Positions 1 through 64,000 of a DNA stretch of 64,000 nucleotides are shown here, in pieces. The position numbers were made by a program, and so were the translations under genes. This DNA comes from Flavobacterium ginsengisoli. GTDB taxonomy: Bacteria > Bacteroidota > Bacteroidia > Flavobacteriales > Flavobacteriaceae. Positions within the stretch are counted from its first letter, which is position 1; every line of letters begins with the position of its first letter. The notes beneath the pieces were generated by a model that was not told the DNA's origin, did no database searches, and was given only the letters and a program-made list of their open reading frames with translations. Where the stretch lies: positions 3,419,001-3,483,000 of the forward strand of contig NZ_CP121110.1 of NCBI RefSeq assembly GCF_029625315.1, read 5' to 3'.

Positions 1-134
1 TTAAAAGAATTCCATTCCTGATGCTTCTCCAAAGGAATTTTCTTTCTAATCGAAACTCCTTTTTCATAACGTTCTGCCTTTGATGCTATCGGGTTAAATG
101 GGGTTTTGGCTGTATGTTTTGAATCTTCTTCCAT
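1..134 (-). CDS. DUF2252 family protein, N-terminal fragment (runs off window)
   Basis: An open frame starts at an ATG at 134 on the minus strand and runs 44 codons off the left edge with no stop. The N-terminus has a basic pattern (RYEKGVSIRKKIPLEKHQEW) typical of the start of DUF2252 proteins, which carry a short R-rich segment followed by HxxW before the kinase-like core. No function is established for the family. The start lies 45 bp after the barrel gene's stop on the same strand, so it is probably the last or later gene of the sulfatase operon. Only the beginning is visible; the family call rests on this motif alone. Confidence 0.6.
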   Translation of the reverse strand, partial: MEEDSKHTAKTPFNPIASKAERYEKGVSIRKKIPLEKHQEWNSF

Positions 135-179
135 AATTCCGATAAATAAAATTAAAAAGACCTTCTTAAAACGGTTTTA

Positions 180-983
180 TTATTGTGGAAATATAAATGC
201 TACAACCGCTCTTAATCCCCAATCTGGTCTTATGTTTGAATGTCCAACAACAGGAATTAGAGGCATAACGGCAAATTGCATCGTCTGACCTCCTAATTTT
301 GTAATTGCACCAACATTTGGACTAACGGTAATAAGAGTTGTATTTCCTTCCCAGTTTTGTGTGATCTCTGAAGTGATTCCTAAACTTGCACCGCTCTTAT
401 AACTATGCGTTAAGAATATTTGCGTGTAAAACTGATTGAAATCTGCTCTATCTGCATTTCCTGCAACAGACCAAATTTGATTGGCCAAAAAACCAATAGA
501 AAGTCCTTTTCCTTGATGCATAACTAAAACGCTTGGTCCAATTCCGAATTTTTCTGTTCCTAAAAGTTTGTCTGTAGCGGTTGGCACTAAAAAAGCAGGA
601 CCAACTCCTAAGATGATTCCTTTTGTTTTGGGAGCAAAAAATGCGGTTACGGTGGCATCACTTAAACCAAACTCGTGTGTGTTTTCTCCCGTTACATCCT
701 GCTGATCTACAACTGGAAGAATATAACGAGTAATTAAGTTTAAATTCTCACTTAACTTGAATGGAACAACAGGCTGTATATTGATCTGATATTTTGATCC
801 ATTATAAGCGCCAATTCCGTAAGTAAGATTATTTTGCAACGGAACACTAATTAAACTTGCCACGGGATTTGCCATTTTATCTGCTAATTCCTGTGCACTG
901 TTTCCCGCTTTTGCCGGTTCTTCTTGAGCTGAAATTGTAAAAGTGACAAATAGCGACAATATTGCTAGAAAAGAATTTTTCAT
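180..983 (-). CDS. Outer-membrane beta-barrel protein, putative transporter
   Basis: This 267-aa protein has a cleavable signal peptide (about residues 1-19, ending near SAQ). The rest is rich in alternating hydrophobic and polar segments and ends in a phenylalanine-containing strand (VVAFIFPQ), as expected for a beta-barrel inserted in the outer membrane. Repeated Gly/Asn turns and the conserved AFFAP and GVGPAFLVPT segments resemble the uncharacterised barrel proteins often annotated as transporters or MetA-like barrels in Bacteroidota. It lies 124 bp downstream of the HAD lipoprotein gene and just before the DUF2252 gene, so it is likely cotranscribed. Its substrate cannot be told from the sequence. 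Confidence 0.65.
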   Translation of the reverse strand: MKNSFLAILSLFVTFTISAQEEPAKAGNSAQELADKMANPVASLISVPLQNNLTYGIGAYNGSKYQINIQPVVPFKLSENLNLITRYILPVVDQQDVTGENTHEFGLSDATVTAFFAPKTKGIILGVGPAFLVPTATDKLLGTEKFGIGPSVLVMHQGKGLSIGFLANQIWSVAGNADRADFNQFYTQIFLTHSYKSGASLGITSEITQNWEGNTTLITVSPNVGAITKLGGQTMQFAVMPLIPVVGHSNIRPDWGLRAVVAFIFPQ

Positions 984-1106
984 ACGGCTTAAAACTTATT
1001 AATTAAAAAACTTCAACTCTTTGCCCCTTTAATCTGCAAACAATTCTTTTTTTCTTACTCTGCGAAAACTTTTTTCCAGTCTTTCTGCATATCCACAACA
1101 TGCCAT

Positions 1107-2066
1107 TTATTTTTTGCATATCGCATTTAATGAAGCATTATCTTTCTCCTGATATTTATACTCTCTTATTGAATCATTGTGATTTACGAGTAATTGAAAA
1201 GATGGATATTTATTTCCCTGCGAATAAGTTAGCATTGCAATATCTCCTGCTCCGCCTTCATTACCACAAGCAAAAACAGGTCGCTGTCCAATGTGCAATT
1301 GAATGCCAACTGGTTTTCCTTCTTTATCATTAAAATGGTCTAAAGCCGCTTCTCGTTGTACCGCATTTTTAGTCGCATCATATTTATATTTGAAAGAAGT
1401 TCCTACCACTTGGTCTTTTGGAATTCCGTAAAAATCTTGAGATATTGCTCGTACCACTTCTATTGTTCCACCAGTAACGATATAGGTTTTAAACCCGTTG
1501 GCACGGAGATAATTCAGCAGTTCTAATTGCGGCTGATAACGTATTTGTTTGACTGGAATATTTTTACCTGGATATTGCGCACTTTTAAAAAAGTCATTCA
1601 CCGAAGTTTCAAATTCATCTTCATTCATTCCTGTATGAGTTGCAGCAACCAATTCTATAAGTGCTTTATCGCCTCCTTTTTCAAAAAAGGTTTTATCTTT
1701 TTCTATAACTGCCTTAAAAGGTTGTTTTTGCGCCAATTCAGGTTTGGCTTCTACCATTTTTTTTACTCGATAAAAAGCAAATAATTCCTGAACATAAGGC
1801 TTTTCGGCCCAAAGTGTTCCGTCATTATCAAAAGTGGCAATTCTACTTTCTGTTGGAATAAAGTCTGGACTTCCTTCTTTGGTTACTTTTTCAACATAAG
1901 CGATTATATCTTTCTTTAAAGCTCCGTCATTCCAGCTTGGTAAAGGATCTCCATTTGCCTCTGTTTGTGTCTGCTTGCTTTCTGCCGTAGATGTTGCAGG
2001 TTCTGATTTTTTACAAGAAACTAAAAATAAAGTGACAAGAGATAAAATAAATATTCTTTTTTTCAT
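1107..2066 (-). CDS. HAD-superfamily phosphatase, lipoprotein
   Basis: This 319-aa protein begins with a lipoprotein signal (hydrophobic stretch then SCKK, lipidated Cys about residue 18), so it is probably membrane-anchored outside the cytoplasm. HAD motif I is clear as FDNDGTLW (first Asp the nucleophile, second the acid/base), motif II as VTGGT about two thirds along, and the acidic motif near the end as GNEGGAGDIAML. The overall pattern is phosphoserine-phosphatase-like and the real substrate is unknown. It lies 35 bp downstream of the sulfatase, suggesting that the pair scavenges sulfate and phosphate from organic esters. The reading frame is intact. Confidence 0.8.
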   Translation of the reverse strand: MKKRIFILSLVTLFLVSCKKSEPATSTAESKQTQTEANGDPLPSWNDGALKKDIIAYVEKVTKEGSPDFIPTESRIATFDNDGTLWAEKPYVQELFAFYRVKKMVEAKPELAQKQPFKAVIEKDKTFFEKGGDKALIELVAATHTGMNEDEFETSVNDFFKSAQYPGKNIPVKQIRYQPQLELLNYLRANGFKTYIVTGGTIEVVRAISQDFYGIPKDQVVGTSFKYKYDATKNAVQREAALDHFNDKEGKPVGIQLHIGQRPVFACGNEGGAGDIAMLTYSQGNKYPSFQLLVNHNDSIREYKYQEKDNASLNAICKK

Positions 2067-2101
2067 GATACTTTTATTTTATAAAAGAGATTCAGATTTT
2101 T

Positions 2102-3813
2102 TCAATCTGAATCTCTTTTAAGATTATTTATTTTTTCTTTTTTGAAGTCTGCCTCTTCTTCTTCTTTTAACTTAGGTAAAACATTTTTCTCTACATATTT
2201 TTGAGCTTTGATATCTTTCATTGCTTCTTCCATAATAGTATAAGCAGAGAAACTTGGCGGAATTGATCTTGGAGGATACTCTTTAAATGTTTCTGCGAAA
2301 ACCACAACATCTTGTATTGCTCCATACATTAACTGCACGTGATTCATTTGCCAATCCCAAAAAGTATTAGATGTTATATCTGCTCTTTCAAATGGATCTT
2401 GATACAAATTGAAGATCTTTTGTAAACGAAGTTTAGTAAATGGTTCTGCCCAAACACCCATTGTTCCGCCTAAACGCTGTTCTGCAAAAACATACTTATA
2501 ATCTCCTTCTCTTAATCCTACCAATAAACCATCATCATCTGTATAAAAGAATTTATCTCTTGCACTTTTTGCTGTTTTGCCTTCTAAAAATTTACTTTGG
2601 TCATAACCATCTAAATGCACTTTATAAGTTTTACCATTTGCGCTATAACCTTTTAAAAGTTTATTTACGATATCTGGTTCACCTGCAATTGAAGCGAATG
2701 TAGGAATCCAATCATTATGGCTCATCAATTCAGTAGTTACAGTTCCAGCTTTAATATGTCCTGGCCAACGTACAATACATGGTACACGGAAAGCTCCATC
2801 CCAGTTAGTATTTTTTTCTGAACGGAAAGGTGTCATCGCTCCATCAGGCCAAGTATTCATGTGAGGGCCATTATCTGTAGAATACACTACAATTGTATTG
2901 TCAGCTATTCCTAAATCGTCTAATGCTTTTAAAATGCTTCCAATAGTTTCATCGTGTTCAATCATACCGTCAATATACTCACTGTCTCCATGCGTATATC
3001 TTCCTCTGTGTTCTGCTCTTACGTGTGTACGAAGGTGCATACGAGTAGCATTGAACCAGCAGAAAAATGGTTTTCCTGCAAGCATTTTGTCTCTTAATAA
3101 AGTCGATTGTCTGCAGCAGAAGTTTCATCATCAACAGTTTCCATTCTTTTTTTAGTAAGCGCCCCTGTATCTTCAATTTTTTGCTTTCCAACTCTTCCAA
3201 AACGAGGATCTGTAGTTGGATCATCAACATTCGTTGCTGTACATTTTAAAACCCCTCTTGGTCCAAATTTTTTCAAATATTCTGGATCTTTAGGATAATC
3301 TGGCAATTCTGGCTCTTCTTCTGCATTTAAGTGATACAGATTTCCGAAGAATTCATCAAAACCATTTACAGTTGGCAAACTTTCATTTCGGTCTCCTACG
3401 TGGTTTTTACCAAATTGTCCAGTTACATATCCTAAGCTTTTCATAATTCCTCCAATTGAAGGATCTAGCTGGCTCATTCCCATTGGTGCCCCTGGGAAAC
3501 CAACTTTTGTAAGACCAGTACGTAGACCATGTTGCCCGGTTAAAAATGCCGCACGACCAGCAGTACAGCTTTGTTCTCCATAATAATGTAAAAATCTAAG
3601 CCCTTCATTGGCTAAACGATCAATATTTGGAGTTGTGTAGCCCATAAGTCCATCACTGTATGCACTTATATTAGTTGTTCCAATATCGTCACCCCAAAGC
3701 ACCAAAATATTTGGCTTTTTGCTTTGCGCTATAATAGAAACCCCAGAAAAAAATAGTAACACAAATACCTGTAAGGCATTTGAAAATCCGCATTTTAATT
3801 TGATTTGTTTCAT
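2102..3813 (-). CDS. Arylsulfatase-type sulfatase (two frameshifts, probably sequence errors)
   Basis: Start chosen at 3813 (MKQIKLK, then a hydrophobic signal peptide ending in IIAQ); an in-frame ATG at 3864 would put extra residues before the signal. The protein hydrolyses sulfate esters in the periplasm or at the surface. The metal site begins at LWGDDIG and the formylglycine site is SCTAGR, a CxAxR variant of CxPxR. The ORF is broken by a GTCTGC at 3109-3114 and a GCAAGC at 3078-3083; removing one base from each restores IDFIKRQNAAGKPFF and gives 570 codons including stop. The C-terminal half has the usual TRMH and STDNG motifs. It is the first gene of the operon with the HAD phosphatase. 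Confidence 0.8.
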
Positions 3814-3932
3814 GATAAAAAAATTCGTTAATGATCTTGTTATGATATGAGCTTGAAAATCCAAAAAAATAAATGGGAAAATTGCAATCTTTCAAAAAAC
3901 ACTTTCAACCTTAGGTTGCATTTTTTTGATGT

Positions 3933-3965
3933 GTTTCAAATTCATTTTATTTTAAAATCTGAAAC
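3933..3965. promoter_or_regulatory. Degenerate GTTTCA...TGAAAC inverted repeat
   Basis: Arms GTTTCA and TGAAAC are 21 bases apart, with a TTTTA/TAAAA core inside. They match the arms of the two perfect palindromes downstream. It is possibly a weaker third operator of the same regulator. Confidence 0.35.
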
Positions 3966-4043
3966 AAAATGTTTTTAACTTTTTTTTAAGTATCTCAAAT
4001 TTAACTAGTAAAAGGGCGAACTATTGAATTTATAAGGCATGAA

Positions 4044-4071
4044 CTTGTTTCATATTATAATATGAAACAAG
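4044..4071. promoter_or_regulatory. Perfect 28-bp palindrome, candidate operator
   Basis: All 28 bases form a perfect inverted repeat with arms beginning CTTGTTTCATATTA. The centre lies exactly 50 bp from the centre of the next palindrome, about five helical turns, as expected for two sites bound on one DNA face. No T-tract follows, so a terminator is unlikely. Confidence 0.55.
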
Positions 4072-4095
4072 AAAATTGGCTAATTTGCACCAAAA

Positions 4096-4119
4096 TGTTT
4101 CATTTTATAAAATGAAACA
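4096..4119. promoter_or_regulatory. Perfect 24-bp palindrome, candidate operator
   Basis: Perfect inverted repeat with arms TGTTTCATTTTA. With the palindrome at 4044-4071 it defines a shared core GTTTCATWTTATAAWATGAAAC minus its outer bases. The regulator is unknown. Confidence 0.55.
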
Positions 4120-4365
4120 CATCAAAACATCAGAAAATTAAGCTGTTAAGTCTTTGGTGAAAAAGTGCCAAAAAGAGAGAAATAACCATGAGAATTCTAT
4201 TTTGACATCAATATTTTTTAAACTTTTAGTCAAATGGAACAAAAAAATCTTCATTTTGAACTAAAATTTTATCAGATTATCAAAATATTACACTATAAAA
4301 TGTCTAGTAAAAGATAAAAAGTCTAACTAGCAAACTAATTTTTTAAAAAAAGGTTTAGTAACAAA

Positions 4366-4398
4366 AAAGCCGCTTAAAAAATTAAGCTACTTTTTTAC
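4366..4398 (-). terminator. Rho-independent terminator after pyk
   Basis: On the minus strand an imperfect hairpin (AGTAGCTTAA pairing with TTAAGCGGCT across a T-rich loop) is followed by TTTTTT. It lies 16 bp beyond the pyk stop codon. Confidence 0.6.
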
Positions 4399-4413
4399 AT
4401 ATCTTAAGAAATG

Positions 4414-5847
4414 TTACTCGATTTCAGAAACTCTCATCGTGTTAACCATTCCTCTATCTTTAATTGGCATTGCAGCAAGGTTGATTAAGTAATCTCCTTT
4501 TTGTGCATAACCTTTATTGATTGCAATTTGATTTACATCTGTTACAGTGTCATCAGTACTTTCTTCATTATCATAGTAGAAAGATTTAACTCCCCATAAT
4601 AAATTCAATTGTGTTAAGATTCTTCTGTTTGAAGTAAATACTAAAATATGAGCTGTAGATGGTCTCCAAGCTGAAATTTGGAATGCTGTATAACCGCTGT
4701 TTGTTAAAGTACAAATTGCTTTAGCTTCAATTTCATTTGCTAATAAAGTCGCTTGGTGGCAAACTGTTTTAGTAACAAAACGTTTAGTTTTAATTTGTGG
4801 CGTATTTTGTGGAACCTGGATAAGTGGTGAATTCTCAACAGCTTCACAAATTTGTGCCATTCTTTGAATTACTTGTACAGGGTAGTTTCCTGTAGCAGTT
4901 TCTCCAGATAACATTACAGCATCTGCACCATCCATTACAGAGTTTGCAACGTCGTTTACTTCTGCTCTTGTCGGAGTTAAACTTGTAATCATTGTTTCCA
5001 TCATTTGTGTAGCAACGATAACAGGAATTCTAGCTGTTTTAGCTCTTCTGATCAAATCTTTTTGTACCAATGGAACTTCGTGAGCAGGAAGCTCAACACC
5101 AAGATCTCCACGAGCAACCATTAAACCATCGCAATATGCTACAATTTTATCCATGTTCTCAAGAGCTTCTGGCATTTCAATTTTAGCAATGATTGGAATT
5201 TTTACATCTGAATGTTTAGCAATTAATTCTTGTAAATCTTGCAAATCGCGTGGAGTCTTTACAAATGAAAGTGCGATCCAATCTACTTTTTGCTCGATTG
5301 CGAAAATCGCATCAGCAATATCTTTTTCAGTTAAAGCTGGTAAAGAAATTTTTGTGTTTGGAAGATTAACTCCTTTTTTAGATTTTAATTCTCCACCTTG
5401 AATAACTTTAGCAACAACTTCTGTTTTTTTATCTGTAGAAACAATTTCGAAAATAAGTTTACCATCATCAAGCAAAATGCGCTCTCCAACATTTACATCA
5501 TTTGGGAAATTCTGATATTTCATAAATGCTTTTTTAGCATTTCCGATAATATCCTCTGCAGTTGTAAAAGTAATTTCGTCTCCATCATGTACAACAGTTC
5601 CTTCTTCCATTACACCAACTCTAAGTTTTGGTCCTTGCAAATCTCCTAAGATTGCAGTTGTGTAACCAAACTCTTCGTTTAATCCTCTAATGATGTCGAT
5701 TTTTTCTTTTACTCCTTCGTAATCTGCATGCGAAAAATTGATTCTAAACACATTAACCCCAGCATCGATCATATCTTTAATGATCTCTCTTGTACTACAA
5801 GCGGGCCCAAGTGTAGCAACAATTTTGGTTTTCTTGTTTGTTAGCAT
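4414..5847 (-). CDS. pyk: Pyruvate kinase
   Basis: This 477-aa cytoplasmic enzyme transfers phosphate from phosphoenolpyruvate to ADP, the last step of glycolysis. It starts with the conserved KIVATLGPAC segment, has the catalytic IIAKIEMPEALENMD block around residue 220 and the substrate loop MVARGDLGVELP, then DAVMLSGETATG and a C-terminal allosteric domain. Length matches the bacterial family. It is the last gene of a minus-strand operon and starts 5 bp after the stop of the IPExxxVDY gene. A hairpin with a T-tract follows its stop codon. The frame is intact even though it contains several GCAGC sites. Confidence 0.97.
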   Translation of the reverse strand: MLTNKKTKIVATLGPACSTREIIKDMIDAGVNVFRINFSHADYEGVKEKIDIIRGLNEEFGYTTAILGDLQGPKLRVGVMEEGTVVHDGDEITFTTAEDIIGNAKKAFMKYQNFPNDVNVGERILLDDGKLIFEIVSTDKKTEVVAKVIQGGELKSKKGVNLPNTKISLPALTEKDIADAIFAIEQKVDWIALSFVKTPRDLQDLQELIAKHSDVKIPIIAKIEMPEALENMDKIVAYCDGLMVARGDLGVELPAHEVPLVQKDLIRRAKTARIPVIVATQMMETMITSLTPTRAEVNDVANSVMDGADAVMLSGETATGNYPVQVIQRMAQICEAVENSPLIQVPQNTPQIKTKRFVTKTVCHQATLLANEIEAKAICTLTNSGYTAFQISAWRPSTAHILVFTSNRRILTQLNLLWGVKSFYYDNEESTDDTVTDVNQIAINKGYAQKGDYLINLAAMPIKDRGMVNTMRVSEIE

Positions 5848-5852
5848 TTTTT

Positions 5853-6341
5853 TTAAAAAATTAGATTGTTTTTTGATTTTATTTTGTCTGTATCAACAGC
5901 ATAAATAGCCGCAATACTTTCTATTGTGTTTAATTTTTGTTGAATTTCTGAAAAATTAAGCGCCTCTTCGCTATTATCAATTTTCAGGAAAAAATCGACT
6001 TTTTTAAATTCAGGAAGTAAATGAATTGTTGTCGAAACCTCACTTGTTTCATTAGAAAACAAATTCTGGAAATCATTTGTACTCACAGAAATGATTTCAT
6101 TTTTATTCTGAATTAAATTCCAGGAAACAGCCTTTTCTTCATCATAATAATAGAATCTCGAAAAATTTGCTTCACCTTCCTTAGTTTGAGCATGGATCTC
6201 GTGTTTGCTCTTACTTAAGTTGATCGGAAGGATTTTATTAATAAAATAAGCCAATCTATAATCTTCTAATGAAGTATGAATTGCCATTAAATAATAATCA
6301 ATTTCGTCAAATTCGTCTAAATCCAATTTATGAATAGCCAT
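5853..6341 (-). CDS. IPExxxVDY family protein
   Basis: The start was set at 6341 (MAIHKLDLDEF); an upstream in-frame ATG at 6356 adds only five residues. The roughly 162-aa acidic protein belongs to a small Bacteroidota family named for an IPExxxVDY motif, here seen as the variant LPEFKKVDF near residue 115. The role is unknown. Across Flavobacteria the gene is commonly kept between rnc and pyk, and the same order is seen here. It has no signal peptide or membrane segment, so it is expected in the cytoplasm. Confidence 0.8.
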   Translation of the reverse strand: MAIHKLDLDEFDEIDYYLMAIHTSLEDYRLAYFINKILPINLSKSKHEIHAQTKEGEANFSRFYYYDEEKAVSWNLIQNKNEIISVSTNDFQNLFSNETSEVSTTIHLLPEFKKVDFFLKIDNSEEALNFSEIQQKLNTIESIAAIYAVDTDKIKSKNNLIF

Positions 6342-6466
6342 GTCTTGAAAAATCAAGTTGTAAATATACTATTTCTAAACGGAGCATCAACAGTAATGAC
6401 GCGCTTGTTTTGTTAAATTATAAACGAAAACGTTGTAGACTTGTGATAGTTACAACATTTTTGCGA

Positions 6467-7207
6467 CTATTTCTTGTCAATTTTTTCTTGAAATGCAAAA
6501 TAAGCTCTCTGAGATGCTTTTTCTTCTGCTTTCTTTTTTGAAGTTGCACGCGCTCTTGCGACAACTTTATCGTCAATGCTCAATTTGACACCAAATAAAC
6601 GCTGGCCGTCTATACCATTATCTTCGAAAATGTCATAATGAAAAACTCTTTTTTCTTTCTGACACCATTCGATAACAAGACTTTTATAACTAATAACTTT
6701 ACCTTCTAATCGAGCAATATCGACATAAGGAGTTACTACTCTTTTTTGGATGAATTTCTCGCAAAAAGCATAGCCTTTATCTAAATAAATTGCTCCAATT
6801 AAAGACTCAAAAATATTACCATGAATGTTTTCTCCAAAGTGCTGAATTGGCACTTTGCTCTCTACAAACTGTACTAAATTTAAATCTTTACCTAACTCGT
6901 TCAAATGCTCTCGACTCACAATTTTCGAACGCATTTTAGTTAAATAACCTTCGTCACCATTTGGAGCTTTATTAAATAAATGTGCGACAATCACGGCACT
7001 TAACATAGCATCTCCTAAAAACTCTAAGCGTTCATAATTTATAGGATGCCCATTTTGATCTAATTTATTTGAAGAGCGATGTGTGAAAGCTCTTCGGTAA
7101 AAATCAACATTTGTAGGCGGAAAACCAAGAATTTTCTGAATAGTGTCAAAAAAAATCCCGTCTTCTAGAGAACGGGATTTAGAAAATATTTTTTTGATAA
7201 TATTCAT
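6467..7207 (-). CDS. rnc: Ribonuclease III
   Basis: This 246-aa double-strand-specific endoribonuclease processes rRNA precursors and other structured RNAs. The signature NYERLEFLGDAML lies near residue 58 and carries the catalytic acidic residues; a second acidic cluster is at NIFESLIGAIYLD. A double-stranded RNA-binding domain occupies the last 75 residues (SYKSLVIEWCQ to KKKAEEKASQRA). It lies 10 bp after fabF in the conserved acpP-fabF-rnc cluster and was probably made from the same transcript. Confidence 0.95.
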   Translation of the reverse strand: MNIIKKIFSKSRSLEDGIFFDTIQKILGFPPTNVDFYRRAFTHRSSNKLDQNGHPINYERLEFLGDAMLSAVIVAHLFNKAPNGDEGYLTKMRSKIVSREHLNELGKDLNLVQFVESKVPIQHFGENIHGNIFESLIGAIYLDKGYAFCEKFIQKRVVTPYVDIARLEGKVISYKSLVIEWCQKEKRVFHYDIFEDNGIDGQRLFGVKLSIDDKVVARARATSKKKAEEKASQRAYFAFQEKIDKK

Positions 7208-7217
7208 ATACAGAAAA

Positions 7218-8471
7218 TTAATCAGCTAGTTTTTTAAACAATACGCAAGCATTGTGTCCACCAAAACCAAATGTATTACTCATAGCAACATTTACTTCTC
7301 TTTTTTGAGGTTTGTTTAGAGTAAGGTTTAAAGATGGGTCAATGTTTTCATCAACAACTGTATGGTTAATCGTTGGAGGAACAATTCCGTGTTGCATTGC
7401 CAAGATAGAAGCAATAGCTTCGATAGCTCCAGCAGCACCAAGTAAGTGTCCTGTCATAGATTTTGTAGAGTTGATGTTGATATTTTTGGCGTGATCTCCA
7501 AAAACTTTACTGATTGCTTTTAACTCAGCAACGTCTCCTAATGGAGTAGAAGTTCCGTGAGTATTAATATGATCAACCTGATCAGGTGTCATTCCAGCAT
7601 CTCTCAATGTGTTTTCCATTACTGCGATAACTCCAATTCCTTCTGGATGTGGTGCCGTTAAGTGGTAAGCATCTGATGACATTCCGCCACCACCAATTTC
7701 ACAGTAGATTTTTGCACCTCTAGCTTTAGCATGTTCGTAATCTTCAAGAACCAAAGCTCCTGCTCCTTCTCCTAAAACGAAACCATCTCTAGTTGCATCA
7801 AAAGGTCTTGAAGCTGTTTCTGGACTTTCGTTTCTTGTTGATAAAGCGTGCATTGAGCTAAATCCTCCCATACCAGCAATTGTAACTGCAGCTTCAGAAC
7901 CACCAGAAACAATAACATCGCACATTCCTAAACGAATGTAATTGAAAGCATCGATTAGCGCATTTGCAGAAGATGCACAAGCAGAAACCGTTGTATAATT
8001 TGGTCCCATGTACCCGTTACGCATAGAAATATGCGCTGGAGCGATATCGGCAATCATTTTAGGAATAAAGAAAGGATTGAACTTTGGAGTTCCATCACCT
8101 TTTGCATAATACAATACTTCATCCTGGAAAGTTTCTAAACCTCCAATTCCTGCTCCCCAGATAACACCAACTCTTTGTTTGTTTACGTTGTCATTTGTGA
8201 TTCCTGCATCTTTAATAGCTTCATCACTAGCAGCAATTGCATATTGTGCAAACTTATCTAATCTACGAGATTCCTTGCGATCCATGTAATCTTCAATATT
8301 GAAGTTTTTTACTTCGCAGGCAAATTTCGTTTTATGTTTCTCGGTATCATAATATGTGATCGGAGCGGCTCCGCTAACTCCATTCACAAGTGCGTTCCAA
8401 TATTCTTGGATATTATTCCCGATAGGAGTAAGTGCACCTAATCCTGTTACAACAACTCGCCTTAATGCCAT
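7218..8471 (-). CDS. fabF: Beta-ketoacyl-ACP synthase II
   Basis: This 417-aa enzyme condenses malonyl-ACP with acyl-ACP during fatty-acid elongation. The active-site cysteine is in VSACASSANA near residue 165, and the two catalytic histidines are in NTHGTSTPLGD and STKSMTGHLLGAAG. The glycine-rich C-terminus (NTFGFGGHNA) is typical. The sequence contains a natural GCTTGC (Ala-Cys) near the C-terminus that stays in frame, so that hexamer alone does not mark an error. It follows acpP across a long hairpin. Confidence 0.96.
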   Translation of the reverse strand: MALRRVVVTGLGALTPIGNNIQEYWNALVNGVSGAAPITYYDTEKHKTKFACEVKNFNIEDYMDRKESRRLDKFAQYAIAASDEAIKDAGITNDNVNKQRVGVIWGAGIGGLETFQDEVLYYAKGDGTPKFNPFFIPKMIADIAPAHISMRNGYMGPNYTTVSACASSANALIDAFNYIRLGMCDVIVSGGSEAAVTIAGMGGFSSMHALSTRNESPETASRPFDATRDGFVLGEGAGALVLEDYEHAKARGAKIYCEIGGGGMSSDAYHLTAPHPEGIGVIAVMENTLRDAGMTPDQVDHINTHGTSTPLGDVAELKAISKVFGDHAKNININSTKSMTGHLLGAAGAIEAIASILAMQHGIVPPTINHTVVDENIDPSLNLTLNKPQKREVNVAMSNTFGFGGHNACVLFKKLAD

Positions 8472-8609
8472 AAATATGTGTTTTGTACTTTAAACAAATA
8501 AAACCCACGCTTTCTTAACTTATTGTTATTTAAGAGCCATGGGAATTACAATAAAATATATCTTGTTTGATTGAAAATCAATCGAAATTTAAATTTTAAA
8601 AAAATAATA

Positions 8610-8700
8610 ACACCCGACTCTTAAAAATTTCAAAAATCAAAAATCAAATTCCAACTGGAATTTGGAATTTCAAAAATTGGTACTTTTAGAAATCGGGTGT
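8610..8700 (-). terminator. Long hairpin between acpP and fabF, possible attenuator
   Basis: ACACCCGA at the left end pairs with TCGGGTGT at the right end, and the interior holds a second inverted repeat (AAATTCCA facing TGGAATTT). On the minus strand the structure follows acpP and leads into a T-rich run. It could let acpP be made in excess of fabF by partial termination. Confidence 0.5.
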
Positions 8701-8707
8701 GGTATTA

Positions 8708-8944
8708 TTATTTTTTTGCTTCTTCGATATAAGAAATAGCTTGACCTACAGTAGCAATGTTTTCTGCTTGATCGTCTGGAATTTGAATATCAAATTCTTT
8801 TTCGAATTCCATAATAAGCTCAACAGTGTCTAATGAGTCAGCTCCTAAATCATTAGTGAAGCTTGCTTCTGTTACAACTTCGTTTTCGTCAACACCTAAT
8901 TTGTCTACGATAATCGCTTTTACTCTTGATGCAATGTCTGACAT
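8708..8944 (-). CDS. acpP: Acyl carrier protein
   Basis: This 78-aa acidic protein carries growing acyl chains on a phosphopantetheine arm. The attachment serine is in [13 protein letters not shown] near residue 36. Length and sequence are typical of type II fatty-acid synthesis ACPs. It is the first gene of the fabF-rnc-IPExxxVDY-pyk series, with a clear promoter just upstream. A natural GCAAGC (Ala-Ser in EASFTNDLG) stays in frame. Confidence 0.97.
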
Positions 8945-8974
8945 AATCTTTAATTTTAGAATTTAATTTGTTGG

Positions 8975-9003
8975 CAAAAATAAAAAACTTTATTTTAAAA
9001 CAA
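8975..9003 (-). promoter_or_regulatory. Promoter of acpP
   Basis: On the minus strand TATTTTTG (8982-8975) fits the Bacteroidota -7 consensus TAnnTTTG, and TTG at 9003-9001 lies 18 bases upstream as the -33 element. Confidence 0.6.
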
Positions 9004-9119
9004 CTATTTAGTTTATAAATGTGACACTAATTTATAAAATTAATTTCAAGAAAGGTCTTTTAAAGCTATTTATTTTCGATTTTTATTCCGTTTTTTGCAG
9101 TCTTAAAACACACAACTTT

Positions 9120-9691
9120 ATGAAAAAAATTATCGTTTTCGCCTCAGGATCAGGAACTAACGCGGAGAACATTATAAAATATTTTTCGAACACCGAAATT
9201 GCGAAGGTTGTTTCGGTCTTTACAAATAATGCTTCGGCAAAAGTGATTGAAAGAGCAAAAAATCATCAAATTCGGTCGAAATCTTCTCAAAAAACGAACT
9301 TTTAGAAAGAAACGTACTACAAAAAGTGCAAGAAATCGACCCGGATTTGATAATTTTGGCTGGCTTTTTATTAAAGTTCCCAGAAAACATAATCGAACAA
9401 TATCCGAATAAAATAATCAACATTCATCCTGCCCTTTTACCAAGTTACGGAGGTAAAGGAATGTACGGAATGCACATACATAGAGCAATTGTAAATAATA
9501 AAGAAAAAGAAACCGGAATCTCTATTCATTATGTTAATGAAAACTATGATGAAGGCGGTATTATCTTTCAGGCAAATGTGGCACTAACCGATGAAGATAC
9601 TCCAGAAAGTGTTGCAGAGAAGATTCATGAGCTGGAACAAAAACATTTTCCAGAGATTATTCATAAATTGTTAGATTCAAATTTCAACTAA
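9120..9691 (+). CDS. purN: Phosphoribosylglycinamide formyltransferase (one frameshift, probably a sequence error)
   Basis: PurN adds the first formyl group from formyl-tetrahydrofolate in purine synthesis. The start is MKKIIVFASGSGTNAE with the glycine-rich substrate loop; catalytic residues follow in NIHPALLPSYGG and the GISIHYVNENYDEGGI block. The frame breaks near 9271-9276: TTCGGTC should be TTCCGGTC, giving HQIPVEIFSKNELL. Adding one base gives 191 codons including stop, the normal length. It is divergent from acpP and followed by rnhA 41 bp later, so the two may be cotranscribed. No biological reason for inactivation is apparent. Confidence 0.88.
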
Positions 9692-9732
9692 TCAAATCTC
9701 AATTTAAACAATCTACAATTTAAAATAATTAA

Positions 9733-10209
9733 ATGTCTCACGAAGTACATATATATACAGACGGCGCAGCAAAAGGCAATCCAGGAAATGGCGGTTATGG
9801 AGTCGTAATGGAATTAGTCGGAACACCACATAAAAAAGAATTTTACGAAGGTTTTCGTCTCACTACCAATAATAGAATGGAACTTCTAGCAGTAATTGTA
9901 GGTTTAGAAAAACTGAAAAAGCCAAACATGAAAGTCCTTGTGGTTTCAGATTCTAAATATGTAGTCGATTCTGTTGAAAAAAAATGGGTTTTCGGTTGGG
10001 AGAAAAAAGGATATAAAGACAAGAAAAATCCCGACCTCTGGAAACGTTTTTTAATTGCATATCGAAAACATCAAGTAGATTTTAAATGGATTAAAGGACA
10101 TAACAATCATCCGCAAAACGAACGTTGCGATCAATTGGCAGTTATGGCATCGATGCAACCGAAACTTTCTGTAGATGTCTACTACGAAACCATTGGTTCT
10201 AAAGAATAA
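9733..10209 (+). CDS. rnhA: Ribonuclease HI
   Basis: This 158-aa enzyme cuts the RNA strand of RNA-DNA hybrids and helps remove primers and R-loops. The first catalytic Asp is in YTDGAAKGNPG at residue 8, the Glu in TNNRMELLAVI near 51, the next Asp in VVSDSKYVVDS near 73, and the last acidic residue in HNNHPQNERCDQLA near the end. The basic handle region is present (KKWVFGWEKKGYKDKKNPDLW). A strong terminator lies directly after it. Confidence 0.95.
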   Translation: MSHEVHIYTDGAAKGNPGNGGYGVVMELVGTPHKKEFYEGFRLTTNNRMELLAVIVGLEKLKKPNMKVLVVSDSKYVVDSVEKKWVFGWEKKGYKDKKNPDLWKRFLIAYRKHQVDFKWIKGHNNHPQNERCDQLAVMASMQPKLSVDVYYETIGSKE

Positions 10210-10210
10210 A

Positions 10211-10242
10211 AAAAACGCATCAAATAATTGATGCGTTTTTTT
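10211..10242 (+). terminator. Bidirectional rho-independent terminator
   Basis: A perfect stem ACGCATCAA/TTGATGCGT with a 4-base loop is flanked by an A-run and a T-run. It ends rnhA and also serves the convergent membrane-protein gene. Confidence 0.85.
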
Positions 10243-10263
10243 GTACTAACTTAAATTTCTTAT

Positions 10264-10611
10264 TTACTCTTTATCTAAATCTTTTGCTGTTTTAAATCCA
10301 GTCAAAAGCCCGATTCCTGCCATTATAAAAATAATTGAAGGATAAACAGCTCCATCATCTAGAGAAGTATAAGTTGTAATTAACAACGCTAGAAAAATTC
10401 CAACTCCACTACCTATTAATAAGAAAGCTATATTGACAACAAATATTTTCCATGCTGGAACTCCGTTACCTCTTCCCTGCAAAAAAATACTAGCATCTAC
10501 TCCTTTTTCTATAAGAGCAAGTCGCTCTCTATTTCTTGTTGAATAAATTAAATAAACGATCCCGAAGATCATCAAAAAAAGACTTAGCGGTACTAAAACT
10601 TGTGGTCCCAT
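10264..10611 (-). CDS. Small membrane protein, DUF6249-like
   Basis: This 115-aa protein has three predicted membrane segments (about residues 4-22, 55-77 and 88-105). Between the first two lies a cytoplasmic stretch containing RERLALIEKGVDASIF, a pattern shared by many small Bacteroidota proteins with the DUF6249 label. Such genes often sit beside ECF sigma factors, and one is divergently transcribed 315 bp away here. Function is unknown; a role in signalling with that sigma factor is only suggested by the neighbourhood. Confidence 0.65.
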   Translation of the reverse strand: MGPQVLVPLSLFLMIFGIVYLIYSTRNRERLALIEKGVDASIFLQGRGNGVPAWKIFVVNIAFLLIGSGVGIFLALLITTYTSLDDGAVYPSIIFIMAGIGLLTGFKTAKDLDKE

Positions 10612-10926
10612 AATTTTATGTTTTTATAATTGATTGATACTCCATATGACGACACCTTTTAAATTGAGGTTACAGCTTTTTTGAAAAATTTTTAAATTTT
10701 AAATTTCAAACTTAAAAAATCACTGATTATCAGCTATTTTTGAATATATTTTTCGCAAACAAACTTTATCGAAGTCTTAAATTTTGACAAAGTATTATAC
10801 TCCTATATATGTACATATAACAAAATTGGAATTTTGAATTTGTATTTAGAATTCATGCTTAAAAAAAATAGAATTTATTTTCGAATTTCTTGTAACCTAA
10901 ATAAACAAACGGTCGTCCTATATAAT
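10612..10926. other. Divergent intergenic region, promoters not resolved
   Basis: AT-rich spacer between the DUF6249-like gene and the sigma-factor gene. A small palindrome TATATGTACATATA lies near 10805-10818. The sigma-gene frame is open back to 10834, but the segment before 10927 does not look like protein. I see no RNA gene here. Confidence 0.4.
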
Positions 10927-11514
10927 ATGAGCACAATACAAGATCAACATTATATCGATAAAGTTTTGCGGGGAGACACCAATGCATTTGGCGTTCTTGT
11001 AGATCGTTATAAGGATATGATCTTTACTTTGGCTCTAAAAATGGTTAAAAACCGTGAAGAAGCAGAAGAAGTTGCTCAAGACACCTTTATAAAGATTTAT
11101 AATTCGCTGACAAAATTTAAGGGAGATTCCAAATTTTCGACTTGGATTTACAAGATTGCTTATAATACATGTCTAGACCGTTTGAAAAAAAATAAAAAAG
11201 AAGATCTGAATATTTCTATTGATGATTTTTCTTCTCATTTAATTAAAACCATGGACAATGCTTTGAGCGCATTAGAAGAAAAAGAACGAAAGCAAACCAT
11301 TCAGAAATGTTTAAATTTATTGCCAAGCGATGAAAATTTTCTTTTGACCTTATTTTATTTTGATGATCAGAATTTGGAGGAAATTGGAAAGATCATGAAT
11401 ATATCGGCCAACAATGCCAAAGTAAAGTTATTTAGGAGCCGACAGAAATTAGCTGTAATTTTGAGACAGCAGTTAGAACCAGAAATAATAGAATGTTATG
11501 AAAGAGAGCGATAA
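10927..11514 (+). CDS. ECF-type RNA polymerase sigma factor
   Basis: The start was set at MSTIQDQHYIDKVL, since the 31 codons upstream are AT-rich and unlike the family. The 195-aa protein has sigma region 2 (about residues 15-85, with NREEAEEVAQDTFIKIY and FSTWIYKIAYNTCLDRLKK) and region 4 (about 120-180, with LEEIGKIMNISANNAKVKLFR). It lacks region 3, as ECF sigma factors do. It overlaps the next gene by 17 bp, which suggests coupled translation with a membrane regulator. The regulon is unknown. Confidence 0.9.
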   Translation: MSTIQDQHYIDKVLRGDTNAFGVLVDRYKDMIFTLALKMVKNREEAEEVAQDTFIKIYNSLTKFKGDSKFSTWIYKIAYNTCLDRLKKNKKEDLNISIDDFSSHLIKTMDNALSALEEKERKQTIQKCLNLLPSDENFLLTLFYFDDQNLEEIGKIMNISANNAKVKLFRSRQKLAVILRQQLEPEIIECYERER

Positions 11515-11893
11515 AAATATAGAACAACTTATTGAGAAAATGATGGCTGAAGAAAAACTGCAGTCGCCATCAATAGATTTTACTTCTAAAATAATGGCTG
11601 AAGTTCATCTTTTAGAAGAGAAAAAACTCAAAGCATACAAACCTTTAATTTCTAAACCAATCTGGATTTTAATGGGATTGGCTTTAATTGCTTTGGTGAT
11701 TTATGTTTCTCTATTTACCGCATCACAAAACAATTTGGAAATTGGCAAACAGTACGCCGATCAAGTGGCAAGTCTATTTTCAGGAATTCATTTTTCTAAA
11801 AATATCTTGTATGCCATCTTAATTGTTCCAATTATGATTCTGCTTCAGGTTGGAATTTTGAAGAATTATTTTGACAAAAAGTATCAATTATAA
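11498..11893 (+). CDS. Putative membrane-bound anti-sigma partner
   Basis: This 131-aa protein overlaps the end of the sigma-factor gene. An acidic N-terminal 50 residues (with repeated KIMAEV-like heptads) precede two membrane segments at about 53-71 and 101-119. This layout, a cytoplasmic N-terminus tied to the membrane and cotranscribed with an ECF sigma factor, fits an anti-sigma factor. I see no zinc-binding HxxxCxxC motif, so the assignment is by context. Confidence 0.55.
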   Translation: MKESDKNIEQLIEKMMAEEKLQSPSIDFTSKIMAEVHLLEEKKLKAYKPLISKPIWILMGLALIALVIYVSLFTASQNNLEIGKQYADQVASLFSGIHFSKNILYAILIVPIMILLQVGILKNYFDKKYQL

Positions 11894-11901
11894 ATTTAAA
11901 G

Positions 11902-12804
11902 ATGAGAAACAAAACGACAACTTTTAAACAAGTTCTAAAAGCAAAAAGAATACCCATATATATTCTCTTAATGTTGCTGTTTTTTATCACTACTCATACA
12001 TCAGCAACTCCATCAAACTTTACCACTAAAGACGTAAAATTTGTTAGCGAGGGCATTTCACTCGCTGGAACTATTTTTACGCCTAACAACATGCAAGCTG
12101 CTGTTGTGATTGTTCACGGATCTGGACAGGAAAAAAGAATGATAGACTTTGCTACAACTCTAGCCAATAATGGAATTGCAGTCTTAACATATGACAAACG
12201 TGGAGTCGGAGAATCAGGTGGCGTATATGCTGGACCAGAAGTAGGAACTAATAATGTCGATTTCTCAAACCTAACTCTTTTGTCTTTAGATGCAAGTGCA
12301 GCTGTAAACACTTTGTCAAAATATTTATCAAATGACAAAATATCAATTGGCCTTATAGGCGGTAGTCAAGCTGGATGGATAATTCCATTGGCTGCAGAAA
12401 AAAATAAGAAAGTCAAATTTATGACCATATTTAGCGGAGCTCTTATCACGGTTAAAGAACAATTGAGATTCCAATTTTATACAAATGGGAATCAAGATTT
12501 TTGGAATACGCATTCAGAAGAAGAGGCAAGAAAGCACGTATTCAATGATCCAGACAAATATGAGTTTATTGATACAAATCCAAACGACATTCTTTCTAAA
12601 TTATCAATTCCAGGATTTTGGATTTTTGGAGGCAAAGACATTCAAGTTCCAGTTAAACTATCAATCGAATATCTCGATGCATTAAAATCTAAAGAGAAAC
12701 CTTATGAATATAAATTATTTCCAAACTTGGGTCACAATACAGCATTTTCAAACTCTGAAGAACCTATGAAGGATGCAATCAATTGGATTAAAAATATAAA
12801 ATAA
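11902..12804 (+). CDS. Alpha/beta-fold hydrolase, secreted or membrane-anchored
   Basis: This 300-aa protein has an N-terminal hydrophobic segment (residues about 18-36) acting as signal peptide or anchor. The fold markers are VIVHGSGQEKR (oxyanion loop), TYDKRGVGESGG, the nucleophile elbow GGSQAG near residue 152, the acid in GGKDIQVPV near 250, and a histidine in LGHNTAF near 277. It is related to Bacteroidota hydrolases of the dienelactone-hydrolase/esterase type. Its substrate is unknown. It begins 8 bp after the putative anti-sigma gene, so it may belong to the sigma operon. Confidence 0.8.
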   Translation: MRNKTTTFKQVLKAKRIPIYILLMLLFFITTHTSATPSNFTTKDVKFVSEGISLAGTIFTPNNMQAAVVIVHGSGQEKRMIDFATTLANNGIAVLTYDKRGVGESGGVYAGPEVGTNNVDFSNLTLLSLDASAAVNTLSKYLSNDKISIGLIGGSQAGWIIPLAAEKNKKVKFMTIFSGALITVKEQLRFQFYTNGNQDFWNTHSEEEARKHVFNDPDKYEFIDTNPNDILSKLSIPGFWIFGGKDIQVPVKLSIEYLDALKSKEKPYEYKLFPNLGHNTAFSNSEEPMKDAINWIKNIK

Positions 12805-13104
12805 TTTAAGGAATCGTACGCAAAGAATTTTTCGTGTTTTAATCGAAAAAAGAAAAACTTCTTCATTTAAAAAAACAAGACAGAAGAATGAGCTGTAAAT
12901 TATTCGCAATTATTTTCAAAAAAGTTGCATCTTAAATTCAAAAAACCTATTATAAACACTGCGAAAAATCAATTTTAATTCATTCATTTACAATAGTTTT
13001 ACTTCGAAAATACCTTCATTTTTTTAAGAAAATTTTGAGACCCTAAACCGTTGCAAGATTGTAACTTATGAAGTATCTTTGCACCCTAATTCGAAATTCA
13101 TAAA
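12805..13104. other. Intergenic region with the kinase promoter
   Basis: AT-rich spacer with no ORF of interest. It ends in the well-formed promoter listed next. Nothing else is recognised. Confidence 0.4.
13051..13081 (+). promoter_or_regulatory. Promoter of the PfkB-family kinase gene
   Basis: The -33 TTG (13051-13053) and -7 TATCTTTG (13074-13081, consensus TAnnTTTG) are 20 bases apart. Transcription would begin about 18 bp before the ATG. Confidence 0.65.
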
Positions 13105-14028
13105 ATGAATAAACTATTGATTGTTGGAACAGTTGCTTTCGACGCGATTGAAACTCCTTTCGGAAAAACAGATAAAATATTAGGTGGTGCTGCAACGTAT
13201 ATTGGTTTATCAGCTTCATTTTTTAACTTGCAATCGGCCATTGTTTCTGTAGTTGGCGACGATTTCCCTCAAGAACATTTAGATCTTTTAACTTCAAAAA
13301 ATATTGATATCTCTGGTATTGAAATTGTAAAAGGAGGAAAGACTTTTTTCTGGAGCGGTTTATACCACAACGATTTAAATTCTAGAGACACTCTTGTAAC
13401 AGAGCTGAATGTTTTAGCTGATTTCCAGCCAAAAGTTCCTCAAAACTACAAAGATGCTGATGTTGTGATGTTAGGAAACTTACATCCACTAGTACAAAGC
13501 AGTGTTTTAGATCAGATGGAGAAAAAACCAAAATTAGTAGTTTTAGATACTATGAACTTTTGGATGGACTGCGCTCTTCCAGAATTATTAGACGTTATTA
13601 AACGTGTAGATGTTATTACAATCAATGACGAAGAAGCTAGACAACTTTCTGGCGAATATTCATTAGTAAAAGCAGCTGCGAAAATCCAAGATATGGGGCC
13701 AAAATATGTGGTCATCAAAAAAGGAGAACACGGAGCACTTTTATTCCACAACAGAGAAGTTTTCTTTGCACCAGCTTTACCATTAGAAGATGTTTTTGAT
13801 CCAACTGGAGCTGGAGACACTTTCGCAGGTGGTTTCTCTGGATTTATTGCACAGAGCGAAAACATTTCATTCAACAACATGAAGAATGCAATTATTTACG
13901 GTTCAAATTTAGCTTCGTTCTGCGTAGAAAAATTTGGAACTGAAAGGATGGAATCATTAAGCAAAGCCGAAGTAGCGATTCGATTACAGCAATTTAAGTC
14001 GTTAACTCAGTTTGACATAGAAATATAA
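13105..14028 (+). CDS. PfkB-family sugar or nucleoside kinase
   Basis: This 307-aa kinase has the PfkB layout: an N-terminal glycine-rich GGAATYIGLSAS segment near residue 28 and the ATP-site signature DPTGAGDTFAGGF near 233, where the Asp is the catalytic base. The exact substrate cannot be read off; Flavobacterial members are often labelled sugar or adenosine kinases. It is monocistronic with its own promoter and a terminator before purF. Its location next to purF may hint at a nucleoside substrate, but this is weak. Confidence 0.85.
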   Translation: MNKLLIVGTVAFDAIETPFGKTDKILGGAATYIGLSASFFNLQSAIVSVVGDDFPQEHLDLLTSKNIDISGIEIVKGGKTFFWSGLYHNDLNSRDTLVTELNVLADFQPKVPQNYKDADVVMLGNLHPLVQSSVLDQMEKKPKLVVLDTMNFWMDCALPELLDVIKRVDVITINDEEARQLSGEYSLVKAAAKIQDMGPKYVVIKKGEHGALLFHNREVFFAPALPLEDVFDPTGAGDTFAGGFSGFIAQSENISFNNMKNAIIYGSNLASFCVEKFGTERMESLSKAEVAIRLQQFKSLTQFDIEI

Positions 14029-14034
14029 TGCCTA

Positions 14035-14062
14035 AGAGCCTCGATAAAACGGGGCTTTTTTA
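14035..14062 (+). terminator. Terminator after the PfkB-family kinase
   Basis: Stem AGCCTCG/CGGGGCT (one G-T pair) with a short A-rich loop is followed by TTTTTAT, 9 bp after the stop codon. Confidence 0.7.
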
Positions 14063-14108
14063 TTACGAATACACACAACTTACAACAACACACAAATAAC
14101 AAAAAACA

Positions 14109-16008
14109 ATGAGCGACGCTTTAAAACACGAATGTGGTATAGCCTTAGTTAGACTACTAAAACCGCTTGAATATTATAAAGAAAAATACGGAACTGCTTT
14201 CTACGGAATCCAGAAAATGTATTTAATGATGGAAAAACAGCACAACCGCGGACAAGACGGTGCTGGTTTTGCAAGCATTAAATTTGATGTTGAACCTGGA
14301 CAGCGCTACATTAGCCGAGTTCGTTCTAATCATTCGCAACCAATCCAAGATGTTTTCAAACAAATCAATGAGCGCGTTAGCGAAGAACTAAAAGCGCATC
14401 CAGAACTTGGAGACGACATGAAAGAACTAAAAGCAAACATTCCTTATGTTGGAGAATTGTTTTTAGGTCATGTTCGCTACGGAACTTTTGGAAAAAACAG
14501 CATCGAAAGCGTTCACCCATTTTTGCGTCAAAGCAACTGGATGCACCGTAACTTGATTTTGGCAGGAAACTTTAATATGACAAATGTTAAAGAACTTTTC
14601 GAAAATCTAGTTGAATTAGGTCAGCATCCAAAAGAAATGGCTGATACTGTTACTGTAATGGAAAAAATTGGTCACTTCTTAGATAAGGAAGTAATGCAAC
14701 TTTACCAAGACTGTAAAGCTGAAGGATATTCTAAAAGAGATGCTTCGCCAGTAATTGCAGAACGTTTGGATATTGCTAAAATCTTAGCTCGTTCGGCTAA
14801 AAACCTAGATGGTGGTTATGCTATGGCTGGTTTATTAGGTCATGGTGATGCTTTTGTTTTTAGAGATCCAGCAGGAATTCGTCCAGCTTATTTTTATCAA
14901 GATGATGAAGTAGTGGTTGTAGCTTCTGAAAGACCTGTTATTCAAACTGTATTTAATGTTCCTTTTGAAAGCGTTCAGGAAATTGATCCAGGAAATGCTT
15001 TGATTATCAAGAAAAACGGAAAAGTTACCATGAATCAAATCTTGGAACCAACTGTTAAAAAAGCTTGTTCATTCGAAAGAATTTATTTCTCAAGAGGAAG
15101 TGACGCTGAAATTTATCAAGAACGTAAAGACTTAGGAAAATTAATTTTACCTGCTGTTCTTAAAGCAATTGACAGCGATACAGATAACACTGTTTTCTCT
15201 TATATTCCAAATACAGCTGAAACTTCATTTTATGGTTTAGTTGAAGCTGCTCAGGATTTCCTAAATCAGAGAAAAAACAATTATATTCTAGAAAATAGAA
15301 ATACGTTAACCGCTGAAACACTTCAGGAACTTTTAGCTGTAAAAATACGTACAGAGAAAGTTGCTATTAAAGATGCTAAACTTAGAACCTTTATTACAGA
15401 AGATAGCAGCCGTGACGATTTAGTGGCTCACGTTTACGATGTTACATACGGTGTAATTAAACCAGAAGATAATTTAGTAATTATTGACGATAGTATTGTT
15501 CGTGGTACTACATTGAAAATGAGTATCATTAAAATGATGGATCGTTTGAAACCAAAACGTATCGTAATCGTTTCATCTGCTCCACAAATTCGTTACCCAG
15601 ATTGTTACGGAATTGATATGGCAAAACTAGAAGGTTTAGTTGCTTTTAGAGCAAGCACTTGCTTTATTAAAAGAAAGAAACCTTTACCATATTGTAGATG
15701 AAGTTTATGCAAAATGTAAAGCTCAAGAAAATTTCCTTGATAAAGATGTTGTAAACTATGTAACAGCAATTTACGACCAATTTACACCAGACGAAATTTC
15801 AGATAAGATTGCAGAAATGTTAAGCTCACCGGAAATCAATGCTGAAGTAAAAATTATTTTCCAAACAGTAGATGACCTTCATAAAGCTTGTCCTAAAAAT
15901 TTAGGTGACTGGTATTTCACTGGAGACTACCCTACTCCAGGTGGAAATCGAGTTGTAAACCGTGCTTTTATGAATTTTTACGAAGGGAAAGACGCTAGAG
16001 CGTATTAA
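14109..16008 (+). CDS. purF: Amidophosphoribosyltransferase (one frameshift, probably a sequence error)
   Basis: PurF makes phosphoribosylamine from PRPP and glutamine, the committed step of purine synthesis. The catalytic Cys is expected near the N-terminus and is seen in HECGIALVRL (Cys 9); the glutaminase domain has NRGQDGAGFASI, and the PRPP-binding motif is VIIDDSIVRGTT near residue 460. The frame breaks at 15651-15656 (GCAAGC); reading GCAGC gives GLVAFRAALALLKERN and 633 codons including stop. The C-terminal part ends in NFYEGKDARAY. The Bacteroidota protein is longer than E. coli PurF, consistent with this length. Confidence 0.9.
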
Positions 16009-16107
16009 TAAAATACTAATAAAAGGTTAAATTGTGCATTTCATCGGTTTTTTTGCCGTTCATCCTATTTCTTTGGTGAAATTGAAAAGCTATGATACTT
16101 TTGAGAT

Positions 16108-16178
16108 ACCATAACATTAGTAGGTTAAGTTTATGGTAGATTTGGGGCAAAAAGGGTGGAAGCAATTCCACCTTTTTT
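16108..16178 (+). ncRNA. Small RNA, array copy 1
   Basis: A -33 TTTG (16072-16075) and -7 TACTTTTG (16096-16103) place the transcript start about 5 bases downstream at the conserved ACCATAAC. The RNA has a 5' hairpin (ACCATAA/TTATGGT, about 16-base loop), a conserved linker AGATTTGGGGC, and a terminator hairpin GGTGGAA/TTCCACC followed by six Ts. The terminator stem carries T-A pairs where copies 2 and 3 have C-G, which preserves pairing. Confidence 0.8.
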
Positions 16179-16291
16179 ATTGGAATTAACTCAACCAATT
16201 TATAAACAACCTATTACATCTCTTAATCGGATATACTTACCTTTCATCTGAAAAATTTTCTTCACAATATTATCTGCCATACATTTACTAA

Positions 16292-16361
16292 ACCATAACA
16301 TTAGTAGGTTAGTTTATGGTAGATTTGGGGCAAAAAAGGCGGAGTAACATCCGCCTTTTTT
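16292..16361 (+). ncRNA. Small RNA, array copy 2
   Basis: The -7-like element TACATTTA (16280-16287) ends 5 bases before the conserved start. The 70-nt RNA has the same 5' hairpin and AGATTTGGGGC linker as copy 1, then terminator stem GGCGGA/TCCGCC with a GTAACA loop and a T-run. It lacks one A in the 5' loop compared with copies 1 and 4. Confidence 0.8.
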
Positions 16362-16475
16362 ATTTTTTAAAACTTAAAAACCTGTAAATCAGCCAATTAA
16401 AAACACTTCATCGAGTATAATTGCCTTTCATCTAAAAAATTTTCTTTATAAAAATACCTGCCATACATTTACTGA

Positions 16476-16545
16476 ACCATAACATTAGTAGGTTAGTTTA
16501 TGGTAGATTTGGGGCAAAAAAGGCGGAGTAACATCCGCCTTTTTT
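16476..16545 (+). ncRNA. Small RNA, array copy 3
   Basis: Its RNA part is identical to copy 2 over the 70 nt as far as I can read, preceded by the same TACATTTA element (5 bases before the start). Upstream sequence resembles that of copy 2 but with several substitutions, so the transcribed part is better conserved than the spacer. Confidence 0.8.
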
Positions 16546-16658
16546 ATTGAAATAAATTCATGATTTTCAAAAACAAGCTTTATACGTCTTTAATCGGATA
16601 TTGTTGCTTTTTATCTGATAAGTTTCTATGAAAAAAATATCCGCCATACCTTTACAAG

Positions 16659-16729
16659 ACCATAACATTAGTAGGTTAAGTTTATGGTAGATTTGGGGCA
16701 AAAAAGGTGGAAGAATTTCCACCTTTTTT
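16659..16729 (+). ncRNA. Small RNA, array copy 4
   Basis: The promoter element TACCTTTA (16647-16654) again ends 5 bases before ACCATAAC. The 5' hairpin and linker match copy 1. The terminator stem GGTGGAA/TTCCACC has a different loop, so stem pairing is kept while the loop drifts. It is the last unit before the sodA terminator. Confidence 0.8.
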
Positions 16730-16800
16730 ATTTTTCTTTTTTTGAGAGAATAGATGAAAGAAAATAGAACAAAGATTATAGACGAAATATGTACAGATAA

Positions 16801-16832
16801 AAAAAAGACGAGCACAGTGCTCGTCTTTTTTC
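16801..16832 (-). terminator. Bidirectional terminator after sodA
   Basis: A perfect 8-bp GC-rich stem GACGAGCA/TGCTCGTC is flanked by AAAAAA and TTTTTT. It lies 22 bp from the sodA stop and also insulates the small-RNA array. Confidence 0.85.
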
Positions 16833-16853
16833 TTTATTCTTTACTCTATTTTC

Positions 16854-17465
16854 TTATTTGTCTAAAGCAAATCTTCTAGCAACTTCTGTCCAGTTAATTA
16901 CACTGAAGAAAGCTTCAATATAATCTGGTCTTCTGTTTTGGTAGTTTAAGTAGTAAGCGTGCTCCCAAACATCCATTCCTAAGATTGGAGTTCCACCGTG
17001 ACCAGCAACTTCTGGCATTAATGGATTATCTTGATTTGGAGTACCTACAACTTCTAATTTTCCTCCTTTTTGAACTGTTAACCAAGCCCATCCAGAACCA
17101 AATTGTGTTGCGCCAGCTTTAGCAAATTTTGCTTTAAATTCTTCGAAAGATCCGAAAGAAGCTTCAATTGCAGCCAATAAATCTCCTGTTGGCAAACCTC
17201 CTCCGTTTGGAGACATTACAGTCCAGAACAAGTTGTGGTTGTAGAAACCTCCACCATTGTTACGAACTGCAGCGTTAGATTTATCTAAATTGATTAAGAT
17301 ATTTTCGATTGTTTTTCCCTCTAAATCTGTTCCAGCGATTGCTGCGTTAAGATTTGTAGTATATGCATTGTGATGCTTTGTATGGTGGATTTCCATTGTA
17401 CGCGCATCAATATGTGGTTCTAATGCATCGTATGCATATGGTAATTGTGGTAATTCAAAAGCCAT
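16854..17465 (-). CDS. sodA: Superoxide dismutase, Fe/Mn family
   Basis: This 203-aa cytoplasmic enzyme converts superoxide to peroxide and oxygen. The four metal ligands are visible: His in [12 protein letters not shown] (near residue 27), His in [10 protein letters not shown] (near 76), and Asp and His in [13 protein letters not shown] (near 165-169). The family signature DxWEHAYY is intact. Metal preference cannot be fixed by eye. The gene is monocistronic with a clear -7 element and a strong terminator. Confidence 0.95.
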
Positions 17466-17502
17466 GGTATTATGATTTTTATGGTTTATAAATAATTTAT
17501 CC

Positions 17503-17510
17503 CAAATTTA
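17503..17510 (-). promoter_or_regulatory. -7 promoter element of sodA
   Basis: On the minus strand TAAATTTG fits TAnnTTTG exactly, about 38 bp upstream of the ATG. A matching -33 element is not obvious. Confidence 0.5.
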
Positions 17511-17605
17511 GACATTTAACTTTGGAATTGAAAATACTATTTCGTTATAATTGAATTTAATTAACTGATAATTTACATTTTTATCACATAAACACCTGAA
17601 AATCT

Positions 17606-18283
17606 TTATTTTCCATTAAAAGTTGTCATAGTGTTTTCTAGACCTGCTGTTCCAAAAGTTCTAATTATTTCGGCAGAGGTTTCTAAACGTTCTGGCAGTT
17701 TTGCTTCTTCTTCAGCATTCCATTCTCCTAAAACATAATCCACCTGCTGTCCTTTTTTGAATTGATCACTGATCCCGAATCTAAAACGAGTATAATTTTG
17801 TGTATTTAAAACCAAATTGATGTTTTTAAGTCCGTTATGGCCTCCATCACTTCCTTTTGGCTTGATTCTAATTGTTCCGAATGACAGGTTTAAATCGTCT
17901 GTAATGACCAAAATATTCTCTAGCGGAATATTCTCTTTATCCATCCAATATTTTACCGCTTTACCGCTTAAATTCATGTAAGTGTTTGGCTTTAAAAGAA
18001 AAAAGGTTCTTCCTTTAAATTTGTATTCTGCCATTGAACCTAATTTTACGGTTTCGAATGAAAGACTTTCTTTTTTAGCTAAAAAATCAAGCACTTTAAA
18101 TCCGATATTATGTCTCGTGTTTACGTATTCAGCTCCGATATTTCCTAATCCTACGATTAAATATTTTTTACTCACGTTTTTTATATTGTTTTTTTGGTGT
18201 TCGTGAACCTCCAGTTTCATAATGTCTTCTGCGTTCTCTTCTTTTGGTATTGATGAAAACAGTTTTGTTATCCATTTTATCAT
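17606..18283 (-). CDS. pth: Peptidyl-tRNA hydrolase
   Basis: This 225-aa enzyme frees tRNA from peptidyl-tRNA lost by ribosomes. The catalytic core starts at KKYLIVGLGNIGAEYVNTRHNIG near residue 40, including the catalytic His; later motifs are LLKPNTYMNLSGKAV, DDLNLSFGTIRIKPKGSDGGHNG and FRFGI. A basic 38-residue N-terminal extension precedes the core. A start just before the core is possible but no ATG is well placed, so the longer form is kept. The rplY gene lies upstream on the same strand, in the common bacterial neighbourhood. Confidence 0.93.
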   Translation of the reverse strand: MIKWITKLFSSIPKEENAEDIMKLEVHEHQKNNIKNVSKKYLIVGLGNIGAEYVNTRHNIGFKVLDFLAKKESLSFETVKLGSMAEYKFKGRTFFLLKPNTYMNLSGKAVKYWMDKENIPLENILVITDDLNLSFGTIRIKPKGSDGGHNGLKNINLVLNTQNYTRFRFGISDQFKKGQQVDYVLGEWNAEEEAKLPERLETSAEIIRTFGTAGLENTMTTFNGK

Positions 18284-18434
18284 TAGGCAAAAATAGGACT
18301 AATTATTTTTAACCGCAAAGAGCGCGAAGGATTTACGCTAAGAAATAGTTTCTATCGAGATGTGCAAAGAACACAAAAAGAGTTCTCTCGCAGGTTAGTT
18401 GATCATACCGATTTATCTTGATTCCTTATTTCGT

Positions 18435-18528
18435 GTTGTTAGGCTGAGCGAAGTCGAAGCCTAACAAGAAACTCGACAATCTAAATTCCATACTTTGCGC
18501 GGACTTCGACTTCTCTCAGCCTGACAAC
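18435..18528. repeat. Dispersed palindromic intergenic repeat
   Basis: The left arm GTTAGGCTGAGCGAAGTCGAAG faces a right arm CTTCGACTTCTCTCAGCCTGAC across about 45 bases. Repeats of this type (GGCTGAGCGAAGTCGAAG) are scattered between genes in many Flavobacteria. A half-site-like piece also occurs near 49477-49503. It could form a long stem if transcribed. Confidence 0.6.
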
Positions 18529-18578
18529 GATGAAAAAAACTTAGTCTCTCAGCATCTTAGAAACTTAGAATCTTCAAA

Positions 18579-18612
18579 AAAAAAGCCCCAATCGTAAGAT
18601 TGAGGCTTTTTG
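18579..18612 (-). terminator. Terminator after rplY
   Basis: An A-rich/T-rich flanked stem AAAAGCC..AATC pairs with GATT..GGCTTTT around a GTAA loop, 17 bp beyond the corrected rplY stop. Confidence 0.7.
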
Positions 18613-18628
18613 TATTGAGTGAAAAAAA

Positions 18629-19241
18629 TTATTTTTTCTTTCCTTTTGCAGGAGCTTTTGCAGCTTTTGCGGCTTCTTGAGCAGACTTTCATAGCAGCAC
18701 GAGAAATTCTCACTTGACAAACAACTGTGTTGTCTGGGTGCATAATTTTGTACTCTGGTTTTCCAACTTTAGTAACATATAATTTGTTACCCATTTCAAG
18801 TGGAGTGATGTCAGCTTCAACGAAATCAGGAAGATTTGCTGGTAAAGCTTTAACTTTTAATTTACGTTGGTTCAAACGTAAAACACCTCCCGCAAGAACA
18901 CCTTTAGATGTACCAACGATTTTCACAGGAACTTCCATTGTGATTTCTTTATCATCAAATAATTGGAAGAAGTCAATGTGTAAAATTTTGTCAGTAACTG
19001 GGTGAACTTGGATATCTTGCAAAATTGCATTGAATGATTTTCCTTTTCCAAGCTCAATCACAACTGTGTGTGCATTTGGAGTGTAAACCAAGTTTTTGAA
19101 CGCTGCAGCGTCTGCTGAGAAGTGTACTGCTTGATTTCCTCCGTATAACACGCAAGGAACCGCTCCAGCATTACGTAAGGCTTTAGTTGACACTTTGCCC
19201 ACGCTTTCTCTTTCTGATCCTTTAATTGTAATCGATTTCAT
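18629..19241 (-). CDS. rplY: Ribosomal protein bL25/Ctc (one frameshift, probably a sequence error)
   Basis: This general-stress type L25 binds 5S rRNA in the large subunit. The N-terminal domain starts [16 protein letters not shown] and includes VPCVLYGG; the C-terminal TL5-like domain includes [10 protein letters not shown] and KGVLAGGVL. Near the end GTCTGC (18681-18686, plus-strand GCAGAC) should be GCTGC, restoring an Ala/Lys-rich tail ([20 protein letters not shown]). The stop then moves from 18549 to 18629 and the gene has 204 codons including stop. It lies between prs and pth, a common bacterial order. Confidence 0.88.
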
Positions 19242-19361
19242 TGTAAAAAAATATAGTTATTAAATAAATATTCTATTTTGTTGTAAGCTTTAAGCAATAT
19301 GCTTTAGGCTTTTTATGCAAAGTAAATAAGCTTAAGGCCAAAAGCCTACAGCCTACTGCTT

Positions 19362-20304
19362 TTACATAATGAATTTTCCACTGATGGAATTGTTGTGGTG
19401 AACCATCTGCATAACCTCTGCAAATAAAGGCGCGCAACTTACCACTTTTATTTTCTTTGATTCTCTCTTTAACGGAATAGAATCTGTTACGATTAATTCT
19501 GTTAGTTTCGAATTTTCAATTTTCTCATACGCACCGCCAGATAAAATAGCGTGTGTACAAATTGCTCTTACACTTAGCGCTCCTTTTTCGATCATTAGGT
19601 CGGCAGCTTTCGCTAATGTTCCTCCCGTATCGATCATGTCGTCTACTAAGATTACGTTACGTCCTTTTACTTCACCAATAAGTTCCATAGTGTCGATAAC
19701 GTTGGTCGCTTTTCTTTGTTTGTAACAGATAACTACATCTGATGCTAAAAACTTAGAATAAGCATATGCTCTTTTTGAACCTCCCATATCTGGAGATGCA
19801 ATTGTTAGATTTTCTAAATTTAAACTTTCTACGTATGGTAAAAAGATTGTAGATGCAAATAAATGATCTACTGGTTTTTCAAAGAATCCTTGAATTTGGT
19901 CTGCATGCAGATCCATTGTCATGATTCTTGTTGCTCCTGCAGCAGTTAATAGGTTTGCTACTAACTTTGCTCCAATCGGAACTCTTGGTTTGTCTTTTCT
20001 ATCTTGTCTTGCCCAACCAAAATAAGGCATAACTGCTGTAATGTGTCTTGCTGATGCGCGTTTTGCAAGCATCAATCATTAACAACAATTCCATCAGATT
20101 ATCTGCACTTGGAAAAGTCGAACAAACGATAAATACTCGCAACCCTCTTATTGACTCTTCGTAAGACGGCTGAAATTCTCCGTCACTATACGTTGACATC
20201 GTTACTTTTCCTAACGGAATCCCGTAGTCTTTTGCAATTTTTTCTGCAAGATAAACACTTTGTGAACAAGCAAAAATTTTAGCTTCTGGTTCTAGGTGCG
20301 ACAT
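19362..20304 (-). CDS. prs: Ribose-phosphate pyrophosphokinase (one frameshift, probably a sequence error)
   Basis: Prs makes PRPP from ribose-5-phosphate and ATP, needed for nucleotides, His and Trp. Motifs: YSDGEFQ, the ATP-binding loop FGWARQDRKDKPR, the catalytic flexible-loop region SKFLASDVVICYKQRK, and the PRPP-binding VDDMIDTGGTLAKAA near residue 220. The frame breaks at 20065-20070 (plus-strand GCAAGC); restoring GCAGC gives LLLMIDAAKRASARHI and 314 codons including stop, the family length. A cell without Prs would need many supplements, so real inactivation is unlikely. Confidence 0.92.
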
Positions 20305-20496
20305 TGTAATGTGTTGTTTTATTCCGTTACGTTTAAAAAATTCTACTTTATACCTGGATAAAGCGGAAGCGTATAAATGTCTCGGATGTAGTTAGTTGTG
20401 TGTGCTTCGTTTTAACGAGCTGCAAATTTATAAAATTTATTGAACACTGAAAGCAAAAATTTAAGTATTTTTAGTAGTTCGTTTAAAATTATTTTT

Positions 20497-20504
20497 TACA
20501 TTTG
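20497..20504 (+). promoter_or_regulatory. -7 promoter element upstream of tRNA-Leu
   Basis: TACATTTG fits TAnnTTTG and is followed by GCACC. A transcript from here would reach the tRNA start after about 80 nt. Confidence 0.5.
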
Positions 20505-20586
20505 CACCGTGTTAAAGGAATGACGCCATTTATGACTTCATTCTATTGCGTTAAAATAATTGATTTATCATTTATTTTTTCGTCTG

Positions 20587-22200
20587 CTAAGCCCGGATGG
20601 CGGAATTGGTAGACGCGCTGGTCTCAAACACCTGTGGGAAACCGTGCCGGTTCGACTCCGGCTCGGGTACTTTAACGGAAAAGCTGTCATTTTTGACAGC
20701 TTTTTCTTTTTTAAGCCTTTCCGAACCCTTGCTATTTCTAGTCAAGACGTTGATTACCTCATTGACTTGAGTGGTTCGACAATCATCATTTCCAAAAAGT
20801 AATTTTTGAGTAAAAATCGCACCTGCTACAATTCTTTTTCCATCATAATCTGCATTAAGAAACAACTTATCCAAGTTTGCAAGTAACTCAAGACCTGAAT
20901 CTACATACGTTTTTATTGAATCCGTCTTAGCACTAAGAATCTCAATTTCATTGTTCACAACGCTTAAATTTCCATTTATGCGTTCTATTATACTTTCAAA
21001 TCTTTCTGTACTGATATCGTCACTCATAAGCTTATCTTCTGCTTTTTCAATTTGAGCTTTTAATGCTCTCTGAGCCTCCAGCTTAATCTCAAGCTGATTA
21101 CTTTTATCTCCATTGATTTGAGATTCTGAATCTTTTAAAACATCAACAAACAATTCTTTTATATTTTCATTTATCTGTAAACCACTTAAAATACTTGCGA
21201 TTTTAAGATGAGCATCATCAACGGAGACCCTTGTTTTGCACTTATTTCTACAATGATAATAAGCATACCTCTTTGTTCTACCTTTAGAATTACTTCCCGT
21301 GATTTGACTTCCACAAATCTTACAAGTTAAGAAATCACGCATTGGGAAATCATGGTTTTTATGACTCGGTTTGATTCCGTGCCATCTTTTTCCCTTAAAC
21401 ACATTTTGAACCTTGTTGAACGTTTCCAAATCTATTAAAGCCTCATGTTTACCATCAACTATCATCGCAGATTCCTTTTTAAATTCAGGAACTCTTATTT
21501 TACCGATATACACAATGTTTTTAAGAAGTTCGCTAAAAGCACTCTTCTTTAACTCCATTCCGTCTTGTCTTAACTTTTTCCTTATCGTTTCTACAGGCTC
21601 TATCCCCATAGCAACTTCTTTGAATGCTCTTTTTACTAAACCAGCATGTTCATTTGGCTTAAGAGTAGATTTTTTCAGTTCATCTCTAAAGTTATCATAT
21701 CCAAACGGAGCTTTTCCAACAAAATAACCATCTTTCTTCGCTTGATAAGTTCCCGCAATTGTTCTACTAGATATTTTATCCCTCTCAACCTCGCCAGCAG
21801 TCAAATAAATAGCCAATACCATTTTATTGTCAGAATTACTCGTGTCTAGGTATTGCTCAGATGCATTTAACTCAACACCTATTGAATCAAACTCTCTTAA
21901 AACCGTCAGAGCTTGTTCAACATTCCTTGAAAACCTATCCCATTTAGCAAAAAGAACCTTATGGATTTCTTTCTTGTTGGATTTCACATATGTTTTCAAT
22001 TTTGACCATTCTGGTCTATTGAAGTTTTTAGCCGAGTGGTCTTCTCTGTAAACTTTGACAATATTATAGCTCCTTGAATCACAGTATCTCTTTAAGGATT
22101 CTTCTTGATAATCTAAACTAAAACCTTTTTGAGCTTGCTCATCAGTGCTCACCCTGCAATAAATTATCACATTTACACTACTATTCATAAACTTCTCCAT
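20587..22200 (-). CDS. Large serine recombinase (site-specific integrase)
   Basis: This 537-aa protein has a resolvase catalytic domain (residues about 9-155) with nucleophile Ser18 in YCRVSTDEQ and the conserved WDRFSRN and LAIYLTAGEVERDKIS segments. A recombinase domain follows (about 165-270), then a zinc-ribbon (CKICGSQI ... YHCRNKC), then a coiled-coil region (about 360-440). An alternative start at MNSSVNVI (residue 5) is equally likely. The last ~35 residues are translated from the tRNA terminator and antisense tRNA, so the native C-terminus may differ. Large serine recombinases insert and excise phage and mobile-element DNA. Confidence 0.88.
   Translation of the reverse strand: MEKFMNSSVNVIIYCRVSTDEQAQKGFSLDYQEESLKRYCDSRSYNIVKVYREDHSAKNFNRPEWSKLKTYVKSNKKEIHKVLFAKWDRFSRNVEQALTVLREFDSIGVELNASEQYLDTSNSDNKMVLAIYLTAGEVERDKISSRTIAGTYQAKKDGYFVGKAPFGYDNFRDELKKSTLKPNEHAGLVKRAFKEVAMGIEPVETIRKKLRQDGMELKKSAFSELLKNIVYIGKIRVPEFKKESAMIVDGKHEALIDLETFNKVQNVFKGKRWHGIKPSHKNHDFPMRDFLTCKICGSQITGSNSKGRTKRYAYYHCRNKCKTRVSVDDAHLKIASILSGLQINENIKELFVDVLKDSESQINGDKSNQLEIKLEAQRALKAQIEKAEDKLMSDDISTERFESIIERINGNLSVVNNEIEILSAKTDSIKTYVDSGLELLANLDKLFLNADYDGKRIVAGAIFTQKLLFGNDDCRTTQVNEVINVLTRNSKGSERLKKEKAVKNDSFSVKVPEPESNRHGFPQVFETSASTNSAIRA
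20591..20669 (+). tRNA. tRNA-Leu (CAA anticodon)
   Basis: The acceptor 5' strand GCCCGGA, D-arm GAATTGGTAGACGC, anticodon loop CTCAAAC (anticodon CAA), long variable arm and T-arm GCCGG-TTCGACT-CCGGC are all present. Two oddities: the 3' acceptor strand reads TCGGGT, one base short of TCCGGGT needed to pair with GCCCGGA, and it lies in a CCGG context like the gene deletions. Also the anticodon stem has one T-T mismatch (CTGGT facing ACCTG). CCA is not encoded. A terminator follows. Confidence 0.85.
20679..20708 (+). terminator. Terminator after tRNA-Leu
   Basis: Stem AAAGCTGTCA/TGACAGCTTT with a short T loop is followed by TTTCTTTTTT, 10 bp after the tRNA. Confidence 0.75.
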
Positions 22201-22474
22201 TTAAGTCGGTTGGTAAGTTTAGACAATAAGTCCTTGCTCGTAATTCATTTTCAAAAGACTCGATATCCTCATAATAGCATATATCTGCATAGCTATCCAA
22301 AACTGAGTATGTCACAAAATATTCATCTTCGAATGAAATCATTGCCCATTCTACATATTTATCATTAAGTAAACTAATAATTCCAGATTCACACACAATA
22401 CCTTTTAATTTAATCATTGCTATTTGCTCATGTATTGTCATTCTAAATCTTCTTCGTAATCTTTGTATTCCCAT
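22181..22474 (-). CDS. Hypothetical protein preceding the serine recombinase
   Basis: This 97-aa acidic protein is not one I recognise. Its first 12 residues are strongly basic (MGIQRLRRRFRM); the rest has alternating aromatic/acidic strands (YADICYYEDIESFENELRA). It overlaps the recombinase start by 20 bp and starts 6 bp after a small upstream ORF, so the three form one transcription unit. By position it may be a recombination directionality factor or a regulator of the recombinase, but nothing in the sequence shows this. Confidence 0.6.
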   Translation of the reverse strand: MGIQRLRRRFRMTIHEQIAMIKLKGIVCESGIISLLNDKYVEWAMISFEDEYFVTYSVLDSYADICYYEDIESFENELRARTYCLNLPTDLNGEVYE

Positions 22475-22480
22475 ATATTT

Positions 22481-22618
22481 TTATTTTAAATTATTTTTAT
22501 TTGATTGGCACACTTCTGCCAATTTATAAAGCACATTTCGGATTAATTCAATTTCTTCATCCGAGTATTTTATTCCTTTTTTATTTAATATTTTTTTACA
22601 TTGTGTTACACTTAACAA
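22481..22618 (-). CDS. Small hypothetical protein (45 aa, TTG start)
   Basis: This short frame has good protein character: a basic N-terminus with KKILNKKGIKY followed by an amphipathic helix DEEIELIRNVLYKLAEVC. It resembles small proteins I have seen in Bacteroidota mobile elements, though I cannot name a family. There is no ATG; TTG at 22618 is the most likely start, or an ATC two codons earlier if that is a misread start codon. It ends 6 bp before the 97-aa gene on the same strand, suggesting a shared transcript with the recombinase. Confidence 0.45.
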   Translation of the reverse strand: MLSVTQCKKILNKKGIKYSDEEIELIRNVLYKLAEVCQSNKNNLK

Positions 22619-23153
22619 TTTGATACTCTGTCGTCATTTTCCAATTTTTTTCTTTGACGGTGGAATTCTTCTTATTGTAGGTCGCTAAAGACCTTTCCTA
22701 AACCAGTTTGATTTAGAAATTGTATGTATACGGCATGATTAACACTAATTTGTTGACATACCTTTCCTCTTCAGTTATTTTTACTGAATTTGATTATTTA
22801 AAACATGTTTTGATTTTTAGAGCCTGCTGTTCAGCTTTACAACTTGCTCTTATTCCATTCTTTAGCTGTCAGAATGGCGAAAAGATTCTTGCAATAATCT
22901 TTTTCCTTTGATTTTGTTTGACAAAGGTATGCGAAAAAAACGGGACTCAAAAATGGGTAAAAACCTACAATTATTGATTTTGTTAAAGTTGCTAACTTAA
23001 TTGAGTTACAAGGCTCTTAATTGTTTTTAAATAACTAAAAATCAATAAATTAGCATAAATACATAACTAAATTGAGTTATGTATTTTTCCTTTTTTGAAG
23101 AATTCGCAAAAAACAATGAAAAATGCATTGAATTTTTGCGAATAATTTTTTAG
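22619..23153. other. Intergenic region with two inverted repeats
   Basis: No convincing gene lies here; a 63-codon plus-strand frame near 22720 looks random. Two hairpins sit near the tyrosine-recombinase end: a perfect 11-bp stem AATACATAACT/AGTTATGTATT at 23058-23085, and a long stem ATTCGCAAAAA/TTTTTGCGAAT at 23102-23143 with CAATG/CATTG inside. They may terminate the recombinase transcript or be recombination sites. Confidence 0.5.
23058..23143. repeat. Two adjacent inverted repeats beside the tyrosine recombinase
   Basis: The stems are 23058-23085 (perfect, 11 bp, 6-base loop) and 23102-23143 (11-bp outer stem plus inner CAATG/CATTG). They start 11 bp after the recombinase stop. Adjacent inverted repeats beside a tyrosine recombinase are also what its binding sites could look like. 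Confidence 0.5.
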
Positions 23154-23729
23154 CTATACGCTTAAATACAGGTTACTTATCTCCTGTTCTCGGATTCCAA
23201 GATAGATTTTAGTGGTCGAAACATTCGAATGATTGAATAATTGAGATAGTAACAGCAAAGCTTGGTCACTGTACTTGTTGACCTCCCATACACGTCTACC
23301 TAAGGTTTTTCTCATAAAGTGGCTTGAATACTGACCACGCACTTTGTATTTGGCAAAAATATCTTTCAGTTTGCTGTTCACGTATTGTATGCTGAACGGC
23401 TTATCTCCAGTGCGGTTGGCGAACATCAAATCGCTTTCGTTAGCTTTGAGTTGAACAAACAGACGACTCAGGATGGTCTGCAACTCTGGGTTGATGGTCA
23501 CTTTTCTGGTCTTTTTGGTCTTCTTCTCGGTTATCGTGAAGTAATCCTGATTCAAAACCTGATTCCAACGAAGCTGGAGCAGGTCAGAAATTCTCAGACC
23601 AATGTAAGAACCTGTTGCAATAAGTAGCGCAAATTTCAGGTCGTTATCACGCTCCAGTTTCAAAACGATGCTCTGCATCTTTTCCCACTCTAAAAAATCA
23701 CTTGTCGTCTTTTGTCCTTTTAATGCCAT
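23154..23729 (-). CDS. Short tyrosine recombinase
   Basis: This 191-aa protein covers only the catalytic half of a tyrosine recombinase and lacks the usual N-terminal SAM-like DNA-binding domain. Active-site residues are visible: Arg46 in GSYIGLRISDLLQLRW, Lys in the KKTKKTRK beta-turn, HFMRKTLGRR (His/Arg, near 138), His in LFNHSN, and Tyr in TTKIYLG (near 177). Such short forms occur in Bacteroidota elements and phase-variation invertases. With the serine recombinase it gives the element two different recombination enzymes. Confidence 0.8.
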   Translation of the reverse strand: MALKGQKTTSDFLEWEKMQSIVLKLERDNDLKFALLIATGSYIGLRISDLLQLRWNQVLNQDYFTITEKKTKKTRKVTINPELQTILSRLFVQLKANESDLMFANRTGDKPFSIQYVNSKLKDIFAKYKVRGQYSSHFMRKTLGRRVWEVNKYSDQALLLLSQLFNHSNVSTTKIYLGIREQEISNLYLSV

Positions 23730-23944
23730 AATTCATGATTTTAGTTTCACTTTTCTACCTTAATATGTGTATCTGAAAGCGGTAGATTCTTCATGCTCTG
23801 TAAACCGCTGATTTCATTGAGCTTACACGATTACTTTCACTTCTTTTAGAAAGTGAAACAAATGTCCAGGTCTATTTTGGATTGTGCAAGAAAAATCCTG
23901 GATTTCCTGGACTCACGGATTTTTGGGTCATTTCAGAGCACAAA

Positions 23945-23970
23945 AAAACGAGGTCGTTAGCCTCGTTCTT
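23945..23970 (-). terminator. Minus-strand terminator ending the 47-aa gene
   Basis: On the minus strand stem AACGAGG/CCTCGTT with a 7-base loop is followed by TTTTTTTG. It overlaps the stop codon of the small gene just upstream, supporting the idea that this gene is real. Confidence 0.7.
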
Positions 23971-24101
23971 TGGATTGTATCAATTGTGTAAATTCTTCAA
24001 GTTCCTTGTCCGTAAAATTTCCCGCTTTGAATGACAGCGGATATCTTATAGCTTGCGTCTTTAGTATCTGTTTTAGTTGGGAAGCTTATTACTATTTTCA
24101 T
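23957..24101 (-). CDS. Small 47-aa protein, hidden by one GCNGC frameshift
   Basis: From the ATG at 24101 the frame reads MKIVISFPTKTDTKDA; it is cut by a shift at plus-strand GCTTGC (24051-24056). Reading GCTGC joins it to AIRYPLSFKAGNF and then TDKELEEFTQLIQSKERG, ending at 23957 in a 48-codon gene (including stop). Both halves look like protein and the corrected gene ends inside a good terminator. There is no known family. It lies between the tyrosine recombinase and the polymerase-like gene. Evidence is the frame, its fit to the error rule seen in known genes, and the terminator. Confidence 0.6.
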
Positions 24102-24943
24102 GTTCTCTTTTTATCATAAATATCATCGGAAATCAAATTCGGAATTTTTTCTCAGAAATTTTTTGCCATTTTCTCATCAGATTTTTTTTTCTCCATTTTT
24201 GTCAGCGCAGTTTACGGACATATCCGAGCTACGGGGAAGCAATGTGTACATTTTGGAGTATTAGGTTAGGAGGTAACTTGGCTCTACTGCCAATGTTTGC
24301 AGGAGGTGCGGAGGGTCTGCTTGACGTGAATAAGTCTTTTGGTTCAGATTGTTCCACTTTGCAGGCTTCCCAGCATTTACAGGAGCATCTATAGCTCTAT
24401 AGGAACATGATACGGCACTTAATGGTACATGAAACAGCTGATAAGGTTTGATTACTCTTTATCTTCTCTCTATCATATATGTTACTTAGTACCTTATAGC
24501 ATTTTATGAGTATAACATCAGTGATATCAAGGCTTAAGAGCACATAGACCAAAATTTTGTTATGCTCAGTCTGCGCTATTGTTCTAAAGGTTTCGAGCGG
24601 AAAATTATTTCTTTCTGTCTCTCTTCTATCATATATGTTACTTATTACTATTATACAACAACACCAGCAATAACAAGGTATTCAGACGTATTTTGACCTT
24701 GGCTTTATGCGCAGTTTGCGCTAATCAAAAATGTTGGTCTAAAAAATAACTTCAAATATTTATCAAAATAGTGTTCCAAAACTATTGACTATTCTATGAT
24801 TTAGAAGTATACTTGATAATAACTGAGAGAAAACTCATTAAATCCTTGGTTGCTGGGAGTTATAGCCCCAGCTTCTCTTACCAAGCTAATCTAAGAGACA
24901 ATAATCCGTCCAAGTGGCGGAACGAGAATAAGAGAATATCGCA
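24102..24943 (+). other. Long untranslated leader of the polymerase-like gene
   Basis: About 840 bp without a convincing gene. A 105-codon plus-strand frame (24077-24394) has no protein-like composition. The region holds two diverged ~125-bp direct repeats (listed separately) and, next to the ATG, short hairpins TCTCTTA/TAAGAGA (near 24877-24901) and CCG...CGG (near 24907-24921). The layout would suit a replication origin, iterons or a structured RNA. Confidence 0.5.
24469..24748 (+). repeat. Two diverged ~125-bp direct repeats
   Basis: Copies begin at 24469 and 24625 (156 bp apart). Both open with the identical 20 bases TCTATCATATATGTTACTTA, continue with alignable ACAnCAGnnATAnCAAGG and end with TATGCnCAGTnTGCGCTA. 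Similarity between the copies is clear at the ends and weak in the middle, as if only parts are constrained. Confidence 0.65.
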
Positions 24944-26542
24944 ATGACCTCTAAAAATGAAGACTACATCGCTTTTACTGGCGATACAGGAGACTTAGAC
25001 GTGCTCCTAAACGATTACAAGCTGTCAGAATCAGCACTGCGTTTCCCGAACGTAAATTCTATCCTAATACCAAAGAAAGCTCAGCATAACTTGCGAAAAC
25101 ACTGTAAAGTCATACTTAGAACAGTGGACTCGGATATTGACATTGCAGTTGAGAAATGTCTAGTGTTCCTTTCGAATCTCGCGAGCACCTATTACACGGA
25201 TTCAAAATGGAAACCGCTTAACGCAATGCTTCTGCACCAGCAGACCAAGAATGCAGACAATACCTATCTATACACCAAGATTATCAAAGTTCTGACCACT
25301 GGAACAAGCACAGGAGCGTTTATTGAAGTTGACAAAAGTTATCAGAAAGGTTTTGAATCTAAAAAATTTCGATTGACCGATACTTATCTTAAAGCGGGTC
25401 TGATTGAGTATACCATAAAAGATGCAGGAATTATTAGTACACGGAATAAGTTGTACTATCAGCAGTTAAGCAAAGCCATAACAAATCCAATCTGTTACAA
25501 TCTAATTATGATGTATCAAAAGATTGATTTACCGACCAGCGAAGAATTGCTTGCTATCGGCAGGAAGTTGGTCAAAGAAGGTCGTATTACCAAAAAAGGC
25601 AAAATCCTAACCGTGCGTAACAAACATAAAGACCACTACTGGCTAGACGTAAAAAACAGAAGCTTCGTTGAGGATAACATCGAGTTGTTTGAGTTCTTAA
25701 CTTCTCGTGGCTTTATGATTCCAAGTGCTGGCGATATGTCAAGCGGTGGTCGTGTGGTGGACAGCTTCACGCTTATGCCTTCATGGATTCGGGAACAGAT
25801 TACTATTGAAGGAAAGAAGTTAACTGAATGTGATTACACCGCTCTGCACCCAAACATTGCCATCAAGCTGTATGATGGTTCAATGACTTACCTCACACAC
25901 GGATTAGTGGCGGAACGTACAGGAATTGACCTCAAAGATGTCAAGATTGAGCACCTGAGTTTTTTCAATATGACATGGAATGGAATGCGAAAATCTCCGC
26001 TGTTTGAATACTATTCAACAAATGAATCCGACATGTTAGCTCGAATCTATCATGATAAAAACGAGCATGGTCATAAGATTACTTCTCAAAAGATGTTCAT
26101 GGTTGAAGTCGATATCATGAGCGCAGTTATCAGAGATTTGAACGCTAAAGACGTTTATGTTCTGTACGTTTATGATGCACTGATTTGTGAAGAAAAAGAC
26201 AGAGAACTTGTAGCTGAAACCATGAATTGTATTATTCTGGAACATGGTGTGAAAACCAGAGTCAAAGTAAACAGCAGTGATTTTATTGAATCAACGTTTG
26301 AGCCGTTGCAGAAATACGCTCTGGATGAAATTGTAAATCTTTACGATATCCTGCCTCAATTGTCCTTTGATGTTGAAGATACTTTGAAAATCATTTCTGG
26401 CATTGACAGCTCCAACGTTGAAATGACTAAACTTCTGGATTATTTCAATAAACAGACTGCTCAGCAGAAGTACAATGATTATGATGGAGTTTTGATAACT
26501 CCTTCAATGATTTCGAAACTAAAAATTTTGATAAAACCTTAA
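24944..26542 (+). CDS. Polymerase-like protein of the mobile element (family unassigned)
   Basis: This 532-aa protein is not one I can name. Residues about 290-430 have palm-type spacing: ECDYTALHPNIA with Asp297, which resembles motif A of template-dependent polymerases (DYSxLHP or DxxSLYP), then FFNMTWNGMRK, then LYVYDALICEEKD with Asp411 as a motif C counterpart. The N-terminal half (about 1-200) resembles the DNA-binding part of plasmid/phage replication proteins in being basic and helical. With the repeats in its leader it could be a replication protein or a polymerase. Alternatively it is a nuclease or unrelated; the two Asp motifs are the only support. Confidence 0.45.
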   Translation: MTSKNEDYIAFTGDTGDLDVLLNDYKLSESALRFPNVNSILIPKKAQHNLRKHCKVILRTVDSDIDIAVEKCLVFLSNLASTYYTDSKWKPLNAMLLHQQTKNADNTYLYTKIIKVLTTGTSTGAFIEVDKSYQKGFESKKFRLTDTYLKAGLIEYTIKDAGIISTRNKLYYQQLSKAITNPICYNLIMMYQKIDLPTSEELLAIGRKLVKEGRITKKGKILTVRNKHKDHYWLDVKNRSFVEDNIELFEFLTSRGFMIPSAGDMSSGGRVVDSFTLMPSWIREQITIEGKKLTECDYTALHPNIAIKLYDGSMTYLTHGLVAERTGIDLKDVKIEHLSFFNMTWNGMRKSPLFEYYSTNESDMLARIYHDKNEHGHKITSQKMFMVEVDIMSAVIRDLNAKDVYVLYVYDALICEEKDRELVAETMNCIILEHGVKTRVKVNSSDFIESTFEPLQKYALDEIVNLYDILPQLSFDVEDTLKIISGIDSSNVEMTKLLDYFNKQTAQQKYNDYDGVLITPSMISKLKILIKP

Positions 26543-26550
26543 TAAAGAAA

Positions 26551-26586
26551 ATAAGCGTTAATCATGCTACTATGATTAACGCTTAC
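26551..26586. terminator. Strong bidirectional terminator
   Basis: A perfect 13-bp stem AAGCGTTAATCAT/ATGATTAACGCTT with a 6-base loop separates the polymerase-like gene from the convergent XRE gene. Flanks are AT-rich rather than pure T-runs. Confidence 0.75.
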
Positions 26587-26602
26587 TTATTCATAAGATT
26601 GA

Positions 26603-26866
26603 TTATTCTTTTCTTTTGGAATTAGGAATATCAATTCCTTTAAAAAACTCTTCCAGACTAATATCTAGCAGTTTACAGATTTTTATTAATGTTTTTAACT
26701 CAAAGTTTGCTCCTGTTTCCAATCTCCAATAAGCGGAACGGCTCATTTCTAAAGCAAATGCAATATGTTCGTAATTAGAATATCCTTTAGCTTTTCTTAA
26801 TTCTTTTAACCGCAATGCGATAGCTTGCAATTCTTCTATACTGTCTTTTGGAGTTGAATCTTTCAT
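26603..26866 (-). CDS. XRE-family helix-turn-helix regulator
   Basis: This 87-aa protein is a single Cro/C1-type HTH domain (about residues 15-72): LKELRKAKGYSNYEHIAFAL, then EMSRSAYWRLETGANF as the recognition helix region, then TLIKICKLLDISLEEFF. It is divergent from the 123-aa membrane gene, and two direct repeats lie between them. Such small XRE proteins often control mobile-element genes. Its own target is probably the adjacent intergenic region, but this is inference. Confidence 0.85.
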   Translation of the reverse strand: MKDSTPKDSIEELQAIALRLKELRKAKGYSNYEHIAFALEMSRSAYWRLETGANFELKTLIKICKLLDISLEEFFKGIDIPNSKRKE

Positions 26867-26898
26867 ACTCCAAATCTCAATATTTTGTATTTTTTATG

Positions 26899-26946
26899 GT
26901 ACTCTATAATTTAGTACACTATAAAATAGAATTTTTAATATATTTG
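26899..26946 (+). promoter_or_regulatory. Direct-repeat operator and promoter for the membrane/lipoprotein pair
   Basis: GTACTCTATAA (26899-26909) and GTACACTATAA (26914-26924) are direct repeats with 15-bp spacing, a fit for XRE dimers. TATATTTG (26939-26946) is a perfect -7 element about 33 bp before the 26979 gene. Confidence 0.55.
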
Positions 26947-26978
26947 CTTGAATTTTAACACATCTTAAAAACCAAAAA

Positions 26979-27350
26979 ATGAACAATCCATTAAAAATTA
27001 TCGTGAGAGTTTCCGCTATCGTTTTTGCACTTCTCTGCTTTGCGGGCTACATGTTCAGTCTTCGTGTCCACAATGAATACGTAAAAGAGCATCCAAAAAC
27101 AAAAAGCCTAGAAGACCTGAAAGCATGGGCGCAGACAGAAATCATTCAAGACTACTGCAAAAGATACTCTTATGTACAAACCATCAACAATGAAACAAGC
27201 CACCAGCGTGAGCTGAGCCGTGTCGATAACAGTAGGTATCTGTATGTACCGCAATTGGTTCGAAATGTCATTGAGGATAATGATTTGCCTGATAGCTATG
27301 CGGACGAATTGTTCCACTACGTTGATAAGGAAATAGATAAATGCCGATAA
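26979..27350 (+). CDS. Single-pass membrane protein, hypothetical
   Basis: This 123-aa protein has one hydrophobic segment at about residues 7-28, with a charged C-terminal domain outside the membrane. That domain is rich in aromatic and charged residues (YCKRYSYVQTINNE, DKEIDKC). No family recognised. It starts 33 bp after the promoter element and precedes a lipoprotein gene on the same strand with 35 bp between them, so the two are probably coexpressed cell-surface cargo of the element. Confidence 0.6.
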   Translation: MNNPLKIIVRVSAIVFALLCFAGYMFSLRVHNEYVKEHPKTKSLEDLKAWAQTEIIQDYCKRYSYVQTINNETSHQRELSRVDNSRYLYVPQLVRNVIEDNDLPDSYADELFHYVDKEIDKCR

Positions 27351-27385
27351 AATAAGAAATCACTTAATCCAACTAAATTAAAAAA

Positions 27386-27997
27386 ATGAAAAAAATTGTA
27401 CTTATTGCATTGTTAAGCGTCTTATTCACGAACTGCCAGTCTGATGACTCCGAACAGGAAAATGCTGACAATTCAAAATCATCCATCAGCTTCACATTGA
27501 ACGATAAAACACAGTATGTGACCGCTACTGATGTTTCTGGTTCTGCAATTGACGTTACATGGTCGAAAAGTGAGCCAACTGCCAACACTGAGAACGAATA
27601 CAGCATTTACGGCAGTTTCATCATCAAAAATCCAGCATCGAATGACAACCGTGATTCTGGAGACATGTATTTTCAAATCGTAACTTCTGATGCTAAGCTG
27701 ACTGCGGGAAAAACATACGACATTTCGTTTAGCTATCTCAACTCTGGCGTAAATGGCATTCCTCTGGCTTATGACCCAGCGGTCTGCTACACCAGTACTG
27801 ATTTGTTTCAAGGCAGTTATACGGCAGGTAAAATTAAGATAACCAGCTTTGACGGAACAACTCTGAAAGCTGAATTTTCAATTGAGAATCTTACAAACAA
27901 AAATCCTTACTCAGATTTTGGCTATTGCAATGGAATTAAAATAGTTGAAAAATCATTTACTATTACACGAGGCTCTTTAATAGCAATGCCTGAATAA
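27386..27997 (+). CDS. Secreted lipoprotein, hypothetical
   Basis: This 203-aa protein starts with a lipoprotein signal, hydrophobic then TNCQSDD (lipidated Cys at about residue 17), and an acidic Asp/Asn-rich linker. The body has beta-strand character (KTYDISFSYLNSG, GSFIIKNPASN). No domain recognised. It lies downstream of the single-pass membrane gene and is closed by a terminator hairpin with a T-run. Confidence 0.6.
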   Translation: MKKIVLIALLSVLFTNCQSDDSEQENADNSKSSISFTLNDKTQYVTATDVSGSAIDVTWSKSEPTANTENEYSIYGSFIIKNPASNDNRDSGDMYFQIVTSDAKLTAGKTYDISFSYLNSGVNGIPLAYDPAVCYTSTDLFQGSYTAGKIKITSFDGTTLKAEFSIENLTNKNPYSDFGYCNGIKIVEKSFTITRGSLIAMPE

Positions 27998-28002
27998 AAT
28001 TT

Positions 28003-28030
28003 AAAAGAGAGATTTATTCTCTCTTTTTTG
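28003..28030 (+). terminator. Terminator after the lipoprotein gene
   Basis: A perfect 10-bp stem AAAAGAGAGA/TCTCTCTTTT with loop TTTAT is followed by TT, 5 bp after the stop. Confidence 0.7.
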
Positions 28031-28106
28031 TTTATAGGCCACAGAGTCTTTTTTATAATTAATGTTTTACAATTTATTTATAATTAAAAGATAACCAGAT
28101 TATAAT

Positions 28107-28114
28107 TATATTTG
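28107..28114 (+). promoter_or_regulatory. -7 promoter element upstream of the two-gene module
   Basis: TATATTTG fits TAnnTTTG, 54 bp before the ATG at 28169. A -33 partner is not clear. Confidence 0.4.
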
Positions 28115-28168
28115 GATTACGAACAAGTCAAATAAAGTCTCTAACTTTAGATTGTCAGAAATATTGTC

Positions 28169-28738
28169 ATGAGTAAAATAAACCAAATAATAATAGAAAA
28201 ATTTGATTTTTTTAACGACCTAGTCAGTAAGGAAAAAATTATTTTAGACGACGAAATAAGTTTAAAACCCAAAGTAAATAACATTTACTGGTCTACTGGC
28301 GAATCCAAAACCAAACATTCAACTATCAATGAGGAAATCATTTTCATGGTAGAACAAAGCAAAAGAGACAATAAATATGGAATAAAATTGAGGTGTGAAA
28401 ATTTCCTAAAACAGCCTTTTTTTAGATTTGATTCTGACGGTCCAGCGCATCGGAATGATGATGTTAACATTCCATTACATGAACAATCAATAAAAACGCC
28501 ACATTTTAATTCTTTTAATGAAGCAGGAAAATCAATAGCATATCATAACCATGTTCTCAAAGATGAAAATCAAGCGAAGATAATTGCTAACGATATTAAT
28601 TTCGGTATATCATTGTTTTGTCAGGAGACAGATTCAAAGTTAAAAAATAGTAATTTCCCTACTATTGCACCACTAATCCCCGAACTAGAGTTTTCAGAAA
28701 CTAATAATATTGATTTTGATAATATTAATTTTGAATAA
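28169..28738 (+). CDS. Unassigned protein, gene A of a two-gene module
   Basis: This 189-aa protein has a His/Arg-rich core. Residues about 85-130 contain FRFDSDGPAHRNDD, then HEQSIKTPHFNSFN and YHNHVLKDE. The spaced HRN and HxH pattern resembles what I recall of DUF6978-like proteins, but I cannot confirm it. No signal or membrane segment. It is separated by only 3 bp from the next gene, so they are translationally coupled. Placement in mobile-element cargo suggests a toxin-antitoxin or defence role, without direct proof. Confidence 0.4.
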   Translation: MSKINQIIIEKFDFFNDLVSKEKIILDDEISLKPKVNNIYWSTGESKTKHSTINEEIIFMVEQSKRDNKYGIKLRCENFLKQPFFRFDSDGPAHRNDDVNIPLHEQSIKTPHFNSFNEAGKSIAYHNHVLKDENQAKIIANDINFGISLFCQETDSKLKNSNFPTIAPLIPELEFSETNNIDFDNINFE

Positions 28739-28741
28739 GTA

Positions 28742-29554
28742 ATGGATAATCAAATTGTAATTGAGCAAATAAAAAAATCCTTTTGTAGCTTAACTAGTTT
28801 CAAAGAAAGAGCAAACGCTTTAGAAATTGTTACCGCTTTTTCGACTCTGAACAATAAGTTTGTATCTGTTTTTGTCACTGTAACAAACCAAAAAATTGTT
28901 GTTACCGACCATGGTTGGATAGACCAAAATTATTATGAAACTCCTTATTTCGAGGAATCCGAAGTTTTGATAAAACGCATTACTTCCTCTTATTCTGAAA
29001 ACTACAAGATAAAATCGACATTGGATAAATCTGGAGTTGAATATTATTATAAAATTTGTTCAAAAATAGAAGAAATCCCAAGTGCTGTATTTGACTTAGC
29101 AAATTTTATTGTAGGAGCTGTGAATGCTCTTTGCATTCAGTTTAAAGATGAAAAAGAAGAAAAAGAAAGAGAGACTTTTAGAAGTGATGTAAATACCTTT
29201 TTCAAAATTCATTATGCTAAAGATGTTAGATTTAGACAACCATTAGATGATTACAAAAACATAAAGTTTAACGCAATTGTTAGTAGTAATTCTAAGATAA
29301 ATCTAATAATGTACGCGACAGGTTCTTCACAATATTATTTTGAAAATGATTTGAGAAAATCAATAGTGAATTTTGAAATAGCGCAAAAATCTAAATATGA
29401 TACTTATATTAAAGAAAAAATCACGATAATAAATGATGAATCTGATGGTTATTCTCCGATAAAATCTTCGTCTATTTTTCAGCTTTTAAACGAAAAAACA
29501 ACTCGAGAACCGATAAAATGGTCCGAAAGAGAAAAAATTTTAGAACACATATAA
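28742..29554 (+). CDS. Unassigned protein, gene B of a two-gene module (DUF1828-like N-terminus)
   Basis: This 270-aa protein has an N-terminal 60 residues with FSTLNNKFVSVFVTV followed by QKIVVTDHGWID. Proteins with DUF1828 share a TPF ... LTDDG pattern of this type, so a distant relation is possible. The remainder is acidic and helical (about 120-150 with EEKERETFRSDV). No catalytic motif is clear. Paired with gene A, it may be the partner that neutralises or activates it. Confidence 0.4.
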   Translation: MDNQIVIEQIKKSFCSLTSFKERANALEIVTAFSTLNNKFVSVFVTVTNQKIVVTDHGWIDQNYYETPYFEESEVLIKRITSSYSENYKIKSTLDKSGVEYYYKICSKIEEIPSAVFDLANFIVGAVNALCIQFKDEKEEKERETFRSDVNTFFKIHYAKDVRFRQPLDDYKNIKFNAIVSSNSKINLIMYATGSSQYYFENDLRKSIVNFEIAQKSKYDTYIKEKITIINDESDGYSPIKSSSIFQLLNEKTTREPIKWSEREKILEHI

Positions 29555-29617
29555 ATAATAAGTAACAGGCTTTTTTAGAAATTTGCTTAATCTGCTAAAG
29601 TGATAAATAAAAAGCAA

Positions 29618-30130
29618 CTAATTATCTTTTTCATCATTTTCTTTCTGTAAATCCATTACTTTTCCTAAAATCAGTAAGCATCTTGTAATTGTAAAAATTA
29701 TTATAGTAAATCCAAAAATATTAAAATAAAAAACATCTGTTTTTAAAGATTCTGGAAAGAATATCTTTATTGTAAAGCCTATAATGGCTACTACAATCAG
29801 CGATTTAATACAATTTTTTAGATGTCTAACAGTTTCATGATATAATCCCGTAACAAAAAAAAGGTCAAATAAAGGTTCTTTACTATCAACTTCTATCTTT
29901 GTGATTTTTGAGCCACCTTTGAAGGTTATCAATACAGTCAAAAGAGTTAATATAAAACCAGACATTGTCAAGCTAATATTTGTAACATCTGTTATTATTG
30001 TAATAGAATCACTTGCTTGAGGTTTTAAAATTATTTTTTTATAAACCAAAACAAAACCCAATACAGATAACAGTAATGCAATGAGAAAATCCCAAAATAG
30101 TGGACGCTTAAAATAGGTGTCTAAAATCAT
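29618..30130 (-). CDS. Four-helix membrane protein, partner of the 322-aa gene
   Basis: This 170-aa protein has four predicted membrane segments, at about residues 12-30, 51-69, 108-124 and 134-153. The start (ATG at 30130) overlaps the stop of the upstream 322-aa gene by 4 bp, so both are translated together. Short membrane proteins of four helices paired with a soluble sensor are typical of anti-phage systems such as Kiwa and Olokun, but nothing here identifies a particular one. Could also be a channel or transport accessory. Confidence 0.5.
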   Translation of the reverse strand: MILDTYFKRPLFWDFLIALLLSVLGFVLVYKKIILKPQASDSITIITDVTNISLTMSGFILTLLTVLITFKGGSKITKIEVDSKEPLFDLFFVTGLYHETVRHLKNCIKSLIVVAIIGFTIKIFFPESLKTDVFYFNIFGFTIIIFTITRCLLILGKVMDLQKENDEKDN

Positions 30131-31095
30131 AATGTAGCCATTAAAGCATTAAAATCTTCTTCAATTAAAGAATACCAATCTTTCGACTTTGTAATTTTTT
30201 TCAAGTCAACAGGAATCACAAATTCACGTTTACTATTTAACAAATTAAAAACTTCCTCAACTCCTTCTTTATCTTCATATTTTACGACAAATGCATCAAA
30301 TGCATCAATATTGAATGAACGTCCTTTAAATCTTTGTAGCATTTCCATAAACATCTTATTAGCTTCTTTATTCAATTCCGTACTTTTAATTCCTTTGCCT
30401 GGTGTTTGAAAGAAGGTTTCAATTTTAATATACTTTGGCTTTAAAGTATTAGCGATATTGTTCATACCGCTAAAATATCTTCCTTGTATATCCGCATCAA
30501 GTTGAGGTAGATTTTTTGGCTGAACTTTAATATCCATGTTTAATACGTTTTTCATATTGTTTAAAGCTTTATCTATTGAAACATCCATAAATAAGTTTAC
30601 TTCAGTTGCTTTACTCTGCTTAAGAACTTTATGCGCAACATTTCTAAAATAATACTCAATATCTGATAAACGTGGACCAAAATGCTGATATTCTATACAT
30701 ATGACAGAAAATCCTTTACTATAATCTATAAAAAAATGTGTTTCTTCGGCAATACTCCCAAGAACATTCATAGATACTAATTTAAATTGCTCTTTTGGCT
30801 TCAATAGTGGTTCTCTTCCACTTCTTAACAATGCCATTGAGCATCTAATTCTCCTATCCTTAGGAATAAAAACAGCTCTATTCATAAAAAGCTCTCTCAT
30901 ACTATTAGGTCTGCCTTCATGTCTGTCAATAAGATGTCCCTCTCTATCCTCTTGAAGTTTTCTTGATATATATGTAATGACATTTCTCATAATGTCGTTA
31001 CTATCAAGTTTATCTTTTAGATGATTTAGAGGCGTAAATTTTAAAGAAAAATATTGAAACTTGACTTCTGTAAGATTATCTTGAGTACCTTTCAT
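30127..31095 (-). CDS. Unassigned soluble protein paired with a membrane gene
   Basis: This 322-aa protein has no signal peptide. It opens with FQYFSLKFTPL and has a central block SIAEETHFFIDYS, then EYQHFGPRLSDIEYYF around residues 110-145. This SIAEETHFFID...GPR pattern matches what I remember of phage-defence-associated DUF proteins (DUF6731/DUF4868-like) but I cannot check it. It is the first gene of a two-gene operon with the four-helix membrane protein. No catalytic motif is certain. Best regarded as candidate defence sensor or effector. Confidence 0.45.
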   Translation of the reverse strand: MKGTQDNLTEVKFQYFSLKFTPLNHLKDKLDSNDIMRNVITYISRKLQEDREGHLIDRHEGRPNSMRELFMNRAVFIPKDRRIRCSMALLRSGREPLLKPKEQFKLVSMNVLGSIAEETHFFIDYSKGFSVICIEYQHFGPRLSDIEYYFRNVAHKVLKQSKATEVNLFMDVSIDKALNNMKNVLNMDIKVQPKNLPQLDADIQGRYFSGMNNIANTLKPKYIKIETFFQTPGKGIKSTELNKEANKMFMEMLQRFKGRSFNIDAFDAFVVKYEDKEGVEEVFNLLNSKREFVIPVDLKKITKSKDWYSLIEEDFNALMATL

Positions 31096-31399
31096 TTGAA
31101 TATAATAGCTTTTTTTAGATTACTTTACATTACAAATAAAATCATTTTTTGTGAGATTTTTAATTCTTTAACTATTAAAGATAATAAGTTTGTTTTGACC
31201 TAAATAAAATTAAAAAGTAAAGTAAACTTCTTCCTTTTATTAAGTTAATCTTATCTCTGTAATTGCCTATATGCATAAGATAATTTCTTTAAATCTTCAA
31301 CAAACAAATTCGACAATTCAACCGTAAATGGTACTTAAAAACCTCTTCTTAACGGAAGAGGTTTTTTTATTACCTTATTTCAAAACAACACTCCTGTGT
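31096..31399. other. Junction region at the right side of the element
   Basis: About 300 bp of AT-rich DNA without a gene. A strong terminator lies at 31337-31368. The sequence TTCGAC...GGTACTT near 31313-31337 partly recalls the tRNA-Leu 3' side, which is the only hint of an attachment site I can see. Confidence 0.35.
31337..31368. terminator. Bidirectional terminator
   Basis: Stem AACCTCTTC/GAAGAGGTT with loop TTAACG is followed by TTTTTT on the plus strand. It may be the original terminator downstream of tRNA-Leu before insertion of the element. Confidence 0.75.
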
Positions 31400-31540
31400 C
31401 TAATCCTTTGGTTTATGGATATGAGGTTTTAAAATTGGATGTTTTGGTTGATTTGGAGGAGTGACCCTTCTTCTTTCATCTGGTGTCCCGTCTGGTGTTT
31501 TAGGTTTTGGGCCTGGTTTAATTGCTTGAATTGCTTCCAT
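31400..31540 (-). CDS. Tiny proline/lysine-rich peptide (46 aa)
   Basis: From an ATG at 31540 a 46-codon frame ends at TAG (31400-31402). It is rich in Pro and Lys (PGPKPKTPDGTPDERRRV, PILKPHIHKPKD) and has no signal. The regular Pro pattern is unlikely in random AT-rich DNA. Function unknown; it could be a short secreted or intrinsically disordered peptide. It lies just outside the element. Confidence 0.5.
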   Translation of the reverse strand: MEAIQAIKPGPKPKTPDGTPDERRRVTPPNQPKHPILKPHIHKPKD

Positions 31541-31655
31541 AATTTAATTGTTTTAAAGTTAAAAAATCTTTCGTCGAGATTTAATAAATCTCTAAAGCAA
31601 ATAACCCGAATAGTCCCTTTAGAATATTACGGAAAACCATATTGATTTTTATTTT

Positions 31656-32126
31656 TTAAATTGCTTTACAACTCGCCTCATGCAAAACAGGAAAATTGCA
31701 TGAATTAGCAATAAAACATAGTTGGTTTGCTTTTTTATGAAGTTCTAAAGCCAATTCTATTTTATATGAGTTTCCAATCGTAACATTTGGATTCAATCTA
31801 ACTTCTGTAAAACTCCCGCTTCCATCTTGATTTACTTCTAAAGTTGCTTCAGCATTATCTGAATATTCTAAAACTTCTATTCCGTTTTGGGAGCAGACAT
31901 ATAAGTATGACATCATGTGACAAGAAACTAAACTGCTCAATAATAAATCTTCTGGATTATATAATACTGGATCGCCTTTGAAGGCTTTTGCGACTGAAAT
32001 ATCTAAAACGGGTTTTCCTTCAATTTGAATTTGATGGTTTTTGGTGTAAATTTTTGAAGTTGTATTTTCTGAACTTTTGTTTGAAATCCAATTTAATGAT
32101 GCTTTAAATAGATGTTTATATGCCAT
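31656..32126 (-). CDS. OsmC family peroxiredoxin
   Basis: This 156-aa protein detoxifies organic hydroperoxides using two cysteines. The peroxidatic Cys is in LLLSSLVSCHMMSYL near residue 70 and the resolving Cys in LCFIANSCNFPVLHEA near the C-terminus. The N-terminal KNHQIQIEGKPVLDISVAKAFKG is a usual OsmC start. It is a single gene; promoter not defined. Family assignment is clear, the exact subclass (OsmC or Ohr) is less so. Confidence 0.88.
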   Translation of the reverse strand: MAYKHLFKASLNWISNKSSENTTSKIYTKNHQIQIEGKPVLDISVAKAFKGDPVLYNPEDLLLSSLVSCHMMSYLYVCSQNGIEVLEYSDNAEATLEVNQDGSGSFTEVRLNPNVTIGNSYKIELALELHKKANQLCFIANSCNFPVLHEASCKAI

Positions 32127-32168
32127 TTTTTTACTTTTTTACCATTGCAGAATATGCCTTAGTATGTT

Positions 32169-35100
32169 TTACCTCTTTAAACTAAAATGCCCCTTAAAGA
32201 TTCTTCCGTCTTCTAGTTGAATTGAATACCAATAATCTGCCGAAGGCATTTGCTGTCCTAAATATGTTCCGTCCCAACCTTCTCCTATTGGATTAATTTG
32301 TTTTATAAATTTACCATAGCGATCAAAAATTTGTACACTAGTCTTTGAGGTGAATATAGGATTTATTCCTTTTAAATTCCATGTATCATTATACCCGTCT
32401 TGATTGGGAGTAAAATAATTAGGAATTCCTAAAATTGCAACTTCTTGTGCAACAACACCGCAACCATTTAAGTCTTTAACAAAAACATTGTGTATTCCTG
32501 CAGGCACATTTGTAAATATATTGCTTGTTTGATAATCACCATTTTTATCATCCAAAGAAAAAACATAATCGCCAGCACCAGTAGCCAAAACTGTTATCGC
32601 ATTATCTGAAGACATATCGACAACTTCTATTTCTAATGTTGCTTTATCAGATGCATTTACTGTAATGGTTCTTGTTGCAGAACACCCTTCGTTATCAAGC
32701 ACTTCTACTTTATAAATTCCTTTTTTATTTACAGTCAAATCATAATTGTTTTCTCTTTCAATTAAATTACCATTAAATGTCCAGCTATAGCTATAATTTC
32801 CTTTTTGAGTTTCATCTAATAAACCTGCATTGATAATTTTTGTAAAAGTTGGCAGATCACTGCACACCAGCTCCTCTCCTTCTAATTTAATAACCGGTTT
32901 TGGTCGTACAATAAACGGAATAATTGTACTGGCAATACAAGAAGAATTTAAAGGATTGCTAACTTCAACCTTTATATTTTGAGAAGAAGTAATAAAAGGG
33001 TTGGGCAACGGACTCGGCAATTCAATATTATTACCATCTGAATATTTTACAATCATTCCGGTTTGTCCTCCAAGAATTGTATTTTGAAAATCAGAAGTGT
33101 CAAACGCGTATTTTCCGTCTTGCAGAGCTGGATCTACTTCATCATCACAAACAGTAGTTAAGGATGCGTCAATAGGAAAAGCTTGAGGCAAGTCATCAAC
33201 GATAAACTTCAAGGTACTTGCAAAAGAACAAGATGGTAAATTATTATTGCTAACAACAACACTTATTGTTTGTGTCGATGTTATAAAAGGATTTGGCAAC
33301 GGACTTGATAACTCATTATTATTTTGATCAAAATACGAAACCGTAACATTGTTTAAACCATTCAATAAATTGTTTTCAATTGCTGATGTATCAAAGGCAT
33401 ATAATCCGTCATGATCATCGTCACAATGAATTTGCTCCATTGGTTGTATTAATGGAATTGGTTCAACCGTAAGGGTAATGCAATTTTCTAACCCTAAACA
33501 GTCATTACTTAATTTATTATCTACACGTACATAAATATCTTGAGTATTTGGAGATCCTGTATTTCTATAATTTGAGATGTCTAAAATATTATTTTTCTCT
33601 GCAAGTGCATCCGATAAATTTGTATAAAACGTAATATCTAACTGCTGTCCTGCTGGAAATATATTTTGAATTTGATTGGTTACGTCACTAAAATCAAAAG
33701 ATGCAATTCCGTCTGTATTTGTGCCTAAAATTGCATCATCACATTGCACAAAGCTTTTTCTAAAAGATTTCGGTATTTGAGTTGTAGATACGATAAGATT
33801 TAATTGTGCGGTTCTGTAACATCCATTTTTATTGGTTACACGAACAAATACTCTGTCGACACTAGCAACCTGATTAATATAATTTGTTGTATTCAAAATA
33901 GGATTAGTACTATTTTGTGCATCTTGGGCAGTTTTAAAAAAAGAAATATCTTCATTGTTTACATTGGAAGTTATTTTACTGATGGATTCTTCTAAATTAA
34001 AAGCACTAAAACCATCAATATTATCATCACATTGCTTTAAATCAATTGCATTATTGATATCTGGCAAAACCAAAACTTCAATTTTGAATGAAGTAACCGC
34101 TACACAATTGGGATTATCTTTATTAACCAATTTGACAAAAATAGTTTCTTTTAAGTTTGTGTTTTGATAATTTTCTGGAGTAAGAATAGGCTGTGTTAAG
34201 GTTTCATCTTTATAATAGGATAAGAGAAATTGCATCGCTGACTGCCCGTTTAAAATAGCCGTAGCTCTTTGAGTCAAATCAAAAATAACTTTACCATCAT
34301 TGTCACTTCCAAAACTTGAATTATCGCATGAAACTAAATCCTGAATTGCTGTGGATAAATTAGGAAATGGCGTGTCAAATACATCAATTTTAAAAGTTGT
34401 GATGCTTTTACATTCTGTATTGTTTTTATTTGAAACTTCGGCAGTTATAGTTTCCTCCTGATAAGAAACCGAATTAATGTAATTTTCAGGTGAATCAATT
34501 ATTTTATTATTAGAAAAATAATTTACTATAAACAAATCAGGATCTTGTCCATTTAATATAGCTTTGTTCTGCGCAGTTAAGTCAAAAGAATACAATCCAT
34601 CATTATCGTTGTCGCAAACTAATACGTTTTGAGGTTGGGTTGCTATAGGTATTTGTGAAATATGCACCTCTTTTTTCCTTTTGAGATTTTTTCCAAGTGC
34701 ACTTGTAGCAGATACAGAGACAATATATTTTCCTGCTGAAGTATATGTATGAGAAGGATTTTTATCTGTGCTTGTAGTCCCATCACCAAAATCCCAAACT
34801 ATAGACACAAGGTTTTGACTGCCTGTTAATGAAAACGAGGTGTTTTCTCCCAAACAATTATTCTTTGTTTTTATTGAAAAATCAAGTACTGACCTTACAA
34901 ACTGTGGGAGATCTGCATTGGTTTCTCCAAAGATATTAAGAGCTGCAGGATTATAATTGCAACTAGGCCCCAGGTTATCAGGATCATTAATAACACCTAA
35001 GGCATAAGAATTGGTAAATGAAAGATATATTTTGCCATCAGGAGCATATTGCAAGGACGACATAGAACCGTAAAATCCCATATTGTGACCGCTACCTATA

Positions 35101-35981
35101 ATTTTTTCAGTAGACTGAATATTTGAAGCCGTTAAATCGTATTGAATTAATTGATTTTTATATATATCAGATCTGGTTGTATATAAAACATCTCCTGAAG
35201 GAGAAAATTCAACTCCATAACAGTCATAATGATTATTTATAATCTGTGGATTAGATATTAGTCCGTTATTGACATCAAAGTCAAATAAAGTTGTTCCTGC
35301 ACCATAGGCTGCCATTGCAATTTTTGATCCATCTGGTGAAAACTTTAAATATCCTGAAAAAAACAAACCTCCATCATTTGCAGATTTAGAGCTACTTACT
35401 ATTGGATTAGTGATAATTCCCGCAGAAGTAATACTGTAAACATAAAATTTGTCATCAATTTCATTATGGAGAATAAACCAGTAATCGATATCATTTGGTT
35501 TTTTTATAGCCGCTATATTTCTGCAAGTACCAGTTGCAATTGGTACATTTTTATTGACAGTCACATCTCCTAATCCGCCATTTAAATTCATATCTACTTC
35601 TGTATATTTTGTAGACGAATTCATGTTTATATCTAATCCTGGACTTGTTATTATATAATAAATATTATTTGATCCTGGTTTGGGAATTATAATTGTTGAT
35701 TGGCCTATTACATAACTGCCTCCTAAATTGCTTCCGTTTGACATTTTATTATGAAGCTTGTCCCAAACAACCACTCCGTTAGTATAAAATAACAATTCTC
35801 CGTTTGCATTAGAAATACTCGAACATCCGCCATCTGCATACATTTGGCTGTCTTTTAAAGAAACTGGTAATACACCATTAAAATCAACCCCTGACAAATC
35901 TCCAAAATACCAAATGTTTGCCTCACCTTGTGCATAACAACCTAACGATAAAAAGAAAATTACGGATAATATTTTTAGCAT
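32169..35981 (-). CDS. T9SS type B secreted repeat protein
   Basis: Start set at 35981 (MLKILSVIFFLSLGCYAQ signal); an upstream ATG at 36014 adds unlikely residues. The 1270-aa protein has an N-terminal beta-propeller-like part (about 20-390), a PKD domain (about 400-450, WDFGDGT), then about seven ~80-aa repeats, each with CDDxxDGxxxFDLT-like sequence. A C-terminal gliding-motility domain (PNYFTPNQDGYNDTWNL, IFDRYGKFIKQ, WDGTYLGQQMPSADYWY) directs type B T9SS secretion to the surface. Likely adhesin or polysaccharide-binding. The frame is intact. Confidence 0.9.
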   Translation of the reverse strand: MLKILSVIFFLSLGCYAQGEANIWYFGDLSGVDFNGVLPVSLKDSQMYADGGCSSISNANGELLFYTNGVVVWDKLHNKMSNGSNLGGSYVIGQSTIIIPKPGSNNIYYIITSPGLDINMNSSTKYTEVDMNLNGGLGDVTVNKNVPIATGTCRNIAAIKKPNDIDYWFILHNEIDDKFYVYSITSAGIITNPIVSSSKSANDGGLFFSGYLKFSPDGSKIAMAAYGAGTTLFDFDVNNGLISNPQIINNHYDCYGVEFSPSGDVLYTTRSDIYKNQLIQYDLTASNIQSTEKIIGSGHNMGFYGSMSSLQYAPDGKIYLSFTNSYALGVINDPDNLGPSCNYNPAALNIFGETNADLPQFVRSVLDFSIKTKNNCLGENTSFSLTGSQNLVSIVWDFGDGTTSTDKNPSHTYTSAGKYIVSVSATSALGKNLKRKKEVHISQIPIATQPQNVLVCDNDNDGLYSFDLTAQNKAILNGQDPDLFIVNYFSNNKIIDSPENYINSVSYQEETITAEVSNKNNTECKSITTFKIDVFDTPFPNLSTAIQDLVSCDNSSFGSDNDGKVIFDLTQRATAILNGQSAMQFLLSYYKDETLTQPILTPENYQNTNLKETIFVKLVNKDNPNCVAVTSFKIEVLVLPDINNAIDLKQCDDNIDGFSAFNLEESISKITSNVNNEDISFFKTAQDAQNSTNPILNTTNYINQVASVDRVFVRVTNKNGCYRTAQLNLIVSTTQIPKSFRKSFVQCDDAILGTNTDGIASFDFSDVTNQIQNIFPAGQQLDITFYTNLSDALAEKNNILDISNYRNTGSPNTQDIYVRVDNKLSNDCLGLENCITLTVEPIPLIQPMEQIHCDDDHDGLYAFDTSAIENNLLNGLNNVTVSYFDQNNNELSSPLPNPFITSTQTISVVVSNNNLPSCSFASTLKFIVDDLPQAFPIDASLTTVCDDEVDPALQDGKYAFDTSDFQNTILGGQTGMIVKYSDGNNIELPSPLPNPFITSSQNIKVEVSNPLNSSCIASTIIPFIVRPKPVIKLEGEELVCSDLPTFTKIINAGLLDETQKGNYSYSWTFNGNLIERENNYDLTVNKKGIYKVEVLDNEGCSATRTITVNASDKATLEIEVVDMSSDNAITVLATGAGDYVFSLDDKNGDYQTSNIFTNVPAGIHNVFVKDLNGCGVVAQEVAILGIPNYFTPNQDGYNDTWNLKGINPIFTSKTSVQIFDRYGKFIKQINPIGEGWDGTYLGQQMPSADYWYSIQLEDGRIFKGHFSLKR

Positions 35982-36175
35982 AAATGATATAATAATTCGC
36001 GTAAAAATAAACATTTACACTAAAGAATATCAAATAATAATTCCTATTAAGATCTTCATTTTTTCTTAAAATTAGAACTAAACAATTCTTTTGAACAGAA
36101 ACCTTAAAAATAGTTTTTGTTTTATAATTTTCTGATAGATTTAAAAACCGTTGCTGTAAAATTTATTCCAGCAAA

Positions 36176-39100
36176 TTATCTTTTTAATGAAAAATGTCCT
36201 GAAAAAATAGTCTTATTATCAAAATTAGCTCTAAACCAATAATCATCTGTCGGCATTTCTGCTCCATTGTAGAATCCGTCCCAACCTAGATCATTTGCAA
36301 AAAGTTCTTTCAATAATCTGCCATATCTGTCAAATATGGATATTTTTGAATTTGGGTATTTTTTACTACTTGCTATCTGCCAAAGATCATTATGACCATC
36401 GCTATTTGGTGTGAAAAATTTAGGATAATCAATTACTGTAACTTCTTTAGTGTCTTCACCGCAACCCTCTTTATCTCTCAGATAAGAAATATAAGTTCCG
36501 CCCTGAACATTAGAAAAATAATTACTATCCTGATAATTTATACCATCTATAGAATATTCTAGATTCCCTTCGAATGTTGGGATAATTTCAATAAAATTGT
36601 TATCTGACAATTCCTTGTATCTTACTTCTTTAATAGTTGGAAGAGTCGATCGTATCAATTCAAACTCAAATTTGTTTTCACAATAAATATCGTTTTGAAT
36701 TTTTCCAACCACAAGAGTATACTTTCCTGCATTTACCAAATCTGCTTCGTTAGTATTTGAAATAACATTATCCTCGCCAAATTTCCAGCTGTAACTATCT
36801 AAATTATTCTCAACATTTACATGTAAAGAAGTCTCTAGATTACATAGAAAATATGTTTTTTCGACCTTTACAGTAGGCAATTCGTTCACCAATAAATCAA
36901 AATTTGTTTCAGAATTGCAAAGGCTATTGGTTTGGTTTTCTACTTTTACTTTTATTGTTTGGGATTTTGACTGTGTATTTCGAAATAAGGCTGGAAATGG
37001 GCTTGCCAATTGGTTTCCGTTATTATCAAAATACATTACTTTAAGCCCTGATTGATTTCCTATAATTTCTTTTTCTATGCCGGACATATCAAAAGTGGCA
37101 AAACCATTTCCTTCATCGCAGGCATATTTATTGGATGGTTTATTAATTTGAGGTTGCGAAGTTGTTTTTAAAACTAATGTTGTTTCCTTATAACAATTGG
37201 TTAAAATATTAGTTACTCTAACAGTTATTATTTCTTGATTTTTAGTTGCATTTGTATAAGGATTTGGCAACGGACTTGCTAATGGATTTCCATTATTATC
37301 AAAATAAGAAACTTTCATTCCTTGTTGATTTCCTAAAACGGTTAATTCAACATTTGAAGTGTCAAAATATTCCGAAATTCCATCATTGTTATCATCACAG
37401 CCTATTAATTCTTGTAAAGAATTTGCAAGCAGGAACCGGACTTACTATTAATTTAAATGTCGATTCATTATAACAATTCGTATTCGTATTGACAACCTTG
37501 ACAGTAATTTTTTCTTCTTTGGCTATTAGATTCGCAACTGCATTTAATGACCCTTGTATCTTCTGCCCGTTTTGATGATAAAATTCAGCTTTTAAGTCAG
37601 CAGAAGTTTCTAAAATTGTCTCTATTGGTTTTAAATCAAATTGAGCAAAACCATTTCCATTATCACAAACAACCAAATCTGAAATTGGAGATAAATTTGG
37701 CAATTGATTTACAATTAAATCAAATGTAGTTTCAGAATAGCAACAAGGATTGTCATCGTGACTTACCCTAACAGTAATCGTTTCTCTATCTTTAACTGTA
37801 TTTGCGAATGGGTTTGGCAATGTTTCATACTTATTGCCTTTGCTGTCTATGAAAGTAACTATTTTTTCAGTTTGAGTTCCCAAAACCTGCTGCGTAACTG
37901 TTGAAGTATCAAAAGAGGTAGAAAATCCTGTGTTTAAACTATTTTCACAAGCGTAAATATTATTGATTCCATATGCTTTAGGCGGTTCTTTCACATCAAT
38001 TGTTTCCGATAAATTTTCAACAGTTCCATCTTTGCCAGTAACCTTGGCGGTAATAGTATATTTTCCATCGGCCGAAAAATCATGAAAGGGAGATAAATCC
38101 GTAGAAACATTATTTGCTCCTGAATCTGGATCTCCGAAATCCCATATAATTGAAGCAATTTTTGACTGATCACTAACACTAAATTCTTTTAAGAATTCAG
38201 AACATATATTCGAAATGTTCATTTCAAAAACATTATTTTTAACCTTATTTACATTTCCTGTCACGTTGATATAAAAATTGGCTTGCGGTTTTCCAAAATC
38301 AGCAGTCGAAACATAGCCATTTCCAAGATCAGGATATCCTACTAGTGTTGTACAACCTCGTTGCCATGACACGCCCTCACTTTGTGTTGTACCCGCTATA
38401 AAGGCAACTCCATCTCCATAAACAATTCCTTTATGAACTTCTACCAGAATTTTTTTTACACCAGCTGGAATTTTGATTGGTTTATCAAAATCTACTTGTA
38501 TAATCTGAGAGTTCTCATCAATACTCGGCCGCAGCTCTTCATATTGACTGCTTCCTATTAATTTTTTTTCAGAGAAAGAACATGGGAAATTATCATCAAT
38601 TTCATAGATATTAAAACTAATTTCAGCTAGCCAACCTGTTTTGTTAATTCCAACTTGCCCTGAATTAATTATAAATTCCTCATTATTTGATATACCAAAA
38701 TCTTTTAAGTTAAAAGTTCTTGCCCAATAAATATATGCCGATGTACATGAATGTATACCAGTATCTATTAATTCGTCATTGAGGTTATGTGAGATTCTAG
38801 TGATTGGTCCTAAACTTTTTGTATCAAATACTTCGCCCGTCACATTAATATAAAAATTTGCATCTGGAACAGGAATAGTCAAATCTGTAGTACGCGATAG
38901 TCCATGATTTAAGTCACAGCCTAAATACCACGATTCTCCATTGTCTTGTGCAGTACCCGCAATAAAGACTTCTCCCGACTTTGGATTATAAATATCTTTT
39001 ATCTTATGCACTGTGACCATTATTCTTTTAGTTCCAGCTGGAACAACTATTGGTTCATCAAAATCAAACTGGAAAATTTCTGGAGCACCATTAATAACTC

Positions 39101-39464
39101 TCGTTGGATTAAAACTACGGCTTCCAAGCACCGTTCTTGGAAATGAAGAATAAAAGAAAACAGGAAAATTGTCGTCGATACTATAGACAGTAAAATATAA
39201 ATTTGAACCTTCATCAGATTTACTAATTCCAATTTGTCCCGATCTAATAACAAATTGTTCGTTTGGTTTTATACCAAAATCTGATAATGTAAATAACTTC
39301 GACCAGGCTTCATCTCTATCGCAAGTATACATACTAGTCTTAACAAGTGTTGTTCCAACATTATGAGTCAATGTTATCTGCGCATTTATGCATTGGAAAA
39401 ACAGAAAAAATAAAAACGAAATTGCTGTATTAAATTTGTTTTTTTGATTTATAGTTATTCTCAT
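36176..39464 (-). CDS. T9SS type B secreted repeat protein (one frameshift, probably a sequence error)
   Basis: This is a second surface protein with a signal peptide (ending FFQCINAQ), two ~190-aa N-terminal repeats (each with YSIDDNFP- or YEIDDNFP-like sequence), a PKD domain (IIWDFGDPDSG) and CDDxxDGxxxFDTS repeats like those of its neighbour, then the same C-terminal sorting domain (FFTPNSDGHNDLWQI, IFDRYGRLLKEL). It is frameshifted at 37425-37430 (plus-strand GCAAGC); GCAGC restores VPAANSLQELIGCDD and gives 1096 codons including stop. It lies just downstream of the galM terminator. Confidence 0.88.
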
Positions 39465-39587
39465 TTAAGTAATTTTTGGCCTCTCTTTTAATTTTTTAGG
39501 TTTGATTATTAACTCCAAATATAAGAATCAAATGACAGAAATAGGGTTGAAAAAATATTTCTTTGAAACTAAATAATCTTCAAAACA

Positions 39588-39622
39588 AAAAACCCCGAAA
39601 GTCAGACACTTTCGAGGTTTTT
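39588..39622. terminator. Bidirectional terminator between the T9SS gene and galM
   Basis: A 12-bp stem AACCCCGAAAGT/ACTTTCGAGGTT (one mismatch) with loop CAGAC lies between an A-run and a T-run, beyond the galM stop at 39657. Confidence 0.7.
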
Positions 39623-39656
39623 AGAGAATTACTAAACTAATTAACAGATTCTAAAA

Positions 39657-40842
39657 CTATTTTTTTACCGAGAATTTAAAAGTAGTTTTAGTTTTATAAT
39701 TTTCTCCAGGGTTTAGAACCGTTGTTGGAAAATTTTTCTGGTTTGGAGAATCTGGATAATGTTCTGTTTCTAAACATAATCCTGTTCTATGTGCAAAAGT
39801 TCCTCCGTTTGGCATTGGCAACGTTCCGTCAAGGAAATTTCCAGAATAGAACTGAATTCCAGGCTCGTCTGTTGTCATTTCCATAACTCTTCCGCTTGCT
39901 GCGTGATATACTTTTGCAATTATTGTTTTTCCTTTTTCAGGGTTATTCAACACCCAGCAGTGATCATAACCTTTTCCTTTTTGTAATTGATCATTTTTAG
40001 CATTAATGTCTTTTCCAATTAATTTTGGCGTTCTGAAATCGAAAGGCGTACCAGCAACATCTTCTAATTTTCCTGTCGGAATCAAATCTGCATCAACTGG
40101 AACTAATTTATCTGCATTTAATGTCAATTCGTGATCTAAGATTGTCTTGGTGAAATCTCCAGATAAATTGAAATATGAATGCTTGCGTTAAGTTAACAAC
40201 CGTTTTTTTGTCTGTTGTTGCTTCGTATAAAACTTCTAACTGATTGTCATTTGTCAATGTATAAGTCACAAAAACCTTTAAGTTTCCAGGATAACCTTCT
40301 TCCATATCTTTACTTAAGTAAGACAATTTTAAAGATGCTGTTTCACCAGATTTAACCTCATCAGCTTTCCAAACCACATTAAAAAATCCTTGCGGACCAC
40401 CGTGTAAAGCATTTGGCGCATTGTTAATTGCCAATTGATAATCTTTTCCGTCTAATGAAAATTTACCTTTTGCAATTCGGTTTCCGTATCTTCCAATTAA
40501 AGCTCCAAAAAATGGATTTTCTTTTTCGTATTGCGCTAGAGAACTGAATCCGATTACTACATTTTCAGAAACACCTGCTTTATTAGGCACTTTCAAATCT
40601 GTAATTCTTCCGCCAAAAGTGATGATGTCTACTTCCATCCCGTTTTGATTTTTCAGTTTATAGCTTTCTACTTTTTCGCCTTTAGCAGTAGTTCCGTATT
40701 CCGATTTGTCAATTGTAACTAAAGCTTTTGCATCGGTTTCAGCTTTTTCTGTATCAGCTTTTTTATCGCCTTTACACTGAACTGAAACTATAGCAATACC
40801 AAGCATGCTTAATATGAAAAGAGAGCGTTTTAATACATTCAT
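39657..40842 (-). CDS. Aldose 1-epimerase lipoprotein (one frameshift, probably a sequence error)
   Basis: The N-terminus is a lipoprotein signal (ending SVQCKGDKK). The mutarotase domain has NYGGRITDLK-like start, GRYGNRIAKGKF, LHGGPQGFFNVVW and the catalytic histidine/glutamate parts NLTQHSYFNLSGD and CLETEHYPDSPNQ. The break lies at 40181-40186 (plus-strand GCTTGC): reading GCTGC gives NLTQHSYFNL and 395 codons including stop. It interconverts alpha and beta anomers of arabinose/galactose at the cell surface. It follows araA, so it belongs to the arabinose operon. Confidence 0.88.
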
Positions 40843-40981
40843 AAATTGTAGTTTTTTGGTTTGTAAAAGTTAGATGTTAGATATAAAATGTCAGATGTGA
40901 AATTTAATCATTTTATAAATGTAAAAATCACCTTTTTCTTTTTTTTCACATTTAACATCTAACAAATTACATTTTACCGCC

Positions 40982-42490
40982 TTATAGGCCGTGTTGGAAT
41001 AAATGGAAATATGCTTCGTTAGCATTGATTTTATCTTTGAATTCTCTTACAGTTGTTTTTTCATCAATTACCAATAATTCGATTCCAGCAATATCTGCAA
41101 AATCTTCCATATATTCTGTTGTAATCGATTGGCTGTAAACCGTGTGGTGAGCTCCTCCAGCTAAAATCCAAGCTGTTGCCGCAACTTCTAAATTTGGCTT
41201 ACAATCCCATAAAACTCTAGCAACAGGAAGTTTTGGTAATTCTGCCATTGGTTTAACAGCTTCAACTTCGTTTACAATTAAACGGAAACGAGTTCCCATA
41301 TCAACCAAAGAAACATTGATGGCGTCTCCTGCAGGAGAATTAAACACCAAACGAGCTGGATCTTCTTTCCCGCCAATTCCTAATGGATGCACTTCGCAAG
41401 AAGGTTTTCCGTCAGCGATTGATGGACAGATTTCCAACATGTGAGAACCCAAAACGTATGATTTTTGTGGTGTAAAATGGTACGTGTAATCTTCCATGAA
41501 AGAAGTTCCGCCTTCTAAACCAATACACATTACTTTTAAAGCTCTAACCATTGCAGCAGTTTTCCAGTCTCCTTCTCCACCAAAACCATAACCATCGGCC
41601 ATTAATCTTTGTGTTGCAATTCCTGGCAATTGTTTCCAAACTCCAAGGTTTTCAAATGTATCTGTGAAAGCTCCAAATCCTCCTTCTTCAAGAAAAGCTC
41701 TTAATCCTAATTCGATTTTTGTCGCTTCTACTAATGAACTTCTTTGTGCTCCGCCTTCTTTTAAAGAATCTGTTAAGTTATAAGAAGACTCATAAACTGC
41801 CAATAAATCAGCTAATTGTTTGTCTGTTACTTTCTCAATATGTTTTGTAACGTCTGAAGAATCGTATCCGTTTACAGACATTCCGAAACGAATTTGCGCC
41901 TCAACTTTATCACCTTCTGTAACGGCAACTTCACGCATATTATCTCCAATACGAGCTACTTTTAGGTTTTGAAGTTCATCCCAACCCAAAACCACTCTAG
42001 ACCAGATTCCTAGTTGTTTTTGAACTCTTTGATCTTCCCAATGTCCAACTACAACTTTACGTTTTTTACGTAATCTAGACATCATGAAACCAAATTCACG
42101 ATCTCCGTGAGCCGATTGGTTCAAGTTCATGAAATCCATATCGATGCTTCCCCACGGAATTTCAGCATTGTATTGTGTATGCAAATGGCATAATGGTTTT
42201 TTAAGAATATTTAATCCGCCAATCCACATTTTTGCTGGAGAGAAAGTATGCATCCAAGCAATAATTCCGATACAATTTTTCTCAGAATTCGCGGCCAAAC
42301 AAACGTCTAAAATCTGCGAAGGAGATTTTACCACATCTTTGTAAACTACTTTTACTGGAATTGAAGATGAAGCATCTAATCCTTTTGCCATTATTTGAGA
42401 ATGTTCTGCTACTTTTCTAAGTGTTTCTTCACCGTATAATTCTTGGCTTCCTACTACAAACCATACTTCTTTTTGAGATATATCTATCAT
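40982..42490 (-). CDS. araA: L-arabinose isomerase
   Basis: This 502-aa enzyme converts L-arabinose to L-ribulose using Mn(II). Conserved blocks are seen: [60 protein letters not shown] (the metal-binding Glu and His are in this and the next conserved region), and [11 protein letters not shown]. Length and order match the family. It is third in araB-araD-araA, followed by galM. Frame intact. Confidence 0.96.
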
Positions 42491-42621
42491 GTTGTTTAAT
42501 CGTTTATTTGTTTAACCGTCAAATCGTTTTTCTTTGTCTAAAAGTTCACGATTAACGAAAGTCTTTTCTCTATGTTCTTTATTCTATTTTCTTTAATCTA
42601 AAATCTGCACTCTAAAATCAT

Positions 42622-43323
42622 TTACTGTCCGTAGTACGAATCTTTTCCGTGTTTACGGTTGTAATGTTTCTTAATTAATGAATCTTTTAATCTTGGTGCA
42701 TTTGGGTTGATTTGTAAAGTCAGGTACGCCATTTCTGCGACAACTTCTAAGACTTTACTGTTGTAAACCGCTTTTGCAAGCATTTTTTCCCCATGCAAAC
42801 GGGCCGTGATTTCCAATTAAAATCATTTCTACTTCTTCATAAGAAAGATTTTTTTCTTTGAAACAATCCAAAATCTGAATTCGGTATTGTGCTCGTAGTT
42901 TCCTTCAATTAAATGATCTGCCATCGGGGGCGCACACGGAATATCAGCCGTTAAGTGATCGGCATGCGTTGTTCCGAAAATCGGAATATCTTGCTGAGAT
43001 TGTGCCCAAGCCACAGAATATGTTGCGTGAGTATGTGCAACGCCACCAATATTTGGCCAATTTTTGTATAAATAAGCGTGTGTTTTTGTGTCAGATGACG
43101 GACGCATTGTGCCTTCGATAACATTATTATCAAAATCGACAATTACGATATCTTCAGGTTTTAAATCTTCGTAAGGAACACCGCTTGGTTTAATGGCAAA
43201 AACACCATTTTTTCTGTCTACAGCGCTTACATTTCCGAAAGTATAAACCACCAAATTCAATGCATTTAACTGCATATTGGCTTCATAACATTCTTGTTTT
43301 AAATCTTTATAAAGAGAACTCAT
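42622..43323 (-). CDS. araD: L-ribulose-5-phosphate 4-epimerase (two compensating indels, probably errors)
   Basis: Start set at 43323 (MSSLYKDLKQE); it overlaps araB by 17 bp. AraD epimerises L-ribulose-5-P to D-xylulose-5-P with a Zn ion held by histidines in GGVAHTHATYSV and ADHLTADIPC. Two errors are seen: a base lost in CCGG (42880-42884; should read NTGIQILDCF) and one gained in GCNGC (42776-42781; should read GKNAAKAVYN). After both corrections the gene has 234 codons including stop, as in the family. Confidence 0.9.
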
Positions 43324-44998
43324 TTTGAGAAATTTTAATAGTTGGATCTGCAAAAGCACTTAATTTTTCGTATCCTAAAAGCAGTTTATGATACGCTTCA
43401 ACTTTATCTGTTTGAGGGAAATATTCTCCGTCAAAATCACTTCCGATTTTCTGGCTCGCTTCTATTACGTTTGGATAAATTCCAGCTGCAACCGCTGCAT
43501 AAATTGCCGCTCCTAAAGCAGGAGTTTGGTCTGAAGTCGCCACTTTAATTGGCTTGTTTAAAACGTTAGCCAAAGTCTGCATAATAAAAGGAGATTTACG
43601 AGCAACACCGCCAATTCCGATAACGCTGTCAATTTTCACTCCTTCTTCTTCGAAACGATCTACAATTTTCTTCGCTCCAAAACAGATTGCGTTTACTAAA
43701 GCTTTAAAAATATGAGGCGCTTTTGTTCCTAAAGAAAGGTTTGAAATGGCACTTTTTACTTCTTGATTTGCATCTGGAGTTCGTCTTCCGTTAATCCAGT
43801 CTAAAGCAATTGGAAGACTTTCTGAAACTGGTATTTTCTCTGCTTCTTTCGTTAATTCCACAATTAATTTATCACTGAATTCTTCTCTTAACTGCTCTTT
43901 TTGAGCATCATTTAAAACAGAAGATGTTCCTAATAAATGTTCTGTCGGCCACATTAAAAGTTCTTTGTACCAAGCCAATAAATCACCAAAAGCAGATTGT
44001 CCTGCCTCTAAACCAATAAATCCTGGAATTACAGATCCATCAACTTGTCCGCAAATTCCTCTAACTGTTTTTGTTCCAACCTCATCATAAGAACCAACAA
44101 GAATATCACAAGTTGAAGTTCCCATAACACGAACCAAAGTATTCTCTTCGATTTTAGCTCCAACTGCTCCAGAATGCGCGTCGAAAGTTCCAACAGCCAC
44201 AACTGTTTCTGTAGAAAGTCCTAAACGATCTGCCCATTCTTGGCTTAATTTTCCAGCAACTAAGTCTGACGTATAAGTTTCATCATATAAATTGCCACGT
44301 AAAGTCGCTAAATATGGATGCAGTTTTTCTAAGAATTCAACTGGCGGTAATCCGTTCCAGTCTGCGTGCCACATTGCTTTATGACCCGCTGCGCAACGGC
44401 TTCTTTTGAAGGTTTTTAAATCTTTATCTTCAATTAACAAATACGTCATTAAATCGCAGTGTTCCATCCAAGTGTGTGCTGCATTTCTAACCGCTTCGTC
44501 TTGTCTTGCGATATGAAGGATTTTTGCCCAAAACCATTCAGAAGAATAAATTCCTCCAACGTATTTTGTTACGTCTTCTCCACCCCAACTTACTGCCAGT
44601 TCGTTAATTTCGTTTGCTTCATTTATAGAAGTATGGTCTTTCCATAAAACCATCATGGCATTTGGATTTTCTTCAAAACCTTTTGTTAATGCCAATGGCG
44701 TTCCATCTTTTGTAACTGGAACTGGAGAAGATCCTGTTGTATCAATACAGATTCCGCGAACCAATGCCGGATTAACATTACTTTCTTTTACAACATTTTG
44801 AATTGTAATTTCCAATCCTTCGATATGATCCAAAGGATGCTGACGAAATTGGTTTATAGAAGCGTCACAATATTGCTTGTTTTTCCATCTTTTGTAATGA
44901 GAAACATTCGATGCCAACTCCTGCCCATTTTCTGTGTCAATAAGCACCGCACGAACAGAATCTGTTCCGTAGTCCAATCCTATTACATAATTTTTCAT
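43307..44998 (-). CDS. araB: L-ribulokinase
   Basis: This 563-aa FGGY-family kinase phosphorylates L-ribulose. The N-terminal domain begins NYVIGLDYGTDSVRAVLID, and ATP-site and substrate residues occur in DTTGSSPVPV, GTFDAHSGAVGA, and IGGVARKSPFIMQTLANV. Longer than xylulokinase and typical of AraB. It is the first gene of araBDA and overlaps araD. A promoter with an AraR-like box over its -33 element lies directly upstream. Frame intact. Confidence 0.95.
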   Translation of the reverse strand: MKNYVIGLDYGTDSVRAVLIDTENGQELASNVSHYKRWKNKQYCDASINQFRQHPLDHIEGLEITIQNVVKESNVNPALVRGICIDTTGSSPVPVTKDGTPLALTKGFEENPNAMMVLWKDHTSINEANEINELAVSWGGEDVTKYVGGIYSSEWFWAKILHIARQDEAVRNAAHTWMEHCDLMTYLLIEDKDLKTFKRSRCAAGHKAMWHADWNGLPPVEFLEKLHPYLATLRGNLYDETYTSDLVAGKLSQEWADRLGLSTETVVAVGTFDAHSGAVGAKIEENTLVRVMGTSTCDILVGSYDEVGTKTVRGICGQVDGSVIPGFIGLEAGQSAFGDLLAWYKELLMWPTEHLLGTSSVLNDAQKEQLREEFSDKLIVELTKEAEKIPVSESLPIALDWINGRRTPDANQEVKSAISNLSLGTKAPHIFKALVNAICFGAKKIVDRFEEEGVKIDSVIGIGGVARKSPFIMQTLANVLNKPIKVATSDQTPALGAAIYAAVAAGIYPNVIEASQKIGSDFDGEYFPQTDKVEAYHKLLLGYEKLSAFADPTIKISQNEFSL

Positions 44999-45022
44999 TC
45001 GTATTTTATTTTAAAATATTGA

Positions 45023-45065
45023 CAAATATAATTATTAAAATTTTATAAGTGTACAAAAAACACTT
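45023..45065 (-). promoter_or_regulatory. araB promoter with overlapping AraR-type box
   Basis: On the minus strand the perfect -7 TATATTTG (45030-45023) lies 25 bp before the ATG, and a TTG about 23 bases upstream (within the box) serves as -33. The 19-bp inverted repeat AAGTGTA-N5-AACACTT (45047-45065) covers the -33 region, so a bound repressor would block polymerase. Confidence 0.6.
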
Positions 45066-45135
45066 AATAAAATTCTGCTCCTTAATTTTTACAAAAAATG
45101 CATCAAAACAAAGATTTAAGCCTAAAACAGAAAAT

Positions 45136-45154
45136 AAATGTCAATGTTACATTT
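45136..45154. promoter_or_regulatory. AraR-type box upstream of araB
   Basis: The 19-bp inverted repeat AAATGTC-N5-TACATTT matches the consensus shared by six sites in the window. It lies 71 bp upstream of the box over the araB promoter. Confidence 0.45.
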
Positions 45155-45289
45155 ATAATGTTGCGATTATTTCATCTTAATCTTCAAGAAGGTCACAGAA
45201 TAAGCTGGAAAATTGTACTAAACTTTGCTTCCATTTACTTTAAACTGACTTACTTTCGGACTAATTTTCGTCATTATTATTTGACGTTT

Positions 45290-46405
45290 TTAGTTAAATT
45301 CGAATATTGGTGTCTCGTTTTTATCAAATTTTAATTTCATCATTCTTGCATGACGATTAGGATCATACAGCGGATCTGCAATAATTTCTTTCAACGGTCT
45401 TTTATCTGTCGCAGGTACAACTTTTGGATCGCCAACAGCTTTTTCGTAATCTCTTGCATGATAAATTACTAATGGTTCTCCGTTTTCATCTACTGTAAAC
45501 GAGTTATGTCCTGGTCCATAAATTTTCTTTGCTTCGTTGGTTTTTAATACTGGATATCTGGATTTTTTCCAAGAATTTCTATCTAGTAAATCAGCGTTTT
45601 CATCTGCTTCCATCATTCCCATACTATAACAAGAACCTGTAGCACTTGCCGAAAAAGTAATGTAAATTTTCCCTTTGTGTTTAAGAACTGCAGGGCCTTC
45701 ATTTACCCAAAAACCTATGCGTTCCCAATCATAATCTGGAGTCGTTAGCATAAATTGAACAGTTTTTAGTTTTACGGGCGATTCCATTTCGGCCAAATAC
45801 AAATTAGAAGCGGCGAACTGTCCACCTGTTTTTTCTGCCCAACAGAAATAGCGTTTATTTTTATGCTCAAATACAGTCCCGTCTAGAGAAAAATCGGTAA
45901 AACTTTTTGGATCTGCGTCAGCCGCCTGCATTTGTCCAAGTTCAATCCACTTATCATGTAAAGGATCCTGACCTGTACACTCCAAAACATACGGTCTTAA
46001 TTTCCAAATATCATTTTCTTCGCTTGCCGCAAAATACACGTACCATTTTCCATCTAAATAATGAATTTCAGGAGCCCAAACATGACGGCTCATTGGTCCG
46101 CTCTTATGTTTTTCCCATACTCTAAAGGTTTCAGCATTTTGAAGTTCATCAATAGACTTGGCACGTCTTAACTCTATAGCATCGTACGTTGGTATCGATC
46201 CTGTAAAATAGTAATACCCATCTGTATGCTTATAGATAAAAGGATCTGCTCTTTGCAAAACAATAGGTTTATTAGTTAAGGTTGTTTTTGTAGTAGCCGC
46301 TTCTTTTTTAGTCAACTCTTTTTCTGCTTTTTTATCTGTACAGGAAGAAACACTTACAAAAACAATGGCTGAAAGTGCCCAATTTTTTAATATGTTTGTT
46401 TGCAT
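45290..46405 (-). CDS. Glycoside hydrolase family 43 lipoprotein, arabinofuranosidase-like
   Basis: This 371-aa protein carries a lipoprotein signal (ending SVSSCTDKK) and a single GH43 five-bladed propeller. Catalytic base Asp is in LQRADPFIY near residue 53; the pKa-modulating Asp is in FSLDGTVFE near 174; the acid Glu is in VNEGPAVL near 240. It would remove arabinose from arabinan or oligosaccharides at the cell surface. It is the last hydrolase gene before the ara catabolic operon. Frame intact. Confidence 0.88.
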   Translation of the reverse strand: MQTNILKNWALSAIVFVSVSSCTDKKAEKELTKKEAATTKTTLTNKPIVLQRADPFIYKHTDGYYYFTGSIPTYDAIELRRAKSIDELQNAETFRVWEKHKSGPMSRHVWAPEIHYLDGKWYVYFAASEENDIWKLRPYVLECTGQDPLHDKWIELGQMQAADADPKSFTDFSLDGTVFEHKNKRYFCWAEKTGGQFAASNLYLAEMESPVKLKTVQFMLTTPDYDWERIGFWVNEGPAVLKHKGKIYITFSASATGSCYSMGMMEADENADLLDRNSWKKSRYPVLKTNEAKKIYGPGHNSFTVDENGEPLVIYHARDYEKAVGDPKVVPATDKRPLKEIIADPLYDPNRHARMMKLKFDKNETPIFEFN

Positions 46406-46450
46406 GTTATACTGGTTTGTTTGTATTTAATTTATTGGTAAGGAATTAAT

Positions 46451-48431
46451 TCAGTCTTTAAAATCAATCCACACTTTCATTTTCCCAACTCCGCGATTTG
46501 ACCAAGAATAATAGGGAATGGCTTTGAATTTTGAATTTTCGATCACATTTACACCTTGCAGTAAATTCGCTTCTTTTCTCACTTTAAAAGTATCTGAAGA
46601 AGAAATATCTATTTTATCAAAGTTGTTTTTATTGTCGATTTCTTCAACAGCATAAACTAGCGGACCATATTCTAAAGACACTTTGTTTTTGTTTGTTTCA
46701 ACTTTAGAATTCGTTTCAACTTCTTGAACTTCCATCGGGAAATTAAGAGCGATTTTGTCTCCTTTTTTCCAATTTCTGGTCACATTGAAATAGCCATTTT
46801 CAGGCTGAATTGCCAATACTTCTCCATTTACAGTAATAGTTGGTTTTTGAGTAGAAGCTTTTTTATACGTATATAAATCTCCTGGTAAAACTTCATTTCT
46901 TGCCCAACCTGGAACTCTAAGTTTAATCGTGAATTTGCTTTCTTTTTTAGGATTAACTGAGATTCCAACTTTTCCATTCCAAGGATAAGAAGTCTGTTGC
47001 GAAATCTGTAAATCTGTTTTTCCTAATGTGAAAGAAGCATTGTTTGAAGCATATAAATTCACATACAAATCGTTTTTTGTTTTCGAATAAATCAATCCTG
47101 GAATTGATGGAATAAAACGAATTAAATTTGTCGGACAGCAAGAACAATCAAACCAACCTTGACGTGTACAAGAACCTCTGTTTGATTTATAAACACCATC
47201 TGCTTCTAAGGCATTTGGATAGAAAAATTGTTTTCCGTCAAGCGAAATACCCGAAATTAATCCGTTGTACATGGTTCTTTCGATGACATCAAAATACTCT
47301 GATTTTCCGTATAAATTATGTAATCTGTGATTCCAATACACATCACCAATTGCTCGCACAAGTTTCATTGTAAGCCGTTAGATTTGGCAATTCGTAATTA
47401 GCTCCAAAAGCTTCTCCATCATGTCTGGATCCGATTCCGCCTGTGATGTACATTTTTTTGTTCACCATATTATTCCATATTGTATTTACAGCATTTTCAT
47501 AGGCTTTATCCTTAGTCAGTGCCACAATATCGGTCATTCCTGCATACATATAAACGGCGCGAACGGCATGTCCTACGGCTTCTTTTTGTTCTATAACCGG
47601 CATGTGATCCTGAGCATATTCTCCGTATAATTTATGATTGTTTGGATTTCCGCGATTGTCCAAATAGTATTTTGCCAATTTCAGATAATCTTCTTTTCCT
47701 GTAATTTGATATAATTTCAATAACCCAGTTTCTACAATCTGATGTCCCGGAACTCCTTTTACTTGACCTGGATTATCGCCAAAAGTTCTTACCAACATAT
47801 CGGCAGCTTTTATGGCAATGTCTAGGAAATTGGTTTTTCCTGTTGCTTCGTAATGCACGATAGCGACTTCAATTAAATGTCCCGGATTATACAATTCGTG
47901 GCTAATCTGTAAAGATTCCCAACGTTTTCCTTCGATTACAGGAACCCAAGGTGCTGGCGGTTTTGCAGGATTTATAGTTCTCCAAGTTGTAATATATCCA
48001 TCTGGCTCTTGACCAATTTTTACAATGGCAATCATAGAATCCAAAACTCTTTCCAATTTCGGATTTGGTGCGCTAATTAAAGTATTCGACGCTCCTTCGA
48101 TAATTTTGTAAACATCGGTATCATCAAAAGGCATATCTCCTCTTGTTGTTCCTGTTTTTTGCTTTCCGGCAATTAAAAAGTTTTCAAAACGCCCCTCTTC
48201 GTCACATTTTTTAATGGCGTATTCTATCGTTACTTCCTGTACTCTTTTAATAATTGGAAGCCAGAAAGAATCGGTTAGTTTTACATTTTGAATGTTAACC
48301 GGTTCGATTTCGTAACCTGCTTTTAAGGCCGATGTTTTATTCTGCACCACATTGTTTTTGGTCTCTTTACAGGAAACCAAAACTAGAAGTGACATGAAAA
48401 TCGTTAAAATTGGTAAGTTGTATTTCATCAT
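46451..48431 (-). CDS. GH127 beta-L-arabinofuranosidase (one frameshift, probably a sequence error)
   Basis: This DUF1680/GH127-type enzyme begins with a lipoprotein signal (VLVSCKET). Conserved blocks include GHAVRAVYMYAGM, GGIGSRHDGEAFG, ELPNLTAYNETCA and the C-terminal Cys-rich zinc/nucleophile region FDCSCCPTN. The frame is broken at 47352-47357 (plus-strand GCTCGC). Removing one base joins TAYNETCA to AIGDVYWNHRLH and gives 660 codons including stop. It would remove terminal beta-L-arabinofuranose residues, complementing the alpha-specific GH43 and GH51 enzymes nearby. Confidence 0.88.
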
Positions 48432-48443
48432 TACTTTTGTATT

Positions 48444-49424
48444 CTATTTTAAAACAGGCCATAAATCGGCGTCCCATTGCATTTCTCGAATTACTAATCT
48501 TGGCGTTCCTTTGGTTTTCTTTTCATAAGCATGGTAAAACATATAATCTTTTCCATCAAAAGTATAAGCGCTGTTATGTCCTACTCCAAAATAGTTTTCG
48601 TCGCCTTGAACTACTAAACTTCCTCCGCCTTGATCGAGTTGTTTTCCTTCTTTATCCAAATAAGGTCCCGTTACATTTTTAGATCTTCCAACAACGACTT
48701 TATAAGTGCTTTTTTCTCCGCGACAGCATAAATCCCAAGAAAGAAATTGATAATAATAACCGTTTTTCTTGAAGATAAAAGGAGCTTCGAGCGCGCCATC
48801 TCCTGGGTCTGAATCTGCTAATTCGAAAGTTCTTTTGCGTTTTGCAATTGTATACCATTCTTGAGGCTGAGCAATTGATTTTAAATCGGGATTTAATTTT
48901 ACCAATTTCAATCCTTCCCAAAAAGAACCAAATGAAAGCCAAGGCGTATTGTTTTCATCAAAAACCAAATTGGGATCAATGGCATTCCACATATCTCTGT
49001 TTGGCTGTGATTGAATTACAATTCCCTGATCGACCCATTTGTAGTTTTTATCTTTTGGATCTAAAGTCGTATTAGTGGCAACACCAATTGCCGATGTATT
49101 TTTAGCAAAAGCAGAAACAGAATAATACAAATAATAGGTGTTGTTGTGAAATGAAATATCCGGCGCCCAAATATGATTTTTAAAATCAGCCGCAACGCCA
49201 TCTGCCCAAATTGGTTTTTCGGCAAAAACCTGTGGTTCTTTATTCCATTTTTTCAAATCTTTTGAACTGAAAACACTGATTCCGTTTCCTGTACAAAATA
49301 GATAATAAGTGTCTTTTTGTTTGAAGACCACTGGATCGTGAACTACAATTTCCTGCGCAAAAGAAACTGAAGCAATCAGCATCAAAAAACCAGAAAGTGT
49401 ATATTTTATATTTTTGTAAACCAT
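48444..49424 (-). CDS. GH43 endo-1,5-alpha-L-arabinanase, secreted
   Basis: This 326-aa protein has a signal peptide (ending SVSFAQ) and a GH43 fold. The catalytic base is in IVVHDPVVF near residue 29, the middle Asp in WNAIDPNLVFD near 148 and the acid Glu in GALEAPFIFK near 214. LSWDLCCRGEKSTYK is characteristic of arabinan endo-hydrolases. It cuts internal alpha-1,5 bonds of the arabinan backbone. It precedes the GH127 gene by 12 bp. Confidence 0.9.
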   Translation of the reverse strand: MVYKNIKYTLSGFLMLIASVSFAQEIVVHDPVVFKQKDTYYLFCTGNGISVFSSKDLKKWNKEPQVFAEKPIWADGVAADFKNHIWAPDISFHNNTYYLYYSVSAFAKNTSAIGVATNTTLDPKDKNYKWVDQGIVIQSQPNRDMWNAIDPNLVFDENNTPWLSFGSFWEGLKLVKLNPDLKSIAQPQEWYTIAKRKRTFELADSDPGDGALEAPFIFKKNGYYYQFLSWDLCCRGEKSTYKVVVGRSKNVTGPYLDKEGKQLDQGGGSLVVQGDENYFGVGHNSAYTFDGKDYMFYHAYEKKTKGTPRLVIREMQWDADLWPVLK

Positions 49425-49504
49425 ATAAGCTATATAAGTAAGTTTAAGTTTGGTTGCTGAAAACTGCGACCGTGACTGTCTTCGACTTCGCGCAGACCGA
49501 CAAT

Positions 49505-50449
49505 CTATTGAATTCCTTCAGAGGTCATTACAACACGTTTCATCGTTCCGTCTTTGTTATAAAATAATTTATCTACACAGACCGATCTTCTAAAACTTCC
49601 TCCATTTGGTTTTGATGCTCCGTTGTGATAAATGAAATACGATTGTCCTTTAAAATCAATAATTGATTGATGATTCGTATTACTGTTTCCTGCTAATTCA
49701 TTCAAAATCCCTTTAAATTCCCAAGGCCCTGTAATTGATTTGCTCATGGCGTAGGCAATTTTCTCTGGAAACTCATAAGCGTATGACAAGTAATACCAAT
49801 CTTTGTGTTTATGAATCCACGGTGCTTCGGTAAAATTTGGCAGTTTTATGTGATGAATTTCGCCTTCTATTTCCGTCATGTTTTCTTTTAATTTGGCATA
49901 ATGACAGGCGGTATTTCCCCAAAATAAATAGGCTTGTCCGTCAGTATCGATAAAAACTGTCGGGTCGATATCGTCCCAGCTTATATCGCTAAATTTGGTC
50001 ATGTCGTTGGTAATTAATGCTTTTCCTAATGCATCTTTAAAAGGTCCAAGCGGATTATCTGCCACAGCAACTCCAATTGATTTTCCTGGAACAGTACCAT
50101 GTTCAACTGTTACATACCAATAAAATTTTCCGTTTCTTTCTATTACTTGAGAAGCCCACGCATCGCTTTTTGCCCATTTAAAATCTGTTACTTTCAATGG
50201 AACCGGATGCGATTCCCATTTTTTCATGTCAGAAGAAGAATACACCAGCCATTCATTCATTTTATAAAAATTAAAATCGTTTGGTGCTTCATCATGGCCT
50301 GCATACAAATACACTTTGTCTTTGTAAACCAATGCTGCAGGATCTCCAGTATATTTATCTGTAATAATAGGATTGTTGAATTTTACCGATTGTGCAGTTC
50401 CTGCAATCGATAAAAACAAAACAGAAATATTTATAAATAGTTTTTTCAT
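49505..50449 (-). CDS. GH43 arabinosidase-type enzyme, secreted
   Basis: This 314-aa protein has a signal peptide (ending AGTAQSV). The GH43 residues are in TGDPAALVY near 35, WDDIDPTVFID near 165 and FTEAPWIH near 207. A longer inter-blade loop (APNDFNFYKMNEWLVY) suggests a different subfamily from the flanking endo-arabinanase. The exact bond cut is uncertain; arabinofuranosidase or exo-arabinase are the best guesses. A segment upstream with GACTGTCTTCGACTTCGC resembles one arm of the dispersed repeat. Confidence 0.85.
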   Translation of the reverse strand: MKKLFINISVLFLSIAGTAQSVKFNNPIITDKYTGDPAALVYKDKVYLYAGHDEAPNDFNFYKMNEWLVYSSSDMKKWESHPVPLKVTDFKWAKSDAWASQVIERNGKFYWYVTVEHGTVPGKSIGVAVADNPLGPFKDALGKALITNDMTKFSDISWDDIDPTVFIDTDGQAYLFWGNTACHYAKLKENMTEIEGEIHHIKLPNFTEAPWIHKHKDWYYLSYAYEFPEKIAYAMSKSITGPWEFKGILNELAGNSNTNHQSIIDFKGQSYFIYHNGASKPNGGSFRRSVCVDKLFYNKDGTMKRVVMTSEGIQ

Positions 50450-50629
50450 TTGTTACTTTTTTTTGCCACAGATTTCACAGATTAAATGGATTTATTTTTA
50501 AAATCTAAGTCTGTTTTTTGCCACGAATTGCACCAATTTTCTCGAATTTTAATTTGTGGCTTATTTTCTCTCGCAGATTATGCAGATTTTTTTATTCTTT
50601 AATTTTTGGAATTTAAGAATTGTAATTTT
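50450..50629. other. Short intergenic repeats between GH43 genes
   Basis: This 180-bp gap carries CACAGATTTCACAGATT near 50467 and CTCGCAGATTATGCAGATT near 50572. Similar AGATTTnnnAGATT pieces recur at 60959-61029. They look like small dispersed Flavobacterial repeats; no gene is seen. Confidence 0.4.
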
Positions 50630-52252
50630 CTAATTAATCTTTTTACCCCAAACGGATATTCCTGCACTATTGATTCCAGTATAGGTTAAAGTCACTTTTC
50701 TAGTTGCCGATTCCCAATCCCAAGCGTCAACTACATTGCATTTCACTCCGTTTATGGTTGCTATTTTTTTTGCGGGATCATAAGACCAAGTTCCCGTTAT
50801 ATCTCCGCTTACTTTTTTATCGGCAGTTAAAAAAATCGTCACTGCTTTCTGCATGGTTTTGTATTGGTAATTTAGCGTAATCTGTTCCCAAGTTCCAACT
50901 AGATTCCCTTCTGCAAAAGTGGTTGTTGGCACTCCTGCGTAACGTTCTGGCTCTATTACAGGCCAGCCATCTTCTGTCCATTGAATTCCGTGCACGTGTC
51001 CCATCATTACTGCATTTGAAACGGCAATTCCGGCAACTCCTTCTGGCAAACGCGCTTGTGAAGCATAAAACCATTGTTTGGTGTCTGGGTTTTGAAAAAC
51101 AGCACAATGCGAAAATCCAACCCAGCCCGTATGATTTTTAAATTGATACGGATGTGTTACCAATGGATAGCATTCTGCACCATTTGTAATGCTCATTCCT
51201 GTATTGGTGACATAAGGCCCAAGAATATTTTTGGAACGTGCCACACGTGTATTATACGCAACCGATAATTCATCATAAGCTAAGAACAAGTAATAATACT
51301 GAGTCTCTGGATTATAGATAATTTCTGGCCCTTCGAGCGCCTGCCAACGGTTTGTATTTACGTTTCCGCGACCTGCAATTCGAACTCCATAATCGTCGAT
51401 TGTTTTTAATTTATCTGGTTTCCCTGTTGTTGGATTTAATTTTAAAGTCGCAATTCCAGAATGCCATGAACCGTAAATTAGATATTGTTCGCCTTCGGGA
51501 GTTTCAATAAAACTCGGATCAATGGCATTGAATTTAAAATAAGCATCCCAATCGTTTCCTCCGTTTCTAACATAACTTTTTACACCGTCAGGTTCTGAGC
51601 AGACTACCATTCCTTTGTCAACCCAATTATTAGAAGCTAAATCTGTTGTTTCAGCCAAACCGATAAAAGCACGTTCTGTCCAAGAAGTATTGGTATCTGT
51701 TCCCGTAATTGGGTTTGTTACTACAATGCTATAATACATTCTGAAAACATTCCCGACTTTTCGAACACAAGGCGCCCAAAATCCGTAATTTGGATTTTCT
51801 ATAGGAGGAAGTGCCGGACTCATTCTCGCTCTTTTGTTATTTAAAGAATCTTTTACCCAAGCTGGAGCCTGAAGCATTGAAGGCCCCATAAATTCCCAGC
51901 TGATTAAATCTTTGGATCTTCTGTAGAAAAAATGTCCTTTGCCATCATGCGCATTTCCGTAAGAAGCATCTGTTTGATACATATAATAATATTCTCCAGA
52001 TTTCTCCACTGATGGATCGTGTACATTTGCCAGATTCCATTGTGATCTACTTGCCCAACTTGCAAATGCAGTATAATTGTCAGCATAAGTTGGTCCGTTA
52101 AACGTTGGTGTGACCACAGGAGGCGTCACCACTGGATCTGGATCTGGTGTCTTTACCGCTGGATCATCTTTGGAACAACTTGTAATTAAAATCGTTGCAA
52201 CAAAAAATCCGACGAACGAAATGGTTTTTAAAATGAAGTTTTCTTTTTTCAT
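50630..52252 (-). CDS. GH43 endo-arabinanase with C-terminal beta domain, lipoprotein
   Basis: This 540-aa protein has a lipoprotein signal (ITSCSKDD), a Pro/Thr-rich linker (about 30-50, DPDPVVTPPVVTPT), a GH43 propeller (about 55-430) and a C-terminal beta domain (about 440-540) like the GH43_C domain of extracellular endo-arabinanases. Catalytic candidates: VHDPSVEK near 77, NAIDPSFIE near 245, and a Glu in ALEGPEIIY near 312. It would cut long arabinan at the surface. It begins 11 bp after the GH51 gene. Confidence 0.9.
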   Translation of the reverse strand: MKKENFILKTISFVGFFVATILITSCSKDDPAVKTPDPDPVVTPPVVTPTFNGPTYADNYTAFASWASRSQWNLANVHDPSVEKSGEYYYMYQTDASYGNAHDGKGHFFYRRSKDLISWEFMGPSMLQAPAWVKDSLNNKRARMSPALPPIENPNYGFWAPCVRKVGNVFRMYYSIVVTNPITGTDTNTSWTERAFIGLAETTDLASNNWVDKGMVVCSEPDGVKSYVRNGGNDWDAYFKFNAIDPSFIETPEGEQYLIYGSWHSGIATLKLNPTTGKPDKLKTIDDYGVRIAGRGNVNTNRWQALEGPEIIYNPETQYYYLFLAYDELSVAYNTRVARSKNILGPYVTNTGMSITNGAECYPLVTHPYQFKNHTGWVGFSHCAVFQNPDTKQWFYASQARLPEGVAGIAVSNAVMMGHVHGIQWTEDGWPVIEPERYAGVPTTTFAEGNLVGTWEQITLNYQYKTMQKAVTIFLTADKKVSGDITGTWSYDPAKKIATINGVKCNVVDAWDWESATRKVTLTYTGINSAGISVWGKKIN

Positions 52253-52263
52253 TTGCCTCTATT

Positions 52264-53802
52264 TTATTTTCCTTCTAAAACAACTACTGAGAAAGGAGGA
52301 ATAGTGATTTCAAGTTTTCCTTTTTTGTTTTCGAAACCTTTAAAAGCTGTCGGAACAATTTTATTTGGATTTTCGAATGAATTGTAATCTTGTAATTTAG
52401 CCGATGTTATGACCGTTCCTGTGAAGTTTTTCACACCTAAATCTTTTACATCAATTTCGATTTTGTTTTTGTTTTTTGCGTCTACGTTAACTAATGAAAT
52501 GTGAACCGCTCCGCTTTTATCTTTTGATGCTGATGCTGAAACTGCTGGAAGTTTTTCTCCATTAAAAGTGTATGATGGCGATTCGAAACTTACTGGCAAT
52601 AATTTTGCATCTTGGTGCACGCTGTACATTTTCATTACATGGTATGTTGGCGTTACAATCATTTTAGCTTTATCAGTAAGAATTACGGCTTGTAAAACGT
52701 TAACACATTGTGCTAAGTTTGCCATACGAACACGGTCTGAATGGTTGTTGAAAATATTAAGAGTTGCTCCAGCTAAAACTGCATCACGCATTGTATTTTG
52801 CTGATATAAAAACCCTGGATTTGTTCCTTTTTCAACTTCATACCAGCCTCCCCATTCGTCAACAATCATGGCTACTTTTTTCTCAGGGTCGTATTTGTCC
52901 ATAATAGCAGAATGTTTCGTAACCAATTCTTCCATTTTTAGAGCAGACTGCATCGTTTTGAAATAGCCTTCTTCAGTAAAATTTCTGTCATCTCCTTTTT
53001 TACCCCAATCAATTACAGCATAATGGTGAACTCCAACTCCGCCTAACATATTTAGCGGAATGCCTTTCATTAAAACTTCTGTCCAATTGTAATCTGCACT
53101 GTTTGATCCTGAAGCAATTCTTGTAATTCCTCCCGTATTTTCCCAGTCCGACATGAAAGTCGCATATTTTCTGTATTCTCCTGCATAGTATTCTGCAGTC
53201 ATATTTCCTCCACATCCCCAAGCTTCATTTCCAATTCCCCAGTATTTTACTTTCCAAGGTTCTTTTCTTCCATTTTTAGCACGTAAATCACTCATTGGAC
53301 TTTTACCGCTGAAGTTTGTGTACTGAACCCAATCTGCCAATTCTTGAACAGTTCCGCTTCCTACGTTTCCAGATAAATACGGTTCTGCTCCTAAAAGTTC
53401 GCACATATTCAAGAAATCGTGTGTTCCGAAACTATTATCTTCGGTTACTCCGCCCCACCATTTGTTTACAATAGTTGGTCTTTGCTCTTGTGGTCCAATT
53501 CCGTCTTTCCAATGGTATGTATCTGCAAAACATCCTCCCGGCCATCTTAAGTTTGGAATTTTTAAATCTTTTAAAGCCTTAATAATATCATTTCTTACTC
53601 CATTTGTATTTGGAATTTTTGAAGTGTCTCCCACAAAAAATCCTCCGTAAATACAACGGCCTAAATGTTCTGCAAAATGACCGTAGATATTTTTGTCAAT
53701 TGTAGGTGCATCAGCAGAATTTTTAATAGTAATTGTCGTCTGCGCGAAATTCAGCTGACTACAAAACGAAATAAGAAATGAGATTAAAAGTGCTTTTTTC
53801 AT
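52264..53802 (-). CDS. GH51 alpha-L-arabinofuranosidase
   Basis: This 512-aa protein has a signal peptide (ending QLNFAQT) and a GH51 TIM barrel plus beta domain. The acid/base Glu is in WGIGNEAWGCGGNM near residue 195 and the nucleophile Glu in IVDEWGGWYE near 315. GH51 enzymes release terminal alpha-L-arabinofuranose from side chains and oligosaccharides. It is in the middle of the hydrolase series between two GH43 genes. Confidence 0.94.
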   Translation of the reverse strand: MKKALLISFLISFCSQLNFAQTTITIKNSADAPTIDKNIYGHFAEHLGRCIYGGFFVGDTSKIPNTNGVRNDIIKALKDLKIPNLRWPGGCFADTYHWKDGIGPQEQRPTIVNKWWGGVTEDNSFGTHDFLNMCELLGAEPYLSGNVGSGTVQELADWVQYTNFSGKSPMSDLRAKNGRKEPWKVKYWGIGNEAWGCGGNMTAEYYAGEYRKYATFMSDWENTGGITRIASGSNSADYNWTEVLMKGIPLNMLGGVGVHHYAVIDWGKKGDDRNFTEEGYFKTMQSALKMEELVTKHSAIMDKYDPEKKVAMIVDEWGGWYEVEKGTNPGFLYQQNTMRDAVLAGATLNIFNNHSDRVRMANLAQCVNVLQAVILTDKAKMIVTPTYHVMKMYSVHQDAKLLPVSFESPSYTFNGEKLPAVSASASKDKSGAVHISLVNVDAKNKNKIEIDVKDLGVKNFTGTVITSAKLQDYNSFENPNKIVPTAFKGFENKKGKLEITIPPFSVVVLEGK

Positions 53803-53856
53803 AATGGTTTTTATTGTAGAGGAAAGCCCGAAGACTTTCCTCTGAATTTTAGTTTT

Positions 53857-54864
53857 TTAATAAGAAAGTGTTGGCCATCCAGATGACCAAGTAAAATATA
53901 CGATTTCGAGTTTTGGGTTTCCGCTGTCAGCTCCGTCATAATAATGAACAGATCCCTTCTGCGTTCCTGTAATTCTAGACAAATGTCCAGGACCAATATA
54001 ATTTCCTTGCGTAGCTAAAACGGTTGTACCTCCGCCATTGGTTAATGCCACTCCGTTTTTATCAACGAAAGGTCCAAACGGACTTGTAGAACGTCCTACT
54101 ACAATATAATAAGTACTGTTTACACCATTACAGCAAGTGCCTCGGTTTACAAACATATAATAATAGCTTCCTTCTTTAATTAAACAAGGAGCTTCCCAAG
54201 ATGCGCTGTTTCCTCCAGCGACAATCGTTCTGCTTCCAGTTGTTTTTCCTGTTGAAGGATTAATTTGGATAACTCCAATGCCTGCATGCCACGAACCGTA
54301 AGCCATATAGACATTGCTTCCATCAACCAAAATAGAAGGATCTATTGCATTCACGTCTGATGCTGATGACGAAGAAACGACTACGCCTCTATCTGTCCAT
54401 GTTGTTCCTGCGCTCTGCGAAATAGCTGGCGTTGTAACCAATCCGATTGCTGATGTCGCCGAACCAAATGTTGAGCATGAATAATACATATTCCATCTGT
54501 TATTAAACCAAGCAACATCTGGTGCCCAGAACGTTTTAACGAATCCTGGAACATATCCTGTAATCCAACTTGGAGTTGATGAGAATACTGATGTTCCCCA
54601 TGTCCAGCTGGTTAAATTTGTTGAATAAGTCATTGGAATATTATCTCCCGTAGTAAAAACATAATAATTAACACCGCTTTTTACAATCGTACTTGGATCG
54701 TGCGATGGCACATTTCCGCTGACTGTCTTTGCTGTTGAATTGGTAACCTGTGAATCCTGAGCATTTACAACTGCTGTTGTTCCTTCTTGTGTTGGGACAA
54801 TCTCTTCATTTTGACAACTCCCAAATAATATCGCTAATAAAACCAAACTTGTAATTGTTTTCAT
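53857..54864 (-). CDS. GH43 endo-1,5-alpha-L-arabinanase, lipoprotein
   Basis: This 335-aa protein has a lipoprotein signal (ILFGSCQNEE). It carries GH43 catalytic candidates in SHDPSTIVK near residue 55, NAIDPSILVD near 172 and SWEAPCLIKE near 228, and NRGTCCNGVNSTYY, the endo-arabinanase block shared with the 48444-49424 enzyme. It is the first hydrolase after SusD. An additional hairpin between susD and this gene could lower its expression relative to SusC/D. Confidence 0.9.
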   Translation of the reverse strand: MKTITSLVLLAILFGSCQNEEIVPTQEGTTAVVNAQDSQVTNSTAKTVSGNVPSHDPSTIVKSGVNYYVFTTGDNIPMTYSTNLTSWTWGTSVFSSTPSWITGYVPGFVKTFWAPDVAWFNNRWNMYYSCSTFGSATSAIGLVTTPAISQSAGTTWTDRGVVVSSSSASDVNAIDPSILVDGSNVYMAYGSWHAGIGVIQINPSTGKTTGSRTIVAGGNSASWEAPCLIKEGSYYYMFVNRGTCCNGVNSTYYIVVGRSTSPFGPFVDKNGVALTNGGGTTVLATQGNYIGPGHLSRITGTQKGSVHYYDGADSGNPKLEIVYFTWSSGWPTLSY

Positions 54865-54923
54865 TGTTCTAATTTTAGTTACTGTTAAAAATTAATTTTC
54901 TTGTATTCCAAATTCTAAGGCAT

Positions 54924-54960
54924 AATATCATGTGAAGAATCCACACCTTCACATGATATT
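54924..54960 (-). promoter_or_regulatory. Hairpin between susD and the hydrolase genes
   Basis: A perfect 14-bp stem AATATCATGTGAAG/CTTCACATGATATT with a 9-base loop but no T-tract lies in the 168-bp gap. Such structures often protect 3' ends or partially stop transcription, keeping susCD mRNA above enzyme mRNA. Confidence 0.55.
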
Positions 54961-54988
54961 AGGTATTTAACTAACTCAAAATATTTTT

Positions 54989-55026
54989 AGTCTCAGTTTT
55001 CAGTTAGAGTATACAGAACCGAGACT
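54989..55026 (-). promoter_or_regulatory. Second hairpin after susD
   Basis: Inverted arms AGTCTCnGTT and AACnGAGACT flank an 18-base loop, just beyond the susD stop. On the minus strand an A-rich stretch follows rather than T. Confidence 0.4.
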
Positions 55027-55032
55027 GTAAAC

Positions 55033-56596
55033 TTAATAACTGTCGTTTTGGATTGTTCCTGGATTGTTATCCATTTCTAATTGTGGAATTGGGAAATATT
55101 CTCTTCCTGCTGTATACGAATTAAACTCAGCATCTCTCGATTTTAACCAAGCTAATTTAGTTGGATCCTGAAGCCATCCCCAACGACGAATATCATCAAA
55201 ACGGTGTCCTTCAAGAGGGAATTCTAAGAATCTTTCGTGGCCAATTTGTTCTCTCATTTGCGCTTGAGACATTCCTGGCTTTGTAGTTGCCAAATCAGGA
55301 AGATTTACTCTATCTCTTACCATCTGAATATAAGTGTATGCTCCTGGTGTATCTCCTGTTTCGTTTAAACATTCTGCATACATTAAAAGAACATCAGCGT
55401 ATCTTAATAAACGCTCATTGATTCCTGAACGCCAATCGTATTCATCTGCAAATTGTCCGTCAGAGTTTTGATATTTTCTACAGAATAAATCATTTAAATC
55501 GGCTGGACTTGAAGCATAAAATGTTGCAAAATCTTTTCCATACAATTGCATTCCGCCTGGTTTGTTGTAGAAAATAGTAGCATCTAAACGAGGGTCATCT
55601 GCTCCTGTTTTTGTTTTTTCTTCTTTAAATTCATTGAATAATGCCCAAGTTGGCTGTACGTCTGTCCATCCAAAAGCACGTGGCGCATACGTAATTGCTC
55701 TTGCCGATGTTTTTCCCCATCCTGAAGCTGGCGCACCTCCCCAACCTAAATCAACTCCTCCGGCATCACGGCTGAATTGCACTTCAAAAAGAGATTCTGA
55801 ATTATTTTCGTTTGCTGTTGTGAAGTTATCACGATAATTTGCAACTAGAGAATAAACTCCCAAATCTATTACTTGTTTAAAAGTTGTTTTTGCATTAGAA
55901 AAATCTTTAGTAAACAAATATGCTTTTCCTAAATATCCTAAAGCAGCACCTTTTGTAGCGCGTCCTTTTTGTCCTGCATCTAATCCTGAAATTCCAGTAT
56001 AAGAATTTGGAAGTAATTCGGCAGCGACTTTAAAGTCTGAGATAACTTGCGCCCAACCTTCTTCTTGTGTTTTTTGAGGATAATAAACCGCCAATTCTGT
56101 TGGAAGAGGTACATTTTTAAACATGTTTACAGCATGGAAAAAGAACAATCCTCTTAAGAAATAAGCCTGTCCTATTATTCTGTTTTTTAAAGCTTCGTCT
56201 TCAAAATCAATTCCTGGTACATTTGTTAAAACTTGATTAGCACGATAAATACCTTGGTAATAAGTTTCGTAAGCCCATCCGTAAATAGTCTGCATCTGCA
56301 ACATTAGAATTGAAATGTCCAACATTATACATAGAACCCCAAGGGCTATTTGTACGCGAATCATCTGCTTTTACATCTAATAATAATGGTGTACTTCTCA
56401 TGTAAGTACCATCTGTTAATAAACTTCCGTAAGCTGCATTTACACCTTGCAATGCATCTTCATCTGTTTTCCAAAAATTATCGACTGCATTATTATTTGG
56501 GTCTAATTGAGTCAAGTCTTCGTTATCAACACAGCTTGTGGTTACCAAGGCTAGTGAAAGAAAAACGGTTATATAGCTAAAAATTTTAGATTTCAT
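55033..56596 (-). CDS. SusD-like surface glycan-binding lipoprotein (one frameshift, probably an error)
   Basis: SusD proteins cap the SusC transporter and bind oligosaccharides. The lipoprotein signal ends TTSCVDNED. Conserved SusD blocks include NFWKTDEDALQGVNAAYG, AYFLRGLFFFHAVNMF, GYLGKAYLFTKDFSNAK and the C-terminal INERLLRYADVLLMYAEC. The frame breaks at 56288-56293 (plus-strand GTCTGC). Correcting to GCTGC gives NVADAAIYGWAYETYY and 521 codons including stop, a normal SusD length. It follows susC by 28 bp. Confidence 0.9.
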
Positions 56597-56624
56597 TTTA
56601 ATACGTTTTAATGGTTAGACCTGG

Positions 56625-59600
56625 TTAGAAGCTTACTTCTACTCCTAAAGAAATTGTTCTTGGATTTGGGAAAGATCCTGCATCATATCCTCTTGAAAGC
56701 AATCCGTCACTATTAAAGTCTGGATCGTATCCTTTATATTTAGAGATAATCAACAGGTTTTGACCATTTAGGTAAACCTTAGCTTTTTCAATAAATTTAT
56801 CTTTGATCGGAATGTTATAACCAATTTCCATTGTTTGCAGTTTCACATAATCACCACTTTCAATAAATCTGTTTGAATCTCTGCTATTTCCGTTTGGATC
56901 TCCAATAACTGGAGCAGGAATATTTGTATTGGTATTAGTTGGTGTCCAGTAATTTAATTCGTCTGTATGATGGTTTGTATATTGTCCGATCATTAAATTT
57001 CGGTACATAGCATTAAATACTTTATTACCACCTGCTCCTTGCCAAAACATTGAGAAATCAAAGTTTGAATAACTTGCACTAAAATTAAGTCCGAAACCAT
57101 ATTTAGGAATTGTTACCCCCTGAAAAGTTCTATCTGCGTCTGTTATCGCTCCGTCGCCATTTACATCTCTAAATTTTACATCTCCAGGAGCTGCACCTGT
57201 TTGGGTTGGAGAAGATGCAACTTCAGCAACATTTTGGAAAATTCCAATTGCTTCCCAAGCAAATAATTCACCCACAGATCTTCCTACTTCAGTTTTAGAA
57301 ACTGCTCCATAAATAGGATTTCCATTTACACCAATTTTAGTAACTTCATTTTTAAGTGTTCCGAAGTTTCCAGAAATATCATATTTAAATTTATGATGAT
57401 GATTGCTATAAGATGCTGTAAATTCTACCCCTGAGTTTTTCATTGCTCCCGCATTTGTTGTCACACTTGCAGGAAATGCTCCTGTTGAATATGGAAGCGG
57501 AACTCCTAATAACAAATCGTTTGATTTCTTTACAAAATATTCTGCTGTAAATTGTAAATCGTTGTTTAAGAAACCTAATTCAATACCAACATTTGAGTTT
57601 GTAGATTTTTCCCATTTTACATTTGGGTCAAGTGCTTGCTACTACAGTAGTTCCAGGAGCAAGCTCATTATTAAAATCATAACCTGCAAAACTGTTTACT
57701 GTTGAAGCAAAGAAATATTGAGAAATAGTATTATTACCTAAAGTACCATAACCACCTCTTAGTTTAATATTGCTTATCCATTCTGGTAATGTCCAGAATT
57801 TTTCGTTACTAAGTTTCCATCCTCCTGAAAAAGAGTAAAAGTTTGCTGAATTATTTTTTTCGCTGAAAAGAGATGTTTTATCTTGTCTAAAATTAGCCTG
57901 CAATAAATATCTGTCATCATAAGCATAATTTAATCTGCTTATATATGATATTCCTGTAATCGTAAATTTGTATTCAGATGCGTTTCTAGAATCTGCATAT
58001 TGAAGCATTGGGATTTCGCCTGGAGTATAACCAACACCTCTCATATTATATCGGTGGTAATCTCTTTTTTCTTGAATCCAACCTGCAAGAGCATCAATTT
58101 TATGTTTACCTAAAGTAATTTCATACGTTAATAAATTATTCAAGAAAGTTCTTAACTCATTACCCGTTTCAACATCTAGAGATGCCTCATCATTTGTTGT
58201 AATGTAATACCATCCTAAGTCACTTGGCGGAATAAACTTTCTGTTTTCCCAATCTGTTCTGTCGTAGCTTACGTCCAATTTATATTTAAGACCTTTTACA
58301 ATTTCAATTTCTCCCCAAGCATCTCCAATAAAACGGTTTCTTTTTCCATTATTAGTAATTAGATTGTTGTATCCTATTGGGTTCATAGAAATAGCTCTCT
58401 GAGTTAAGTTGTCTGTACCACCATAACCTCCAAGTCTATTTGCGTCGTAAACTGGCATAGTTGGAATAGCTCCTAAAATGTCACTTACAACAGTCTGACC
58501 TGCATTATACTCATTAAAAATTTCTTTATCAGATTGTGTGTAAGCTATTTTTGCACCATATTTAAATTTCCCTTTTTTCCCATTTAAATTTAAATTCGTT
58601 GACAATCTCTCATAGTCCTGAGGTGTTTTAATGTAACTTGTATTTTTAAAATAGTCAACATTAAAACTATATGCAATACTTTCTGCTCCTCCAGTTAATG
58701 TCAAAGCTTGATTTTGCACAACACCTGTCTGAAAAGATTCTTTCTGCCAATCTGTATTTACATTTGAAATATAAGATGGGCTATTAGGATCATTTCCTGG
58801 AGCGATACTTACAGGAACGCCTGCTCTAATATCTCTATTTCTCTCAGCCTCGCTAGTAATTTTTTGGTAACCCTCGCGATCTGTAACATCCCATTTTTTA
58901 GCAACATTTTGAAGACCAACAATAGACTTGAATTTAATATCCATTTTACCTTGTCTTCCTTTTTTAGTCGTAATAATTACAACACCATTTGCACCGCGCA
59001 CACCATAAATAGCAAGCAGAAGAAGCATCTTTTAAAACCTGCATCGATTCTATTTCTCCTGGAGCAAAATCATAAGGTGAATCGACCATAATTCCGTCGA
59101 TTACAAAAAGCGGATTATTGTTACTGAATGAAGTTATACCTCTAATCTTCACATTTACAAACCCTCCTGGTTCTCCTGAAGATTGTACCGTAACACCTGG
59201 AACTTGTCCTTGAAGCATTTTTGCAAGCATCATAAGTAACGACCTTTTTAGCCGATTCTAAATTAACGACACTTACAGAACCTGTTAAGTCAGATTTCTT
59301 TTGAGTTCCGTAACCAATAACAACTACTTCATTCAGTTTATTGGTATCTTCACCTAAAGCTATATCAAGTTTAGATTGACTTCCTACAGCTATTTCTTTA
59401 TTCTGAAATCCTATAAATGAAAAAACTAAAACATCAGTTGGCGATGCTTTAATCGAATACTCTCCATCAAATCCAGTTGTAGTAACTGTTTTGGTTCCTT
59501 TTATTATAATGTTTACACCGGCAAAGGAAGGTTGTCTTGTGCCGATGTTACAACTCCTGTTATCGTTTTGCCTTGAGCAGACATTTGATTAACAGAGAAT

Positions 59601-59683
59601 AATAGCATTAATACTGCTAAAATCCAATTTGTTTTTGGCAATAGAAAATTGCAATACAAAAGTAATTTTTGTTTTGTAATCAT
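56625..59683 (-). CDS. SusC-like TonB-dependent transporter (four indels, probably sequence errors)
   Basis: This is the outer-membrane importer of the arabinan locus. The signal ends NQMSAQGK; then a carboxypeptidase-D-like domain (GKTITGVV to SIKASP), a plug with VQSSGEPGGFVNVKIRG and the SusC box GVRGANGVVIITTKKG, and the 22-strand barrel ending in LGVEVSF. Four errors are found: a lost base in CCGG (59518-59521) and insertions at 59223-59228, 59011-59016 and 57634-57639. Together they give 1019 codons including stop, typical of SusC. Each restores conserved residues such as ASSAAIYGVRG. Confidence 0.9.
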
Positions 59684-59720
59684 AATGGTTTAGTTAAGAT
59701 TGGTTAGTGGTTTAGTTAAT

Positions 59721-59739
59721 AAGTGTTAATCTTACATTT
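59721..59739. promoter_or_regulatory. AraR-type box near the susC start site
   Basis: 19-bp inverted repeat AAGTGTT-N5-TACATTT. It lies 38 bp from the susC ATG, beside a likely -7 element, so binding would block initiation. Confidence 0.5.
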
Positions 59740-59819
59740 GTAAATTTAACTAAAAAAAAACCACGTAAACAAATTAATATCACAAAAAAACAGCCTAAAA
59801 AAAACACATATCGTAAATT

Positions 59820-59838
59820 AAGTGTTGAATTAACATTT
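59820..59838. promoter_or_regulatory. AraR-type box upstream of susC
   Basis: 19-bp inverted repeat AAGTGTT-N5-AACATTT, 99 bp from the previous box. Confidence 0.5.
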
Positions 59839-59885
59839 AAAAAATCAAAGTTTTTTCAAAAAAACAGCTGTTTTATTGATTTTAA

Positions 59886-59904
59886 TTGTGTAAAAAATAC
59901 ACTT
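59886..59904. promoter_or_regulatory. AraR-type box (best palindrome) upstream of susC
   Basis: 19-bp inverted repeat TTGTGTA-N5-TACACTT with perfect GTGTA/TACAC arms around AAAAA. It lies 66 bp beyond the previous box. Confidence 0.55.
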
Positions 59905-60180
59905 TTAATCGAAAAGTCGTTTTTTAAGCAAAAAAAGAGGCAAATGAAAAAAAGCATAAATAATCTGTTTTTTAATGCTTTGAATTCGAAAAAAAGAATA
60001 TTTTGTAAGTAAAAGATTGTTTATTTTAGTAGGTTTCTAATTAAACAGAGCCTATTTTTGCAAAAAACTATCCTTGACTGTCCTGTTTTTTTCTTAAAAA
60101 AATCTTAAAAAACAGATTTGTATGTTATTTTTATGTGAAAAGTAATTTTTTTAAGGCTACATTTGAGTAGTTAATTATGT

Positions 60181-60199
60181 AAGTGTAAAATCTACATTA
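60181..60199. promoter_or_regulatory. AraR-type box upstream of araR
   Basis: 19-bp inverted repeat AAGTGTA-N5-TACATTA, ending 57 bp before the araR ATG. Suggests autoregulation. Confidence 0.5.
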
Positions 60200-60256
60200 A
60201 TAAATTATGATACGTTTTAAGAAGTTCATATATTTACCCATCCAAATTAATTATAT

Positions 60257-60946
60257 ATGCTAAATAGTTATAGCTCTGCTGATAAAGTTTTACTGGCAGT
60301 AGACTGCATCATTTTCGGATTCGATAATGATGGTCTGAAAATCCTTTTGATTCAAAGAGATTTTGAGCCTGAAAAAGGAAAATGGTCCTTAATTGGTGGG
60401 TTTCTAAAACGAGATGAAGTTTTAGACGCTGCCGCAACTAGAATCTTAAATACCTATACAGGTCTTAACGATATTTATATGGAACAGCTGTATGCTTACA
60501 GCGAAATAGATCGTGACCCAGTAGAACGAACCATTTCGGTTTCTTATTTTGCTTTAATTAATATCGAAAACCATAATGCAGAATTGATTCAGAATTATCA
60601 TGCAGAATGGTTTCCTATTAATGATGCACCAAACTTAATTTTTGACCACAACGAAATGGTCGAAAATGCAATAAAGAGACTACGCTACAAAACTTCTATC
60701 AAACCTATTGGCTTCGAATTGCTTCCGGAGAAATTCACAATGCGCCAGCTTTTAGAATTGTACGAAGCTATTTTGAGCAAAGAATTAGACAAAAGAAATT
60801 TCATTAGTAAAATAAACTCTTTGGAAATCTTAAATAAACTAGAAGAAAAAGACATGCAGTCTTCTCGAAAAGGTTCTTATTTATATACTTTCAACAAAGA
60901 AAAATACGAAGAAAAACTACTCAATAATTTTGTATTGAATTTATAA
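60257..60946 (+). CDS. araR: Nudix-type arabinose regulator AraR (NrtR family)
   Basis: This 229-aa protein has a Nudix-like domain (about residues 8-150) and a C-terminal winged helix (about 150-229, MRQLLELYEAILSKELDKRNF). The Nudix box is degenerate: the region after GGFLKRDEVLDAAATRILN lacks the usual REUxEE glutamates, so catalysis is unlikely and it should act as a sensor. In Bacteroides thetaiotaomicron a regulator of this type, AraR, controls arabinose use by binding arabinose. Its site between susC and the other regulator, and repeated boxes nearby, agree with that role. Confidence 0.85.
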   Translation: MLNSYSSADKVLLAVDCIIFGFDNDGLKILLIQRDFEPEKGKWSLIGGFLKRDEVLDAAATRILNTYTGLNDIYMEQLYAYSEIDRDPVERTISVSYFALINIENHNAELIQNYHAEWFPINDAPNLIFDHNEMVENAIKRLRYKTSIKPIGFELLPEKFTMRQLLELYEAILSKELDKRNFISKINSLEILNKLEEKDMQSSRKGSYLYTFNKEKYEEKLLNNFVLNL

Positions 60947-60958
60947 ACCTTATTTATT

Positions 60959-61029
60959 CTCTCGCAGATTTAGGAGATTTGGCTGATTTAATAAAAAAAT
61001 CTCCTGCATCTGCTAAATCTGCGGGAGAA
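60959..61029. repeat. Large inverted repeat between convergent regulators
   Basis: TCTCGCAGATTTAGGAGATT faces AATCTCCTGCATCTGC and GCTAAATCTGCGGGAGA across about 25 bases. It sits between two convergent genes and could act as a bidirectional terminator. Similar AGATTTAG pieces occur at 50467 and 50572. Confidence 0.5.
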
Positions 61030-61031
61030 AT

Positions 61032-62030
61032 TTATAGCGAATTACGCAATATAAGAGCAGATCTATTTTCGATCTGCTCTTTTGTTCCTTTCAAAACCAT
61101 ATCGGCCAAAATTTTTCCCATCACTTCAAAGTTGGTTGAAATTGTAGTAATTCCGTTTGTCGCAATTTTCTTCAATGGAGTTTCATTATACGATATAATT
61201 CCAAAATCTTCACCTAGCTTTAAGTTTCTATTAATCGCATTTTCTATTACCAAAAGTAAATCGCGATCATGCGGAATAATATATAAATCTCCTAAAGCGA
61301 TAGACTGATTGCTAAAATCTGAAATAATTGCATAATCGAAACCAAACTCTTTACAAAACGATTCAAAGCCCAATTTCATTCCAGGAGGTTCTCTAAAACC
61401 AGGGAAAATTAAAATTAGTTTTTTGTATTTTGATAATCTTGATTTGCCTTTCATCAAACCTTCGTAAATATCTTTTTGGTGATTTTGGTAAATTGCAGGA
61501 AACATTTTCAAATCCGAATTGGTCTGATCCAAAATAATTACGTCGCTTACTGGTAGGGTTTTTATAGAATCTACGACATCGTTTAAGTTTGTCGGCATAA
61601 TAATATATTTTGTATAATTTCCATTGCTATCATTTATAAGTTTTTTGAAAACCTGAACATTAAAATGATGAAAGAAAATATCGACCTGAACATTTTTTCC
61701 AATATTTTTTAAAAACGAATTATAAATATCTTCTTTGAAAATATTCAATTCATCAAAAAGTAAAAAAACCTTCTGAGTTATAGTGATTTCAACACTTTTA
61801 ACATAATATCCCTTTCCTGGAATGGCGTAAATAATACCTCTTTTCTTCAATTCGTCATACGCCAGCAAGACCGTATCTCGAGATAAAGAGAAAGCTAAAC
61901 AGACTTTATTTACCGACGGAAGCCTATCTCCTTTAATTAAATTTCCCTCTTCAATCGCTTTTTCGATTGAAAGAATAATCTGCTTATATTTTGGCAGACC
62001 AATGTTATTTTGGATTGAAATAATGTTCAT
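61032..62030 (-). CDS. GntR/LacI-type sugar-responsive regulator
   Basis: Start set at 62030 (MNIISIQNNIGLPK); an upstream in-frame ATG at 62084 adds 18 unlikely residues. The 332-aa protein has a GntR winged helix (about 1-75, with PSVNKVCLAFSLSRDTVLLAYDELKKRG) and a periplasmic-binding-protein-like sensor domain (about 85-330). This GntR plus LacI-type layout occurs in B. subtilis AraR and other sugar regulators. It is divergent from galM-galK and probably controls them through direct repeats in the gap. Confidence 0.88.
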   Translation of the reverse strand: MNIISIQNNIGLPKYKQIILSIEKAIEEGNLIKGDRLPSVNKVCLAFSLSRDTVLLAYDELKKRGIIYAIPGKGYYVKSVEITITQKVFLLFDELNIFKEDIYNSFLKNIGKNVQVDIFFHHFNVQVFKKLINDSNGNYTKYIIMPTNLNDVVDSIKTLPVSDVIILDQTNSDLKMFPAIYQNHQKDIYEGLMKGKSRLSKYKKLILIFPGFREPPGMKLGFESFCKEFGFDYAIISDFSNQSIALGDLYIIPHDRDLLLVIENAINRNLKLGEDFGIISYNETPLKKIATNGITTISTNFEVMGKILADMVLKGTKEQIENRSALILRNSL

Positions 62031-62062
62031 AATAAAAGTCATTTTGACTATAAAGATTAAAA

Positions 62063-62079
62063 ACTGGTAGGTACTGGTA
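62063..62079. promoter_or_regulatory. Direct-repeat operator between the GntR/LacI regulator and galM
   Basis: ACTGGTA occurs twice, at 62063-62069 and 62073-62079, separated by GGT, in the 100-bp divergent gap. It is probably bound by the regulator next door. Confidence 0.45.
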
Positions 62080-62132
62080 TGCAAAAATAATAAATGTTTC
62101 TATTTTTGGATTTCATTTTTGGTAAAAATTAT

Positions 62133-63185
62133 ATGGAAATAAAACACATATCGCATTTAAAGGAGACTCACAATTGCAAATTGTTTGGTTTAATGCCCAA
62201 TAAAGAAGAAATTTATTCTTTTGATCTGGTTAATAAAAACGGAATGAAAGTTCAAGTCATCAATTATGGTGCAACGGTAACTTCGATCCAAATTCCAGTA
62301 AATGGGAAACTGGTAGATGTTGTTTTAGGCTTTGACAATCTAGAATCATATTTAGAATCCTATAATCTACCAAGTGCTCCTTATTTTGGAACTACAGTTG
62401 GCCGTTACGCTGGTCGTATTCATAATGCGACTTTTAGCCTTGCTGATAAAAAGTTTCAACTAGACGGAAACAATAATGGCAACACGCTTCACGGAGGAGT
62501 TATGGGGTTTGGAAGAAAAGCTTGGAGTGTTGTTAATGCAACTTCTGGTGAAAATCCATCAATTACTTTTGGTCTTTTGAGCGAACATTTAGAAGAAAAT
62601 TTTCCTGGAGAAATGACCGTTTATTTAAGGTATACTTTAACTGAAGAAAATGAATTGAAGTTAGAATACAAAGCAACTTCAACAGAAGACACAGTTATCA
62701 ATTTAACGCATCACAGTTATTTTAACCTTGATGGACATGACGGAAATGTTTTAGAACAGCAAATGTTTATTAAATCGGCTAAAATGCTAGAAACTAATAC
62801 AGACAATATTCCAACTGGAAACTTTACCGATTTAACCAATCATGATTTTGATTTTAGAAATCCAAAAAGCTGTCCGTTTCCTATTGACAACTCTTTTGTA
62901 GTAAATTCTAAAACAGAAATCGTTGGACAATTAATCAGCTTAAAAAATAAACTGAGAATGAATGTCTACACCGATCAACCAAGTGTACATATATATGTAG
63001 GCGGAAATTGTTTCGGAAAACTAAAAGGAAAAGAAAATGTAGATTATCATGCACAAAGCGGAATTTGTTTCGAAACTCAAAATTTCCCAGATGCTCCAAA
63101 TCAGGCTCACTTTCCGAATGCAGTTTTGAAAAAAGGCGAAGAATACACGCAAAAAACACTTTACAAATTTGAAAATTTAAACTAA
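62133..63185 (+). CDS. galM: Aldose 1-epimerase, cytoplasmic
   Basis: Start set at 62133 (MEIKHISHLK); the frame is open from 62094 but the extra residues are not family-like. The 350-aa protein has VINYGATVTSIQ, GRYAGRIHNATF, LHGGVMGFGRKAW, NLTHHSYFNLDG (catalytic His) and CFETQNFPDAPNQ (catalytic Glu). No signal peptide, so it is cytoplasmic, unlike the lipoprotein form at 39657. It is followed by galK, so this is a galactose operon. Frame intact. Confidence 0.93.
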   Translation: MEIKHISHLKETHNCKLFGLMPNKEEIYSFDLVNKNGMKVQVINYGATVTSIQIPVNGKLVDVVLGFDNLESYLESYNLPSAPYFGTTVGRYAGRIHNATFSLADKKFQLDGNNNGNTLHGGVMGFGRKAWSVVNATSGENPSITFGLLSEHLEENFPGEMTVYLRYTLTEENELKLEYKATSTEDTVINLTHHSYFNLDGHDGNVLEQQMFIKSAKMLETNTDNIPTGNFTDLTNHDFDFRNPKSCPFPIDNSFVVNSKTEIVGQLISLKNKLRMNVYTDQPSVHIYVGGNCFGKLKGKENVDYHAQSGICFETQNFPDAPNQAHFPNAVLKKGEEYTQKTLYKFENLN

Positions 63186-63220
63186 TACAATTCCAAAAAC
63201 CACAATACACTAACTATATA

Positions 63221-64000
63221 ATGAATGATATTTTAATACAGAATACCGTTGCTTTTTTTGAGAAATCTTTTGGATCTTCTCCTCAAAAAACGGTACTTTC
63301 TCCTGGTAGAATCAACATCATAGGAGAGCATATTGACTACAATGATGGTTATGTTTTACCTGCTGCAATTGACAAAGTAATTTGTTTTGCTTTTGAAAAA
63401 AACAATACCAAAACTTCTAAAATAATTGCTATCGATTTAAATGAAGAATTTGAAATCGATTTGACTCAAGAAGTAAAACTAAGTGATGTAGTTTGGACTA
63501 ATTATATTCGTGGCGTAATTAAACAATTACAAGATAACGGATTTTCTTTTGACGGTTTCAATTGCGTTTTCAGCAGTAATATTCCGGTTGGTTCTGGATT
63601 GTCTTCTTCGGCAGCTTTAGAATGCGGGATGATTTTCGGAATCAAATCTCTTTTCGATTTAAAAATTGAGAAAAAAGACATTTCGTTATTAGGACAAAAA
63701 GCAGAACATTGGGTTGGAATCAACTGCGGAATTATGGATCAATTTTCGAGCGTTCACGGCCTTGAAAATAAAGTAATTCAATTAGATTGCAACAATTTAG
63801 ATTTTGAATATCACAATGCCGACTTCAAAGATTATTCTCTAATTTTATTTGATTCTAATGTAAAACATTCTCTTTTTACATCAGAATACAACACTAGAAG
63901 AATCGAGTGCGAAGAAGGTTTATCGATTATAAAAAGCCATTTTCCAGAAGTAAAAAGTTTTAGAGATGCGACCGAAGAGCAGGTTTTAAGTCTTAAAGAT
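63221..64000 (+). CDS. galK: Galactokinase, N-terminal part (runs off window)
   Basis: This reads 260 codons from ATG to the right edge with no stop. It begins MNDILIQNTVAFFEKSF and then the galactokinase signature SPGRINIIGEHIDYNDGYVLP near residue 30, the ATP loop IPVGSGLSSSAALECG near 118, and GINCGIMDQFSSVHG near 160. GalK phosphorylates galactose in the Leloir pathway. It starts 35 bp after galM. Since the frame is open to the window end, the gene continues beyond it. Confidence 0.93.
   Translation, partial: MNDILIQNTVAFFEKSFGSSPQKTVLSPGRINIIGEHIDYNDGYVLPAAIDKVICFAFEKNNTKTSKIIAIDLNEEFEIDLTQEVKLSDVVWTNYIRGVIKQLQDNGFSFDGFNCVFSSNIPVGSGLSSSAALECGMIFGIKSLFDLKIEKKDISLLGQKAEHWVGINCGIMDQFSSVHGLENKVIQLDCNNLDFEYHNADFKDYSLILFDSNVKHSLFTSEYNTRRIECEEGLSIIKSHFPEVKSFRDATEEQVLSLKD

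Follow-up and report, generated by a model that had tools for sequence, protein, structure and literature searches.

An array of four near-identical genes for an RNA of about 70 nt lies on the plus strand between purF and the convergent sodA in the window, which is the whole stretch of 64,000 nucleotides of Flavobacterium ginsengisoli DNA that was analyzed. We hold with moderate confidence that the array encodes a multicopy trans-acting sRNA that would be controlled by a LytTR response regulator, RR1, and would pair with mRNAs. The tandem units were reported in a first-pass annotation of the same DNA. The twin direct repeat upstream of the units, the family-wide conservation of the RNA, its slot between purF and sodA and the link to a LytTR regulator are new relative to that annotation.

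Organization of the array in the window

The units occupy positions 16108..16178, 16292..16361, 16476..16545 and 16659..16729, from the predicted +1 (ACCATAA) to the end of the T-run. Their lengths are 71, 70, 70 and 71 nt and their spacings 184, 184 and 183 bp, which confirms the earlier description of four units of 70-71 nt, 183-184 bp apart, together with its predicted starts. A covariance model, R1, was built from 32 units of 20 loci, and a match was defined by an E-value of at most 0.001; the four units score 101.5, 89.6, 88.8 and 102.3 bits. Each unit has a -7-like box, a 5' hairpin, a UUUGGGG linker (GATTTGGGGC) and a strong intrinsic terminator. The first-pass annotation proposed the same hairpin, linker and terminator, and all four units fold in this way, with z-scores of -3.95 to -4.66 against dinucleotide shuffles. 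It also proposed a TAnnTTTG-like box ending five bases before the start. The distance holds in every unit, but the final G of TAnnTTTG is found only in unit 1. The boxes read TACTTTTG in unit 1 (16096..16103), TACATTTA in units 2 (16280..16287) and 3 (16464..16471) and TACCTTTA in unit 4 (16647..16654). No clear -33 element was seen by eye in units 2-4. Thus the window holds several copies, each with a promoter-like box and a terminator, which is the arrangement of a multicopy sRNA.

Units 2 and 3 are the most similar pair (92% identity over 143 nt). The promoter region of unit 1 was compared in four loci from as many species: the unit-1 promoters are 0.79-0.92 identical to one another, but identity to the other units within the same array does not exceed 0.68. 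Unit 1 therefore seems, from these identities, to be older than the species and orthologous between them.

The upstream neighbor, purF (14109..16008, plus strand), is read in two frames with an apparent frameshift near 15690, and the downstream neighbor, sodA (16854..17465, minus strand), encodes an Fe/Mn superoxide dismutase; both neighbors are conserved. The genes called purF, purN, prs, rpsF, rpsR, priA and glyS here are those that we take them to be from our own reading of the proteins. Four of them are split into overlapping or adjacent frames, namely purN (window 9021-9691), purF, prs (19362-20304) and priA (5324-7771 of locus L210). In relatives purF (L319) and priA (L215) are whole, and the split frames suggest indel errors in assembly GCF_029625315.1. 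Elsewhere in the window, a reading frame that we read as serine-recombinase-like (20587-22200) runs over a tRNA gene (20591-20669), an overlap that may show where an integrated element is attached.

Distribution and conserved structure of the RNA

R1 matches were found in 171 of the 199 genomes of the genus and in 242 of the 299 genomes of the family, representing 195 of 236 genera; because of this conservation, chance is excluded as the origin of the array. A survey of 246 genomes of the order gave a match in 33, every one of them a member of the same family. Array size had been put forward as a feature to compare, and it does vary between species, from 1 to 7 matches per genome with a match. 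A permissive second search covered 25 genus genomes, of which 13 had no match and 12 had matches that were weak or low-scoring; 5 of the 25 were still without a hit at an E-value of at most 0.05; the marginal permissive hits L092-L099 have neither purF nor sodA adjoining. Among the matches listed are Flavobacterium, Winogradskyella, Algibacter, Lacinutrix, Xanthomarina, Psychroserpens, Mangrovimonas and Gelidibacter. F. psychrophilum does not occur among the matches listed in a pattern scan of genome contigs (80 of at least 120 stretches). A few record titles of matches name other groups, for example a Lentimicrobium MAG, by title only. With regard to phage carriage, the 20-base core pattern had no exact match in viral contigs.

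The usual slot across the family is purF, the units and then the convergent sodA. Among 136 loci, most of 3 kb and with some redundancy, both genes were recognized beside the match in 107, purF only in 13, sodA only in 3 and neither in 13, of which 11 are weak permissive hits. In one Flavobacterium with a 2.7-Mb genome (L084 and L199; G187 C1, about 2046500-2051500), four diverged units and one further, weak hit form two groups separated by about 0.65 kb; in L084 sodA was recognized and purF was not.

Structure was evaluated in an alignment of matches (A5, E-value 1e-4), which replaced an alignment (A4) that included terminator-only matches. RNAalifold without a given structure returned a weak alternative 5' fold, and the structure of the single-sequence folds was imposed instead; because A5 was fitted to that model, the pair counts lean toward it. 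Pairing holds in 92.8% of cells in the 32 units and in 92.2% in the wider set (119 matches, 115 distinct), compared with 82.1% for shuffles and no more than 64.8% when the structure was slid. The three helices differ among the 115 distinct units. The terminator shows double compensatory changes at 12 of its 13 pairs, with 98.3% of cells paired; the corresponding values are 2 of 7 pairs and 87.8% in the outer 5' helix and 0 of 3 pairs and 75.4% in the small inner helix. The first-pass annotation had noted GGTGG/CCACC versus GGCGG/CCGCC as a compensatory change and had argued for selection on structure. That change is present in the window and such changes are extensive across relatives, so selection on structure is borne out, most clearly in the terminator. 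Neutral drift with loss of pairing, the result that it had named as speaking against its reading, is not what the terminator cells display. The unpaired positions are among the most constant, and TTTGGG occurs in 118 of the 119 aligned units. We read this pattern as selection on the terminator pairing as structure and on the loop and linker as sequence; the 5' hairpin is, as judged from the alignment, conserved mainly by sequence.

A variant unit type has TTTGGGA in place of TTTGGGG. One clade within Flavobacterium has rewritten the hairpin and loop and kept TTTGGGG. A 5' hairpin is predicted in all three of its members that were folded, and the clade uses the same purF/sodA slot in the loci with both flanks in view.

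A twin direct repeat and its candidate regulator

Upstream of each unit in the window lies a twin direct repeat, a putative operator, which scores from 20.5 to 29.9 bits. The repeats are located on the plus strand at 16036..16065 (unit 1, 19-bp period, 29.9 bits), 16219..16249 (unit 2, 20.5 bits), 16403..16433 (unit 3, 26.3 bits) and 16586..16616 (unit 4, 23.6 bits), the last three with a 20-bp period. In a set of 199 upstream regions, in which identical regions were counted once and those with N, without an exact core or with fewer than 125 bases upstream were dropped, a twin repeat with 20-bp spacing was found at about -73 to -43 of 193, each scoring above the 99th percentile of shuffles. 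Its consensus is GCatTTcATCt, and the copies start at about -73 and -53. The 20-bp period is present in 179 of the 199, and in 179 the second copy lies at one of two neighboring distances from the core (135 and 44 regions), which in a standard unit are -53 or -54. The absolute scores are inflated because the 199 regions that were scored, against a background of mononucleotide shuffles, also served to train the matrix; the fixed spacing and position are better evidence for the twin repeat than the scores. A variant last unit, the one nearest sodA (GATTTGGGACG), was observed in L075, L077, L078 and L079, from three genera, with twin-repeat scores of -6.5 to 0.5 bits compared with 9.7 to 26.8 bits for the other units there.

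The form of the twin repeat resembles that of paired LytTR sites. LytTR proteins were considered as readers of the repeat. The own genome has 25 LytTR matches, and seven small RNA-carrying genomes have only one or two each. In the six small genomes that were compared, the best own-genome match is always RR1, at 34.8-47.4% identity and well ahead of the next. RR1 is an orphan LytTR response regulator encoded at 1538112-1538804 of contig C1 (G000) between rpsF and priA, and this slot was found in all seven loci read, the own locus included, with one extra adjoining gene in L217 and L218. Of the own RR1 and three orthologs, all but one pass the Pfam cut-offs for both the receiver and the LytTR domain; in the exception, the ortholog of L205, the receiver scores 27.3, below the cut-off of 30.2. 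A degenerate receiver, an idea that came from the small genomes, was dropped, as the phosphoacceptor Asp is present in 25 of the 30 best-scoring orthologs. In a coevolution study of F. johnsoniae, the available part of the article numbers a mutated LytTR gene, which may be RR1 or a second LytTR gene, RR2, beside a histidine kinase (PMC10197871).

A profile search for RR1 was made in the same 299 family genomes with a cut at 1e-80; no best E-value falls between 6.4e-86 and 2.7e-78, and some intermediate values lie below this gap. With kinship ignored, 223 genomes have the RNA and RR1, 19 the RNA only, 4 RR1 only and 53 neither; the counts become 228, 14, 4 and 53, again with kinship ignored, when five diverged RR1 orthologs confirmed by position are included. 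All of the 19 RNA-only genomes other than G512, G521, G596, G671 and G714 were read individually. Four of them (G455, G532, G566 and G608) turned out to carry a diverged RR1 between the usual neighbors, each together with the twin repeat, and G592 has RR1 in that slot but a good RNA copy without the repeat. Three others (G568, G610 and G498, which are 86%, 95% and 88% complete) keep the RNA and have neither a LytTR match nor a twin repeat, and G591 has the RNA and one unrelated LytTR protein and is without the repeat. In G611, G617 and G668 the twin repeat is present and RR1 was not found by the profile search, with LytTR matches checked in G617 and G668 but not in G611. The hits in G580 (a tRNA and then a terminator) and G656 (no core) are for these reasons probably not the array RNA. 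Of the RR1-only genomes, G545 and G715 are 64% and 76% complete, G664 has a single RNA hit (9.2e-4), which lacks the core, and G445 has no hit, so that neither of the latter two has a convincing RNA. For the link between RR1 and the array, G568, G610, G498 and G591 count in favor, and G592, G445, G664 and the three genomes with a repeat but no RR1 found count against.

Of the 30 best-scoring RR1 loci, 22 carry the twin repeat before RR1 itself, 78-84 bp ahead of its start codon and with a score above the 99th percentile of 960 control windows (7.5 bits). The highest control score was 18.3 bits, and in L238 and L249 a control window outscored the RR1 site. By eye, one further locus, L248, has a twin repeat with 21-bp spacing. 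Both RR1 promoters read in the own genus are without the repeat. From this sequence comparison, RR1 is likely to be the reader of the twin repeat.

Proposed function, alternatives and relation to known RNAs

In the mechanism that we propose, a signal would act on RR1, which would bind the twin repeat just upstream of each unit promoter (repeats at about -73 and -53) and recruit polymerase, thereby activating the array; RR1 would also control its own gene in many genera. Each unit, separately promoted and intrinsically terminated, would give a stable non-coding RNA of about 70 nt. The loop of the 5' hairpin (AGUAGGU) and the unpaired UUUGGGG linker would form its working surface and would most likely base-pair with mRNAs, and copy number would set dosage. 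The first-pass annotation had suggested dosage or sponging for the tandem copies, and either may apply. Antisense targets were sought with one 10-nt linker complement (GCCCCAAATC) in 8 genomes (53 rows). It has three sites outside the array in the own genome, one of which was examined. Sixteen non-array sites from 7 of the 8 genomes were examined, and from this one pattern no conserved mRNA target was obtained. Thirteen sites fall within reading frames, 11 of them antisense and 2 sense. Of the other three, two are not in any frame of 100 aa or more, and one (L191) touches a start codon and is without support elsewhere. Three of the 11 antisense sites represent a single site that recurs in one gene among related species.

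The main rival is a protein-binding decoy, in which the hairpin and UUUGGGG would titrate an RNA-binding protein, as CsrB/RsmX-type RNAs do, and tandem copies would raise the capacity. The constancy of the linker and loop, the common occurrence of more than one copy and the lack of a conserved target in the limited antisense search are consistent with it. However, each RNA has one site and each unit its own terminator, rather than many sites in one RNA, and there is no candidate protein partner, and we regard the decoy as rather doubtful. A small peptide encoded by the units, with its start at AUGGUAGAUUUGGGG, is highly improbable because the frame is not conserved: ATGG is found in 108 of the 119 aligned units, but several other genera have ATGGTAAGATTTGGGG, which is one base longer and shifts the frame, the diverged clade has no ATG there, and selection downstream maintains terminator pairs. 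Tandem copies in variable number might also point to a mobile or neutral repeat (REP-like) or to a duplicated terminator without a product of its own. The RNA nevertheless keeps its usual family slot, with both neighbors adjoining in most loci, unit 1 is orthologous between species as judged from its promoter in the four loci, and the twin repeat stands at a fixed distance, which leaves this explanation scarcely plausible.

A variant of the preferred multicopy sRNA, limited to Flavobacterium, is that the twin repeat is read not by RR1 but by RR2, a second LytTR response regulator that has FLEI where RR1 reads FLDI. A strong twin repeat (up to 26.9 bits) lies upstream of the RR2 gene in six Flavobacterium loci, the own included (L156, repeat at 802-832 and gene at 1003-1809; L331, L356, L397, L361 and L316); a glyS-like gene precedes RR2 in the last three. 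RR2 could be the regulator in Flavobacterium because the RR1 promoters read there lack the repeat and the RR2 gene has it. Against this, in other genera the repeat occurs in small genomes in which RR1 is the only LytTR protein or one of two, and the DNA-binding domain of RR2 is outside the 12 best own-genome scorers against that of RR1 (RR1 included), so a shared specificity is not evident. We consider the variant unlikely, and family-wide RR1 is the better-supported reader. Further twin sites were sought in 1.99 Mb of loci, which are redundant, and were found before two genes of Gly_rich_2 secreted proteins (L347 405-1382; L141 1490-2354, own genome). The L347 gene lies immediately behind an sRNA unit. 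In L141 the Pfam score of 25.6 is barely above 24.3, and the site came from a search with a strict twin pattern, which finds 7 sites in the own genome compared with 3 for its reversed control and is thus hardly above chance outside the array; the repeats of units 1 and 4 and the site before RR2 escape the strict pattern. From the sites before the two Gly_rich_2 genes and RR2, we tentatively entertain a family-wide dedicated circuit, in which an autoregulated orphan LytTR protein would have as its main targets a multicopy core sRNA and a few surface-protein or regulator genes.

At gathering score, Rfam identified one tRNA only in the whole window. A permissive scan gave 99 hits on 861 bases, all below their own gathering scores; many of them fall on terminators or on the opposite strand, and membership in an Rfam family was rejected. 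Flavo-1 and 6S, which the first-pass annotation had offered for comparison, have no match at gathering score and are absent from the 99 permissive hits as well. RNAIII, under AgrA, and VR-RNA, under VirR, are regulatory RNAs whose LytTR regulators read paired direct repeats; both are longer single RNAs of Firmicutes. The array RNA would share with them a LytTR regulator and paired direct repeats, and the VR-RNA model scores 21.3 bits on the array region against 100. LhrC, the Cia-dependent csRNAs and Qrr exist as several near-identical copies with a shared regulator. They belong to other bacteria, and the regulator of the array would differ in being of LytTR type; the csRNA model scores 27.1 bits against 57, on the other strand. 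The available part of PMC11697453 names these multicopy sRNAs of other phyla. As described there, FopS (RF04319), a group of paralogous sRNAs of Bacteroides, is likewise from Bacteroidota, multicopy and short, with a Rho-independent terminator, but has a single-stranded 5' stretch where the array RNA has a conserved 5' hairpin (PMC11697453). On the own strand of the units the best score for RF04319 is 16.9 bits, compared with a gathering score of 56. In F. psychrophilum, the accessible portion of PMC9723704 reports 85 new RNAs, of which Rfp11, Rfp13, Rfp15 and Rfp18 are conserved in other species; like the array RNA, the Rfp sRNAs are structured and conserved beyond the species. One of these four may be the array RNA, although Rfp18, compared by description only, is presented in that portion with a third stem-loop and the array unit has two (PMC9723704). 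No description of the array was recognized in the open-access literature among the matches listed, and the available parts of PMC9331221, PMC10057207 and PMC10197871 contain nothing specific on it.

The RNA is thus present in about four fifths of the sampled family genomes, yet has no Rfam family at gathering score. Its link to one conserved regulator offers a directly testable circuit, and the genomes with the RNA but without a LytTR match or twin repeat are where a regulator-independent role of the RNA should be sought. If the dedicated circuit is true, the cell-surface output of Flavobacteriaceae would be set by sRNA dosage and a G-rich seed.
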